In this document: positions 1 through 55,816 of the stretch, piece after piece
Layout of the letters: each line of letters starts with the position of its first letter
Position numbering within the stretch: position 1 is the first letter of the stretch
Assembly (NCBI GenBank): GCA_016215155.1
Contig: JACRLQ010000077.1
Span: forward strand, 1 to 55,816
Reading direction: 5' to 3'
DNA: 55,816 nucleotides
From: Nitrospirota bacterium
GTDB taxonomy: Bacteria; Nitrospirota; Thermodesulfovibrionia; Thermodesulfovibrionales; UBA6898
Made by a program: the position numbers and the translations under genes
Notes under the pieces: generated by a model
Told to the model about the DNA's origin: nothing
Database searches by the model: none
What the model saw: the letters and a program-made list of their open reading frames with translations, nothing else

Positions 1-76
1 CAACAACATTCTTGTGACTATTTTTGCCCAATTTCAACATCTTTAACTGCCCCGGTTGCCTCAGGTCTCACCCCTT

Positions 77-490
77 TTATTTGGAAGCGATTCGATGGCC
101 AATTTCCTCAAGAACTCGAAGAGCCTCCGGATAAACATCCAGTATTCTCAACAAATTATCCATGGCCTTGTTCTGGCGAACGCTGAGGTTTTCATAGCGG
201 GCAAAATTCTTCTCCCCGACCCCCAATTTTTTCGCCATCTCCCTCTGCGTCAGACCAAGTTTCTTCCTTATTGCCTTAATGTCCTCGTCCGTAAGGAATC
301 CGTCCACGACCCTCTCAAACCTTATCTTCTCCTTCAAGTGCTCGCCGGCATTCAGGTCAATTTCATTTTTGCATTTACTGCATTTCAGAACTGTGGATTA
401 GAGAAAATGGCCCTTGCCTTTATATTTAATTTTTTCTCTCTTGGGATGTTTCACCATCGGTGAGCCGCACTTCGGGCATTTGTCATTCAT
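77..490 (-). pseudogene. MqsA/HigA-type antitoxin, interrupted by an in-frame stop
   Basis: Reading from the ATG at 490, the frame gives a short zinc-finger-like N-terminus (CPKCG near residues 5-9, then a second CSKC pair near 37-40) followed by a Cro/C1-type helix-turn-helix (LGLTQREMAKKLGVGEKNFA). This is the architecture of MqsA-family antitoxins: an N-terminal CxxC metal site and a C-terminal XRE DNA-binding domain. A TAA at 398-400 (codon 31) breaks the frame between the two CxxC pairs. Only the last 86 codons, from a TTG at 337, remain open. No toxin gene is visible in the roughly 200 bp upstream. The HTH part could still be translated from the TTG, so this is either a decayed gene or a shortened DNA-binding protein. 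An assembly error at the stop is also possible. Confidence 0.7.
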
Positions 491-610
491 ATTAGATTTT
501 ACCGGCGAAAAGTTCTACAGCCAGTCAGCTCACCTCTATCCCCCATAATTCTCACTATTCTTAAATATCTCAGACTTACATTCCGCGTCGGGTTTCCGGA
601 AAACTGCACT

Positions 611-688
611 TTATGTGCAAAATTATTGCAGCTTATGCGCAAAATTATTGCAATATATGCGCAATGAATTGCAGCTTATGTGCAATCC
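611..688. repeat. Iteron-like direct repeats downstream of gyrB
   Basis: About three and a half tandem units of 21-22 bp start at 611, 633, 655 and 676. Each contains TTATG(T/C)GCAA, and the first three carry a small inverted core of the GCAA...TTGC type. They lie between the stop of gyrB and the MqsA-like pseudogene. The units differ by a few bases, so this is not a simple microsatellite. Function is unknown: an operator array for the neighbouring XRE regulator or a recombinase or protein-binding array are both possible. Confidence 0.6.
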
Positions 689-702
689 AACAATTCCTAC
701 AT

Positions 703-3123
<2,421 letters not shown>

Positions 3124-3151
3124 TCAATTATTTTTATTCAGCTTCCGCCGG

Positions 3152-4252
3152 CTAGATCCGCATCGGCATGACTACACAGCGGTAGTTTTCATCCTTTTCG
3201 TCCCTTACCAAAACAGGGCTTAATGAGGCCTGCATCTCAAGGACGATATTTTCGGAGTCGATCGCCTCGAGGATATCGAGCAGATACCCGGAATTAAATC
3301 CGAGCGTCAGTTCCTCTCCTTTATATTCGACCGCGATCTCGTCGTTGGCCTCCCCCAGGTCCGGGTTGGAGGACGATATCTTTATCAGGTTATCGGCCAG
3401 ATCGACCTTGACCCCGCGGGTCTGCTCCTTCGCCATGATCGAGACCCTGCGCATCGTCCTTGCTAGCGCGGCCTTATTGACCGTTATCTTTTTATCGTTG
3501 GCCTGGGGTATTACCTGTTCGTAGTTGGGGTACGTGCCCTCTATGAGGCGGGTGAGAAACCGGATCTCGCCCACGGAAAACATCACATGGTTTTTGCCGA
3601 TCGTGATCTTCGTGTCCTCCGTGACCTTGTCGAGGAGCTTCCTCAGTTCCGTCGAGGCCTTCCTCGGGATGATGAGCTTGCTTTCGCCCTGTATCGAACC
3701 GTTTATCTCCCTTATGATCAGGGCAAGCCGGTGCCCGTCGGTCCCCACGACCGTCAGCCTGTTTCCGTCCGTGATATGAAAAAGTATCCCGTTTAACGTG
3801 TATCGTGTGTCGTTTTCCCCGGAGGAATAAACTGTCTTTTCTATCGCCTCGACAAGGGTGGCGGACTTCACGGACAGCTCCTGCATGTCCTCCATGCCGG
3901 GCCATGCCGGAAATTCCTGCGCCGACAGACAGGCGAGTCTGAAGGTGCTCGCGCCGGACTTGATCTTCAGCCACTGGTCGTCTATGCTCTCACAGACCAG
4001 GTCCCCGTCGATTTCTTTGACGATCTCGAACATCTTCCTGGCGGGTATGCATATCCTGCCTTCCTTTTCGACCTTCGCCCCAAGCGGTTCCCTGAGCGCG
4101 GTATCGAGATCGGTCGCGATGATATATGAGCCCTGCTTCCCCGCCTCCAGGAGAAAGTGGCTCAATATAGGCATGGTATTTTTCTTCTCAACAATATTCT
4201 GTATATTGGAGAGTTTTGACTGAAGTTCTTCCTTTGAGACGATAAATTTCAT
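3152..4252 (-). CDS. dnaN: DNA polymerase III sliding clamp, beta subunit
   Basis: The 366-residue product has the usual length for the beta clamp, the ring that tethers the replicative polymerase to DNA. The start is typical (MKFIVSKEELQSKLSNIQNIV). The body follows the three-domain DnaN fold, with TVVGTDGHRLAL near residue 170 and FLTRLIEGTYPNYEQVIPQ near 230. The C-terminus VVMPMRI is the conserved end that packs beside the hydrophobic partner-binding cleft. It lies 13 bp downstream of dnaA and 49 bp upstream of gyrB on the same strand, so the three are probably cotranscribed. Confidence 0.97.
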   Translation of the reverse strand: MKFIVSKEELQSKLSNIQNIVEKKNTMPILSHFLLEAGKQGSYIIATDLDTALREPLGAKVEKEGRICIPARKMFEIVKEIDGDLVCESIDDQWLKIKSGASTFRLACLSAQEFPAWPGMEDMQELSVKSATLVEAIEKTVYSSGENDTRYTLNGILFHITDGNRLTVVGTDGHRLALIIREINGSIQGESKLIIPRKASTELRKLLDKVTEDTKITIGKNHVMFSVGEIRFLTRLIEGTYPNYEQVIPQANDKKITVNKAALARTMRRVSIMAKEQTRGVKVDLADNLIKISSSNPDLGEANDEIAVEYKGEELTLGFNSGYLLDILEAIDSENIVLEMQASLSPVLVRDEKDENYRCVVMPMRI

Positions 4253-4265
4253 GGCCCCTCCTGGG

Positions 4266-5600
4266 TTATGTCTTTATTTTCCGGGTAAGATTTTCTATCA
4301 TCCTGTTGAATGTCTCGTCCTTGCCTCTTTTTTCCTCGACCTGCCTGCAGGCATAAAGGACCGTGGAGTGGTCCTTTCCGCCGAAACCGTTTCCTATGTC
4401 CTGGAGCGATATGTTCGTAAGCTGTTTGCTAATGTACATCGCCACCTGCCTCGGAAGGGCTATCTCACGGGTCCTTCTCCGGGCCTTTATGTCCGAGAGG
4501 CTGATATTGTAGAACTCGCATACCACTTTTTGGACAGCTTCTATTGTAACAGGTCTTGTGTCGTCATGGATTATATCTTTCAAAAGCTTTCTGGCCACCT
4601 CAAGGCTGATCTTCTCCCCGGTCAGCGACGACTGGGCCGCGAGCCTTATGAGGCTGCCCTCCAGCTCCCGTATATTCGTCTTTATCTTCTCGGCCAGAAA
4701 ATTTACGACGTCGTCCGGCAGGTGGTTTATCCCCATGATCTCGGATTTTTTATATATGATCGCCCGCTTTGTCTCGACCTCAGGCGGCTGGATGTCGGCG
4801 ATCAGTCCCATCCCGAACCTAGACCTGAGCCTGTCGGTTATCTCGCTTATCTCCTTGGGCGGCCTGTCGGCGGAGATTACGATCTGTTTGGACTTTTCAT
4901 AAAGGTCATTGAAGGTATGAAACAGTTCTTCCTGCGTCGCCTTTGTCTTTGCGATGAACTGCACGTCGTCAAAAAGGAGGAGGTCCAGGTGCCGGTACTT
5001 CTCCCTGACCTCCGACATCTTTTCATGTCTTATGGCATGCACGACCTCATTCATGAACTGCTCGGACGATATATACAAGACGGAGACATCGTGCCTTGAA
5101 TTGAGCACACTGTTGCCTATAGCATGCATCAGGTGGGTCTTGCCGAGACCGACCCCGCCATAGATAAACAGGGGGTTATATGTTTTGCCCGGTGATTCAG
5201 CGACAGCCAGAGCCGCCGCGTGCGCGAACTGGTTACTGTTGCCTTTTATGAAGTTTTCGAACGTGTACTTGGGATTCAGGTATACGCCCTTATTGGCGAG
5301 ACGGATCCTTTTGTTTTCGAGCTTCTCGATCTGTTTTACCTGGACGCTCGGCTGCTTTTCCTCTATCTTGTATTTAAGCGTCACCGGCGCCCCGGTGGTC
5401 TCCTCCAGCGCGTTTTTGATGAGGCTCGGGTGGTAGTCTTCTATCCATTCCTTGAAAAACCGGTTGGGTATCTCGAGTGTTGCGACGGCGTCCCTGAGCT
5501 GCAGAAGCCTGATCGGCTTGAACCAGAGATCATAAGCGCTGTCACCGACTTTGTCGCGCAGGACCAGGAGGCTTTTATTCCATATTTCTTCAATGTTCAT
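4266..5600 (-). CDS. dnaA: Chromosomal replication initiator DnaA
   Basis: The 444-residue product is the AAA+ initiator that binds DnaA boxes and melts the origin. An N-terminal domain (about 1-80) is followed by a short linker and then the AAA+ core, with Walker A GGVGLGKTHLMHAIG near residue 148 and Walker B LLLFDDVQFI near 210. The C-terminal domain IV carries the DNA-binding signature near residue 400, where the usual form is D(H/K)STV; here it reads FGGKDHSTVLYACRQVEEK. A sigma70-like promoter and an inverted repeat precede the gene (separate entries). No clear Shine-Dalgarno sequence is visible before the ATG. Confidence 0.97.
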   Translation of the reverse strand: MNIEEIWNKSLLVLRDKVGDSAYDLWFKPIRLLQLRDAVATLEIPNRFFKEWIEDYHPSLIKNALEETTGAPVTLKYKIEEKQPSVQVKQIEKLENKRIRLANKGVYLNPKYTFENFIKGNSNQFAHAAALAVAESPGKTYNPLFIYGGVGLGKTHLMHAIGNSVLNSRHDVSVLYISSEQFMNEVVHAIRHEKMSEVREKYRHLDLLLFDDVQFIAKTKATQEELFHTFNDLYEKSKQIVISADRPPKEISEITDRLRSRFGMGLIADIQPPEVETKRAIIYKKSEIMGINHLPDDVVNFLAEKIKTNIRELEGSLIRLAAQSSLTGEKISLEVARKLLKDIIHDDTRPVTIEAVQKVVCEFYNISLSDIKARRRTREIALPRQVAMYISKQLTNISLQDIGNGFGGKDHSTVLYACRQVEEKRGKDETFNRMIENLTRKIKT

Positions 5601-5612
5601 CAGTTATTGTTT

Positions 5613-5643
5613 TTATTAACATATTACCAACAAATGTTAATAA
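5613..5643. promoter_or_regulatory. Inverted repeat with paired DnaA-box-like sites in the dnaA leader
   Basis: TTATTAACAT at 5613-5622 and ATGTTAATAA at 5634-5643 form a perfect 10-bp inverted repeat around an 11-bp spacer. Each arm contains TTATTAACA, one mismatch from the DnaA-box consensus TTATNCACA. The repeat lies between the predicted transcription start and the dnaA start codon. That position fits autoregulation by DnaA or another dimeric repressor; this role is an inference. Confidence 0.5.
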
Positions 5644-5664
5644 CTTCCGGGTGGCAGGTAGGAT

Positions 5665-5693
5665 ATTATAGCTTAAATCCGATTTATAGACAA
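5665..5693 (-). promoter_or_regulatory. Predicted sigma70-type promoter of dnaA
   Basis: On the minus strand, TTGTCT (5688-5693) and a perfect TATAAT (5665-5670) are separated by exactly 17 bp and point toward dnaA, 65 bp upstream of its ATG. A DnaA-box-like TTATAGACA (5684-5692, plus strand) overlaps the -35 element. Confidence 0.65.
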
Positions 5694-5923
5694 TATGTCT
5701 GTTGCTATCCTGTTGGCATTATGTAGAATTCCCGGACGGCTTTTTTTTGTTAGCAGTCCGCCGTCTTTCCAAGCAGACTTGCTGACCGGAAAAACACCTT
5801 CATATCCGCTGGTTACCCCCGTTTCCTACATACCAACACCACCTGTTACGACTACTATCTTTTAAAAGAATATATAGTAATAGAAGAAGAACGAGGTCCG
5901 ATGAATATCTTCGGGATGCCCCA

Positions 5924-7807
5924 TTATTTTGCCTTCAGGAACTTCCTTACATCCCCGGTCCTGAGGGTTATCTTATTGGAATCCAGATATTCGAGTATAG
6001 GAAGCGCATATTTTCTTGAGGTATCAAGAAGGTCCCTGAATTCAGCAACGCTCATTTCGTTTTTAGCGGCAAAGAAATCCCTGAGTTTTAAGATCATGGC
6101 GTCATAGGAAGACCTGGTCAAATATATCGACTCGTTTATCCTGACGATCTTGCCGCTTTTGATCAACAGGTTGAGCAGGTCGGAAAGTTTTCTGCCATCG
6201 ACCTTCAGAGCTGAAGAGAGTTCTTCTTTAAGCGGAGGCTGATACCCGTTTTTTTCGAGCAGACCGACGATAGCGGCTTTTGACTGCTCCTCGCCATCAG
6301 ACAGTGAGACGCTGAAAGCTTTCAGGCGGACCATGTCCTTTTCGGCGGAGATGCTGTCTGAATTCGCCAGGATATAATTGAAAAGTTTCTGGTTGATGTC
6401 GAAGTGCGTCCGTACCTCTTCTTTTTGAATACCGGGTTTAATGGGATTTTTCTTGTGGAAATCACGGAGGAAAGAGGCGATATTTTCATGGAGGAGCCTG
6501 TATGAGCCGATATGGATCAAAGTATCGTCGAGCTGTATGACCTGACCCTTTGATTTAAGGGCGTTCACCGCGCCGCGGATGTCCTCAATATCCTGATTTA
6601 TCCATCCGAGGACCGAGTCCGAGGAGATGCCGTATCTGCCGGCCTGTTCGATCTTGACACCGATCTTTTCCTCCAGGCCCCCGGTATGGAGCGTTATTAT
6701 GTCCTCAAGGCCGTCTTTTCTGCTTCTTCTTGCCGGAGACGGGTCCAGGACCAGGCCTCCTCCAAGCGTCTCAAGAGGTGAAAACCGCCTGATGATATAC
6801 CTGTCGCCGGACATGACGACGACCGCGTCGTTTAGGCGGAGCTGGCAATAGGAGTTCTCCAGGGGTTTCAGTTCATCTTTTCCGAACAGGATGACGCGGG
6901 CTATCGTCTCGGAGGTGCCTGAGTAAAAATGGAGGAGGCTTCTGTTTTTCAGGACAGGGACGTTATCAAGAAGACTCAGGTGCGCGTTAATGACCTTTGT
7001 CTGGGAGAAGCCCCCCGGTGTGACGGCAACATCCCCTCGTGTCAAGTCTTCTTTCTCTACGGACTGAAGATTGATCGCTACCCTCTGGCCTGCCGCCGCC
7101 CTGGTGATCGATATGCCGTGGCTATGGAGGCCCCGCACCTTTGTCTTTATGTTGCAGGGCAGGATCTCGATGGTATCGTCGACCGATACCCGGCCGGATA
7201 TCGCCGTGCCGGTTATCACCGTCCCAAAGCCCTTGAGCGTAAAAACCCTGTCTATGGGGAGCCTGAACAGGCCGTCGGAGGACTTTGGTCTTGCCGCAAG
7301 GGCCAGGTCCCGGATCGCGTCCTTCAGCAGTTCGAGATTATGACCGCTTTTCGAGGAAACCGGGATTATCTTTGCTCCGTCAAGAAATGTCCCCTTGACA
7401 AAGCTTTTTACCTCTTCCGTGACCAGGTCGAGCCATTCCGTTTCCACAAGGTCCGACTTTGTGACGGCGATCAGGCCGGACTGGATATTAAGGAGGTTAC
7501 AAATCGCCAGATGCTCCCTGCTCTGGGGCATGATGCCCTCGTCAGCGGCAATGACCATAAGGACAATATCTATCCCCCCGGCCCCCGCCAGCATATTTCT
7601 GACAAGTTTTTCATGCCCCGGCACATCCACGATCCCGACAGAGAGGTCTTTGTCCGGATAAACGAGATCGGCAAACCCGATATCGATCGTGATACCCCTC
7701 AACTTTTCCTCTTTCAGTCTGTCGGGGTCTATGCCGGTCAGGGCCTTGACGAGCGAGCTCTTGCCGTGGTCGATATGCCCGGCCGTCCCCATAATTATAT
7801 GGCGCAT
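5924..7807 (-). CDS. selB: Selenocysteine-specific elongation factor SelB
   Basis: The 627-residue GTPase delivers selenocysteinyl-tRNA to UGA codons that are followed by a SECIS hairpin. The EF-Tu-like G domain starts at residue 1 ([20 protein letters not shown]), with [13 protein letters not shown] near 62 and TKSDL near 117. Beta-barrel domains follow ([19 protein letters not shown] near 190). The C-terminal 250 residues contain the winged-helix repeats that bind the SECIS RNA. Length and layout fit bacterial SelB. Its presence supports use of the in-frame TGA found in the rhodanese gene at 37.6 kb. selA lies nearby on the same strand beyond one small opposing gene; neither selC nor selD is visible in this window. 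Confidence 0.95.
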
Positions 7808-7985
7808 TATCCAGCCTTTCAGGTTTTCTTCAATTATAATATGTTTGAAAGATAATAATGTGTATTTAGTTTCCGCAACGGGAACTGGTCAGTAACGGCG
7901 GAAGGAGAGCAGGATTTCTTTATGGCATATTTCTTATGTTATATTATAATATTGTGCCAGTAGCATTAAGAGGTTCGGAGGACCT

Positions 7986-8297
7986 ATGAAGACAAAAAAG
8001 ATAAATTGCTGGGAATTCAAGAAATGCGGCAGGGAAACAGGTGGAAGCCATGTGCATGACCTCGGGGTCTGCCCTGCAGCCGAAGAGTCGGCGCTTGACG
8101 GCACCCATGGAGGAGTAAATGCGGGCAGGAGTTGTTGGGTGCTCGCCGGGACCCTCTGTAAAAACAAGGTGCAGGGTACTTTTGCCCAGAAATACAAGGA
8201 CTGCGAGATCTGTGATTTTTACAAGAAAGTGAGGGAAGAGGAGTTCCCTAAGTTCGTGTTGTCGAGCCTGCTTCTGAAGAAGATCTCCAAGAAATAG
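7986..8297 (+). CDS. Small two-CW-domain cysteine-rich protein
   Basis: The 103-residue protein starts NCWEFKKCGRE and carries eight cysteines, including paired Cys-Trp motifs (NCWEFKKC, and RSCWVLAGTLC near residue 47) and a C-terminal CEICDFYKKVREEEFP. This matches the short two-CW family seen in anaerobic deltaproteobacteria and Nitrospirota, whose members occur alone or fused to sensory proteins; function is not established. A GGAGG precedes the ATG. There is no signal peptide, so it is probably cytoplasmic. It faces selA across a 16-bp gap, convergently, and lies divergent to selB. Confidence 0.8.
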   Translation: MKTKKINCWEFKKCGRETGGSHVHDLGVCPAAEESALDGTHGGVNAGRSCWVLAGTLCKNKVQGTFAQKYKDCEICDFYKKVREEEFPKFVLSSLLLKKISKK

Positions 8298-8313
8298 TAT
8301 CCACGGAAAAGGC

Positions 8314-9723
8314 TCAGGCGTTATTGAGATACACTGCCAGGGCCGCCACGATATGACCGATCTCGTCGTCCCTGATGGTCCTTGCGTCAAGCAGAAGCGC
8401 ATCACCTTTAATCCTGGCGATAATCGGGGGAGAGCCTTTTCTGAGTCTCCGCTCCAGCTCGTTTAAGGAGAGGTGAGACGGCCTCACCGACACTGAAAAA
8501 GAGGGGAAATCCACCTCGGGCAATGACCCTCCGCCGGCCTTCGAGGAATCACTGACGATCTCAAATCTTTCAGTCTTAATGGTCTTTTTAAGACGTGCGG
8601 CCAGCCTGCCCGCCCGCGACCGGATCTCCTCAGGGGACTGAAGCAGCATCTTCAATACCGGGACGGCCTCCAGGGCGCCTTTGTCGTCCATATAGTCCAT
8701 CAGCACGGCCTCGAAGGCCGCGATCGTGAGCTTGTCCACTCTAAGGGCCCTGGCGAGCGGGTTTTTCTGTATCTTCTCTATAAATTTTTTTCTTCCCGCG
8801 ATGACACCGCCCTGGGGTCCGCCGAGCAGCTTGTCGCCGCTGAAGGTAACGATATCAACACCGGTCTTTACGATCTCCTGAACGGACGGTTCTGAGTGGA
8901 TCCCATGGGCCTTCAGGTCGATCAGACAGCCGCTGCCGAGATCATACATGACCGGGATGCGATGTTTTTTTCCCAGTCCGACGAGCTCTGAGATAGGGAC
9001 GTCTTCCGTGAACCCTATGATTCTGTAATTCGACTGGTGTACTTTTAGAAGCAGGCCGGTATTGTCCGATATTGCGTTTTCGTAGTCATGAAGATGGGTC
9101 TTGTTAGTCGTGCCGACTTCCCTGAGGACCGCGCCGCTTGCCGTCATGACATCGGGGACCCTGAAAGAGCCCCCGATCTCGACCAGCTCGCTCCGTGATA
9201 CGACCACCTCTTTGTCCTTTGCCAGGGTATTGAGGCACAAAAGGACGGCGGCAGCGTTATTGTTGACGATGAACGCGTCCTCGGCGCCGGAGATTTCCTT
9301 CAGGAGTCGTTTTGTATGGCTGTATCTCTTGCCTCTTTTTCCCGCCTCAAGATCGTATTCAAGGTTCGTAAACGACCTGCCAGCCCTGACCACATTTTCG
9401 AGCGCCTTCTCCGACAGTACGGCCCTGCCGAGGTTGGTATGGAGCACAATTCCGGTTGCGTTGATCAGGGGCTTAAGGCTGAACGAGGCGTTTTTGGCTA
9501 TCAGTGACCTGATTTCGCCGACGATGCCGTCGCGGGTGATATCAGCGGGATTTCCCGCCAGGAGGCGCGTCCGCTTCGAGGCCAGGGTGTCCCTGATCGA
9601 CTGGAGCACGAGCCTTCTTGGAAATTCGGCAAGCCAGCCGGTCCCCTCCGGAGTTTTTAAAAGTTCATCCACCGAGGGCAGGCCCGAGAGTTCTGAGTGT
9701 TTTTCTGAGGCCGGGGGTGTCAA
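8314..9723 (-). CDS. selA: L-seryl-tRNA(Sec) selenium transferase
   Basis: The 469-residue PLP enzyme converts seryl-tRNA(Sec) to selenocysteinyl-tRNA(Sec) using selenophosphate. Recognisable family segments are LINATGIVLHTNLGRAVLSE near residue 104, the acceptor region NNNAAAVLLCLNTLAKDKEV, and the PLP-lysine motif TFSGDKLLGGPQGG near 292. Length matches bacterial SelA. The start overlaps the stop of the upstream 98-residue gene by 4 bp, indicating translational coupling. With selB it makes this genome a user of selenocysteine. Confidence 0.96.
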   Translation of the reverse strand: MTPPASEKHSELSGLPSVDELLKTPEGTGWLAEFPRRLVLQSIRDTLASKRTRLLAGNPADITRDGIVGEIRSLIAKNASFSLKPLINATGIVLHTNLGRAVLSEKALENVVRAGRSFTNLEYDLEAGKRGKRYSHTKRLLKEISGAEDAFIVNNNAAAVLLCLNTLAKDKEVVVSRSELVEIGGSFRVPDVMTASGAVLREVGTTNKTHLHDYENAISDNTGLLLKVHQSNYRIIGFTEDVPISELVGLGKKHRIPVMYDLGSGCLIDLKAHGIHSEPSVQEIVKTGVDIVTFSGDKLLGGPQGGVIAGRKKFIEKIQKNPLARALRVDKLTIAAFEAVLMDYMDDKGALEAVPVLKMLLQSPEEIRSRAGRLAARLKKTIKTERFEIVSDSSKAGGGSLPEVDFPSFSVSVRPSHLSLNELERRLRKGSPPIIARIKGDALLLDARTIRDDEIGHIVAALAVYLNNA

Positions 9724-10016
9724 CCAAGCCCCATCTTTTTGAGGGCCTGATCAGCGCTGCTGGCGCCGGGGGCGTCTTCAGGCAGATACAGCATGACGCC
9801 GCCCTTTACCGGCCTTATGACTATTCTGCCCGCCTCCGCGAGCTTATTGGTGACTTCGACCGGGTTTTCTCCCGGGTAGTATTTTTTGAAGGCCTCATTG
9901 AACCCTGAATAAACGGTGTGTATCCCCTTGAACCCCTCTTTTCTCAGACTTACGATAGCCTTCTTTACAAATTCCTCATGAGATAGTCTTTCTTCCACGG
10001 CGCCCCTCCTCCTCAA
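9720..10016 (-). CDS. Small uncharacterised protein coupled to selA
   Basis: The 98-residue protein was not assigned to a family. It is soluble and basic in its first half (LSHEEFVKKAIVSLRKEGFK), followed by a mixed alpha/beta segment ending in a short glycine-containing tail. No cysteine or metal motif is present. Its stop codon overlaps the selA start by 4 bp (ATGA) and queC ends 23 bp upstream of its start, so it is probably translated as part of this operon. A link to selenium metabolism would rest only on position. Confidence 0.7.
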   Translation of the reverse strand: MRRRGAVEERLSHEEFVKKAIVSLRKEGFKGIHTVYSGFNEAFKKYYPGENPVEVTNKLAEAGRIVIRPVKGGVMLYLPEDAPGASSADQALKKMGLG

Positions 10017-10039
10017 ATTTTAGACTATGATATCAAAAA

Positions 10040-10828
10040 TCATGCGGCATGTGAATTATATAACTTCGTCAAGGGGTCTGTCATCCCCGCCTCTATAAAA
10101 CCCTTTTCCCTGATCCTGCAGCTGTCGCACCTGCCGCAGGGCATATACCCGGTGGCGCCTTCGTCTTCAGCGCCGACCGAAAGGGGCCCCGGTATCCGCA
10201 TTGGGTCGTAGCAGCTCCACGTGAGCGAGTAGTCGAGGCCGAGGGCCGTTCCCCTCCTGATTATTTCGGATTTCCTGAGGGATATAAGAGGGGCTTTTAT
10301 CTCGAACCTGGCGCCGCCTTCGACGGATGCCTTTGTCGCGAGGTTGGCCATAGTTTCGAACGCCGCGAGATATTCGGGCCTGCAATCAGGATACCCGCTA
10401 TAGTCTATTTCATTTGCCCCGATAAAAATATGGCGTGCGTCCAACACCTCGGCCCAGCCCAGGGCGAAGGACAAAAATATCGTATTTCGCGCGGGCACAT
10501 AGGTAGCGGGAATGGCGGAGGAGGAGACCGCGCCAGTAGGGCCCGGGTCCGCTTTAGGGACCTCGGTGTCAGAGGTAAGAGCTGAACCGCCTATCTCCCG
10601 AAGGTCGAAGTTTACGACCAGATGTTTTGTGACGCCTAACGCCGAAGCGATTTTTTTCGCCGCCCTGAGCTCGATACTGTGGCGCTGATGATAATCAAAA
10701 CTTATGGCGAAGGTCTCATACCCTTCGTCGGCCGCGATCGCAAGGGTCGTCGATGAATCGAGCCCCCCGCTCAGAAGAACGACCGCCCTGTCCTTTGATA
10801 CCTGCGTATGATCAGCGGATGTCGTCAT
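10040..10828 (-). CDS. queC: 7-cyano-7-deazaguanine synthase
   Basis: The 262-residue enzyme makes preQ0 from 7-carboxy-7-deazaguanine, ammonia and ATP, in the pathway to queuosine-modified tRNA. The PP-loop motif [17 protein letters not shown] is at residues 16-32. The zinc site is at the C-terminus: a Cys in [11 protein letters not shown], then [14 protein letters not shown]. No other queuosine gene is visible in the window. The start overlaps the end of the DUF4388 gene by 17 bp. Confidence 0.95.
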
Positions 10829-11867
10829 CCGTCCCCTCCCTGCCGTCGGGACCCGCGCTCGATACCGTATATGAAAGACCGTCGGCGCTGTATATAAAAG
10901 GCCTTCCCCAAAGGTCTTTTCCGGGAGACACCGCGTCGAGGGCCTTTGGATATGTCGAATTGACGATCTTATAGGTCTCGATCCGCGCCCTCAACTGCTC
11001 TATCACGAGCGCGGTGCGGTAGGTCTTGAGGACGTCCCCCGAACTCATCATATAGACGCTGAATACCGAAAGGAGCAGGGATACAACTACGGCAAGAGGC
11101 GTCAGATACTTATAGATGTCCCGCCCCGGTCCTGTCTCAGGGGTCTCCGCCGGGGTCGTCACCGCCTTCAGGGACTCTATGGATTCAATGACCCCCTTGT
11201 CGGCAAGACCGAGCAGGGTCTTTGATACCTCAAAGCTGTCTTTTCCGCTGAGGTCAATTATGGAGCTGACATCATTTTCTACGTCCACGTGAGCTAATAT
11301 TTCTTTTTCCTCTTCAGAAAGCCCGTCCGTGTCCTGAGACATCCTTCTGAAGACTGCATCCGGCGATAAGCGCTCCCTGATAACGGACCACTCATCTACG
11401 ATCCGCAGGCCTTCCATGAGAATGTGCTGTGTATCGAGCGAAAAAGGCAGGTCCTGTTCCTGCGGTACGCCCTGGGCGGAGAACTCATATGTCCCCTGTT
11501 TCCAGCTGAAGAGGTTGATCACCAGATCGGTCACCTGGCTTTTCAGTATTTCGGTCACTATTTCCCTGCTTACGAGGCCCCCGCTTGTAAGGGCGGCGCC
11601 CAGCTTCAGGCCTGTTTTTTTCTTTTCGTCGAGGACGGCCTGCAGGTCTGTATCTTTAATAAGACCCTTCTTGACGAGTATCTTGCCCAGTCGGTTGTCG
11701 TCTGTTTTTCTTTTGGACTCCGCGCCGGTTATGTTGCCGTCGATGAACGTCAGCCGCACGCTGTCCATTTTGCCGGAGAGGCCCAGGACGCCCGTCTTCC
11801 TCTGAAAATAGATCAGCTGCAGGATGTCGGCAAGACCGAAATCGGATAAGGAACCCTCTAGAGCCAT
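10812..11867 (-). CDS. DUF4388 (PATAN) protein with a membrane-anchored pseudopilin-like tail
   Basis: The 351-residue protein begins with a DUF4388/PATAN domain ([20 protein letters not shown] to about residue 120), a module common in deltaproteobacteria near gliding, signalling or pilus genes. A helical middle part follows. A single membrane segment near residues 257-275 ([15 protein letters not shown]) leads to a C-terminal segment resembling the end of GspG-type pseudopilins ([20 protein letters not shown], then [13 protein letters not shown]), which in GspG contains the calcium-binding loop. The fold of the tail is inferred from this resemblance. It overlaps the upstream TPR gene by 10 bp and queC downstream. 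Confidence 0.75.
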
Positions 11868-13552
11868 CCCTTTGAAATCCCCTCCCTGGTCAGGATATTT
11901 GAGACTATATAAAACAACAGCGCGGCAAACAGAGATGCCCAGTTAAAAAAGCCGTGGGTGATGAGCCCGCCGCCGGGCATGAAGAAGGAACTGACCAGCG
12001 GCAGCAGAAGAAGAAATAAAAAGGTCCAGAGTATGAGAAAACCATAAAGTATCTTCCCGGAATATACATACGCCGACCCCGGCATGACAAAAGAGAGTAT
12101 CTTCATCACGGTCCTCCTCCTGTTCTGCTGATCGTACACGGAAAGGATCCTGGCGACCCTTTCCTTTACGTCAAGCTCCGCCAGCTTTGTTATTGATCCG
12201 TAGCATTGTGAACAGATCTGGCCCGGGACAATCTCATATTCACACCGGCTGCAGCGCACGACATTACATTTTCTGCACCGGTAGGCGTGGCCCTTTATCT
12301 TGTCAGGCAGGACATAGAACGCTGCCGTCATCAGCAGGGCCATGACTGAAAAAATCCAGAGAGGGAGGTGTCCCCATGCGGCCTTGCCCGCTCCGCCCTT
12401 TGTCGTCCTTGCGTATGTCCAGAGCTCGTAAAAAGGAACCGTCTCGTCGACGACAAACCTGTTTGGGTTTCTGCTTGACAGTGCCATGAAGTCCGCCACC
12501 GCGGCCCTGTTGAGGTTCAGCGCGGCACTGAAATATTCATTGCCCTTGCTGAACTCCAGGAGCTCACGGGAGACCTCGGAGAGATTATAATAGGCCGAAG
12601 GGGAAGGTTTTTCATTCAGAGAAAGTTTATAGTATTTGACGGCCTCGTCAAGATCGTCCTTTCTGTCTTCTTCAAAGTTATAGAGCCCCACATAGCAGTT
12701 TCCGAGGTTTATCATTACACGGGGGTCGGACTTCTTCTCGAGCAGCCTTTTATATATTTCTATCGCCTCACCGTATCTTCCTTCACGCTTCAGCGACAGC
12801 GCGTAAGAAAAGGACTCGATGAAATCTCTGCCGTTTTTGAGGTTTGTAAGGGCGTATATATTGCCCTTGGATTCATTCGTCTGAACGACCGCCTTTAGTC
12901 TCCCTGAGGACAGGGCCTTGATAAAGACGCCTCCGGCGGAAAAAATCACCGGTGACGCAAACAGAAATAATAGAAACAGATAGACCGCAGGCCGGTCTGT
13001 TTTTTTCATGTAGAGACCCGTCAGGACCAGGCAGCCCGCGATGAAAAAAAGAGGGCTGATGACGGACAGTGCGATGAGGGCCGCAAGCAGCAAGACCCTT
13101 GAAGAAGATTCTTTTATGTCGTGGGAAACAAGCGGGACGTCACGGAAGAGCCTGACGGCCAGGATGACCAGATACGCGCCGATAAAGGAAAAAACAAGAC
13201 TGAAATAAAGGGCTCCGGCCAGAGTGAAAGACCACCAGAAATTCCTTGAGTAAGCGGTTATCCCGCTCAGGAGATAATCGATACTTTTCATCACTCCCCG
13301 GAACGAGGGAGAAAAATCTTTTTTTGCAAGCGCGAAGTACACGGCAGGCAGGTCCGGAGAGTATCTCGCGGCGGAATCCAGGAGACGGCCGGCCCCGGCG
13401 CTGTCGAGACGGGACTGGGATATCAGTGAATACGCGTAGATTTCAGAGTCAGTGATACCCCTGTTGAGCTGACTGTTATAAAATTCGTCATCCGCGACGG
13501 CCGGGCACGAAAAAAACAGGCACAGTATGGCAGACATCATCAGGCGTTTCAT
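11858..13552 (-). CDS. Membrane protein with TPR repeats and a zinc-ribbon segment
   Basis: The 564-residue protein has a signal peptide (MKRLMMSAILCLFFSCPAVA). Several membrane helices lie around residues 105-205. A soluble TPR-like region spans about 225-350 (EAIEIYKRLLEKKSDPRVMI and similar repeats). Another helix near 400 is followed by a four-cysteine-pair segment (CRKCNVVRCSRCEYE...CSQC, about 430-455) that probably binds zinc. Two further helices and a short tail end the protein. It is not assigned to a named family; the zinc ribbon plus TPR suggests a scaffold for an envelope complex. It overlaps plsY by 1 bp and the DUF4388 gene by 10 bp. Confidence 0.75.
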   Translation of the reverse strand: MKRLMMSAILCLFFSCPAVADDEFYNSQLNRGITDSEIYAYSLISQSRLDSAGAGRLLDSAARYSPDLPAVYFALAKKDFSPSFRGVMKSIDYLLSGITAYSRNFWWSFTLAGALYFSLVFSFIGAYLVILAVRLFRDVPLVSHDIKESSSRVLLLAALIALSVISPLFFIAGCLVLTGLYMKKTDRPAVYLFLLFLFASPVIFSAGGVFIKALSSGRLKAVVQTNESKGNIYALTNLKNGRDFIESFSYALSLKREGRYGEAIEIYKRLLEKKSDPRVMINLGNCYVGLYNFEEDRKDDLDEAVKYYKLSLNEKPSPSAYYNLSEVSRELLEFSKGNEYFSAALNLNRAAVADFMALSSRNPNRFVVDETVPFYELWTYARTTKGGAGKAAWGHLPLWIFSVMALLMTAAFYVLPDKIKGHAYRCRKCNVVRCSRCEYEIVPGQICSQCYGSITKLAELDVKERVARILSVYDQQNRRRTVMKILSFVMPGSAYVYSGKILYGFLILWTFLFLLLLPLVSSFFMPGGGLITHGFFNWASLFAALLFYIVSNILTREGISKGWL

Positions 13553-14136
13553 CAGGACTTCGTTCCGATGCGTGTTTCGGTCCCCTTAAGGAGGCGGCTG
13601 ATGTTGTCCCTGTGCTTGATCATGATCAGCAGCGCCGCAAAAAAAGCAAACGGGAACTTCCCGCCGGAATCAAGAATAACAATGCTTAAGGGCAGCAGGC
13701 CGAACGACACAATCGCGCCCAATGACGAATATTTCGAGATCGTCGCCGTCATCAGCCATATTATAATGGTAAAAAGGCAGGTTTGAGGAGAATAAATGCT
13801 TAAGACACCCAAGGTCGTGGCGACACCCTTGCCCCCCCTGAAATTAAGAAAAACCGAGAAGTCATGTCCCGCGATGGCGCAGAGGCCCACGATTCCCTGC
13901 GCGAAGGGGTCCAGGCCGGACCAGGACGCGAGCCAGGCGGCCGCCGCGCCCTTTAGAATGTCCCCGGCCAGGGTCAGCAGGGCCGGCCATTTCCCGGTAG
14001 TCCTCAGGACGTTCGTCGCGCCTATATTGCCGCTCCCTGATTTCTTAAGGTCTATCCCTTTTGCTTTTGCGATGAGAAGACCCGTCGGTATCGAGCCAAG
14101 GAAAAACGATATCGCGCAAAGCAGTATGGGCTTCAT
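13552..14136 (-). CDS. plsY: Acyl-phosphate:glycerol-3-phosphate acyltransferase
   Basis: The 194-residue integral membrane enzyme transfers an acyl group from acyl-phosphate to glycerol-3-phosphate, the first step of phospholipid synthesis in most bacteria. Conserved segments are LGSIPTGLLIAKAKGIDLKK, SGNIGATNVLR near residue 35, and the loop GHDFSVFLNFRGGKGVATT near 88. The length and hydrophobic helix pattern match PlsY. The start overlaps pgsA by 4 bp, so the two phospholipid genes are coupled. Confidence 0.95.
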   Translation of the reverse strand: MKPILLCAISFFLGSIPTGLLIAKAKGIDLKKSGSGNIGATNVLRTTGKWPALLTLAGDILKGAAAAWLASWSGLDPFAQGIVGLCAIAGHDFSVFLNFRGGKGVATTLGVLSIYSPQTCLFTIIIWLMTATISKYSSLGAIVSFGLLPLSIVILDSGGKFPFAFFAALLIMIKHRDNISRLLKGTETRIGTKS

Positions 14137-14675
14137 ATTCTCTTCCAGAATCCCATGGTATATTTAACGCCCGAAAGCACGGCCAGCAGCATCGCGAGCC
14201 ATATAAAGACCAGCCCCGCGTCATAGAGGTCCACGGGGAGATGGTCGAAGACCGTGCTCATCAGAATAAGACAGAGTATGCCGGTTATCTGGGCCCCGGT
14301 CTTGAGTTTTCCTCCCATCTCGGCCGGGATGACGATGTTTCTTGAGAGGGCCACGACCCGGAGAGCGGTAATAAGGAATTCTCTTACGATCAGGATGATC
14401 GCTATCCAGGCAGAGAGCCTTTCCATGTCCACAAGTACGATCAGCGCCGAGATGACGAGAAATTTGTCGGCGATCGGGTCCATGATTATTCCGAAGGTCG
14501 TTATCTGGCCGGAGCGTCTTGCGAAATATCCGTCAAGAAAATCGGTAATAGAGGCGATCCCAAAGACGATGGCCCCCAGCACCGGGTGCTGATACACGGA
14601 CATGACAAAAAAAGGTATGAGCACAATCCTGCTGAGGGTCAGTACCGTGGGGAGGTTAAGCCTTAACGTATGCAC
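14133..14675 (-). CDS. pgsA: CDP-diacylglycerol-glycerol-3-phosphate 3-phosphatidyltransferase
   Basis: The 180-residue membrane enzyme makes phosphatidylglycerol phosphate from CDP-diacylglycerol. The CDP-alcohol phosphotransferase motif is visible near residue 45 as DFLDGYFARRSGQ followed by GIIMDPIADK, matching DGx2ARx8Gx3Dx3D. It starts LPTVLTLSRIVLIPFFV, typical of PgsA. It overlaps kdsC by 20 bp upstream and plsY by 4 bp downstream. Confidence 0.94.
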   Translation of the reverse strand: MHTLRLNLPTVLTLSRIVLIPFFVMSVYQHPVLGAIVFGIASITDFLDGYFARRSGQITTFGIIMDPIADKFLVISALIVLVDMERLSAWIAIILIVREFLITALRVVALSRNIVIPAEMGGKLKTGAQITGILCLILMSTVFDHLPVDLYDAGLVFIWLAMLLAVLSGVKYTMGFWKRI

Positions 14676-15192
14676 CGAACATCTCCTTCCAGAGGCCCTT
14701 TGACTTCAGGATAAGATCAGTTACCTCCCTGACCGCCCCCCTGCCCCCCCCGTTTTTTGTGATCAGCAGGGCGTATTTTTTTGTTTCCGCGTAGGCATCT
14801 GAAACGGCTACGGGAAGGCCGGACCTCTTCATTACAGGGATGTCCACAATGTCGTCGCCGATATAGGCGATATGGTCTTTATCAAGGGAATACTTATTCA
14901 TGAGTTTCTTAAACGCGTCGGTTTTGTCATGGCATTTCTGAAATACGTCTTTTATGCCGAGCTCGGCGGCCCGGCGCTCAACCACGGCCGATGAGCGTCC
15001 GGTTATGATGGCCACATGGATACCCGACTTAAGGAGCATCTTTATTCCATGCCCGTCGCGCACATGAAAGGCCTTATATTCATTGCCGTTATTGTCCAGG
15101 ATAATTCCGCCGTCCGTGAGGACCCCGTCAACGTCGAGGACCAGCAGTTTTATTTTTTTTGCCGTCTGCTTTATAGTCGTACCCCGGCGCAT
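14656..15192 (-). CDS. kdsC: Kdo-8-phosphate phosphatase (HAD family)
   Basis: The 178-residue HAD phosphatase removes phosphate from Kdo-8-phosphate in lipopolysaccharide core synthesis. The catalytic motif is LLVLDVDGVLTDGGI (residues 16-30). Motif II lies in IITGRSS, and motif III/IV is AYIGDDIVDIPVMKRSGLPVAV near 120-140. The absence of a cap domain and the short length fit KdsC. kdsD ends 1 bp upstream of the start. Confidence 0.93.
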   Translation of the reverse strand: MRRGTTIKQTAKKIKLLVLDVDGVLTDGGIILDNNGNEYKAFHVRDGHGIKMLLKSGIHVAIITGRSSAVVERRAAELGIKDVFQKCHDKTDAFKKLMNKYSLDKDHIAYIGDDIVDIPVMKRSGLPVAVSDAYAETKKYALLITKNGGGRGAVREVTDLILKSKGLWKEMFGAYVKA

Positions 15193-15193
15193 A

Positions 15194-16162
15194 TTAAACT
15201 ATCCCCTGTTTCAAGATGTCGTGCAGATGGACTATGCCCTCCGCCCTTCCATCGGGACCAGGGACGACCAGGACGGTGATGGAATGTTTTTCCATTACTG
15301 AAAGCGCCTTTGCGGCAAGCGCATCAGCGGCTATCATCTTCGGGGTCTTCGTCATGACGTCCGAGGCGGTCATATCGAAAAATCCCTTCCCCCACTGTTC
15401 GACACCGCGCCTGATATCGCCGTCGGTCACGATACCGAGGATTTTTTTGTCGCCGTCCACTACGATAGCGATCCCCAGTCTTTTTGAAGAGATCTCGACA
15501 ACCGCATCTGTCATGGAGGCCGAAGGGTCGATAAAAGGCAGTGCTTCCCCCGTGTGCATCAGGTCTTTTACCTTTATAAAGAGTTTTTTACCGAGGCTGC
15601 CGCTTGGATGAAAGGAGGCAAAGTCCTGTTCGTTAAACCCCCTTTTGATCAGCAGGGCGACAGCAACGGCGTCGCCCATCGCGAGGCTGGCGGTCGTCGA
15701 GGCGGTCGGGACCACCCCCAGCGGGCAGGCCTCCTCCCTGACCGATACATCCAGGCTGACGTCAGCCGCCTTTGCAAGGGATGAATCCGCGTTGCCTGTC
15801 ATCGATATGAGATTTACATTAAACCTTTTAAGAAACGGTATCAGGCTTACGAGTTCGTCGGTCTCTCCGCTGTTGGAGATCGCTATAACGACGTCCTCCG
15901 AAGATACCATCCCAAGATCGCCGTGGCTTGCCTCCCCCGGATGCATGAAAAAAGCGGGCGTGCCGGTAGAAGCGAGGGTGGAGGCTATCTTTTTGGCAAT
16001 TATGCCGGACTTCCCCATGCCGGTGACGACCACCTTCCCCCGGCTTTTGAAAATTATCCCGACCGCCTCATCGAACCTGTCATCGAGTTTATCTATGAGC
16101 CCAAGTATAGCCTCTGCCTCGGTTTTAAGGACCTTCTTTGCGATGTCGATCATATTATCCAT
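15194..16162 (-). CDS. kdsD: D-arabinose 5-phosphate isomerase (KpsF/GutQ family)
   Basis: The 322-residue enzyme interconverts ribulose 5-phosphate and arabinose 5-phosphate, the entry to Kdo synthesis. An N-terminal SIS domain (VVTGMGKSGIIAKKIASTLA near 46, HPGEASHGDLGM near 78, ISNSGETDELV near 95) is followed by two CBS repeats from about residue 205 (DLMHTGEALPFIDPSASMTD and DVMTKTPKMIAADALAAKAL). This is the standard layout. In many related genomes the gene follows kdsA directly; here about 4.4 kb of unrelated DNA lies between them. Confidence 0.94.
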   Translation of the reverse strand: MDNMIDIAKKVLKTEAEAILGLIDKLDDRFDEAVGIIFKSRGKVVVTGMGKSGIIAKKIASTLASTGTPAFFMHPGEASHGDLGMVSSEDVVIAISNSGETDELVSLIPFLKRFNVNLISMTGNADSSLAKAADVSLDVSVREEACPLGVVPTASTTASLAMGDAVAVALLIKRGFNEQDFASFHPSGSLGKKLFIKVKDLMHTGEALPFIDPSASMTDAVVEISSKRLGIAIVVDGDKKILGIVTDGDIRRGVEQWGKGFFDMTASDVMTKTPKMIAADALAAKALSVMEKHSITVLVVPGPDGRAEGIVHLHDILKQGIV

Positions 16163-16212
16163 AATTATATTCTTTTAACACTCCGCTGTCTTTGGCTGTG
16201 CGTCTTATAATT

Positions 16213-16231
16213 CCCCCTTTGGCAAAGGGGG
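16213..16231. repeat. Palindromic CCCCCTTTG...AAAGGGGG intergenic repeat
   Basis: A short GC-rich inverted repeat just upstream of kdsD, followed by GTGAAGGGGGA. Similar motifs recur at about 19.9-20.0 kb and 55.52-55.60 kb, suggesting a dispersed repeat family of this genome. Confidence 0.55.
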
Positions 16232-16315
16232 TGAAGGGGGATTTTATAATTAATCCCTTACCTTGTCCCGCATAACATTATAAATGTCCATACTCACTTT
16301 TGATAGTCTATTGTT

Positions 16316-16516
16316 TCACGCAGACATCACATATTGCTCAATACGATCAATTTTCTTAATAAGTTCTTTGGCAGATTTACTGGACTGAATATCTTTCTTT
16401 AAATCTTCCAATTGATATTCAATGTCAAGTTTTACTTTTTCTTCCATATAGGTCTGCGCGAACTCCGGCACAGTAAGCTGTTTTTGAAAATATTTCTTTG
16501 CGCCATTCATTGTCAC
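16316..16516 (-). CDS. Small uncharacterised helical protein
   Basis: A 66-residue, charged, mostly helical protein (LEDLKKDIQSSKSAKELIKK in the middle). No family was recognised. It lies 79 bp downstream of the antitoxin gene within the accessory block and has a plausible AGAGG before the ATG (CCCTTAGAGGTGACA). It may belong to the toxin-antitoxin module or be an independent orphan. Confidence 0.5.
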   Translation of the reverse strand: MTMNGAKKYFQKQLTVPEFAQTYMEEKVKLDIEYQLEDLKKDIQSSKSAKELIKKIDRIEQYVMSA

Positions 16517-16595
16517 CTCTAAGGGATGGTCCGTTACTCTTTAGCTCAACCAGTTTTCCGATATATGCAAATATTTTAGCGCCTGTTTTTGATGA

Positions 16596-16781
16596 TCAAA
16601 TCCCAAGCTGCTTTTTTAGTTCGGCGTGATTTGTCCATTTTTTGTTCGTGGCCTTAACCGCAGAAGCAGAATAATAGTCAGCCTTATCCTGCTCAATTTC
16701 CTTCAGTCTCCGGTATTCCTCATAATCAAGTATCACCGCAACCGGCTTGCTGTCTGCCCTTATAATCTGGGTCTTAATCAT
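16596..16781 (-). CDS. RelB/Phd-like antitoxin
   Basis: The 61-residue protein starts MIKTQIIRADSKPVAVILDY and continues EEYRRLKEIEQDKADYYSA. This is the short prevent-host-death/RelB pattern: an N-terminal DNA-binding and dimer segment and a helical toxin-binding tail. It begins inside the end of the toxin gene (8-bp overlap), so it is translated second. The toxin-first order is the reverse of the usual relBE order and resembles higBA. Confidence 0.8.
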   Translation of the reverse strand: MIKTQIIRADSKPVAVILDYEEYRRLKEIEQDKADYYSASAVKATNKKWTNHAELKKQLGI

Positions 16782-17037
16782 GGTAAGCCTCCTGTCTGTG
16801 CTTCACTTCATATATTGACATGATTCGTCCTTCATCATCAAATATAACTCTGTAATTTCCAATGCGAAGTCTTTTCAGGTCCTCATATTTCCCCTTCAGG
16901 GTTTTCAGATCAAAATTGCCCGAAGGATTCTTTGCATATGCCTCGATGGTTTTAATTATCAGAGCGGCACTCTTAGTGTCGCCCCTGTGGATTTTTGAAA
17001 TCTGCTTGACGGCTTTGTCGGAATATCTTATCTCCAT
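16774..17037 (-). CDS. RelE/ParE-family toxin
   Basis: An 87-residue protein with the compact RelE fold pattern: MEIRYSDKAVKQISKI, then LKGKYEDLKRLRIGNYRVIF near 44-63 and a C-terminal EVKHRQEAY near 77-85. The basic and aromatic residues (R-x-GxYRxIF and H-R-x-x-Y) match ribosome-dependent RelE nucleases. It is the first gene of a two-gene toxin-antitoxin operon. The location inside the split Kdo locus is typical of a mobile accessory module. Confidence 0.87.
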   Translation of the reverse strand: MEIRYSDKAVKQISKIHRGDTKSAALIIKTIEAYAKNPSGNFDLKTLKGKYEDLKRLRIGNYRVIFDDEGRIMSIYEVKHRQEAYHD

Positions 17038-17039
17038 GT

Positions 17040-17390
17040 CTATCTCTTCCCCTCCACCACCGCGATTTCTTCCGGGATGTGGCTGTAGAGGGCATAGACC
17101 AGATTGTTTACGTCGGGAGGTGATGCCGGTTCTCGTAGGGGCGAGGCGGTGCCTCGCCCGGATTGAGTGATCGCCCCGGACGCACCTACAGGGGCAGGTG
17201 TTGCCTGAAAAATATGGCCCTTCAATTTAGTAAAACCAAGGGTCATGCTGCCCGTGCCCGCAAAAAGGTAGATGATTTCGGGCCCGGACTTTTCCGTCCT
17301 CCCCAAAGTCGCCTTCATTACGAGCATTGTAAACGCCCTCTTCCTAGGCGATAAAGGATAGTTTTTCTTTAAATTTTCGTAACGTTTCAT
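17040..17390 (-). pseudogene. Degraded ORF ending like a DNA methylase tail, interrupted by a palindromic repeat
   Basis: The 116-codon ORF ends in DVNNLVYALYSHIPEEIAVV, which resembles the extreme C-terminus of type II/N6-adenine methylase or restriction subunits (LVYxLYxLxxEEIxIVEG). The part before it (GRGTASPLREPASPP) is the translation of a GC-rich palindromic repeat, not protein-like sequence. The N-terminal 60 residues were not recognised. The ORF is best read as a relic of a restriction-modification gene into which a repeat has inserted. It could still be expressed, since the toxin gene follows after 2 bp. Confidence 0.4.
17133..17205. repeat. GC-rich palindromic repeat (REP/MITE-like)
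   Basis: The segment runs from CTCGTAGGGGCGAGGCGG through TGCCTCGCCC and on to CGCCCCGGACGCACCTACAG. It contains a GGGCGAGGC/GCCTCGCCC palindrome and outer GTAGG/CCTAC ends. Its form is that of short non-coding palindromic elements scattered in environmental genomes. It lies within the degraded ORF above. Confidence 0.55.
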
Positions 17391-17613
17391 TTTCTATGCC
17401 TACCCAAATGAACATGTATATTCTTGGGGCTTTTCTATTTTTCATATTAGGCGCTAAATCGTCATTAGGATGCCCTGCGAGTAAAGCTCTACAGCATCTT
17501 TAAGACTGTTTATTGCCTTTGTTACGTCATTATGTTGTTTATGTTGGCATGTCCCCCGTTCTTCCTTCCGGCATGGGCGGCCCGGGCGGCTTAGGAGCCA
17601 CCGGTCCCTTTCT

Positions 17614-19803
17614 TCATTTGCTTGCTTCTGCCGCCTGAGATGTCTTCTGGAGGGTCAGGGGAATAGAAAGGCCGCCGCTTATAGATTGAAGTTCGTTCAG
17701 ATATGTGCAATCTATAAACAAATCCCCGGATATTGAGACTTCGGTCATCTTACCCTTGAAGGTAAGAGTTGGAAAGCCCGACTCGGTAAGGGAACTACTC
17801 CATGTCATGTCAGGCGAGGTTCCCGCGATCAGTGTTTTCCGGTCAAATTCAAGCGTGAAAGCCCCCTCACACGGAATTACATGTGACAAATCCATGCGCC
17901 CGGTCAAGGCTGCCGACCCGCTGTAGCTTTCTTTCTGCTCATTTATTATATCAACTGTAACATTTCCACTGATTTTAATTTTCAAATTGCAGGCGTCCTT
18001 CTGATAGTCAGTCGTATGACATGTTACCGTAGTGTTGAATTCGCCTGTATACGAGCCTTTCAATTGAGGCGGCATCAATAAATCCGTTGCACCCAACAAA
18101 CCGTAAAATCCCTGAGTGACCAGGTTCATCGTTTCTTTGGCGCCGAATTTCTTTACAATATTTTTTAATGCAGTCCTGCAATCTTCAACGTTGTCATTTA
18201 TCACGCACGTGAACGCTTCCACGCTAAGTACATTTTCCTGATCGCCGGACGGCTGATTCCTTAAAGCTGTATAAATTGTCATAATTATTAATGAATTGAT
18301 TGAACGGTCCCGTTGACGTGAGTGGACTGTCACCGGTTTCGCGCTCTTTCCCGCAACGTTTTCATTCAGTCCCTGAATTGAATTATTCACAGAAGCGCTC
18401 TTCGGCAGGTCATCCGACTGAACAACTACGAGCCGATCATCATAAAAAGAGGCATTAACCCCCTTATCCTTGAAAAAGTATGTCTTGAAATTAATGCCTG
18501 AAAATTCCGGGTCTATGCTCGACAGTTCGACAACACTGTAGTTGCTGCCGAAGAGGCGGACCAAATCGGTGATCTGTGTGTCCTTCGTAAACAGAGAAGG
18601 AGTGACGAAAGGCGGATTAAAATAGAGCGACGGGCCAGGAGTCATGCTCTGCTCCTTGATGCGGCGGCCATCCCAAAATAAGTGCGTCTGCCGGAGCTTT
18701 GTATATACCCATATCTCCTCCCGCCGCTGCGGATCGGAATTGAAAAGTATCATGAGATAATCGGGGTTGCCGTTGGCCTCAATCAGGGCATTCTGGTCGG
18801 CTGAGATTGTCACTGCTATCTCGTTCGAATAAGCACTTTCCTGATTTCCGTTATAAGCTTTCACCGCTATGTAGTACGTCCCTGGAGGAGTGCCTGCAAG
18901 GCTTACAGGCCCCACTCTCGTAATATTGCCGAGGTCGGCAGGCGCGGCATAATTTCCCGATTGAACGCCAAGGCCCGCCTTATATCCCGCGGCCCCGCTC
19001 ACTGTATCCCAGTCGATCGTGATTATATCGCCGTTGAGCGTGAACCTGAGGTTTTGCGGCGCCGGAACGGCGGCCTCTGGGGCAATTGTCACTGCTATCT
19101 CGTTCGAATAAGCACTTTCCTGATTTCCGTTATAAGCCTTCACCGCTATGTAGTACGTCCCTGGAGGAGTACCTGCAAGGCTTACAGGCCCCACTCTCGT
19201 AATATTGCCGAGGTCGGCAGGCGCGGCATAATTTCCGGATTGAACGCCAAGGCCCGCCTTATATCCCGCGGCCCCGCTCACTGTATCCCATTCGATCGTG
19301 ATTATATCGCCGTTGAGCGTGAACCTGAGGTTTTGCGGCGCAGACAGCGCGGGATTGCCGATGACGAAGGTGTCGCTCGTGACAAGCGCGCCGTTGACAT
19401 GAAGCTCGACTCTCCACGTGCCGGGCATGTCTGCCGCAGGAGCGCCATTAACAGGTATCGAGTTCCACATACAGCCGCTGCCGCTGAAAGAAGGCGCGGC
19501 TTGAACCGAACTGTAAAATGAATTGTCGGGCGCGTACCACCTAAAGATGAGCGTATCCTGAGGAACTGCGTTCGATACGTGGACCCAGAAATAGACCTTA
19601 CTGTCATTTGGTGTGAACGCGGTCTTTGCCGTAGGCGTAGTGCATCCGGTCCCCTGCCTCGGGTCGTCGGTGATCAGATGGTTCTTTATGGAAAGAGCAT
19701 AGACGGAGGTTACGGAAAAAAAGCCTGTCAAAAGTATCGCGAGAAAAAGAAAAAGAGAGACTTTTCCCCACCGTCCTTTTCGCATGCTCATAAATACTCC
19801 CAT
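17614..19803 (-). CDS. Secreted fibronectin-type-III-like repeat protein
   Basis: A 729-residue exported protein. After a signal peptide (KVSLFLFLAILLTGFFSVTS region) there is an immunoglobulin-like segment to about residue 150, then two fibronectin-III-like repeats of 93 residues (about 155-245 and 248-338, each beginning PQNLRFTLNGDIITI) that differ at one position (E/D) plus the linker. The remaining ~390 residues are not assigned. They end with an all-beta part (about 585-715) containing a CHTTDYQKDACNLKI cysteine pair. Start choice between M1 and internal Met residues before the signal peptide is uncertain. It lies in the accessory block between kdsA and kdsD. The function may be adhesion or envelope related; this is an inference from the repeats. 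Confidence 0.75.
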   Translation of the reverse strand: MGVFMSMRKGRWGKVSLFLFLAILLTGFFSVTSVYALSIKNHLITDDPRQGTGCTTPTAKTAFTPNDSKVYFWVHVSNAVPQDTLIFRWYAPDNSFYSSVQAAPSFSGSGCMWNSIPVNGAPAADMPGTWRVELHVNGALVTSDTFVIGNPALSAPQNLRFTLNGDIITIEWDTVSGAAGYKAGLGVQSGNYAAPADLGNITRVGPVSLAGTPPGTYYIAVKAYNGNQESAYSNEIAVTIAPEAAVPAPQNLRFTLNGDIITIDWDTVSGAAGYKAGLGVQSGNYAAPADLGNITRVGPVSLAGTPPGTYYIAVKAYNGNQESAYSNEIAVTISADQNALIEANGNPDYLMILFNSDPQRREEIWVYTKLRQTHLFWDGRRIKEQSMTPGPSLYFNPPFVTPSLFTKDTQITDLVRLFGSNYSVVELSSIDPEFSGINFKTYFFKDKGVNASFYDDRLVVVQSDDLPKSASVNNSIQGLNENVAGKSAKPVTVHSRQRDRSINSLIIMTIYTALRNQPSGDQENVLSVEAFTCVINDNVEDCRTALKNIVKKFGAKETMNLVTQGFYGLLGATDLLMPPQLKGSYTGEFNTTVTCHTTDYQKDACNLKIKISGNVTVDIINEQKESYSGSAALTGRMDLSHVIPCEGAFTLEFDRKTLIAGTSPDMTWSSSLTESGFPTLTFKGKMTEVSISGDLFIDCTYLNELQSISGGLSIPLTLQKTSQAAEASK
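18806..19363. repeat. Two 279-bp tandem repeats encoding duplicated fibronectin-like domains
   Basis: Unit 1 runs about 18806-19084 and unit 2 about 19085-19363. The period is 279 bp (93 codons). The copies differ only at scattered positions, so the duplication is recent or maintained by gene conversion. Confidence 0.85.
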
Positions 19804-20093
19804 GTAAGGCAGTTCAGTTTTCTCGCAGAGAGTGTATCATGAGAGGAAAAATTATGCAAGACCTGCACAGCTGCCTGGCTGCCCTGAAAAAAATACCGAG
19901 GTGTGGCAAGCATTCAGTTACGGGTTGAAAAGTCCTCCCATTTATAAGGGGAGGCGCGGTGGGGTATTGGAATAGCTACCACTACCTCCCCAACCCCTGT
20001 TTAAAGCACCTACTATTGGTCCTTATAAAGGCGGGGCCATAACCCGCAACTGAAGGGATAGTTACGCGACAATAGAAATGTTCGCCATTCCCA
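19804..20093. other. Intergenic region with GC-rich repeat remnants
   Basis: No gene is supported. Around 19942-20035 there are CTCCCATTTATAAGGGGAGG and CCTTATAAAGGCGGGGCC motifs related to the repeats at 16.2 and 55.5 kb. The rest shows no recognised signal. Confidence 0.5.
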
Positions 20094-20603
20094 TCACTCA
20101 AACTGGCAACGAAGCCAGCCGGCAGGTATGCCCTTCCGGTAGGCGTCCTCCTCAAGGTCGGCCAGAAGGGCCTCCCTCTCTTTAAGCCTCCTCTGGGCGG
20201 CGACCACGTTCTTTTCGTTCTTCCTTACATTTTTTCTGGCTGCCAGCTTTTTCTTTCCTGAAGAACTTGCCTCGGTCTCCCTGAATTCGTTAGAGAGCTC
20301 TTTTAGGGCGTTTACTTCGTCCCTCGACATATCCAGTTTCTTCCTGAGCTGCCTGCCTTTAGAGCACCAGTACTCCTGGTCCTTGTTTTTATCCGACTTG
20401 GCGTGTTTTTCTTCGCTGTTGTTTCCGCCAACACCCTGAAGGGCCTTTGGGGTCCCGCCTTCCTGTGACTTATGCTTATATTGTTCGAGGTCTTTGTTCG
20501 TAAAAGAAGAGGCCTCATTTGGCTGGGGCTCAACCGCATCTGAAGCTGACGCTGAATAAAAAAACGCTGCGGCCAGGAGTAAACATAAAAAATATCTGGT
20601 CAT
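20094..20603 (-). CDS. Exported charged coiled-coil protein
   Basis: A 169-residue protein with a signal peptide (MTRYFLCLLLAAAFFYSASA). A low-complexity polar linker follows (about 25-75). The C-terminal half is strongly helical and charged (about 85-160; KNVVAAQRRLKEREALLADL), probably a coiled coil. Two cysteines are present, at about 80 and near the C-terminus. No family was recognised. It follows kdsA by 3 bp, so it is in the kdsB-pyrG-kdsA transcription unit. A periplasmic structural role is possible but unproven. Confidence 0.7.
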   Translation of the reverse strand: MTRYFLCLLLAAAFFYSASASDAVEPQPNEASSFTNKDLEQYKHKSQEGGTPKALQGVGGNNSEEKHAKSDKNKDQEYWCSKGRQLRKKLDMSRDEVNALKELSNEFRETEASSSGKKKLAARKNVRKNEKNVVAAQRRLKEREALLADLEEDAYRKGIPAGWLRCQFE

Positions 20604-20606
20604 GAT

Positions 20607-21431
20607 TTATCCACCTTTTCCCAGGGCATTGGCAATTTTAGAAACAGAATTGAGGATACTGCTTACCTCATCGAGGTCCACCATATTCGGGCCGTCACAC
20701 AGGGCCTTTTGAGGCTCCGGATGCACCTCGATAAAAAACCCGTCCACGCCGCAGGCGGCGGCGGCCCGCGCCAGGGGACCCGCGAACTCCCGCTGCCCCC
20801 CTGAACAGCTGCCCTGTCCGCCGGGAAGCTGGAGGCTGTGGGTGACGTCAAATATGACCGGATGTCCCATTGCCCTCATGATCGGGAACCCGCGGAAATC
20901 CACCACGAGGTTATTGTATCCAAACGATGTGCCCCGTTCAGTGATCATGAGCCTCCGGTTTCCGGTCGATACGAATTTATCGATGATATTTTTTATGTCC
21001 CATGGCGCGAGGAACTGGCCCTTTTTGATGTTGACCGGCTTGCCGGTCTCGGAGGCGGCCAGGATCAGGTCCGTCTGCCTGCAGAGAAAGGCCGGGATCT
21101 GGAGGACATCCAGCACCTCCGCCGCAGGCCCTACCTCCTCCACGGAATGGATATCCGACAGGACGGGGACACCAAGCCTGCTTTTTATGTCGGCGAGTAT
21201 CTGCAGACCTTTTTTGATGCCGGGGCCTCTGTATGAACCAAGGGACGAACGGTTTGCCTTGTCGAAGGAGCATTTAAATACGAAAGGCAGTCCGTACGAG
21301 CCGCATATCGCCTTGAGCCGTGAGGCGGTATCAAGGGTGATATCGGCACTTTCTATGACACAGGGGCCGGCGATAACGATGGGCGCCAGGCCGTTGCCGA
21401 TCAGTATGTCATCGATCTTTATTGCCATCAT
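20607..21431 (-). CDS. kdsA: 3-deoxy-8-phosphooctulonate (Kdo-8-P) synthase
   Basis: The 274-residue enzyme condenses arabinose 5-phosphate with phosphoenolpyruvate to give Kdo-8-phosphate. Conserved segments are IAGPCVIES (18-26), [20 protein letters not shown] (52-71), [28 protein letters not shown] and [14 protein letters not shown]. The cysteine in GPCVIES marks the metal-dependent class; the E. coli metal-independent enzyme has asparagine there. The gene lies 4 bp downstream of pyrG. Confidence 0.96.
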
Positions 21432-21435
21432 CGGG

Positions 21436-23834
<2,399 letters not shown>

Positions 23835-23931
23835 GAATTACTAATTATATACGATTGGATAAGAGATATGGGGAATATGTTAAAATTTACCCTGGCTAAT
23901 ATAAGGGAAAAGGAACTCCGAGGAGAAAAAA

Positions 23932-25719
23932 ATGGATATTATGGTGAAAAATGAAAAACTGAAGACATGGATCAAGGAAGTCGCCGATATGTGCCGGCCT
24001 GACGCCATCCATATCTGTGACGGATCGAAAAAAGAATATGACGGCATGATGGCCATGCTGATAGCCAGTGGCAGCGCTATTGCCCTAAGTAAGCGCCCAA
24101 ACAGTTATCTGTTTCGGTCCGACCCCAGCGACGTGGCGAGGGTCGAGGACCGCACCTATATCTCAACGACGTCAAAGGACGAAGCCGGCCCGACGAACAA
24201 CTGGATAGACCCGGCCTCACTTAAAGCCACGATGAAGAATCTTTACAACGGCTGCATGAAGGGGCGCACGATGTATGTGATCCCGTTTTCGATGGGCCCG
24301 ATCGGTTCCCCGATCGCCAAGATCGGGGTCGAGATCTCCGACAGCCCCTACGTCGTCGTCAATATGCATATTATGACGCGTGTAAGCTCAAAGGTCCTCG
24401 AACTGCTCGGCGCCGACGGGGACTTCATCCCCTGCCTCCATTCGATCGGCGCGCCGCTTGAAAAAGGGCGGAAAGACGTGCAGTGGCCGTGCGCTCCGAT
24501 AGAGAGCAAGTACATAAGCCACTTCCCCGAGGAAAATCTTATCTGGTCCTATGGTTCCGGGTACGGAGGAAACGCCCTTCTGGGGAAGAAATGCCTCGCC
24601 CTTCGTATAGCCTCCGCAATGGCCAGGAGGGAGTCGTGGATGGCTGAACATATGCTTATCCTGAGGCTCACAAACCCTGAAGGGAGGCAGTACCATATCG
24701 CGGCGGCCTTTCCCTCGGCCTGCGGCAAGACCAACCTGGCCATGATGAAGCCGTCTCTTGAGGGCTGGAAATGCGAGTGCATAGGTGATGATATAGCCTG
24801 GATGAAGATCGGCCCTGACGGCCGCCTTTATGCCATTAACCCGGAAAACGGGTTTTTCGGTGTAGGGCCGGGGACATCATATAGCACGAACGCGATGGCG
24901 ATGGACACAATAAAGGAAAACACCATATTTACCAACTGCGCCCTCACCGACGACGGGGACATCTGGTGGGAAGGCATGACCGACGACCTGCCTTCACATC
25001 TTATCGACTGGAAGGGGCGGGACTGGACGCCTTCTGAAAAGGCGGAGGCGGCGCATCCGAACGCGCGGTTCACCGCGGCAGCAGCCCAATGTCCGGTGAT
25101 ATGCAAAGACTGGGAAAATCCCGCGGGGGTCCCGATCGACATCTTTATATTCGGCGGAAGACGCGGGAGCGTCGTCCCGCTTGTCTATGAGTCCCTCTCC
25201 TGGGAGCACGGGGTCTTTTTAGGCGCTACCGCCGCATCCGAGACCACGTCCGCCAACATAGGCGCGGTAGGCAACTTAAGAAGGGACCCATTCGCGATGA
25301 AGCCCTTCTGCGGCTATAACATGGGCGACTATTTCGGCCACTGGCTTGCGATGGGGGAGAAACTCGGCGGCAAGGCCCCCAGGATCTTCTACGTGAACTG
25401 GTTCAGGAAGAACCAGGACGGGAAGTTTCTCTGGCCCGGGTTCAGCGAAAACAGCAGGGTCCTTAAATGGATGTGCGAGAGGGTTGACGGCAGGGCCGGG
25501 GCGGACGAATCCCCGATCGGCCTGCTCCCCAAGCGGGGGGACCTCGATCTCTCCGGTCTTGACATCGCCCGCGATGACTTTGAAGAGCTGATGAAGGTGG
25601 ACTCCGCCGAGTGGCATGCCGAAATCCCTGATATCGAGGCGCATTTTTCCTTGTTCGGGGGCCGTCTCCCAGACAGCCTGAAAGACCAGCTCACGGCCTT
25701 AAAGAAGCGCCTTGGATAA
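23932..25719 (+). CDS. pckG: Phosphoenolpyruvate carboxykinase (GTP)
   Basis: The 595-residue GTP-dependent enzyme interconverts oxaloacetate and phosphoenolpyruvate. The P-loop carries the reactive cysteine ([20 protein letters not shown] near 262). [10 protein letters not shown] and the guanine/hydrophobic segments ([29 protein letters not shown]) identify the GTP class, not the ATP class. A GGAG motif precedes the ATG; a second in-frame ATG (codon 4, MVKNEK) is an alternative start. A plausible promoter (TTGGAT, 17 bp, TGTTAAAAT) lies at 23855-23886. With the malic enzyme at 48 kb it links C3 and C4 acids. Confidence 0.96.
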
Positions 25720-25759
25720 AACCTGCCCGGGGCTGCCGGCAGGGGAAAAATTCTGACGC

Positions 25760-27493
25760 ATGGAAAAGGCCGCATTCAAGAAGACCCTGGTAAATGTACT
25801 TGGGGTAGTATATTATCATTCCAAGACCAGCGACGGCGGAGACCTTTATCTGACGCGGTTTGCCGAACCGTATCCGGGGCATTTCGAGATAGAGAACTGG
25901 TATGAAAGAAGCTGGTTCAATGCCCATAAGACACGTCTTATCGGCACCAGTTCCGTATTCAGGGTCCCCACAAAAAATGTCGACGGCAGGAGCCTTGATC
26001 TGGTCGTTAAAAATTGCAGGGTCGGGGAGGACGTGCCCATAGATACGCACACCCTTCAGGAATTCTGTGATGCCGAGTTCAACAGCCCATGGGAAGAATT
26101 TTCCCTGGTTATGGAACTGAGGGAGAACCTCTACGGCCCGAAAGAAATGAAGATGGACACCCAGCTGCCGCTGGCGATTTATGTGCCTCCGGATAAAATG
26201 CAGGCATGGCAGAGCGGGAGGTCCCGGTCCAGGATCAACCGTATCCGGGCCAAGCATCCGGGGATCGACCTTGATATCCTCAAGCAGTACAAGCTCATCT
26301 ATCAATGGATCAAAGGCAGTAACATCAAGGAGGCCTTTGAGCATATCGACATCAATAACGATGAAATGGTCCATCACCTTACTACGCTCAACGCCAGGGC
26401 CCACAGTGACCTCAACCGCAAGGGATACCTCGTGGCCGACATGAAGCCCGAACATGTCATTATCGGCGAGCCGGACGTCAGGCAGATAGAAGAACTTGGA
26501 AGGTCGGCCGGAAACAACGCATACAAACAACAGGTGGCCCTGATCTATAGCCTGATCGCGGAGGGCCGTTATTCGCTAATCGACTATGAGCTGCTGCTGA
26601 GGACCCCCGAACATGAGGAAGAGGTGAAATCCCACAGGAGGCTCTCCTATCTCGACGACCAGCGTCACCGGTTTGACCCGGCCCCTCTTCCGGCCCATCT
26701 GTCGCAGACGGAGATCTTCGGGGTGCCTTATATTTATGGACATGCCGAAAGCACCGGAGGCCTGCTTTGGGTCGTGGGAAGGGCGCCGCACCTTTTCGAT
26801 TATTTTCTCCCCGAAAGGTGGCGCAAGACCCCCTCGCTTAAATTGTCGCAGACGAAAGAGGTGTTTTATACGATTACCAAGGACAATATTCACCTGGTCT
26901 GGGAAACTTCGAGGGTAGGGGAAATGCCTTCAGGCGAGGAGGAAGGGGCCAGGGAACCCAGGGTCAGGCAATACGGGATAAACAGTCCTTTTGAGGAGTT
27001 TGCGATTGCCCATATGTTAAACCGGCTCGGCATTCCCACTGTGTATGTCCGGGCTATATATATGACAGGAAGCAAAAAGATCGAGGCGTCGACAGACCGG
27101 AGAAAATATGAATCTCATAAAAATCTTCCGGACCCGGAAGGCAATCCGGTCCTGCGGGAAGAGTATAATTACATAACCATCAGGGGCTATTATAACGGGC
27201 CTGACCAGTGGGTAGCCGAACACGGCGATGCGTCCTTATATACACCGGTAGACCTTTCGAGGGCCGTGTATAAGGGAATAATTGACGAGCGGCAATGCGC
27301 TCTGTTTCTTGATGAGATAAAAGCAAAATTAGGAAATTCGGGATTCGACGGGTCATTGTTAAAGGCAAACGACCTGCTCCTTGCGATTGACAGTGCCGGG
27401 AAGATTATGAATAATATTCATGGCGAACCCGAAGTCATCATATGTAATTTCGAACTTATATGGAAGGTCCCCGATAATGATAAAGCCACCTAG
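25760..27493 (+). CDS. Unrecognised 577-residue protein with internal duplication, possibly kinase-like
   Basis: No named family was recognised. Two halves repeat with an offset of about 298-300 residues: LVVKNCRVGE at 81-90 parallels LVWETSRVGE at 379-388, and FNSPWEEFSL at 107-116 parallels INSPFEEFAI at 407-416. In the first half the order of motifs recalls a protein-kinase-like fold: a lysine strand (VVK, K84), a helix with conserved Glu (E112/E113) and a loop LVADMKPEHVII at 224-235 resembling HxDxKPxN. In the second copy the lysine is replaced (WET). The kinase reading is an inference. It lies 40 bp downstream of pckG on the same strand and is probably cotranscribed. There is no signal peptide or membrane segment. 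Confidence 0.75.
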   Translation: MEKAAFKKTLVNVLGVVYYHSKTSDGGDLYLTRFAEPYPGHFEIENWYERSWFNAHKTRLIGTSSVFRVPTKNVDGRSLDLVVKNCRVGEDVPIDTHTLQEFCDAEFNSPWEEFSLVMELRENLYGPKEMKMDTQLPLAIYVPPDKMQAWQSGRSRSRINRIRAKHPGIDLDILKQYKLIYQWIKGSNIKEAFEHIDINNDEMVHHLTTLNARAHSDLNRKGYLVADMKPEHVIIGEPDVRQIEELGRSAGNNAYKQQVALIYSLIAEGRYSLIDYELLLRTPEHEEEVKSHRRLSYLDDQRHRFDPAPLPAHLSQTEIFGVPYIYGHAESTGGLLWVVGRAPHLFDYFLPERWRKTPSLKLSQTKEVFYTITKDNIHLVWETSRVGEMPSGEEEGAREPRVRQYGINSPFEEFAIAHMLNRLGIPTVYVRAIYMTGSKKIEASTDRRKYESHKNLPDPEGNPVLREEYNYITIRGYYNGPDQWVAEHGDASLYTPVDLSRAVYKGIIDERQCALFLDEIKAKLGNSGFDGSLLKANDLLLAIDSAGKIMNNIHGEPEVIICNFELIWKVPDNDKAT

Positions 27494-27602
27494 TGTAGTG
27501 CGCCCGACAGTTCCTTGCAGATTTTCGAGTTGTTTAGGGATTTCTGATGCATTACGTTAGTCACCTCTTGCTTGCCGGGCATACCGGAAATTACCAGGAT
27601 TA

Positions 27603-28268
27603 ATGGACACCGCCCAGCTTCAGAGACTTATCGTTTCGCTGCCCGCGCTTCTGATCGCGATAACCTTTCACGAGGTCTCCCACGGTTTCGTCGCAAATAA
27701 GCTGGGGGACCCTACCGCCAAGTTCATGGGCAGGCTGACGCTCAATCCGCTTGTACATATCGATCCTTTCGGGACCATTATACTGCCGCTCGTAATGCTC
27801 TATATGACGGACGGCAGGTTCGTCTTCGGTTATGCCAAGCCTGTGCCGATAAATCCGATGAATTTCAAAGACCCGCGTAAGGGCATGGCGCTTTCTGCTG
27901 CTGCGGGTCCCGTCACTAATATACTTCTGGCCATTGCGAGCACCCTGGTCCTGAAGCTGGTTATCCTTCCCCTGACGTCCATCCTGCCGGCTGCCGTGAA
28001 TGAAACGGTCATGAAGCCTCTGGCGATGGTAGCCGTATCCAGCGTACTGATTAATGTTGTCCTGGCATCGTTTAACATGATCCCGGTGCCGCCGCTCGAC
28101 GGGGGCAGGGTATTGACGGGGCTTCTGCCCCACAGGCAGGCCATGACTTTCAGCAAGATCGAGCCGTTTGGTTTTATTATCGTGCTTGCGCTTATCTACA
28201 CCGGCATAGCAAACTATATAATTACGCCGGTCATCACCTTTTTCATGACCCTTCTGCAGGTATTCTGA
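27603..28268 (+). CDS. Site-2 protease family (M50) membrane metalloprotease
   Basis: A 221-residue integral membrane protein with the zinc motif HEVSH at about residues 22-26 (ITFHEVSHGFVANKLGD) in the first membrane helix. The third ligand region is NMIPVPPLDGGRVL near 158-171, the usual NPxPPLDGG type. Four or more hydrophobic segments are present and no PDZ or CBS domain. This is the short stand-alone form common in bacteria; substrate unknown. It follows the 577-residue gene after 109 bp on the same strand. Confidence 0.92.
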   Translation: MDTAQLQRLIVSLPALLIAITFHEVSHGFVANKLGDPTAKFMGRLTLNPLVHIDPFGTIILPLVMLYMTDGRFVFGYAKPVPINPMNFKDPRKGMALSAAAGPVTNILLAIASTLVLKLVILPLTSILPAAVNETVMKPLAMVAVSSVLINVVLASFNMIPVPPLDGGRVLTGLLPHRQAMTFSKIEPFGFIIVLALIYTGIANYIITPVITFFMTLLQVF

Positions 28269-28414
28269 AGGTCCTTTTTTTCCAGCCTCCCCGGTATTCC
28301 GTCCCGTATATGAAGCTTTCGAGGTCCTCGACAGCGATCTTCCGGGCGGAAATACAGGCACTTACAGCCATAAGTTTGGCTTATCAGTATTAAAATATTT
28401 ATTGATAAGTCGGG

Positions 28415-29251
28415 TTAGAGATTAAAAACACATTTTTTACAGGCCTCCGCCTTCTTCTGTCCTTTGCAGGCCCCTGAGATGCCGTGATGGCAGAGCGCGA
28501 AATCGTATTTGAGCGGGTCCTCAGGGTCAAACCTCCGGAGAGCCCCGGTTATTTCGACCGCCATCTTCCAATCCGGGGATTTGCGTGCGGAGAGCCCAAG
28601 GCAACGCGATATCCTTGCAATATGGGTATCGAGAGGAATTACAAGCCTGTTTTTTGGGACCCTCTTCCAGATACCCAGATCGATGTCCCGGTCCCGTATC
28701 ATCCAGCGGAGATAGAGGTTTGCCCTTTTGCAGGCGCTTCCGTTGCGCGGGGAGGCGAAAAACTGCATAAGCCCTGGCGGGTGAAGGTTACTGCCGTACA
28801 CCACGGAGGTGTCGACATTTGTCAGCTCGTCCATAAACCCGGAGAGCCCCTGTCCCACATTTAAGTCTTCATCCCTGTAATATTTCATAAACAGCTCTTC
28901 GAGAGACCCATGACGCAGGAGGACCTCTTTAAGAATATGTATCAGGCAGATGATATCGTCGTTTTCGTTGAACCGGTACTTGAGGCCCCGGAGAAGTCTT
29001 CTGAGTTTGCGCGGGTCCGTGCCCAAGATAAAGTCGCAGGGACCTACTCCCATAACGGAAAATATCTTTTCGAGGACCGCCCTGAATAATTGGACCTTTC
29101 CGTAGGCAAGGGCAGATGAAATAAACCCTGTGACCTCAATATCACGGGGGTCATTATATCTCCGGGGGAATTCGATGGGGTCGTTCATGATTCTCCCTGC
29201 GAAGTCATATTCGCGGTAGAACCGGTCGAGGACCTTTTTAAGCTCCGGCAT
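28415..29251 (-). CDS. TIGR02757 (DUF2400) family protein
   Basis: A 278-residue protein recognised by its N-terminus (LKKVLDRFYREYDFAGRIMN), DPIEFPRRYNDPRDIEVTGF, and ANLYLRWMIRDRDIDLGIW near 187. DTHIARISRCLGLSAR near 217 resembles the helix-hairpin region of HhH-GPD DNA glycosylases. Four cysteines close the protein (CHHGISGACKGQKKAEACKKC), a possible metal or FeS site. A DNA-repair role is only suggested by this resemblance. It is convergent with the M50 protease gene and 9 bp downstream of trpF. Confidence 0.85.
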   Translation of the reverse strand: MPELKKVLDRFYREYDFAGRIMNDPIEFPRRYNDPRDIEVTGFISSALAYGKVQLFRAVLEKIFSVMGVGPCDFILGTDPRKLRRLLRGLKYRFNENDDIICLIHILKEVLLRHGSLEELFMKYYRDEDLNVGQGLSGFMDELTNVDTSVVYGSNLHPPGLMQFFASPRNGSACKRANLYLRWMIRDRDIDLGIWKRVPKNRLVIPLDTHIARISRCLGLSARKSPDWKMAVEITGALRRFDPEDPLKYDFALCHHGISGACKGQKKAEACKKCVFNL

Positions 29252-29260
29252 GCCTAGTCT

Positions 29261-29893
29261 TTAGATTGCGGACTTGGCCCGCTCGATAAAGAGTCTTAAT
29301 TTCGCGTGGTCTTTCTTTCCTTTGGCAGACTCTACGCCGCCGCTTACATCGACGGCATACGGACCGACGTATTTTATCGCGTCTGAAATATTGTCCGGGG
29401 TGAGACCGCCCGAGAGTATTATCGTATGGAAGTATTTTTTGGCCTCTACCGCGATGTCCCAGTTAAAGACCTGCCCTGTTCCTCCGTGCATATGATCGCT
29501 GTAAGTGTCCAGCAGGAGGGCGGAGATGTGGTCCTTATAACTGAGGACAGACCCGAGGCTTTCGAGTGATTTGACCCTGATGACCTTTATGGCCCCTCTA
29601 TGGATCCGGCGGCAGAGCTCGGGGGATTCCTCCCCGTGGAGCTGGACCAGATCAATTCCGGCCAGAGTGACTATCTCATCGATTACGTCAACAGGTTCGT
29701 TTACAAAGACGCCGGCCGTCTTTACAAAAGTGGGAAGTCTCCGGATGATATTCCCTGCCTCCCGGGGGTCGATATACCTGGGGCTTTCCTTAACAAATAT
29801 GAACCCAAGGGCATCGGCCCCTGCTTCGACCGCCGCCATCGCGTCGTCAGTGTTCGTTATTCCGCAGATCTTAACTTTTACCATAGCGCTCAA
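29261..29893 (-). CDS. trpF: Phosphoribosylanthranilate isomerase
   Basis: The 210-residue TIM-barrel enzyme catalyses the third step of tryptophan synthesis. Typical strands are VKICGITNTDDAMAAVEAGA at 6-25 (catalytic Cys in KICGI), GFIFVKESPRYI, VQLHGEESPELC and the catalytic Asp in LLLDTYSD; SGGLTPDNI is the phosphate loop. The other tryptophan genes apart from a trpB2 upstream are not in this window. Confidence 0.95.
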   Translation of the reverse strand: MSAMVKVKICGITNTDDAMAAVEAGADALGFIFVKESPRYIDPREAGNIIRRLPTFVKTAGVFVNEPVDVIDEIVTLAGIDLVQLHGEESPELCRRIHRGAIKVIRVKSLESLGSVLSYKDHISALLLDTYSDHMHGGTGQVFNWDIAVEAKKYFHTIILSGGLTPDNISDAIKYVGPYAVDVSGGVESAKGKKDHAKLRLFIERAKSAI

Positions 29894-29937
29894 ATAAATA
29901 GAGGACGGGCTAAAAGCCCGCCCCAGGACAAACAGGA

Positions 29938-31293
29938 TTACGGAATAACGGGCAGTTCTTTCAGCGCCTCTTTGATCTTTTCATCCGGATATTCATAGTC
30001 CACGAGCTTTCCGGCAAGGAAGTCCTGATAAGCCGTCATATCGAGATACCCATGTCCGGAGAGATTAAAGAATATCGTCTTTTGTTTGCCCTCTTCCTTT
30101 GCCTTCATCGCTTCGTCTATCGCGCCCTTTATGGCATGGGAGCTCTCCGGCGCGGGGATGATACCCTCGGTGTTGGCGAACTTTATCGCAGCCTCGAACA
30201 CACCTGTCTGGCCATAGGCTACCGCCTCGATCAGCTTGTCGTGATAAAGCTGGCAGACAAGGGGGGAGTCGGCGTGATACCTCAGTCCTCCGGCATGGAT
30301 GCCGGGGGGCATGAAGTTGTGGCCGAGCGTATACATCATCATAAGCGGCGTCATTCCGGCGGTGTCGCCGAAATCATATCTGAATTCGCCCTTCGTGAGC
30401 GTGGGGCAGGATATTGGCTCGACCGCGATGACCCTCAATTCCTTTCCATTGATCTTGTCCTGCAAAAACGGGAAGCTTACGCCGCCGAGGTTACTGCCTC
30501 CGCCGCAGCATCCGATGATTACATCAGGATAATCACCCGCAAGCGCAAACTGTTTTTTCGCCTCAAGGCCTATAATCGTCTGGTGCAGGAGCACATGGTT
30601 TAAGACAGACCCGAGCGCGTAGTTGGTGTCGTCGTGGGTCGCTGCGTCCTCGACCGCCTCTGATATCGCCATGCCGAGGCTCCCCGGATTGTCCGGGTCT
30701 GCTTCGAGGACCTTTCTTCCTGTGTTGGTCACAGTTGACGGGCTCGGGTGGACGGTAGCTCCCCAGGTCTCCATCGCTATCCTTCTGTAGGGTTTCTGGT
30801 TGTAGCTGACCCGCACCATATAGACCGTAACTTCGAGGCCGAAGAGGCTGCCGGCAAGGGCCATGGAAGAGCCCCACTGTCCCGCGCCTGTTTCAGTCGC
30901 TATTCTCCTGATGCCGGCAGCCTTGTTGTAATAGGCCTGGGGAATCGAGGTGTTTGGTTTATGGCTTCCGGCGGGGCTTACTCCTTCGTATTTATAGTAT
31001 ATCTTCGCCGGGGTGCCGAGGGCCTTTTCAAGCCTGTGCGCCCGGTAAAGCGGGGAGGGTCTCCAGAGGGAATATATGTCCAGTACCTCATCAGGGATAT
31101 CGATCCACCTCTGGGTAGAGACTTCCTGCTCGATCAGGGCCATGGGGAATATGGGGGTCAGGTCCTGGGGGCCGACAGGCTGTTTCGTGCCGGGATGAAG
31201 AGGGGGCTTGGGCTTATTGGGCATGTCCGCCATAATGTTGTACCACTGTTTAGGTATCTCTCTGTCAGGCAAAATGATCTTGGTCTCGCGCAT
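29938..31293 (-). CDS. trpB2: TrpB2-type tryptophan synthase beta-like protein
   Basis: A PLP enzyme of 451 residues from the chosen start. TrpB2 proteins make tryptophan from indole and serine without the usual TrpA-interacting surface. Marks of the class are the long N-terminal extension ([18 protein letters not shown]), [15 protein letters not shown], the PLP lysine in [18 protein letters not shown], and [11 protein letters not shown] for phosphate binding. The ATG at 31293 has a GGAGGAG just upstream; the longer reading from 31332 lacks one. It lies 44 bp upstream of trpF, a natural pairing in tryptophan synthesis. Confidence 0.9.
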
Positions 31294-31392
31294 ATGCTCC
31301 TCCGGAAATATTATTGTCAGCGGAAACAGCACATATGAATCCGCCTTTGACTTCAGGTCAATAGGTTAAGATAGCATAACCTCAGGAAAAAT

Positions 31393-31427
31393 TGAACAGG
31401 TAAATTCGCTGGCCGTATGATATAATT
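31393..31427 (+). promoter_or_regulatory. Predicted promoter and ribosome site of cysK
   Basis: TTGAAC, an 18-bp spacer and TATGAT (overlapping a TATAAT) precede cysK on the plus strand. A strong GGAGG at 31446-31450 sits 7 bp before the ATG. Confidence 0.5.
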
Positions 31428-31457
31428 TTTTTAAGCTGCACCACCGGAGGATATAAA

Positions 31458-32384
31458 ATGCGCGCTGACAACGTCCTTTCACTTATAGGGAATACGCCTT
31501 TGGTAAGGATCGATCGTCTTACCGGCCCTGATGATGCCGAGATCTGGGCCAAGCTCGAGGGTTGTAACCCCGGAGGCTCCGTAAAAGACAGGATTGCGCT
31601 TTCGATGGTAGAGGGCGCGGAAAAAGACGGAAAGCTCTCCCCCGGCGGCACGCTGATCGAGCCTACAAGCGGCAATACCGGGATCGGGCTGGCCATGGTT
31701 TCCGCGATCAGGGGATATCGCCTGATCCTCACGATGCCCGATACCATGTCGATGGAAAGAAGACAGCTTCTTGCGGCTTACGGCGCCGAGATCGTCCTTA
31801 CTGAAGGGAAAAAAGGCATGAAGGGCGCAGTTGACAGGGCCTCCGAGATACAGCAGGAAAATCCGTCTTACTTTATGCCCCAGCAGTTCGAAAACTGTTA
31901 TAACCCGGAGGTCCATACGCGCACTACAGCGGTCGAAATCCTCAATGACCTCGGGGGCGCTCCCGATGGCTTTGTCGCCGGCGTTGGGACAGGGGGTACG
32001 ATTACGGGTGTCGGGCAGGTCTTAAGATCAAAAAAAGCCGATATCTGGATCGGCGCGGTAGAGCCCGCGACATCCCCTGTATTGAGAGGTGGAAGTCCCG
32101 GCCCCCATAAAATAGCCGGTATCGGGGCGGGGTTTGTCCCTGGGGTATTAAACACGAAGATATATGACGAGGTTGTCCCCGTGACGGACGACGACGCAGC
32201 TGTCACGGCGCGGCAGCTTGCCCTGAAGGAGGGCATACTTGCCGGCATCTCTTCAGGCGCCGCGATGTGGGCATCTCTTTTAGTGGCAAAAAGGCTCGGA
32301 AGAGGTAAGAGGGTTGTCGTGATAATGCCTGACGGGGGGGACCGCTACCTGAGTACGGGGCTTTTTTTACCGGCGGTGACATAG
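31458..32384 (+). CDS. cysK: Cysteine synthase (O-acetylserine sulfhydrylase)
   Basis: The 308-residue PLP enzyme makes cysteine from O-acetylserine and sulfide. Motifs: LIGNTPLVRIDRL (8-20), PLP lysine in NPGGSVKDRIALSMVE near 43, EPTSGNTGIGLA near 70 and GVGTGGTITGVG near 178. CysK and CysM are not separable with certainty by eye. It is monocistronic between divergent trpB2 and the convergent flavodoxin genes. Confidence 0.93.
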   Translation: MRADNVLSLIGNTPLVRIDRLTGPDDAEIWAKLEGCNPGGSVKDRIALSMVEGAEKDGKLSPGGTLIEPTSGNTGIGLAMVSAIRGYRLILTMPDTMSMERRQLLAAYGAEIVLTEGKKGMKGAVDRASEIQQENPSYFMPQQFENCYNPEVHTRTTAVEILNDLGGAPDGFVAGVGTGGTITGVGQVLRSKKADIWIGAVEPATSPVLRGGSPGPHKIAGIGAGFVPGVLNTKIYDEVVPVTDDDAAVTARQLALKEGILAGISSGAAMWASLLVAKRLGRGKRVVVIMPDGGDRYLSTGLFLPAVT

Positions 32385-32414
32385 ATCCCTTTGAGCTTCC
32401 TGAAGGGGCCTCTG

Positions 32415-33092
32415 TTACTCGTACGGCCTGTCCTTAAGTTTTCCGTACGCCCTGTTCTTATACGCCCCGACCCTCCATCCAAGGTTGCCCATAAATATAT
32501 ATAACCACGAAGGCACAAAGGGCCGGGCCATCAGGGCCGCGGCCTCCTTCGGAGCGGCCTCACCCTTTGCCAGAGAAGACGCCACCAGATCGAGGGCCTC
32601 TCTGAGGAACCTTGCCCGCCCTCCCGCCTCGCGAAGGGGTGTGCCTTTTATCGCCTCGCCGCCGCCAAAAATGAGGCCGCCGTGCCAGGAGAGACCTGCT
32701 TCTTTTGCAAACTCTCCCGCCATGGCAAGCGCAAGCTCACTGTGCTTCGCCTCCGGGAACCCGGAGTTTATGACCACCGTCAGCGATCTGCCGGCCAAAT
32801 CTTTTTTATCGGCCCTTTCCGTTACAAGCTCCATTAATTCGAGGACCCCCGAGGGAAGTCCGTCGGCATAAAGCGGCGCGGCAAGGACGATGCTGCCCGC
32901 CTCCTTTAAGGAATTTATGATGTCCGTTTTCCCGTTTTCCGACAGAAGAAGCGGAGAGAGCATAAGCCTGCGGGTCTTGCAGCCGGTTTCCTTAATTTTT
33001 GACTCAAGATATTCCGCAATCGCATTCGAAGTGCTCCTTTTGCCCCTGGGACTGCCCACTAGAAGGAGTATTATATTATTGTCGTCATGCAT
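32415..33092 (-). CDS. Flavodoxin-fold NAD(P)H-dependent oxidoreductase
   Basis: A 225-residue protein with the FMN-binding loop GSPRGKRSTSNAIAEYLESK near residue 13 and AAPLYADGLPSGVLELMELV near 74. This is the NADPH-dependent FMN reductase/flavodoxin-like layout. The C-terminal 50 residues (WLYIFMGNLGWRVGAYKNRA) are characteristic of a subset found in anaerobes. Substrate unknown. The start overlaps the stop of the next flavoprotein gene by 8 bp, so the two probably act together. Confidence 0.82.
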   Translation of the reverse strand: MHDDNNIILLLVGSPRGKRSTSNAIAEYLESKIKETGCKTRRLMLSPLLLSENGKTDIINSLKEAGSIVLAAPLYADGLPSGVLELMELVTERADKKDLAGRSLTVVINSGFPEAKHSELALAMAGEFAKEAGLSWHGGLIFGGGEAIKGTPLREAGGRARFLREALDLVASSLAKGEAAPKEAAALMARPFVPSWLYIFMGNLGWRVGAYKNRAYGKLKDRPYE

Positions 33093-33663
33093 GGTCCGGC
33101 CTCATATCGTTCATCGCTGCGGCCACCGCGGTAAGGATATCGGATTCACTTTGGCCTTGATGAAACAGCGCTATTTCATATGACGAGCCAAGTCCGTTTA
33201 TTACATTTCCATGGACCAGGCGCCTGAATATCTCCGCGGTTTTTTGGTCGGGTTCCCTCTGATATCCTATGACGAGCAGACGGGGGTAATGGTCATACCT
33301 GAGCTGATGATGGACCACACCGTCGATGCTTCTGAAAAAAGGCAGCAATATCGGGATAAAACGTTCTATTGCCCGCTTCAGTAAGGACGAATAACTGCCG
33401 AATTTCACGGGGGTTACAAGGACTAGAAGGTCGCTCTGTACCATCAGGCGTGTGATCTCCCGGCCGGGGTCATCGATGACGCAGGTGCCCGGGGTCTTTG
33501 TCCAGCATCCGAAGCATCCGCGGCACGGCGCCATGCGTATGTCCTTAAGAATGACCGAATTAATGTCCCAGCCGTTATCTTTAAGTCTGTATTCCGCAGC
33601 CGTGCGCGCCGCGAGGAGCTCTCTTTCTTTTTCCAAAGAACCGTCAAGGACCAGCGCCTTCAT
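33085..33663 (-). CDS. NAD(P)H-dependent oxidoreductase with a CxxCxxC motif
   Basis: A 192-residue flavodoxin-fold protein. The N-terminus MKALVLDGSLEKERELLAAR carries the flavin phosphate loop. A cysteine cluster CRGCFGCWTKTPGTCVIDD near residues 48-66 is the signature of iron-sulfur flavoprotein-like or quinone/FMN reductases of anaerobes. The motif VTPVKFGSYSSLLKRAIER follows. The paralogous downstream gene lacks the cysteine cluster, so the two may form a heteromer or act in sequence; that is inference. Confidence 0.82.
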   Translation of the reverse strand: MKALVLDGSLEKERELLAARTAAEYRLKDNGWDINSVILKDIRMAPCRGCFGCWTKTPGTCVIDDPGREITRLMVQSDLLVLVTPVKFGSYSSLLKRAIERFIPILLPFFRSIDGVVHHQLRYDHYPRLLVIGYQREPDQKTAEIFRRLVHGNVINGLGSSYEIALFHQGQSESDILTAVAAAMNDMRPDHA

Positions 33664-33927
33664 TATTACCCCCTTCTTAAATCAATACCATCCTATTTCT
33701 GTAAGAGCGTAAAGACGATAAGGATACAGATCAGTACGACGATTGCATACCATGCTTTATATTTATATTATGACACAGATACTGGTTCACCGAGCGCGAA
33801 CTGATGCTGGGGATGGCCCTTTTCTCAATACTCAATAGTGACAATATCCTGAAAGCGTCATGGTTTTTGTTAGAATAATAAGATAAGTGTATACATATAA
33901 ACTTCAGCTGCGAGAGGCCGTGATTTT

Positions 33928-34800
33928 TTGAAAATTCTTTTTCTTCTTATCGTACTTGTTCTGGCGCCGTCGGTTGCCGCTGCCGGCATCATCATCAACA
34001 CGGACACCGAGTATCGCGTCGAGGCAGGCGACACGCTTGAGCGCATCGGGGGCAGGTTCGGGGTCGACTGGCGGGTCATTGCCAGGGAGAACAGTCTTGC
34101 GGATAAGTCTCTGATCAGGACCGGTTCGACCCTCAGGATCAGGGGCAGGAGGATAGTCCCCGCGACCCTTGAAAACGGGATAATCATAAATATTCCCGAC
34201 CGGACCCTATACTATTTCAGAAATGGGGAGCTCGCGGACTGCTTCCCGGTCGGGCTCGGCTCGCCCAGCCTGAAGTTCGGCAAGGCCTGGAAAACCCCGC
34301 TTGGGAAGTTCACTATAAAGGCCAAGGAAAAAGACCCGGCCTGGCATGTCCCTCCCACGATCCGGGAGGAGATGGAGAAAGAGGGTAAAGAGGTGAAGAC
34401 CGTCGTGCCGCCCGGTCCTGACAACCCTCTCGGCAGACATGCGTTACATACCTCGATCCAGGGCATTCTGATTCATGAGACTATTTGGCCGGGTTCTGTG
34501 TACCAGTTCAGGAGCCATGGCTGTATCAGAGTGCATCCCGAAAACATGAAAAAGTTCTTCGGCAAGGTTGAGCGGAATGACCCCGGAGAGTTAATATATA
34601 TGCCTGTAAAGGCAGCCCTCACCTCGGAGGGAAGGGTCCTTCTTGAGGTCCATAGAGACGCCTACGGCATGGTCGAAGACCTCGGGGCGGAGGCGGCAAG
34701 GGCGCTCGAAAAACTCGGTCTCAAAGGCAGGGCCGACCCCGGAAAAGTCGATAAGGTCATAAGGGAAAAAACCGGGATGGCGGAGGATGTAACATTATGA
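33928..34800 (+). CDS. LysM-containing L,D-transpeptidase (YkuD family)
   Basis: A 290-residue exported enzyme that cross-links peptidoglycan through meso-diaminopimelate. The start is TTG at 33928 with a GAGAGG upstream, giving a signal peptide (MKILFLLIVLVLAPSVAAAG). A LysM domain spans about 27-72 (YRVEAGDTLERIGGRFGVDW). The YkuD domain runs about 80-220 and contains the catalytic HETIWPGSVYQFRSHGCIRV with His and Cys of SHGCIR near 195. The C-terminal 60 residues are a charged extension. It overlaps the next gene by 4 bp (ATGA), and both act on the cell wall. Confidence 0.93.
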   Translation: MKILFLLIVLVLAPSVAAAGIIINTDTEYRVEAGDTLERIGGRFGVDWRVIARENSLADKSLIRTGSTLRIRGRRIVPATLENGIIINIPDRTLYYFRNGELADCFPVGLGSPSLKFGKAWKTPLGKFTIKAKEKDPAWHVPPTIREEMEKEGKEVKTVVPPGPDNPLGRHALHTSIQGILIHETIWPGSVYQFRSHGCIRVHPENMKKFFGKVERNDPGELIYMPVKAALTSEGRVLLEVHRDAYGMVEDLGAEAARALEKLGLKGRADPGKVDKVIREKTGMAEDVTL

Positions 34801-35318
34801 TTTCCCGCAGGAGGTTTCTGGCTTGCGCGGCCGCGGTTGGAGCGGCCCATTTTTTCGCGGGACACGCGTTCGCGGCCCCCTACGAGCGAAGACTCGATAT
34901 CCGTAATATTCACACCGACGAGCGCCTCGAAATCAGGTACTTTCAGGCGGGGGAATACGACTGGGACGCGGTCGGAAAGATCAATTACGCGCTCCGCTGC
35001 CACAATACGGACGAGGTGAAGGCTATAGACATTCGCGTGATCGACCTGCTCTCTGACATATCGGAAATGGCCGCCCCCGGGCGACAGGCGAAGATTATAT
35101 CCGGCTACCGTTCACCTTCATACAACAATCACCTGATCAGCCTGGGTAGGAAGGTCGTTGGAAACAGCATGCATCTTTCCGGGCAGGCGATTGACTTCGC
35201 GATCGAGGGGCTGGACACTGTCCGTCTATTCAGGGCCGCTGGCTCATTTGGCGCCGGAGGTGTCGGGAGATACCCTGATTTCGTGCATATCGATGTGGGT
35301 CGGGTGAGGTACTGGTAA
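34797..35318 (+). CDS. YcbK/DUF882-type M15 peptidase, Tat-exported
   Basis: A 173-residue protein with a twin-arginine signal (SRRRFLACAAAVGAAHFFAG). The remainder is the DUF882/YcbK zinc-peptidase domain: SGYRSPSYNNHL near 100, the zinc-binding NSMHLSGQAIDFAIEG near 122, and FVHIDVG near the C-terminus (His-x6-Asp and final His). In E. coli this family (MepK) trims peptidoglycan cross-links made by L,D-transpeptidases. Direct coupling with the transpeptidase gene upstream fits a matched cross-linking and trimming pair. Confidence 0.92.
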   Translation: MISRRRFLACAAAVGAAHFFAGHAFAAPYERRLDIRNIHTDERLEIRYFQAGEYDWDAVGKINYALRCHNTDEVKAIDIRVIDLLSDISEMAAPGRQAKIISGYRSPSYNNHLISLGRKVVGNSMHLSGQAIDFAIEGLDTVRLFRAAGSFGAGGVGRYPDFVHIDVGRVRYW

Positions 35319-35350
35319 GAGGCAGGTTGAAAGCTTAATTGGGACATAGG

Positions 35351-35551
35351 TCAACATCGTCCGGTGCGTCTCCTGTCTGCGTCCCCGGAAATCAAATTCA
35401 GCTTGTTGAGGCATACTCTTCCATGCCGGATATTGTCCATTAAATAAACCAATTCATAACGTTTCCAATCAAGTCCTCTGTTCATCTTGCCATCTTCAGT
35501 ACTTTGCGGTCCAATCTCTATCGGACCGTTTATGTGGGCTATGCATGACAC
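35351..35551 (-). CDS. Doubtful small ORF in the 332-bp gap before the sulfur cluster
   Basis: A 66-codon ORF with a protein-like middle (NRGLDWKRYELVYLMDNIRH) and no recognised family. The ends look unstructured. It may be the relic of a larger gene. The rest of the 35319-35680 gap holds only the leader of the transporter gene. Confidence 0.25.
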   Translation of the reverse strand: MSCIAHINGPIEIGPQSTEDGKMNRGLDWKRYELVYLMDNIRHGRVCLNKLNLISGDADRRRTGRC

Positions 35552-35680
35552 GAAAAATCACTTGAATATTGGGGGGCCTTCGCATAATATTATAGAAACT
35601 ACCGACCCATAAGGATAATTAGTGTCCCGGGAGGTTTTACCTTTCAGTGAGTGTTAAGAAAAAATGTAAGGAGGCAACTT

Positions 35681-37237
35681 ATGGCTGACGATGCATATTC
35701 AAGTACACCGCCGCAGCAACCGAAAGGACTCCAGACGCTCTGGAAGTACGAAGACTGGATGGCGGTCTGGGTAGGTTTCTTCATCATTGCCCTCGTCCTT
35801 GTCCTGAACCAGTATAAGGTGATAGACCTGGCCAGGGTGTCGCCAAACTTCAAGTGGGCAACAGACGGTCAGGTGGCAGACCGTGCGGCAAAATGGAACG
35901 GGGCGATAGATCCGCTCATCGCCGACGCGAAGGCCAGGGAAGAAATGGGGACCGTTAACCGGCTTGCGCAGCTCAAGGAAGCGATCTCTACAGGAAACCG
36001 GAAGGCCATCGAGGAGGCATCAGCCCGTGTCGAGCGCATCGGCGGTGTTCCGGGAGCTCTCGGTAAGGAGATAAACGGCCATGCCAGGGCAGTCCCCGGG
36101 AAGGTATTTCAGGGCGAAAATATCACGAGGGTCACAAAGATCTTCATTGTATTATTCATCGTAGCCTTGATCGGCGCTGTTATCCTCGGCCATAAAGGGG
36201 GCAGGTTTATTGCCGGGTTTCCGATTATCTTCGGCCTTGCTTGGCTGTCCCGCTTCATAGCCGGCAATGCCGGTCCGATAGACTGGGGCGTCGAATACGT
36301 TGTCTTTGCTCTGGCAGTCGGTCTTGTGATCAGCAATCTTTTCACCCTTCCGGAATGGTTTATGGAGGCGGTCCGCACGGAATATTATATCAAGTCCGGC
36401 CTCGTGGTCCTTGGCGCGGGCCTGCTGTTTTTCGAGATCATCCAGGCGGGGTTTCTGGGCATCATCCAGGCCGTGCTTGTGATCTTCGTGGTCTGGTATT
36501 TCTGCTTCTGGCTCTGCCGGAAACTGAAGGTCGACGACGATTTCGGCGCGATACTCGCGAGCGCGGTGTCCATTTGCGGCGTTTCCGCCGCGATCGCTTC
36601 TTGCGGAGCAATCCAGGGCGACAAAAAAAAGCTCTCCTATGTCACCTCTCTGGTCCTTATCGTGGCCGTGCCGATGATGGTGGTTATGCCGTGGGCGGTC
36701 AAGGCCTTCAACATACCTGAAATCGTCGGCGGGGCCTGGCTCGGCGGCACACTCGATACAAGCGGCTCGGTGGTTGCCGCCGGCGCGCTTATCAGTGAAG
36801 CGGCCATGAAGACCGGTGTTATTGTGAAGTTCTCCCAAAACGCCCTGATGGGTTTTGCCGCCTTTGGGCTTGCGATCTGGTGGTCTTTTAAAAAAGGCGC
36901 CGAGACCGGGGAAAAACCGAGCGCGAGTGTTATCTGGGACCGGTTTCCAAAGTTCGTGCTCGGCTTTATCGTCGCTTCCGCTGTCTTTTCTTTCCTGCTT
37001 CATATCGACACGGTGAATGCGACGAAGAGCACCCTTGGGGAACTAAGGACATGGTGGTTTGCCCTGGCGTTTGTATCGATAGGCCTGGAGACCCGTTTTA
37101 CGGACCTGGTCAAGATGGAAGGCGGCCGGCCCGCTCTCGCCTTCATAACGGCACAGGCGTTCAACGTGATCTGGACCCTGATACTTGCTTATCTTCTCTT
37201 TGGCGGCATTCTTTTTGCCGTGCCGGATATAAGGTAA
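35681..37237 (+). CDS. YeiH-type putative sulfate exporter family membrane transporter
   Basis: A 518-residue membrane protein from the ATG at 35681, which has GGAGG 6 bp upstream; the longer frame from a GTG has no such site. About ten membrane helices are visible, with the family segments FGAILASAVSICGVSAAIAS near 295 and LGGTLDTSGSVVAAGALISE near 354. The family (Cons_hypoth698) is annotated as sulfate exporter by analogy. Between the first and second helices (about 60-150) is an extra soluble helical domain rich in charged residues, not part of short YeiH proteins. It is the first gene of a cluster with a selenocysteine rhodanese (50 bp downstream) and a MauE-like protein. Confidence 0.88.
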   Translation: MADDAYSSTPPQQPKGLQTLWKYEDWMAVWVGFFIIALVLVLNQYKVIDLARVSPNFKWATDGQVADRAAKWNGAIDPLIADAKAREEMGTVNRLAQLKEAISTGNRKAIEEASARVERIGGVPGALGKEINGHARAVPGKVFQGENITRVTKIFIVLFIVALIGAVILGHKGGRFIAGFPIIFGLAWLSRFIAGNAGPIDWGVEYVVFALAVGLVISNLFTLPEWFMEAVRTEYYIKSGLVVLGAGLLFFEIIQAGFLGIIQAVLVIFVVWYFCFWLCRKLKVDDDFGAILASAVSICGVSAAIASCGAIQGDKKKLSYVTSLVLIVAVPMMVVMPWAVKAFNIPEIVGGAWLGGTLDTSGSVVAAGALISEAAMKTGVIVKFSQNALMGFAAFGLAIWWSFKKGAETGEKPSASVIWDRFPKFVLGFIVASAVFSFLLHIDTVNATKSTLGELRTWWFALAFVSIGLETRFTDLVKMEGGRPALAFITAQAFNVIWTLILAYLLFGGILFAVPDIR

Positions 37238-37287
37238 TTCCGTTAAATATCGTTGGTGCAAATACGCTATGAAAGGAGGTGACAGAG

Positions 37288-37785
37288 ATGAAAAAGATAC
37301 TGATTCTCGCTTTTGTCATGGTATTTGCCGCAAGTGGATCTCTGGTGTTCGCGGCTGACTTTTCTGCCGGCGCGCTAAAGAAAGTGGAAGAACTCAAGAT
37401 CCTGAGCAGGGACAAGAAGGACATCCCCGAGTCCTTCGGGGGAGTAAAAAAGATCACGGCCGATGAACTCAAAGCGATGATGGACCAGAAGAAGCCGTTT
37501 GTGCTTCTTGATAACCGTGTGCCCGCGGATTACGAGAAGGAGCGCATAGCCGGCGCCAGACGGTTATCCCCTGATGACCTGCTTGAGAAGGGCCTGAAGG
37601 CTGCCGAGGCATTAGGGTTGAAGAAGACGGATACGATTGTTTTCTATTGAAACGGCGTAAAATGCTGGAGGTCATCCGGCGCAATCGTGCTTCTTCAGGA
37701 TGCGGGGTATAAGAATCTTTTATGGTACCGCGAGGGTATGCCTGACTGGATCAAGAAAGGCTATGCTACGGCGGAAGGGAAGTAA
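37288..37785 (+). CDS. Periplasmic rhodanese with selenocysteine at the catalytic position
   Basis: The 165-residue product (in-frame TGA read as Sec121) begins with a signal peptide (MKKILILAFVMVFAASGSLV) and has the rhodanese fold: LLDNRVPADYEKERIAGARR near 75-94, then DTIVFY-U-NGVKCWRSSGA. TGA at 37648-37650 occupies the active-site Cys position of the loop normally written CNGxxCxxS. The frame continues 44 codons to TAA with rhodanese-like sequence (GYKNLLWYREGMPDW). The ATG at 37288 has a GGAGG 8 bp upstream; a GTG at 37279 lies within that site. Rhodaneses transfer sulfane sulfur; a selenol would be a stronger nucleophile. A plain decoder would truncate this gene before the active site. 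selA and selB are in the window. Confidence 0.9.
37651..37690 (+). promoter_or_regulatory. Bacterial SECIS-like hairpin
   Basis: Nineteen to twenty bases after the TGA comes a 6-bp stem GCUGGA (37664-37669) / UCCGGC (37675-37680), with one G-U pair, closing a GGUCA loop. The GGUC apical loop and the spacing resemble the E. coli fdhF SECIS element as I remember it. An additional lower pairing ACG (37652-37654) with CGU (37686-37688) is possible. This is the site SelB is expected to bind. Confidence 0.8.
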
Positions 37786-37799
37786 AAATCTGTCCCGTA

Positions 37800-37834
37800 A
37801 AAAAGGCATGGCGCAATAATCGCCATGCCTTTTT
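37800..37834 (+). terminator. Rho-independent terminator after the selenocysteine rhodanese
   Basis: AAAAAGGCATGGCG and CGCCATGCCTTTTT form a perfect 14-bp inverted repeat around a 7-bp loop, with the T run forming the 3' end. It lies 14 bp after the TAA, independent evidence that translation runs past the TGA to that TAA. Confidence 0.85.
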
Positions 37835-37864
37835 AGCGTTAGGCTATAAAATGGAAGAGATCTG

Positions 37865-38011
37865 ATGAAACGAATTCTGCGTGAAGCCGCTGCCCTAGTC
37901 GCGCTTTCGCTCGCTATGGCGCTCCTGTATAATGCCGCATCCCCGACCGGAATCAAACTCAAACGGACGCCCATGTCTGCAAGTCAGGAACGCGGGCTTC
38001 AGGCCCGATGA
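37865..38011 (+). pseudogene. Short ORF resembling the N-terminus of a membrane-anchored rhodanese
   Basis: A 48-codon ORF (MKRILREAAALVALSLAMAL, then LYNAASPTGIKL) has one membrane helix and a following segment that recalls membrane rhodaneses of deltaproteobacteria. It ends in TGA at 38009-38011 soon after the helix. Its frame is offset by one from the overlapping MauE ORF, so it may be the remnant of a fused or deleted rhodanese. Translating past this TGA gives no rhodanese sequence, so Sec is not proposed here. It could also be a genuine leader peptide. Confidence 0.4.
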
Positions 38012-38483
38012 GGCTGTTTTGGCGTCCGTGATCCTTATCTTGGCCCGGCTATTAATCGGGGGCATCTTTCTGATTTCAGGGCTTGCAAAGATTTCAGATC
38101 CGGCCCGCTTTATCCTGACCCTCAGGGAGTTCCGGCTTTTTCCCGAGGTGATTGTCCCGCTTGCGGCGATATGGCTTCCCTGGCTTGAGGTGCTGCTCGG
38201 ACTTTGTGTCCTGCTGGGGATCCTCCAACGGACATCGGCCCTGCTCCTTGCCTGCCTGAACGCGGGGTTCCTTGCCGCTATCGTCTCCGTGATGGCGCGC
38301 GGGATAGTCGTGGACTGCGGGTGTTTCGGCATGCTGGCCGACATGCTCGGGCTCCCTGATATGGCTGACATGAAGGCGGTAGTCAGGAATGTGGTCATCA
38401 TAGGGCTCTGCCTGCTGATTTTCTTCAGCACAAATAAGGGGTTATCATTGGAGGGCTATATCCTGCGGAGGGAGAAAAATTAG
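37932..38483 (+). CDS. MauE/DoxX-family redox-associated membrane protein
   Basis: A four-helix membrane protein of up to 183 residues. The body starts ASVILILARLLIGGIFLISG and ends with helices near 157; VVDCGCFGML near 119 is the MauE cysteine pair thought to be involved in thiol redox handling. The N-terminal 33 residues (MPHPRPESNSNGRPCLQVRN) are not conserved-looking and overlap the small upstream ORF. Start at the nearer TTG or GTG (about 38019-38028) is therefore possible. Clustering with a periplasmic rhodanese and a sulfur transporter suggests a role in periplasmic sulfur or disulfide chemistry. Confidence 0.85.
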   Translation: MPHPRPESNSNGRPCLQVRNAGFRPDEAVLASVILILARLLIGGIFLISGLAKISDPARFILTLREFRLFPEVIVPLAAIWLPWLEVLLGLCVLLGILQRTSALLLACLNAGFLAAIVSVMARGIVVDCGCFGMLADMLGLPDMADMKAVVRNVVIIGLCLLIFFSTNKGLSLEGYILRREKN

Positions 38484-38574
38484 ACCGCCGGAGAGATATA
38501 TCCCTGATCTGCGGACCGCATTCCCGGGGATGAGACAGGCCCGTAAAATTCTCTTTTACGGACGCTGCTGTTTC

Positions 38575-38787
38575 TTAAAATAACCGCTTAAATAAATTTA
38601 TCAGTATCGTCAGTACGATGCTGACAATTATCATGGAGGTAATAGGGATAAATATTCGGCTTCGTTCGGATTCTATATTTATGTCGCCCGGCAATCTTCC
38701 GAACCAGTTAAGCATCCAGGGAGCATAGTGCAATACAGCCCCGGCGGCAAGCAATAAAACCCCTGATACTATAAGCAGACGGGCCAT
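38575..38787 (-). CDS. DUF2905 small membrane protein
   Basis: A 70-residue protein with two membrane helices flanking the family segment NWFGRLPGDINIESERSRI. This is the full length of DUF2905. Function unknown. A CCGTAAAA/TTTTACGG hairpin (38541-38561) lies between its end and the MauE gene, and the two are convergent. Confidence 0.92.
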   Translation of the reverse strand: MARLLIVSGVLLLAAGAVLHYAPWMLNWFGRLPGDINIESERSRIFIPITSMIIVSIVLTILINLFKRLF

Positions 38788-39020
38788 TGATTTTCGGGAC
38801 TATTATCGCGGTTTGATTTTACCACAGCTCATATTATCCAATATCCGCCGCCCTGTCAACCGCGACAACACCGAGACCGAGGCGTGGCCCAAACATTCCG
38901 GCGGGCATGATGTGGATGCGCGTAAAAAGACAAACCCGAGGGATGCTCAGCTCAGGCCCGGCGTGATATAATAACTGGACTCACAGGCAGGAACGAACCA
39001 ATCCGGCTGTATCAATAAAA

Positions 39021-41189
39021 ATGGACGATCTCATGCGCGACGAGGACAAAACAAAACAACAGCTAATAGAAGAACTTGCTGAAATGCGGCGCCGCTCCGT
39101 CGAGGCGCTCAGGGAGAGCGAAGAGAAGGCTCTCGCCATTACCGAAAGCGCGATGGACGCTATCGTCGTTATAGACAACGACGGCAGGATCATCTACTGG
39201 AACCCGTCGGCCGAAAAGACCTTCGGCTATGATGAGGACGAGGCGCTCGGCAAAGGGGTGCATACCTTTATCGCGCCCCCGGGATACTATGAGGCCTTCA
39301 AAAGAGGGTATGCTCATTTTAAAAACACCGGAGAGGGCGGGGCTATCGGCAGGACCTTCGAATTTTCGGCAATCAGAAAGGGCGGGGCCGAGTTCCCGAT
39401 AGAGATCTCACTTTCGTCCTTCCGTATCAGGGGCCTCTGGCATTCGGCGGCCATCATAAGAGATGTGACCGATCGCAGGCTCATGGAGGAGCGCCTCCTC
39501 GAAGAAAAAATCTTTGCCGAAAACCTGATGGACAATACCGCCATCGCCGCCTTTGTCCTGAACAAAGAGCATAAGGTCGTGCTCTGGAACAAGGCCTGCG
39601 AAGAGCTGACCGGGGTTTTGTCCGCCGATGTCATCGGTACGGGTGACCACTGGAGGCCATTTTATCCCGGGAAGCGGCCGACGATGGCGGACATAGTCAT
39701 CGACGGCGACTACAGGAGCGTACCCGATCTATACGGAACGCATACGCGGTCCCCTCTTCTTGAGGGCGGCTTTCAGGCCGAAGGCTGGTATGAGAACATG
39801 AACGGGATGAACAGATATATTCTTTTTGAGGCGGCCCCGATATATAACAGCAGGGGAGAGCTCTCGTTTGCGATCGAGACCCTGCAGGACATCTCCCGCC
39901 GAAAAAAGACGGAAGAGGAACTGGAGATTTATAAAAGCCGTCTGGAAGACGAGGTGAGGGAGCGCACCTTGGAGCTGATGGGGGCCAACAGGCGGCTCGA
40001 AGAGGACATCCGTGAACGAAAGAGGATGGAGGATGAGATCCTTAAGATGCATAAGCTCGAATCCATCGGCGTATTGGCAGGGGGGATCGCGCACGATTTC
40101 AATAATCTTCTGTCGGCGATCATGGGAAATATCTCGCTTGCGAGGCGTCATGCCCCTGACGGAGGGAGGGTCACTGAACGTCTGGTCGAGGCTGAAAAGG
40201 CGTCGGCCCGCGCCATGGACCTGGCCAGGCAGTTACTCATCTTCTCAAAGGGGGGCGATCCGATTAAAACGGTCCTCCTGGTTTCGGAGCCGGTCAGGGA
40301 CGCCGCGGATTTCGCCCTGCGCGGCTCGAACATCGGGCTCGAAATCCTGGTCCCTGACGACCTTTGGGCCGTGGAGGCGGATGAGGGTCAGATCACTCAG
40401 GTAGTCAACAACATTGTGATCAATGCCCGCCAGGCCATGCCGGAGGGCGGAAAGGTCAGCATACGCTGTGAAAACGTTGTTGTCGGTCAGGGGGACATCC
40501 CCCCGCTTCAGGAAGGAAACTTTGTCAGAGTGTCGATAGGTGACGAGGGCGCGGGTATCCGCCCGGAGTATCTAAAGAGGATATTCGACCCCTATTTTAC
40601 TACAAAGCAGGAGGGGTCGGGCCTGGGTCTTGCGACGTCATATTCGATAATCAAGAGACACGGAGGGCATCTGACGGTCGAGGCAGAACCCGGCGACGGC
40701 TCTATATTTCACATCTATCTTCCGGCCATAAAGCGCAAAGGCATTGCCGGAAGGAAAGAGGAAAAGCGTCTCTTTCCCGGCAGGGGAAGGGCGCTTGTTA
40801 TGGACGACGAGGAGATCATCAGGTTCATCGTCGGGGAGATGCTGGAGGAGATAGGGTATCACTGTGAATTCGCTGAAGACGGAGCAAGGGCCGTCGAGAG
40901 CTACCTTGCAGCGCGTTCCGAAGGCGCCCCCTTCGACGTGGTACTCCTGGATCTGACCGTGCGCGGCGGCATGGGAGGCATGGACTGCATCACGCGGCTC
41001 AAAGAGATAGACCCAGGTATCAGGGCGATAGTCTCAAGCGGCTATTGTGACGACCCCGTCATGGCGAGTTATAGGGAATTCGGATTTCAGGGCCTTATCA
41101 CAAAGCCTTACCAGATAGAAGACCTCAGTAAAATTCTGCATGAGGTGATGGGCGCGGGTGACCCCGCGGAGGCCGACAGGGAGAGGTAG
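39021..41189 (+). CDS. PAS-domain hybrid sensor histidine kinase with C-terminal receiver
   Basis: A 722-residue cytoplasmic sensor. Two PAS domains lie at about 35-150 and 165-295, with a coiled-coil helix about 300-345. The dimerisation domain has phospho-acceptor H358 in GVLAGGIAHDFNNLLSAI. The ATPase has N box QVVNNIVINARQAMPEGG, G1 DEGAGIRPEYL and G2 EGSGLGLATS. A receiver domain at 590-712 has the phospho-acceptor D644 in VVLLDLTVRGG and lysine TKPY. No membrane segment was seen. No response-regulator or output gene adjoins; a -10-like TATAAT at about 38965 precedes it. Signal unknown. Confidence 0.93.
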   Translation: MDDLMRDEDKTKQQLIEELAEMRRRSVEALRESEEKALAITESAMDAIVVIDNDGRIIYWNPSAEKTFGYDEDEALGKGVHTFIAPPGYYEAFKRGYAHFKNTGEGGAIGRTFEFSAIRKGGAEFPIEISLSSFRIRGLWHSAAIIRDVTDRRLMEERLLEEKIFAENLMDNTAIAAFVLNKEHKVVLWNKACEELTGVLSADVIGTGDHWRPFYPGKRPTMADIVIDGDYRSVPDLYGTHTRSPLLEGGFQAEGWYENMNGMNRYILFEAAPIYNSRGELSFAIETLQDISRRKKTEEELEIYKSRLEDEVRERTLELMGANRRLEEDIRERKRMEDEILKMHKLESIGVLAGGIAHDFNNLLSAIMGNISLARRHAPDGGRVTERLVEAEKASARAMDLARQLLIFSKGGDPIKTVLLVSEPVRDAADFALRGSNIGLEILVPDDLWAVEADEGQITQVVNNIVINARQAMPEGGKVSIRCENVVVGQGDIPPLQEGNFVRVSIGDEGAGIRPEYLKRIFDPYFTTKQEGSGLGLATSYSIIKRHGGHLTVEAEPGDGSIFHIYLPAIKRKGIAGRKEEKRLFPGRGRALVMDDEEIIRFIVGEMLEEIGYHCEFAEDGARAVESYLAARSEGAPFDVVLLDLTVRGGMGGMDCITRLKEIDPGIRAIVSSGYCDDPVMASYREFGFQGLITKPYQIEDLSKILHEVMGAGDPAEADRER

Positions 41190-41283
41190 GCGCAGTTCCC
41201 TGGGCGGGAAGCAGGCCTGGACCTGAAATATCTCTAAACGTAAAACCTGCGGGGAATGGACGACAAAATGCCGGGCGGTGCTG

Positions 41284-41580
41284 TCAAACCTTTGAAAGCG
41301 CATCGAGCAGCGTCCTGAGCGGCAATGTCTCCGGACTGCCGTCATCGGCAAACGTGACCGTATGCCGGCGGCTGCCTTCACTTACTGAAATTTCATAATT
41401 AAAAAAATCGGCCCCGACCGTCCCGCCCGAAAGTCTTGCGGGCAGGGCGAAGAAGTGGATGCCCGTTATCAGTTCCTTTATCTTTTCTGACAGGGCGGCA
41501 TCATATCGGGACGTATCGATCAATGCCACGTCCTCGCTGATCCCCGCAAATCCACCTGTTTTTTTCACCGAGATTACCAT
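41284..41580 (-). CDS. Emfourin-like metalloprotease inhibitor
   Basis: A 98-residue protein whose pattern (VISVKKTGGFAGISED, HFFALPARL near 58, then NYEISVSEGSRRHTVTF and a final LRTLLDAL) recalls protealysin-associated inhibitors, the emfourin family, that block M4 metalloproteases. No signal peptide, in keeping with cytoplasmic inhibition. It lies 101 bp downstream of an M4-like protease on the same strand. Identification rests on pattern and gene context. Confidence 0.75.
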   Translation of the reverse strand: MVISVKKTGGFAGISEDVALIDTSRYDAALSEKIKELITGIHFFALPARLSGGTVGADFFNYEISVSEGSRRHTVTFADDGSPETLPLRTLLDALSKV

Positions 41581-41681
41581 ATAGTTCGCCTCCGGCAGCG
41601 CAGAGAGTGCAGCCCGGGGCCCGGCCCGGGCTGCCTGTTTCAGTTTAACACGATGAAACAGTAAAGTTTAGTCATACGGTC

Positions 41682-43070
41682 CTACTTCAAAGATTTTTTG
41701 AACTCCTCTATCTCGGCATGCAGCGCCCCTCCCTCGCCGAAATACTCCTGGAGGTTCATCGTCCCGCAGCAGCCTCTTCTGTCCTGGACGGCCCCGGGCG
41801 CATCTTCTATATGCGGCGCAAGTTCGACCCCGTCCTTAATATTTGCGGTGAGAGGTGTTGCGGACACAACTACCTCCCTCACCGTGAAACGGTTTCTTAT
41901 ATAGTTGCGGTACTGCACGGGTTTGCCGTCAGCAAGCGAGATGGCGAGCATCTGGTTTGCCACGTGGGCATAAGTGGCTGACGAGTGAGGCGAGGCGATA
42001 ATCGCCCGAAGGACCAGAGAAAAAAGATACTGGCCGCAGGTGTATAAGACTGAGGCGTCGTCTTTCACGGCGCTGCTTTTTTCGAAGGAGAAGATGTCAG
42101 ACAGGATATCATATATGGCACCCGTAAAGACCTGTGAAATCGCATGCACCTCCGTGCCCGCCTCGCTGAGCTTCAGGTCGTTGTCGGCGTTGCGGAGCCC
42201 GTTTGGTCTCCCCAGGGCCAACCCGAACTGTTCAGCCATATCTGAAAGAAATGTCTTGTCATGAAGGTTGGCCTTGGTCTGCGCAATGGCCGCCTCGACC
42301 TGGTCGAACTGCGAGAGGGCCAGGAATATCGCGACAAGGTCCCCGAAGGACTCATGCAGTCCGCCTGTCTGGGGAGGATTGCCCGACAGGAGCCAGCCCG
42401 GCTTGAGACCGTCCAAAATGGCATGCCCGGTTTCATGGGCAACGATGTCGAACGAGCGGCAGGTGTAGATGCGCTCTGCAGGCGAGCTTCCCGGTCTTAT
42501 AAAGTCGCCGAACTTGAGGGCCTTTTCGCCGCGGCTGTAGAAGGCGTTCATCACATCGGGCAGGCCGTGCGCGAATACATTGAGCGGGTCCGGGACTGTC
42601 GCGCTGTTCCACTGCCAGGGCATCTGGGCGGCCGCTGAGCCGGATGCCCCAGCCCTCTGGCACATGGTCAAGGTCTGGCGAACGACCGCGAAGGTGTGGA
42701 CCGCGTCGAAGGCGTCGGTCCCGGGGGTCTGTATCATGTCTCCAAATGCGTTGGGAGATACCGTCGGGAGCCCCTGGCTGTTGATGCGCGAGTCCCTCGG
42801 CCCTGCGAAGATATGCCTGGGCAGATATGCCTTGCGGACACCGATCTCCGTCACCGTCGGGTCCTGTTTCCAGATGAGGACCCGGGCCCCCGGCAGTATT
42901 ACAGGCGGGAACTTGGTTTTCGGCATCGGCAGGGGGACAGGAATTTTCGGGATGCCGGGTTGTACTGTGGCCTTCATAATCTTCCTGTGTCTGCGATATT
43001 CATCCGTCGGTGTCGGTACAAATGAAATTGGAACGCCCGGGCATTCTTCCGCGTCGGTCTTTTTTTCCAT
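41682..43070 (-). CDS. M4-like (gluzincin) metalloprotease without signal peptide
   Basis: A 462-residue protein with the zinc motif HETGH at 212-216 (SFDIVAHETGHAILDGLKPG) and the third-ligand Glu240 in GGLHESFGDL, placing it among M4/thermolysin-type gluzincins. The later segment GTEVHAISQVFTGAIYDIL fits the substrate-binding His region. No secretion signal is visible; the first 60 residues are proline-rich. It is likely made and controlled in the cytoplasm, which fits the inhibitor gene beside it. Substrate unknown. Confidence 0.85.
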   Translation of the reverse strand: MEKKTDAEECPGVPISFVPTPTDEYRRHRKIMKATVQPGIPKIPVPLPMPKTKFPPVILPGARVLIWKQDPTVTEIGVRKAYLPRHIFAGPRDSRINSQGLPTVSPNAFGDMIQTPGTDAFDAVHTFAVVRQTLTMCQRAGASGSAAAQMPWQWNSATVPDPLNVFAHGLPDVMNAFYSRGEKALKFGDFIRPGSSPAERIYTCRSFDIVAHETGHAILDGLKPGWLLSGNPPQTGGLHESFGDLVAIFLALSQFDQVEAAIAQTKANLHDKTFLSDMAEQFGLALGRPNGLRNADNDLKLSEAGTEVHAISQVFTGAIYDILSDIFSFEKSSAVKDDASVLYTCGQYLFSLVLRAIIASPHSSATYAHVANQMLAISLADGKPVQYRNYIRNRFTVREVVVSATPLTANIKDGVELAPHIEDAPGAVQDRRGCCGTMNLQEYFGEGGALHAEIEEFKKSLK

Positions 43071-43185
43071 CTTGAAACTCTCCTTTGAATTTAGCTGATC
43101 CGTTAATAAATACCCCCTTAAAGGCGGGCCCCCAATCCCTGGCTAAATTTCATCCGATCACCCCCTTCCCTCCTGATCGATCACT

Positions 43186-44160
43186 TCATGGACTGACCTG
43201 CTTTTTAATGTAGTCGACCGCCTTGTCCCTTTTTTTGTCCAGCAGTCCGGCCAGGTCCGTGATATATTTTTTTGTCTTCGCGGTGTCGCTTTCCGTGACC
43301 AGGACCTTCAGCCAGAAGTTGCCGGCCTCCCGGCCGCCGGCATTGGCTGAGGCAGGCACCCCGGCGAATGAGGTCAGCCCGCCGTCGAGGTGACCGCAGT
43401 CCGCCGACGCTTTAGATACGCAGGAGGGTCTGAGCTCCATTGATTTGTCGATATCGTAGCCCGATATCATGAGAGGCTCGAAGTCCGCGACATTTCCACT
43501 GTGGAACTTCCCCTTATCATCCACCCAGACGGAATCAATGGCGATCTCGATTTTCGTATCGATCTTATGCGAGCTTCCCCATGAGGCCACCTTTGTCTTT
43601 GCCTGCCTGGTCTTAAAAAACAGGGGGGAGGCCCAGAAGAAGCCCTCCCTGTCGCGGGCAAGGCCATAGAGCAATTTAAACGCCGGCTCCGCGGAACCAT
43701 TATCGACGGCCTTGCCGGTGTGGCCCGCCGCCGAGCGGACTACTTCCACGCCGTAATATTTCTGGTCGCAAGCGCCGTTTTGACCGCTCCAGAAATCTCT
43801 GCCGAAGTATGTTGATCCGAACTGCTGGACATAGTTTTCCGCCTCTTTGTTGAGTTCCTTCTTTATGTAGTCGAAGGCCAAAGGGGCGAGTATTCCGACC
43901 GCTGTCTCTGCAACGGCCTTTTGTTCAGCAATGCACTGAGGACATGAGTACCTTACATTGACGCTCTCGAAGGCCTTGTCCCAGTCGTGGGCATAGCCTG
44001 CCAGGTCTTCGCATTTAAGCATCCTGACCGTCACTTTTTCTTCTTTATCGAAAAAGGAATTTTCATGCGGCGGCGGAAAGGACGCACAGCCTGCCAGCAC
44101 CGCCAGAAATACCACGTGGACCGGAATCCCAACGACATTGAATCCTTTTTTTGAATACAT
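43186..44160 (-). CDS. Predicted lipoprotein of unknown function
   Basis: A 324-residue protein with a lipobox LAGC near residues 22-25 (VFLAVLAGCASFPPP). Cysteine pairs occur near 71-76 (YSCPQCIAE). No family was recognised. The last part is charged and helical (TKKYITDLAGLLDKKRDKAV). It lies 115 bp upstream of the metalloprotease gene. The 44161-44428 region upstream holds no gene. Confidence 0.75.
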   Translation of the reverse strand: MYSKKGFNVVGIPVHVVFLAVLAGCASFPPPHENSFFDKEEKVTVRMLKCEDLAGYAHDWDKAFESVNVRYSCPQCIAEQKAVAETAVGILAPLAFDYIKKELNKEAENYVQQFGSTYFGRDFWSGQNGACDQKYYGVEVVRSAAGHTGKAVDNGSAEPAFKLLYGLARDREGFFWASPLFFKTRQAKTKVASWGSSHKIDTKIEIAIDSVWVDDKGKFHSGNVADFEPLMISGYDIDKSMELRPSCVSKASADCGHLDGGLTSFAGVPASANAGGREAGNFWLKVLVTESDTAKTKKYITDLAGLLDKKRDKAVDYIKKQVSP

Positions 44161-44428
44161 ACGCGTCTCCCCAAGGTTTGTTGTCTATACGACTGTATTG
44201 CCGTGAGATGGAGGTGGCGTAAATTATCCATCACGCGGCTTTCCCCATAACTGCTGTTTTTATTCTGTTTTGGCTGTAATGGAAAACGGAGAAAACGGCC
44301 GCGTATGCTTATATGACTGCAGATTGTTTCGATCGCCCATTTTGTCCCCTTTTTTCTAATTCGAAGAAGCTTATGATCCCAAAGTATAAAAATACCAGAA
44401 TCGGGATTTTCTTGTCAATGGTTTTTTT

Positions 44429-45367
44429 CTATCGTTCCTTGCGCAGTTCGACATAATGCGCGGAGGCGAGCGCTGCGACGCAGCCATCCGCGGCGGCGAT
44501 TACGATCTGGTTTGCGAACTTCTGCCGCAGGTCGCCAATGGCGAATATGCCCGGCACATTTGTCTCGCACCTATCGTCGGTAATTACGAAACCACGTTCG
44601 TTCATCCTTACTTCGTCAGGGATGAGCTGATTGTTTGGGGAATACCCGATAAAGATAAAGACCCCGTCTGCCGGCAGGTCGTGAGTCTCAGCTGTTCTGA
44701 GGTTTTCGAGGGAGACCGACACGACAGCGCCACGGGCGCCCCTTATCTGCCTGACGACCGTGTCCCATATGATCTCGATCTTCGGCTCGGAGCGCAGGCG
44801 GGCCTGGAGCAGCCTGCCTGCGCGCAGGGTGTCCTTCCTGTGCACGAGATACACTTTACGCGTGAGTTTTGCCAGGTAAAGCGCTTCCTCGACGGCGGTG
44901 TCGCCGCCGCCGACAACTGCGACAGTCTTGTCCCGGAAGAAAAACCCGTCGCATGTGGCGCAATATGATACCCCGCTGCCCAGATATTCCGACTCGCCGG
45001 GAACGCCGAGTTTTCGCACGGACCCGCCGGCCGCCAGGATCAGTGCGATGGATTTTAATACGCGACCGTCACCTAGCCGGACCGAATGCATCGCGCCGCC
45101 TGCAGCCACCGATGCCACTTCCTCCTGCTCTACCTCCAGACCGAACGATCTGGCCTGTCGGGCCATCCTCTCTGCAAGATCGAAACCGGTAATGCCTTCA
45201 ACGCCCGGGTAATTGTCGACATCTTTCGATATGGCGATCTGGCCGCCCAGGAGGCCCTTTTCGAAGAGTACTGTTTTCAGCGCGGCCCTTTTGGAATACA
45301 GGCCAGCGGACAGGCCGGCGGGGCCGCCTCCAACGATTATCACATCGTAGCTATCTTCATGGTTCAT
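44429..45367 (-). CDS. trxB: Thioredoxin reductase
   Basis: A 312-residue FAD protein that reduces thioredoxin with NADPH. The FAD fingerprint is VIIVGGGPAGLSAGLYSKRA near 10. The redox motif is SYCATCDGFFFRDK near 133. The NADPH loop is VAVVGGGDTAVEEALYLA near 149 and the terminal FAD motif GIFAIGDLRQKFANQIVIAA. Length is standard. It lies 26 bp downstream of a thioesterase gene. Confidence 0.95.
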   Translation of the reverse strand: MNHEDSYDVIIVGGGPAGLSAGLYSKRAALKTVLFEKGLLGGQIAISKDVDNYPGVEGITGFDLAERMARQARSFGLEVEQEEVASVAAGGAMHSVRLGDGRVLKSIALILAAGGSVRKLGVPGESEYLGSGVSYCATCDGFFFRDKTVAVVGGGDTAVEEALYLAKLTRKVYLVHRKDTLRAGRLLQARLRSEPKIEIIWDTVVRQIRGARGAVVSVSLENLRTAETHDLPADGVFIFIGYSPNNQLIPDEVRMNERGFVITDDRCETNVPGIFAIGDLRQKFANQIVIAAADGCVAALASAHYVELRKER

Positions 45368-45393
45368 GGCAGTCTCCGGAGATGGACGGGCTG

Positions 45394-45822
45394 TTATCTG
45401 TCCTTCTTAAGCAGCTTCTCTTTCATCTTTGAATCGAATTTCTCTTTATTGATTATGAAGCGCTCGTGCCTTCCTTTTGAGATCAGGTCCACGCCGTCGT
45501 GCGCTTCTACTTCGAACAGCAGTCTCCGGCCGTCAACCTCGATCAGTTTTACCCGCGCGGTCACTTCGAACCCGGCCGGGGTAGCGGCAATATGGCTTAC
45601 GTCGATATGTGTCCCGACTGTCTGTTCAGCAGGCCAGTCAAGGTGTGGGTTTATCGCCTTAATGCAGGCCCACTCAAGAAAACCGACCATGAAGCCAGTT
45701 GCGAAAACCTTCGGCATTTCCTGAAATTCAGGAGATTCCGGATAGAGCGCCGGCACCGTCTTTGATTCCGGAATATGTATCTTGAACTCGGATTCAATCC
45801 CGGGCTTCAGGGTATCTTTCAT
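45394..45822 (-). CDS. Thioesterase of the fluoroacetyl-CoA thioesterase (FlK) type
   Basis: A 142-residue hotdog-fold protein. KVFATGFMVGFLEWACIKAI near 38-57 and QTVGTHIDVSHIAATPAG near 66-83 contain the Thr-His region of FlK-like thioesterases. The members are broad acyl-CoA or acyl-carrier thioesterases; substrate here is unknown. It starts 24 bp past the stop of a small conserved gene. Confidence 0.88.
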   Translation of the reverse strand: MKDTLKPGIESEFKIHIPESKTVPALYPESPEFQEMPKVFATGFMVGFLEWACIKAINPHLDWPAEQTVGTHIDVSHIAATPAGFEVTARVKLIEVDGRRLLFEVEAHDGVDLISKGRHERFIINKEKFDSKMKEKLLKKDR

Positions 45823-45845
45823 CTTATTCCCCCTGGCTACCCGCT

Positions 45846-46067
45846 TTATACCGCAGATAGCTCTAATTTTTCTTTGGTTTCAGAAGGAAGGCGAACAGGC
45901 GCAAAATAATTTTCGGGATACAAGTAATCTTCTCCCGATTCATCTATAACCCTCAGTTGATGATGTTGTACTGCGGATTTGTCGGTTATTACTTCGTATA
46001 TTTTTCGCACCTCAAGTGATGCCTCGTAACCATGACTGTCAACGCAAATCATAAAATGTCTTTTCAT
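45846..46067 (-). CDS. Small conserved protein of unknown function
   Basis: A 73-residue protein (MKRHFMICVDSHGYEASLEV, then LRVIDESGEDYLYPENYF). I recognise this as a widespread small family in bacteria without assigned function. It often neighbours another small ORF and is likely mobile. It lies 10 bp from the next small gene. Confidence 0.6.
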   Translation of the reverse strand: MKRHFMICVDSHGYEASLEVRKIYEVITDKSAVQHHQLRVIDESGEDYLYPENYFAPVRLPSETKEKLELSAV

Positions 46068-46077
46068 AATTACTCCG

Positions 46078-46308
46078 TTATAGATATTTTTTAATTTTTA
46101 TTTCCTTTTTCCCAATGCCGTGACCTTCGTACCAATGAACTTCAGCTTCCAAAACTGAACCGTCACTAAGTTTCACACGACATATGCCTTTGAGTTTTCT
46201 CCAATTCGTATTGCCGTAAATTCTATTCAGTCGTTTCAGGATATTTATGCCATGACCGGAAGCAATCGTTTCGATATTCTTGATATCGCCGATTATCTTG
46301 AAATGCAT
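46078..46308 (-). CDS. Small conserved protein of unknown function, basic
   Basis: A 76-residue protein (WRKLKGICRVKLSDGSVLEA, then HWYEGHGIGKKEIKIKKYL) of a type commonly found beside the preceding 73-residue family. No function is known. The pair behaves like an accessory cassette. Confidence 0.6.
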   Translation of the reverse strand: MHFKIIGDIKNIETIASGHGINILKRLNRIYGNTNWRKLKGICRVKLSDGSVLEAEVHWYEGHGIGKKEIKIKKYL

Positions 46309-46550
46309 ACTCTGATTTTATCAGTTTTTATTATTTATTTCTTTATTTATCTCTGGCATAACGATAGGTGAGAGGCGCAGGGAAGATCCCCGATACCCAA
46401 ACATCGGGCACAGGCAAGCGGGGATGACAGCTTGCTATATTGCCGGGTTAATAATTGCGGCCTTGGGAATATGTTCTTAGAAAAGCAGGGGCTTTCATCT
46501 ATTCGCACGCTGTTTATCAAGATTCACTATCCGGCTAGGGCCCGATAATT

Positions 46551-46644
46551 TCTGCGAGCCGCCCGGTGCGCTTGTCCGCCTGAGGAGGAGACCCGCATGG
46601 TGGGTGGTGTGGGGGCTGGGGGTTAACTACCCCCGGCTACCCGG
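46551..46644 (+). mobile_element. Possible group II intron 3' end remnant
   Basis: The segment starting GAGCC (46556) and continuing ACCCGCATGGTGGGTGGTGT, then GCTGGGGGT-TAACT-ACCCCCGGC-TACCC, resembles the domain V/VI region at the 3' end of bacterial group II introns. The 9-bp hairpin (one G-T) is clear. No reverse transcriptase ORF is present, and the domain V fit is loose. The rest of the 46309-46657 gap holds nothing recognised. Confidence 0.4.
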
Positions 46645-46657
46645 TTTACAACTTTTC

Positions 46658-46951
46658 TTATTTCTTCTCATTTTCCATTAATAGATATTTCGCGAAAATT
46701 CGCGGGACTCTCCCGTATAGTGCAACGGCAGTAAATAAAATTGCCATAATCACAACGTTAATACTCACGAGCCAATCTTTCCAGTTCTCAGGCAAATAAT
46801 TTAATTTTATGTAATCGGCAATATGGATCCCTATATACAACCAGCACATTCCGGCGATTATTAGTGATACGATTCTATAAAGCCAGTGAAGAGTGCCTGC
46901 AGGCTGACTCGGCCCAGTAAATGCCGTTAATAGTCCTTTAATAATTTGCAT
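46658..46951 (-). CDS. Small membrane protein of unknown function
   Basis: A 97-residue protein with two long hydrophobic helices (IVSLIIAGMCWLYIGIHIAD and WLVSINVVIMAILFTAVALY). No family was recognised. It stands alone between the intron-like remnant and vapBC. The upstream 46952-47210 gap contains no gene; AT content is high. Confidence 0.6.
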   Translation of the reverse strand: MQIIKGLLTAFTGPSQPAGTLHWLYRIVSLIIAGMCWLYIGIHIADYIKLNYLPENWKDWLVSINVVIMAILFTAVALYGRVPRIFAKYLLMENEKK

Positions 46952-47210
46952 TCTATTTATTTAATTTTGAGTTGTAACATGTATTAGACTGACGGCCATT
47001 ATATCAATATAACAGCCAGCAGCTATATTCAATATCACTGCTGTCCGCATAGTATGAAAAGTTACTGTATTTTTTTGTCAAAAGTCACACAAACAATAAT
47101 AGTTAAAAAAGAAAGGAAATTTGAAACCCTGGATAATTCTAATGAAACGGTCCTGGAATGTAAAGAATTAAATGCGGGGTCGGCGGGGATGTATTTTGGA
47201 CGGGCAAACT

Positions 47211-47615
47211 TTAAAGTCCTGGCACTACATTGAACCTCATCGCCATGAAATGCCTGTCGAAGGAAAATGCTGTATCTATTTTGAGCCTTCCCATCAGGGC
47301 AAAGCTCGTGCAGTCCGTGTGGCTGAAATCTTTGTCTTTGTATTTCAGAAAGGTTTCCCAGGCTTTTTCTTCGTCCTCGTCCTTCAGCGTCACGATGTTG
47401 GCGACACTGCTTTCTCTCAGTCTCTGACCGAAATCCCTTGCAATGGGCCAGCCGAGGCGCATCCTAAGCAGGGTGACCGTCTCACCGAATACATAATTAG
47501 TGGTGACAAGAGGGAAGGTATTTGACTTCAGAAACTTTGCTGCCTGTGTGTGGTCGGGGTCATTTCTGTCAACCAGCGCGTACCATGCGCCGGTATCGAC
47601 AAAAATCCTCTTCAC
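47211..47615 (-). CDS. vapC: PIN-domain toxin (VapC family)
   Basis: A 134-residue PIN-domain ribonuclease. Conserved acidic residues are visible in VDTGAWYALVDRND near the N-terminus, FGETVTLL near 44, DFSHTDCTSFALM near 96-108 and FSFDRHFM near 118. It overlaps the antitoxin by 4 bp and is downstream of it in the usual vapBC order. Confidence 0.9.
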   Translation of the reverse strand: MKRIFVDTGAWYALVDRNDPDHTQAAKFLKSNTFPLVTTNYVFGETVTLLRMRLGWPIARDFGQRLRESSVANIVTLKDEDEEKAWETFLKYKDKDFSHTDCTSFALMGRLKIDTAFSFDRHFMAMRFNVVPGL

Positions 47616-47860
47616 TTCTTCCTGCCGTAGAGATACCGGTCATGTTCACGGGCCACAGGCGCGCCATCGCCGGCGCCGGCGCCGATCAGCTTCAGTATGG
47701 GGTCTCCACCCTTGCCGTGAGGCTTCCCGGACAGATGCTCTGTTACTAAATCCCTTATAATTCCTGACAAGCTTTTCCGTGTCTTTTTTGATATCTCAAG
47801 CAGCATATGATATTGCCAGTCTTCAAGTGATATCTGTGTCCTGTGTTTTGTATTTTCCAT
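47612..47860 (-). CDS. vapB: Ribbon-helix-helix antitoxin partner of VapC
   Basis: An 82-residue protein beginning with a short ribbon-helix-helix DNA-binding segment (THRTQISLEDWQYHMLLEIS-like, KTRKSLSGIIRDLVTEHL). The glycine-rich C-terminal tail (GAGAGDGAPV) is probably the flexible toxin-binding part. The start lies upstream of vapC with a 4-bp overlap. Confidence 0.85.
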   Translation of the reverse strand: MENTKHRTQISLEDWQYHMLLEISKKTRKSLSGIIRDLVTEHLSGKPHGKGGDPILKLIGAGAGDGAPVAREHDRYLYGRKK

Positions 47861-47976
47861 TATGCTGTCTTTCCTGATAACTTACATCTTACATCACATT
47901 AATGATGATGTCAATATTGGCGGCACCAATCCTTTAACAGGTTGTTGAAAAAGTATTTTTCAGATGTTTTTCCGTC

Positions 47977-48038
47977 ATTCCCGTGCAGACGGGAATCCAT
48001 TGTTTTTAAGAAGTTTGGATACCCGCTTTCGCGGGTAT
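47977..48038. repeat. Paired palindromic repeats (CGTCATTCCCG type)
   Basis: Two hairpins, ATTCCCGT/ACGGGAAT (47977-47996) and ATACCCGC/GCGGGTAT (48019-48038), sit between vapBC and the malic enzyme gene. They are of the extragenic GTCATTCCCG family that also appears at 55491. Confidence 0.65.
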
Positions 48039-48079
48039 GACGGCTTTAACTGACAAAATGAGAGTCTTTCAAAAGCCCT

Positions 48080-49486
48080 TTAATGCCTTGCGAGTCCTGT
48101 CTTCCTGGCCACTTCGGCCACTGCGTGTGCGACCGAGGCCGCGACCGTCCTGTCGAATATGCTTGGGATTATATAGTCCTCGTGAAGTTCATCGTCTTTA
48201 ATAGTCCGGGCGATGGCGCCCGCGGCGGCCAATTTCACTTCTTCGTTTACTCCGCGGGCATGGACGTCAAGGAGCCCCCTGAATATGCCGGGGAAGCCAA
48301 GCACGTTATTGATCTGGTTTGGGTAGTCGGACCTCCCTGTCGCGAGCACGCTCACAAGAGGCCTTGCGTCTTCGGGGTAGATCTCGGGCTCCGGGTTTGC
48401 AAGGGCGAATACAATCGGCCTCTTCACCATCTTCCTGACGTCATCCCCGGTAATTACGTTCGGGCCTGACAGCCCGATGAATATATGCGCGCCTGAGAGC
48501 GCCTGGGACACAGTTCCTTTGATCTTATTGGGGTTAGTCCGTTTTGCCAGGGATGTTTTATAGGGGTTCATGTCTTTTTTGCGGCCTTTATAAATCGCCC
48601 CTTCCCTGTCGCAGACTATGATGTCCCTTATGCCATACGCCGAAAGCATATTGGCGTTTGCCATACCAGCGGCCCCTGCGCCCGCAATGACCACCCGAAA
48701 ATTTCTTATCTCTTTTTTCATGAGTCTGCCGACATTGATTATCGCCGCAAGGACGACGACGGCAGTACCGTGCTGGTCGTCATGAAAGACCGGGATGTCG
48801 AGCATCTTCCTTAGCCTCATTTCGATCTCGAAGCAGCGGGGGGCGGAGATGTCTTCGAGGTTGATACCCCCGAAGGCCGGCGCGATATTTTTTACGGTGT
48901 TTATGATCTCCTCCGGGTCCTTTGTGCTGAGGGCTATCGGGAAGGCATCGATACCGGCGAACTCTTTAAAGAGCATCGACTTGCCTTCCATGACCGGCAT
49001 CGCCGCTTCAGGGCCGATGTCGCCGAGCCCGAGTACCGCCGTGCCGTCGGTCACGACGGCGACGGAATTGCCCTTGATCGTATAACGCCAGGCATGTTCA
49101 GTGTTTGCGTGGATGTCCATGCATACCCTCGCCACGCCCGGCGTATAGACCTTCGAGAGGTCGCTTCTGTCGCGCACCGGGACCTTGTTATGGACCTCGA
49201 TCTTCCCGCCCTGATGGACTGAGAAGGTCTGGTCCATCACCTTCAGGACTTTAAGGCCCTCTATCCCCCTGATCGCCTGGACGATCTCTTTTTCGTGGGC
49301 GGCGTCGCGCGCGTTCACGGTTACGTCCCTTATGATCTTGCCCTTTTCGACGCGGACGATGTCCACGGACCCGAGGTCTCCGCCCGCCCCGCTGATCACG
49401 GTGGCGAGTCTCGCGAACATGCCGATCCTGTTTTCTATCTCGACGCGAATGAGGATGCTATAGCTTGGGCTGGTCTGGTGTACCAT
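48080..49486 (-). CDS. NAD(P)-dependent malic enzyme with ACT domain
   Basis: A 468-residue enzyme from the ATG at 49486, which has a GGAGG 6 bp upstream and gives a normal start (MVHQTSPSYSILIRVE); the longer frame extends into the upstream gene. An ACT-like regulatory domain occupies about 10-85. The malic domain follows with SKVYTPGVARVCMDI near 112, VTDGTAVLGLGDIGPEAAMP near 137, FHDDQHGTAVVVLAAI and the nucleotide loop VVIAGAGAAGMANANML. It decarboxylates malate to pyruvate. It overlaps the upstream gene by 29 bp. Confidence 0.94.
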   Translation of the reverse strand: MVHQTSPSYSILIRVEIENRIGMFARLATVISGAGGDLGSVDIVRVEKGKIIRDVTVNARDAAHEKEIVQAIRGIEGLKVLKVMDQTFSVHQGGKIEVHNKVPVRDRSDLSKVYTPGVARVCMDIHANTEHAWRYTIKGNSVAVVTDGTAVLGLGDIGPEAAMPVMEGKSMLFKEFAGIDAFPIALSTKDPEEIINTVKNIAPAFGGINLEDISAPRCFEIEMRLRKMLDIPVFHDDQHGTAVVVLAAIINVGRLMKKEIRNFRVVIAGAGAAGMANANMLSAYGIRDIIVCDREGAIYKGRKKDMNPYKTSLAKRTNPNKIKGTVSQALSGAHIFIGLSGPNVITGDDVRKMVKRPIVFALANPEPEIYPEDARPLVSVLATGRSDYPNQINNVLGFPGIFRGLLDVHARGVNEEVKLAAAGAIARTIKDDELHEDYIIPSIFDRTVAASVAHAVAEVARKTGLARH

Positions 49487-50027
49487 CGTTACCTCCGTTT
49501 TTATCTGGTTCGATGCCCGCTGATGCAAGCCATTTAAGTATCTCGCCTCTGGCGGACCTCGCATTTAAAGTGTACCATTGTTTTTTTTCTTTTGGATGTC
49601 CCTCAAGCGCGTCCTTGAATTTCCTGAAGGCCCCCTTGCCCTCGAGTATCTCGTCGAGTTCGCCTTTGAGGACCGCGTTTTTGAGTCCTTCGGCAAACTT
49701 CCTCATGGCCTCATACCCGGCGCCCGATCTTCTCTCCGGAATACGCACGTATCTGTCCTGCTCCCGGACGAAGATATCGAGGGCGAGTTCGACCTCATCC
49801 TCGATCCATTCGGGCATTGTATAGTCTTCGTCGGATTCGATCTCATCAAAGTCGGCCACGTCCTCGTCGAAGAAATCCGCGAGGACTACCCTGGCCTTTG
49901 CGATGATATCCTCGGAAAGTATTACGACATCCCCGGTCTCCTTGTCCAGGAAGTATTCGAAGGCCTCCCGTTCAATGTCCTCCGTCGCCTTCTGGATTTC
50001 GTCAAGGTTAACCTTAAGGCGTTTCAC
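49458..50027 (-). CDS. UPF0158-like acidic protein
   Basis: A 189-residue, strongly acidic protein (FFDEDVADFDEIESDEDYTM near 73-92). The arrangement of the first half, LDKETGDVVILSED, resembles UPF0158 proteins, and KKQWYTLNARSARGEILKWL closes it. No enzymatic motif is visible. It overlaps the murU-amgK fusion by 14 bp and the malic enzyme by 29 bp, so all are translationally linked. Confidence 0.75.
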   Translation of the reverse strand: MKRLKVNLDEIQKATEDIEREAFEYFLDKETGDVVILSEDIIAKARVVLADFFDEDVADFDEIESDEDYTMPEWIEDEVELALDIFVREQDRYVRIPERRSGAGYEAMRKFAEGLKNAVLKGELDEILEGKGAFRKFKDALEGHPKEKKQWYTLNARSARGEILKWLASAGIEPDKNGGNDGTPDQPKL

Positions 50028-51933
50028 ACAGCCTCACAACCAGTTTATAAAGATGCGGGTATTCTTCCCGCGCCTGATATGCCTCGTCTCTGAGATATGA
50101 GAGGGCGTTGGGTACGAACTTGAGAAAATAGGCCTTGCCCTTCTCCTTCGAAAGATACCCATAGGCTCCGAGCGCCTGCATATGGCGCTGGAGAGAGCAT
50201 GGAAGCAGGGTCTGCCTGAACCTTTCCGTATCGAAGCCATTGCCGCCTGTCTCTTTTCGTCTGACCATATAGTAATCCAAAAGCCGGGACCTTACCTCAT
50301 CCGCAAGCCTGTAGTAAGGGTCATAGAGCATAGAGACGAGGTCATAGCCCGGGGGCCCGATACGTGCGCCCTGGTAGTCGATCAGCCTCGGGCCGCCATC
50401 TTTTCCGATCATGATGTTTTGTGACTGAAAGTCCCTGTGGATGAGGGTCTTATCGAATGAATCCACTTTTTTGGCGAGACGGTCAAACTCCTCAAATACC
50501 GGATCAGTTTTGGCGGTCTCAATTCCGCGGGTCCCGCGGGCAAAGCGGTCGATAAAATAATCGGTCTCCCAGCGCAGATGGTCATAATCAAACACCCTTG
50601 TCTCAAACGCGGGGTCCTCCATAAGGCCCTCAGCGGAACTTGTATGTACCTGAACCAGTATATCGAGGACCTTTCTGAACATATCTTCCATCCTGACCTG
50701 GTCACACCTGCCTTTAAGCCAGGTATATAAAGAGATGTCGCCCAGGTCCTCAAAAAGGGCCTGTCTGGAAATCTGATCATGATATATCAGCTCAGGGACC
50801 GGGACCTTCCTCTTTTTTAAAAACCCCGTTAAAGCGATCTGCCTTTCGAAATCAGGGTCAGTCGGAGAGGTCTTCATCAGTACCAGGCTCTTTTCGCCGT
50901 CAGAGAGGCGGTAGTATTTCCGGTCGGAGCCGCCCTGGCCGATTAGAGTGACCGAGGCCTTGCCTGTAAAAAAAGTATTTAAAAACAATGAGTTAGAGCT
51001 CAAAGAGACATCTCCTTGGTCACTGTTATTTTTTGGTATGTCGATATTATACCCAGGCCCTGCTATGCAGTCTCTGATAATTGCTCCATCCTCTATTATG
51101 CAGCCGGGAAGAAGCACCGCGCGTTCTAAAGAAGCTCTGCCGACAATTTCCGAGCCGTTTTCTATTACAGTGCAGAGCCCGGCCTCAACCCTATCGCAGG
51201 CAAACTCCGGACCTATATATACTGTCTCGCCTTCCCGTGCAAGCTCATCGAATAGGGCCTTCGCGTATGCCTGAGGGGTGCCTATGTCAGTCCATCTGCA
51301 GCCGGTAACATCCAGGGTCCCGACCCTGGCGCCCGATTCTGACGCAATGAGCCATGCATCTACGACGCTTGATTCCCCATCAGGGAGAAAGCCCGGAAAC
51401 TCGGGTGAATATACGGCAATTCCGGTGAACGCCTTTTTGACATATGCCGGGACGCGGGCCGGGGCGTCTCTACCAATAAACGTGGGCCGACCTTTGTCGT
51501 CCAGCCAGACATTGCTGAACTCAGGGTGGTCATGTACCGCAAGCGTAGCGAGGTTTCCTTGAGACATGTGGGCCTCAAGAAGCCTCGGGATATCGATGTC
51601 ACTGATGATGTCGGCGTTATGCACTATAAATACGGATTTGCCAAGGAGCCCCGAGGCGTTTTTAAGCGCCCCGCCTGTGCCCAGGATCTTTTTTTCATGG
51701 AAAAGGACTATGTCCTTTGAAAATGGGCTGCCTTCCGCCCACTTTGTTATCTGGTCAGCCTTATAATGCGTATTAATTCCGATTTTTTCTACCTGAAGGG
51801 GGGTGAACCTCTCTAATACCCTCTCGATTACCGGCTTCCCCAGAATCGGCAGCAGGGGTTTTGGGATATGATCTGTTATCGGCCTTAACCGCTCACCGAG
51901 GCCCGCGGCGGGGACGAAGAGATTGAGCTTCAT
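50014..51933 (-). CDS. Bifunctional nucleotidyltransferase / aminoglycoside-kinase-like protein (MurU-AmgK fusion)
   Basis: A 639-residue two-domain protein. Residues 1-235 are a sugar-1-phosphate nucleotidyltransferase (FVPAAGLGERLRPITDHIPK at 5-24). A left-handed beta-helix-like linker follows (LLPGCIIEDGAIIRDCIAGP near 273-292). From about 325 comes an APH-type kinase with HRDFQSQNIMIG near 488 and IDYQGARIGPPGYDL near 508. AmgK phosphorylates MurNAc or GlcNAc and MurU makes UDP-MurNAc in Pseudomonas cell-wall recycling; here both activities are fused. Enzyme identity is inferred from domains and from the NamZ gene directly upstream (4-bp overlap). Confidence 0.85.
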   Translation of the reverse strand: MKLNLFVPAAGLGERLRPITDHIPKPLLPILGKPVIERVLERFTPLQVEKIGINTHYKADQITKWAEGSPFSKDIVLFHEKKILGTGGALKNASGLLGKSVFIVHNADIISDIDIPRLLEAHMSQGNLATLAVHDHPEFSNVWLDDKGRPTFIGRDAPARVPAYVKKAFTGIAVYSPEFPGFLPDGESSVVDAWLIASESGARVGTLDVTGCRWTDIGTPQAYAKALFDELAREGETVYIGPEFACDRVEAGLCTVIENGSEIVGRASLERAVLLPGCIIEDGAIIRDCIAGPGYNIDIPKNNSDQGDVSLSSNSLFLNTFFTGKASVTLIGQGGSDRKYYRLSDGEKSLVLMKTSPTDPDFERQIALTGFLKKRKVPVPELIYHDQISRQALFEDLGDISLYTWLKGRCDQVRMEDMFRKVLDILVQVHTSSAEGLMEDPAFETRVFDYDHLRWETDYFIDRFARGTRGIETAKTDPVFEEFDRLAKKVDSFDKTLIHRDFQSQNIMIGKDGGPRLIDYQGARIGPPGYDLVSMLYDPYYRLADEVRSRLLDYYMVRRKETGGNGFDTERFRQTLLPCSLQRHMQALGAYGYLSKEKGKAYFLKFVPNALSYLRDEAYQAREEYPHLYKLVVRLCETP

Positions 51934-53111
51934 TTATATAGGAGGAAGTTTTTCCTGACCTTCAGGTCAAAATCGGTCAACTCCTCATTCCACCACGACT
52001 CCATCTTCTTGAGACCGGCCCCCGATTCAATATCTTTCCTCAGTCTGTCAGTTCCGGCAAGGATATCTATAGGCAGAAGTTCCTCTTCATACTCATACGG
52101 CGGGTCCTTCCATAGCATCTGCCCTGGATAAAGCTCGAAAACGGCCTTCAGGACTGCGACACCCGTCAGAAACGGCCGGAATTTTTTTCTGTCGGTAACA
52201 TGGATCTGTGCCCCGCCGCATAGATGCCCGGCATGTTGTTGGAAGGTCGGCATAAAATAAAGCGGCCTGAATAAAACCCCGGGCAGTCTAAACCCCGCGA
52301 GCCTTTCGATCAGCCGGTCCGGATCTATAAAAGGAGCGCCGAAGATCTCGAAGGGGCGTGTGGTCCCCCTGCCTTCGCTTATGTTTGTGCCTTCCAGAAG
52401 ACACATGCCCGGATACACAGCGGCAGAGTCGGTAGTCGGGATATTAGGCGACGGAAGTACCCAGGGCAATCCGGTCTCCTCGAACCACATGGCCCGGCGT
52501 AAGCCTGTGGCCGGCACTATATGGAGTTCAAGCTCCGGATGAAAATATTCCCTTAGATATAGAGCTATCTCGCCTATAGTCATGCCATGCCGCACCGGCA
52601 GCGGCCGCAGCCCGACAAACGACCTGAATTCAGGCCTGAGGACCGGCCCCTCGATCAGCTGCCCGCCTATCGGGTTCGGCCTGTCCAAAACCACAACCGC
52701 CTTGCCTTCTTTAGCGCAGGCCCCCATCACAAGGTCGAGCGTCCATATGAAGGTATAATAGCGGGCGCCGACGTCCTGGAGGTCAACTACCATCGCATCA
52801 ATCCCCTTGAGCGTCTTGCCGTCAGGTTGTCTTTTGGCCCCGTAGAGGCTATAAACAGGGAGTTTCGTTTTTCTGTCTTTAAACCCTGACCATTCGATCA
52901 TGTTGTCCTGGGTTTCGCCCCTTATGCCATGCTGGGGGCCGAAAAAGGCCTTGACCCTGAATTTTTTGGATCTTAGGCAGACGGAGGAGGAATGTTCGAG
53001 GCGGCTGTTTACAGAGGCCGGATGGACCAGGAGGCCGATATCCGCGTTATTAAGACAGCCGGGCCAGGCCCTGCCGATCCTGTCTATGCCTGTTTTGACA
53101 CCTTGCCGCAT
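51930..53111 (-). CDS. DUF1343 / NamZ exo-beta-N-acetylmuramidase-like protein
   Basis: A 393-residue protein of the DUF1343 family (GLLVHPASVN near 26; FFGPQHGIRGETQDNMIEWS near 56; VVDLQDVGARYYTFIWTLDL near 107; DRPNPIGGQLIEGP near 144). The family includes NamZ, which releases MurNAc from peptidoglycan fragments. There is no signal peptide, so the enzyme would act on imported fragments or is unusual in location. The stop overlaps the MurU-AmgK fusion by 4 bp, which supports a recycling role. Confidence 0.88.
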   Translation of the reverse strand: MRQGVKTGIDRIGRAWPGCLNNADIGLLVHPASVNSRLEHSSSVCLRSKKFRVKAFFGPQHGIRGETQDNMIEWSGFKDRKTKLPVYSLYGAKRQPDGKTLKGIDAMVVDLQDVGARYYTFIWTLDLVMGACAKEGKAVVVLDRPNPIGGQLIEGPVLRPEFRSFVGLRPLPVRHGMTIGEIALYLREYFHPELELHIVPATGLRRAMWFEETGLPWVLPSPNIPTTDSAAVYPGMCLLEGTNISEGRGTTRPFEIFGAPFIDPDRLIERLAGFRLPGVLFRPLYFMPTFQQHAGHLCGGAQIHVTDRKKFRPFLTGVAVLKAVFELYPGQMLWKDPPYEYEEELLPIDILAGTDRLRKDIESGAGLKKMESWWNEELTDFDLKVRKNFLLYK

Positions 53112-53135
53112 GCTAGCAACCGGTGATTGCGGCCA

Positions 53136-53660
53136 TTATTCGAGAAGAAGGTCCCTGATCTTCATCGTGAGCATCTTTAATATCGCATCCGCGTTTTCAT
53201 GTTTGATCTCGACGATCATCACATCATCACGCTTTTTGATGTCGCTGATGAGGCCGGTCCCTTTATCGGATATGGAGGCTATAAACGGCTTCTCTGCATC
53301 AAGAAGGTCTACGATCAGCTTCGAGAACTTCTTGGATTGGCAATGCATCTTTCCGATCTCATCGATAAAATAAACCCCGGTCTTCTTCTCATTAAAGAAT
53401 ACGCTGTCCAAGAGGGCCTCAAACCCCTTGATATCTATGCGATATTTACCCGCGACATGTTTGCTGTTAAGGTTGACGTGCGCAAACACCCTGGTGTCTC
53501 CAAAAAGGCTTCCCACCAAAAAGCCGGTCCTCTGGTTGTCCTCTACAATCTCCGTGGTATAAAAGCCGGCGGCATTGAACTCCTTGAAGATCTCAGCCAG
53601 TTTTCTTATCATCGTCGTCTTTCCGCATCCGGGCAGGCCGGTGATCAATATGTTTTTCAT
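53136..53660 (-). CDS. THEP1-family nucleoside triphosphatase
   Basis: A 174-residue P-loop protein with [20 protein letters not shown] at its start and the acidic GVYFIDEIGKM near 95. This is the layout of THEP1-like NTPases, which hydrolyse NTPs in vitro; cellular role unknown. It overlaps parB by 4 bp. Confidence 0.87.
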   Translation of the reverse strand: MKNILITGLPGCGKTTMIRKLAEIFKEFNAAGFYTTEIVEDNQRTGFLVGSLFGDTRVFAHVNLNSKHVAGKYRIDIKGFEALLDSVFFNEKKTGVYFIDEIGKMHCQSKKFSKLIVDLLDAEKPFIASISDKGTGLISDIKKRDDVMIVEIKHENADAILKMLTMKIRDLLLE

Positions 53661-54478
53661 GCCAGTAATATCTCCAGGAGTCTGTCGAGCTCGTCCAGCG
53701 AGTAATAATCGATCTCGATCTTCCCGCCTTTTTTGCCTTTATGAATTATCCGGGCCTTAGTGCCGAGATGTTTAATGATCTTATCTTCGAGTGAACTTAT
53801 CTGGGCATCCTTCAGGGGTTTTGTCTTTGCCGGTTTTGCGACCTTCTTGGCAAGGGATTCGACCTCTCTTACGCTAAGTCCGGCCTTGAGGATCTTTTTG
53901 GCCGCGTCTATCTGTGCGGCCCTTCCCTCGATCGAAAGCAGGGCCCTGGCGTGTCCCATGCTGAGCGACCCGTCATAGAGCAGGGCCTTTATCTCGTCAG
54001 GCAGCTTAAGGAGGCGAAGGTAATTTGCGACCGTCGCCCGTTCCTTGCCGACTTTGTCCGAGAGCTCCTCCTGGGTAAGTCCAAAATCCTTCATAAGGCG
54101 GTTGAACGCCTCGGCCGTTTCTACAGGGTTTAAGTCCTCCCGCTGGATATTTTCGACAAGGGCCATCTCGAAGGCCTCCTTTGAGGCAACGTTCTTGACC
54201 ATTGCGGGGATCTTTTTGAGTCCGGCGAGCGTTGCCGCGCGCCACCTTCTCTCCCCAGCGATCAGATTAAACGACCCGTCCCCGTTTCTGGAGACCAATA
54301 TCGGCTGAAGTACACCCTTTTCTTTAATGGATGCGGCAAGCTCCTTCAGTGAATTCTCGCTGAAGTTCTTTCTGGGCTGGTAAGCGCCGGGCATGATGCG
54401 GTTTATGTCAAGAGACAGGGTCTCGTCGTTTCTTTCTGGGATAAGGGCGTTCAGCCCCTTACCTAACGCCATTTTCAT
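53657..54478 (-). CDS. parB: Chromosome partitioning protein ParB (Spo0J type)
   Basis: A 273-residue CTP-dependent DNA-sliding clamp loaded at parS. It contains [10 protein letters not shown] at the start, the CTP motif [20 protein letters not shown] near 75, and [20 protein letters not shown] near 107. The helix-turn-helix [20 protein letters not shown] lies near 141-160 and a C-terminal dimerisation region ends LLEILLA. It overlaps parA by 20 bp. Its likely binding site is the parS palindrome at 55261. Confidence 0.95.
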
Positions 54479-55229
54479 TCAACATCTCCTTTGCAAGGGA
54501 AAGATAACTCTGCGCTCCCCTTGATTTCACATCATATAGAAGGGCAGGCTTGCCGTGGCTCGGGGCCTCGCTGAGGGCGACATTCCTGGGTATTATGGTC
54601 TCGTAAACTTTATCTCCGAAATGTTTTTTGATCTCGGACACCACCTCATGGGCCAGGCTGTTTCGCGTATCGAACATCGTAAGTAAGATCCCCTCAATGT
54701 CTATGGAGGGATTAAGAGACCCTCTGACGAGACTCAGGGTCCTCGTGAGCATTCCGAGACCTTCAAGGGCGTAATACTCGCATTGTACAGGCACGATTAC
54801 GGATTCCGCTACAACCAGGGCATTCAGCGTCAGGACGCCGAGAGAAGGAGGACAGTCAATGAAAATATACCGGAAATTGTCCGTTAGTTCGGCAATGGCC
54901 TCTTTCAGTATCTTTTCCCGCCCTTCCCTGCCTGCAAGCTCGACCTCTACCCCAAGAAGGTCTATTGATGAGGGCAGCACCCATAGGTTGTCGATCAGAG
55001 TCGCCGCAAGGGCGGCATTGATATTACAGTCACCCGACAGGACATTGTAAAGAGAGCTCTCAGGGCCTTCTTTGGATATTCCGAGCCCGGAGGTCGAGTT
55101 GCCCTGGGGATCGATATCTATAAGGAGGATCTTCTCGCCGGAGAGGGCAAGGGAGGCGGCAAGGTTCACTGCGGTCGTGGTCTTCCCGACGCCGCCCTTC
55201 TGGTTGACTATTGCTATTATTTTGCTCAT
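54459..55229 (-). CDS. parA: Chromosome partitioning ATPase ParA (Soj type)
   Basis: A 256-residue deviant-Walker ATPase ([20 protein letters not shown], then [15 protein letters not shown] and [17 protein letters not shown]). The start chosen is the ATG at 55229, which gives the standard short N-terminus. A longer frame from 55277 would translate the parS palindrome (MFHVEH), an N-terminus seen in some annotated ParA proteins but probably not real. Neither start has a strong Shine-Dalgarno. With ParB and parS it segregates the origin region. Confidence 0.93.
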
Positions 55230-55260
55230 TCCTGTTATTTTGGTCTCTTTATTTATCGAA

Positions 55261-55276
55261 TGTTCCACGTGGAACA
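55261..55276. promoter_or_regulatory. parS centromere site
   Basis: TGTTCCACGTGGAACA is a perfect 16-bp palindrome. It matches the well-known parS consensus TGTT(T/C)CACGTG(A/G)AACA, and is the form seen in Pseudomonas. It lies 32 bp before the parA start. No second perfect site was found by eye in the window; CACGTG occurs elsewhere without matching flanks. Confidence 0.92.
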
Positions 55277-55277
55277 T

Positions 55278-55816
55278 TTGGTCGAAATCTATTGCGCCGC
55301 CCGTTTATATCTAACTGAATTGAATCGAAAGTCCGGGGGTTGATCTTTATTTTACAGCAAACCGCCGGAAAAGTGTTGATAAATATTATATTGGGGTGGG
55401 TTAAAACGCATTTTGGCATTGGGAATGGACGTATATTCACCTGAAACGAGATTAGTGGCTCATAAATGACTGGTGTTATATATGTGTGTCATTCCCGCAA
55501 GCGAAGAGCTTGAGAAACTAACCCCCCTTTGTCCCCCCTTATCAGGGGAGTAATCAGGACCCCTCCCTTGATAAGGGGAGTTTACCCGCCTCTGGCGGCG
55601 CCGAAGGCGACCAGGGGTTGGGATGGGTTGGGGTTGTCGGCGACAGGGCACGACAGATATGGTATCTCTGATAGCATCACATTATTATGAGACAACTGCA
55701 ATAGCTTCCAACTTCCCAGCTTATTTTTTGCATATTTGCGAAGAGATTTGCGGGAGTGCATGGGAGTGGTTCTGAAGTATTGTTTAATATCAATATGTTA
55801 CGGTTGGCATGGTCTG
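55278..55816. other. Region upstream of parA with dispersed repeats and AT-rich tracts
   Basis: No convincing gene was seen. An AT-rich stretch at 55373-55394 contains TGTTGATAA, one mismatch from a DnaA-box. A GTCATTCCCG motif at 55488-55497 and GC-rich TTATCAGGGGAG/CTTGATAAGGGGAG repeats (about 55530-55582) recur elsewhere in the window. Two minus-strand ORFs here overlap parS or the repeats and are probably spurious. Confidence 0.5.

Follow-up and report, generated by a model that had tools for sequence, protein, structure and literature searches.

A rhodanese with selenocysteine predicted in place of its catalytic cysteine, encoded beside a YeiH-type transporter in a Nitrospirota bacterium

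Introduction

Does the TGA that interrupts a rhodanese gene in a Nitrospirota bacterium (Thermodesulfovibrionales, UBA6898; GenBank assembly GCA_016215155.1) end translation, or is it read as selenocysteine (Sec), and what would such a residue do at that place? The gene lies on contig JACRLQ010000077.1, positions 1 to 55,816 of which were analyzed as one stretch of 55,816 nucleotides (referred to below as the window), and the source assembly consists of 101 contigs, with an estimated completeness of 100% and 1.8% contamination. An original prediction, made from the letters of the window, had proposed a signal-peptide-bearing rhodanese with Sec at the active-site cysteine position, a SECIS hairpin behind the TGA, and a gene cluster shared with a YeiH-type transporter and a MauE-like protein.

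A rhodanese frame continuing past an in-frame TGA

The gene and its signals, all on the forward strand, were as follows.

37273..37280, + strand, Shine-Dalgarno sequence AAGGAGGT, a strong ribosome-binding site 5' of the rhodanese ATG (from the sequence)
37288..37785, + strand, predicted Sec-containing single-domain rhodanese, 165 residues (translation, family search, alignment, and predicted fold)
37288..37353, + strand, putative signal peptide MKKILILAFVMVFAASGSLVFA (judged by eye from the translation)
37648..37650, + strand, TGA for Sec121 at the catalytic-cysteine position (nine genomes have TGA here, 23 genes a Cys codon)
37663..37665, + strand, codon of Cys126, the unvarying second member of the U/C-x4-C pair (family alignment)
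37800..37834, + strand, intrinsic terminator with a 14-bp stem and a T-run (folding, -25.3 kcal/mol, z -6.5)

Translation of 37288-37785 passed through a single TGA (U121) and went on for 44 more residues to TAA, giving a product with the N-terminus MKKILILAFVMVFAASGSLVFAADF and the C-terminal part IVFYUNGVKCWRSSGAIVLLQDAGYKNLLWYREGMPDWIKKGYATAEGK. Both the frame staying open for 44 codons and the strong terminator behind it had been predicted, and translation and folding agree on them; the terminator hairpin, placed 3' of the rhodanese TAA, was missed by a consensus terminator scan and revealed by direct folding. Standard ORF calling closed the gene at 37650, in line with the expected truncation before the active site, which callers treating TGA as a stop would lose.

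With U read as C, the product matched the Pfam Rhodanese family (PF00581; E 8e-17, 62 bits against a gathering threshold of 22.2), and in alignments with solved rhodaneses, e.g., 6mxv, U121 fell on the catalytic Cys, which upholds the proposed rhodanese with TGA at that residue. In an AlphaFold2 model built from the family alignment (mean pLDDT, 90.6), a strand (residues 117-120) is followed directly by U121 and then by a helix (127-138), which is the layout of the rhodanese active-site loop, and the best PDB matches to this model were rhodanese-domain proteins throughout. A rhodanese fold is predicted with high confidence for the 165-residue product.

Cysteine and selenocysteine at the TGA column

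The U121 column was occupied by Cys or Sec in all 32 aligned rows, as the original prediction implied for a genuine Sec site. TGA stood there in nine genomes of the same class, the window's own included, and TGC or TGT in the remaining 23 homologues; the further Sec-form genomes (G003, G006, G125, G223, G164, G186, G103, and G109) each carried an intact homologue with a single TGA, and the Sec form is described by the nucleotide pattern TAYTGAAAYGGNNNNNNNTGYTGGMRNWSN. An in-frame TGA where homologues have Cys or Sec is one of the marks by which bacterial selenoproteins are recognized. The nearest Cys form in the class set was 78% identical to the window protein, while the Sec forms included sequences at 79% and 92%, indicating that the two residues interchange among close relatives. 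A search across the wider phylum added one more Cys form (G296, 79% identical) and found no Sec form beyond the nine. In a maximum-likelihood tree computed without the residue of the U121 column, six Sec/Cys changes were needed, and a single clade of the nine Sec rows was rejected (p 7e-10). Cys126 was invariant in the family alignment. Between L013 and L014, the 44 codons 3' of the TGA showed 17 synonymous differences and 2 residue changes and, judging from this pattern, evolve as coding sequence.

A SECIS-like hairpin and the selenocysteine machinery

37663..37681, + strand, SECIS-like hairpin with a 7-bp stem (TGCTGGA/TCCGGCG) and the apical loop GGTCA (folding and comparison)

The loop of this hairpin (TGCTGGA-GGUCA-UCCGGCG) lies 19 nt past the TGA, so that a SECIS-like element with G in its apical loop sits at the distance proper to bacterial selenoprotein genes, as had been claimed. 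A GGTC(N) apical loop (AGTC in one case) on a 5-7 bp stem, 19 nt past the TGA, was shared by all nine Sec genes and absent from all 23 Cys genes (Fisher, 3.6e-8). Because this criterion was set with the sequences already in view and was applied to related rows, five of the nine Sec rows being close relatives, the value is to be read as a perfect association rather than as an exact probability. Moreover, L085 has a C-G pair beside the loop where other genes have A-U, a compensatory change, and CCA is used in all Sec genes of the Ser-Pro type, pairing with UGG. Random synonymous recoding of the Sec genes gave such a hairpin in 4-14% of draws, and the Sec genes had a lower synonymous-recoding z than did the Cys genes (p 6e-4). 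The single 28-nt hairpin reached z -2.5 against shuffles; the energy of a 50-nt fold was by itself weak (z -1.1), and the weight thus lies on the comparative test. An Rfam search of the window returned no match, which says little about this SECIS.

5924..7807, - strand, selB, Sec-specific elongation factor (TIGR00475, 368.6 bits)
8314..9723, - strand, selA, Sec synthase (TIGR00474, 613.5 bits)

In addition to these two genes, which had been read correctly from the window, the same genome holds a tRNA-Sec with anticodon TCA on contig 33 (69.5 bits) and, on contig 87, a selD that itself contains Sec. The complete set of selA, selB, selC, and selD, by which a selenoprotein-making bacterium is recognized, is therefore present. 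SelB was found in all nine Sec-form genomes and also in nearly all Cys-form genomes, and does not separate the two. TGA served as an ordinary stop in 7 of the 30 window ORFs checked, so a genome-wide reassignment of the codon is neither needed nor suggested.

Outside the window, a second tRNA of tRNA-Sec shape was observed (G000:C79:23364-23453, i.e., L002:1501-1590; 53.7 bits against the Rfam tRNA-Sec cutoff of 47). It is ∼91 nt long, was assigned the anticodon GCA (Cys) by ARAGORN, and fits the selC* tRNA-Cys class, which is reported from phyla including Nitrospirae (PMC7609411).

Could the TGA nevertheless be a true stop or a disabling mutation, leaving a pseudogene or a truncated protein of 120 residues? 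Ordinary ORF calling ends there, and other ORFs of the window use TGA as a normal stop; however, the same TGA is common to eight other genomes in an otherwise intact gene, the codons past it are conserved with mostly synonymous changes, sister genes have Cys codons at the position, and the SECIS-like hairpin tracks the TGA, all of which makes this reading very improbable. That a sequencing or assembly error turned TGC or TGT into TGA is scarcely credible: the Cys of the other homologues would fit such an error, but the TGA recurs in nine separate genomes, one of them 92% and one 79% identical, and only alongside the hairpin. The recurrence in eight other genomes excludes a read error and confirms that the TGA is genuine. 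The observation of a Sec-for-Cys rhodanese in 37288-37785 is real, and judging from the comparative evidence the UGA is almost certainly decoded as Sec at the catalytic nucleophile, directed by the SECIS element together with SelA, SelB, SelD, and tRNA-Sec.

The YeiH-type transporter gene as the constant neighbor

35681..37237, + strand, YeiH-type transporter (PF03601, PSE family), extended at the N-terminus by a transmembrane and loop segment, first gene of the pair (Pfam and context)

The transporter scored 153.6 bits against PF03601 (gathering threshold, 24.5), which places it in that family, and stayed under the narrower NCBIfam YeiH cutoff (TIGR00698; 66.6 versus 232.6 bits). In each of the 12 close homologues for which the context was read (7 Sec and 5 Cys), a yeiH gene was located directly 5' of the rhodanese, and three more distant homologues had weaker YeiH-like genes nearby. 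The MauE-like gene (37932-38483), by comparison, lies past the terminator, and among the contexts examined G003 and G164 were the only ones to have it in this place; it was rejected as an operon partner. Thus, the cluster of the original prediction is strongly supported for YeiH but weak for MauE, and is narrowed to the YeiH pair. In the Cys-form relative G216, the region just 5' of yeiH codes for a further rhodanese, a TusA-like protein, and a YedE/TsuA-like transporter.

Several further genes were observed around the rhodanese. Directly before the MauE-like gene, a 48-codon ORF (37866-38012, + strand) would encode a single-pass membrane protein (MKRILREAAALVALSLAMALLYNAASPTG...); similar small ORFs precede MauE in G003 and G164, suggesting that a genuine small gene may have gone unannotated here. 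Among the contexts L099-L108, a TerC-like membrane protein and a cytidylate-kinase-like protein, recognized by eye from sequence, recur 3' of the rhodanese, and others of these contexts have a large cation-ATPase-like protein there, likewise recognized by eye.

Proposed function and competing explanations

In Salmonella, resistance to sulfite depends mainly on YeiH (PMC12880088). In Hyphomicrobium, the yeiH transcript rose 526-fold with thiosulfate, and YeiH has been proposed as a sulfite exporter (PMC11582611). The genome under study carries the dissimilatory sulfite reductase gene dsrA, which makes it likely that sulfite is a routine, central metabolite of this bacterium. The explanation that we regard as probable on balance combines Sec decoding, periplasmic sulfur transfer with YeiH, and resolution by Cys126. 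The rhodanese would be exported to the periplasm, where the Sec121 selenol could take up sulfane sulfur as Se-S- and pass it to, or take it from, sulfite or thiosulfate moved across the membrane by the co-encoded YeiH-type transporter. To this exchange taken by itself we give slightly less than an even chance; the score of this YeiH below the NCBIfam cutoff counts against it. Beside YeiH, the exported rhodanese might combine sulfite and sulfane sulfur into thiosulfate or run the reverse, and Cys126, five residues on from Sec121, would probably resolve the Se-S intermediate by selenenylsulfide formation.

The loop itself bears on the last step. It reads Y-[U/C]-N-G-x-x-C in this family, rhodaneses of the same class have Sec at the second position (YCRGxGUGLS), and the TsoB loop has it at both (YUDGxxUxRS). 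This distribution of Sec, over one or both of two fixed positions, is as expected of a redox-active selenenylsulfide/disulfide pair, which argues that the pair may be part of catalysis. We consider it possible, with doubt somewhat outweighing confidence, that the C-x4-C residues are a real redox pair in which evolution has placed Sec at the first position, at the second, or at both, and that the YeiH-linked family provides a natural series of Sec/Cys switches in a periplasmic system that handles sulfite and sulfane sulfur and is coupled to export by YeiH.

Other functions can be envisaged for the same residues. The Sec121-Cys126 pair might reduce or oxidize partner proteins as a thiol/disulfide redox protein, with no transfer of sulfane sulfur; the invariance of the pair across the family would suit this role, as would the fact that related rhodaneses have Sec at one of the two positions or at both, but the loop retains the catalytic position and fold of a sulfurtransferase and no thioredoxin-like partner was consistently linked in the contexts examined, so that we consider it rather unlikely. 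Handling of selenium or tellurium oxyanions (selenite/tellurite reduction or resistance) instead of sulfur is a more doubtful proposal still. Selenite/tellurite chemistry would fit the TerC-like genes 3' of the rhodanese in several relatives (recognized by sequence rather than by family search), a weak ExtJ match of the window rhodanese, and a weak ExtH match of the upstream rhodanese in G216, all of which also count against a sulfite role; a YedE/YedF-like pair near the G216 copy can be added. However, the ExtJ and ExtH scores are far under their cutoffs, the partner that stays constant is YeiH, for which sulfite sensitivity is the known phenotype (PMC12880088), and the same operon is kept by the Cys versions.

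Comparison with known selenocysteine-containing and related rhodaneses

Sec-containing rhodaneses are a known selenoprotein class, as had been stated originally: a 2026 inventory lists five forms with the motifs UxxS, UxxG, CxU, UxxG, and, in TsoB, UxxxxU, and assigns proteins that share a domain but differ in Sec motif to separate subfamilies (PMC13188914). The U-N-G-x-x-C form is absent from this inventory and matches none of its entries exactly, when set apart from the listed forms by their motifs rather than by representative sequences.

The closest likeness is to TsoB (NF045694; form 5, UxxxxU, PMC13188914), which shares the loop type Y-[U/C]-x-G-x-x-[C/U]-x-R-S and has its first Sec at the Sec121 position. 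TsoB differs in having two Sec residues and a C-terminal DsbD/thioredoxin part, whereas the window rhodanese has one Sec, no membrane domain, and a YeiH partner; with 54.8 bits against a cutoff of 805, a length of 165 residues, and one Sec, membership in NF045694 was rejected. The YCRGxGUGLS Sec-rhodaneses, whose motif is that of form 1 (UxxS, PMC13188914), are likewise small and exported, of the same class and with the same loop, but their Sec is at the second Cys position while the first stays Cys, opposite to U121; here Sec121 is followed by NGV and the second loop position is Cys126, which does not agree with UxxS. Forms 2 and 4 (UxxG) and form 3 (NF041203, rhodanese-related [seleno]protein, CxU) are also rhodanese-domain selenoproteins with Sec motifs unlike UNGxxC: the motif U-N-G-V departs from UxxG, a comparison made by published motif, and the NF041203 score was 43.3 bits against a cutoff of 115.

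Other Sec-containing rhodaneses were observed in the own genome and its relatives. L117 (G000:C35:3031-3348 region) encodes a triple-rhodanese of ∼459 residues with Sec in YCGGVTURLS, i.e., at the second loop position, and many relatives have rhodanese ORFs of similar length with one TGA each. L118 (G000:C87:27152-27550), ∼7 kb from selD and with a counterpart in G004, would encode an exported rhodanese of 165 residues whose Sec lies in VVIUMFDKRS, a loop with no second Cys. Small rhodaneses with YCTUKEEHSS (CxU) and with YUTUKEEHTS, in which two Sec are one residue apart (UxU), occur in L121 (G016) and L123 (G006), respectively.

Among rhodaneses with no Sec, E. coli PspE resembles the window protein as an exported single-domain thiosulfate sulfurtransferase (PMC2593051, PMC10215317), properties that the window protein would share. 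The sequence match to the PspE chain 2jtq is weak (E 0.008). To our knowledge, PspE has neither Sec nor a YeiH partner. Far closer are the Cys versions of the YeiH-linked rhodanese itself (L016, L082, L018, L086, and L088), which are up to 78% identical and keep the same operon, with TGC or TGT for TGA and with no SECIS-like hairpin. About six natural Sec/Cys exchanges have occurred at a single catalytic position while the operon stayed the same, which makes the benefit of selenium in sulfur transfer testable by comparison of close pairs. What is known, then, is the Sec-rhodanese class and the first-Sec position of TsoB; what is new is that the U-x4-C form stands free, that Sec and Cys have been exchanged repeatedly, and that the gene shares an operon with yeiH. 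A form with a motif outside the 2026 inventory is hereby added to the Sec-rhodaneses, and a presumably periplasmic rhodanese becomes tied to the widely distributed and poorly understood YeiH transporter.
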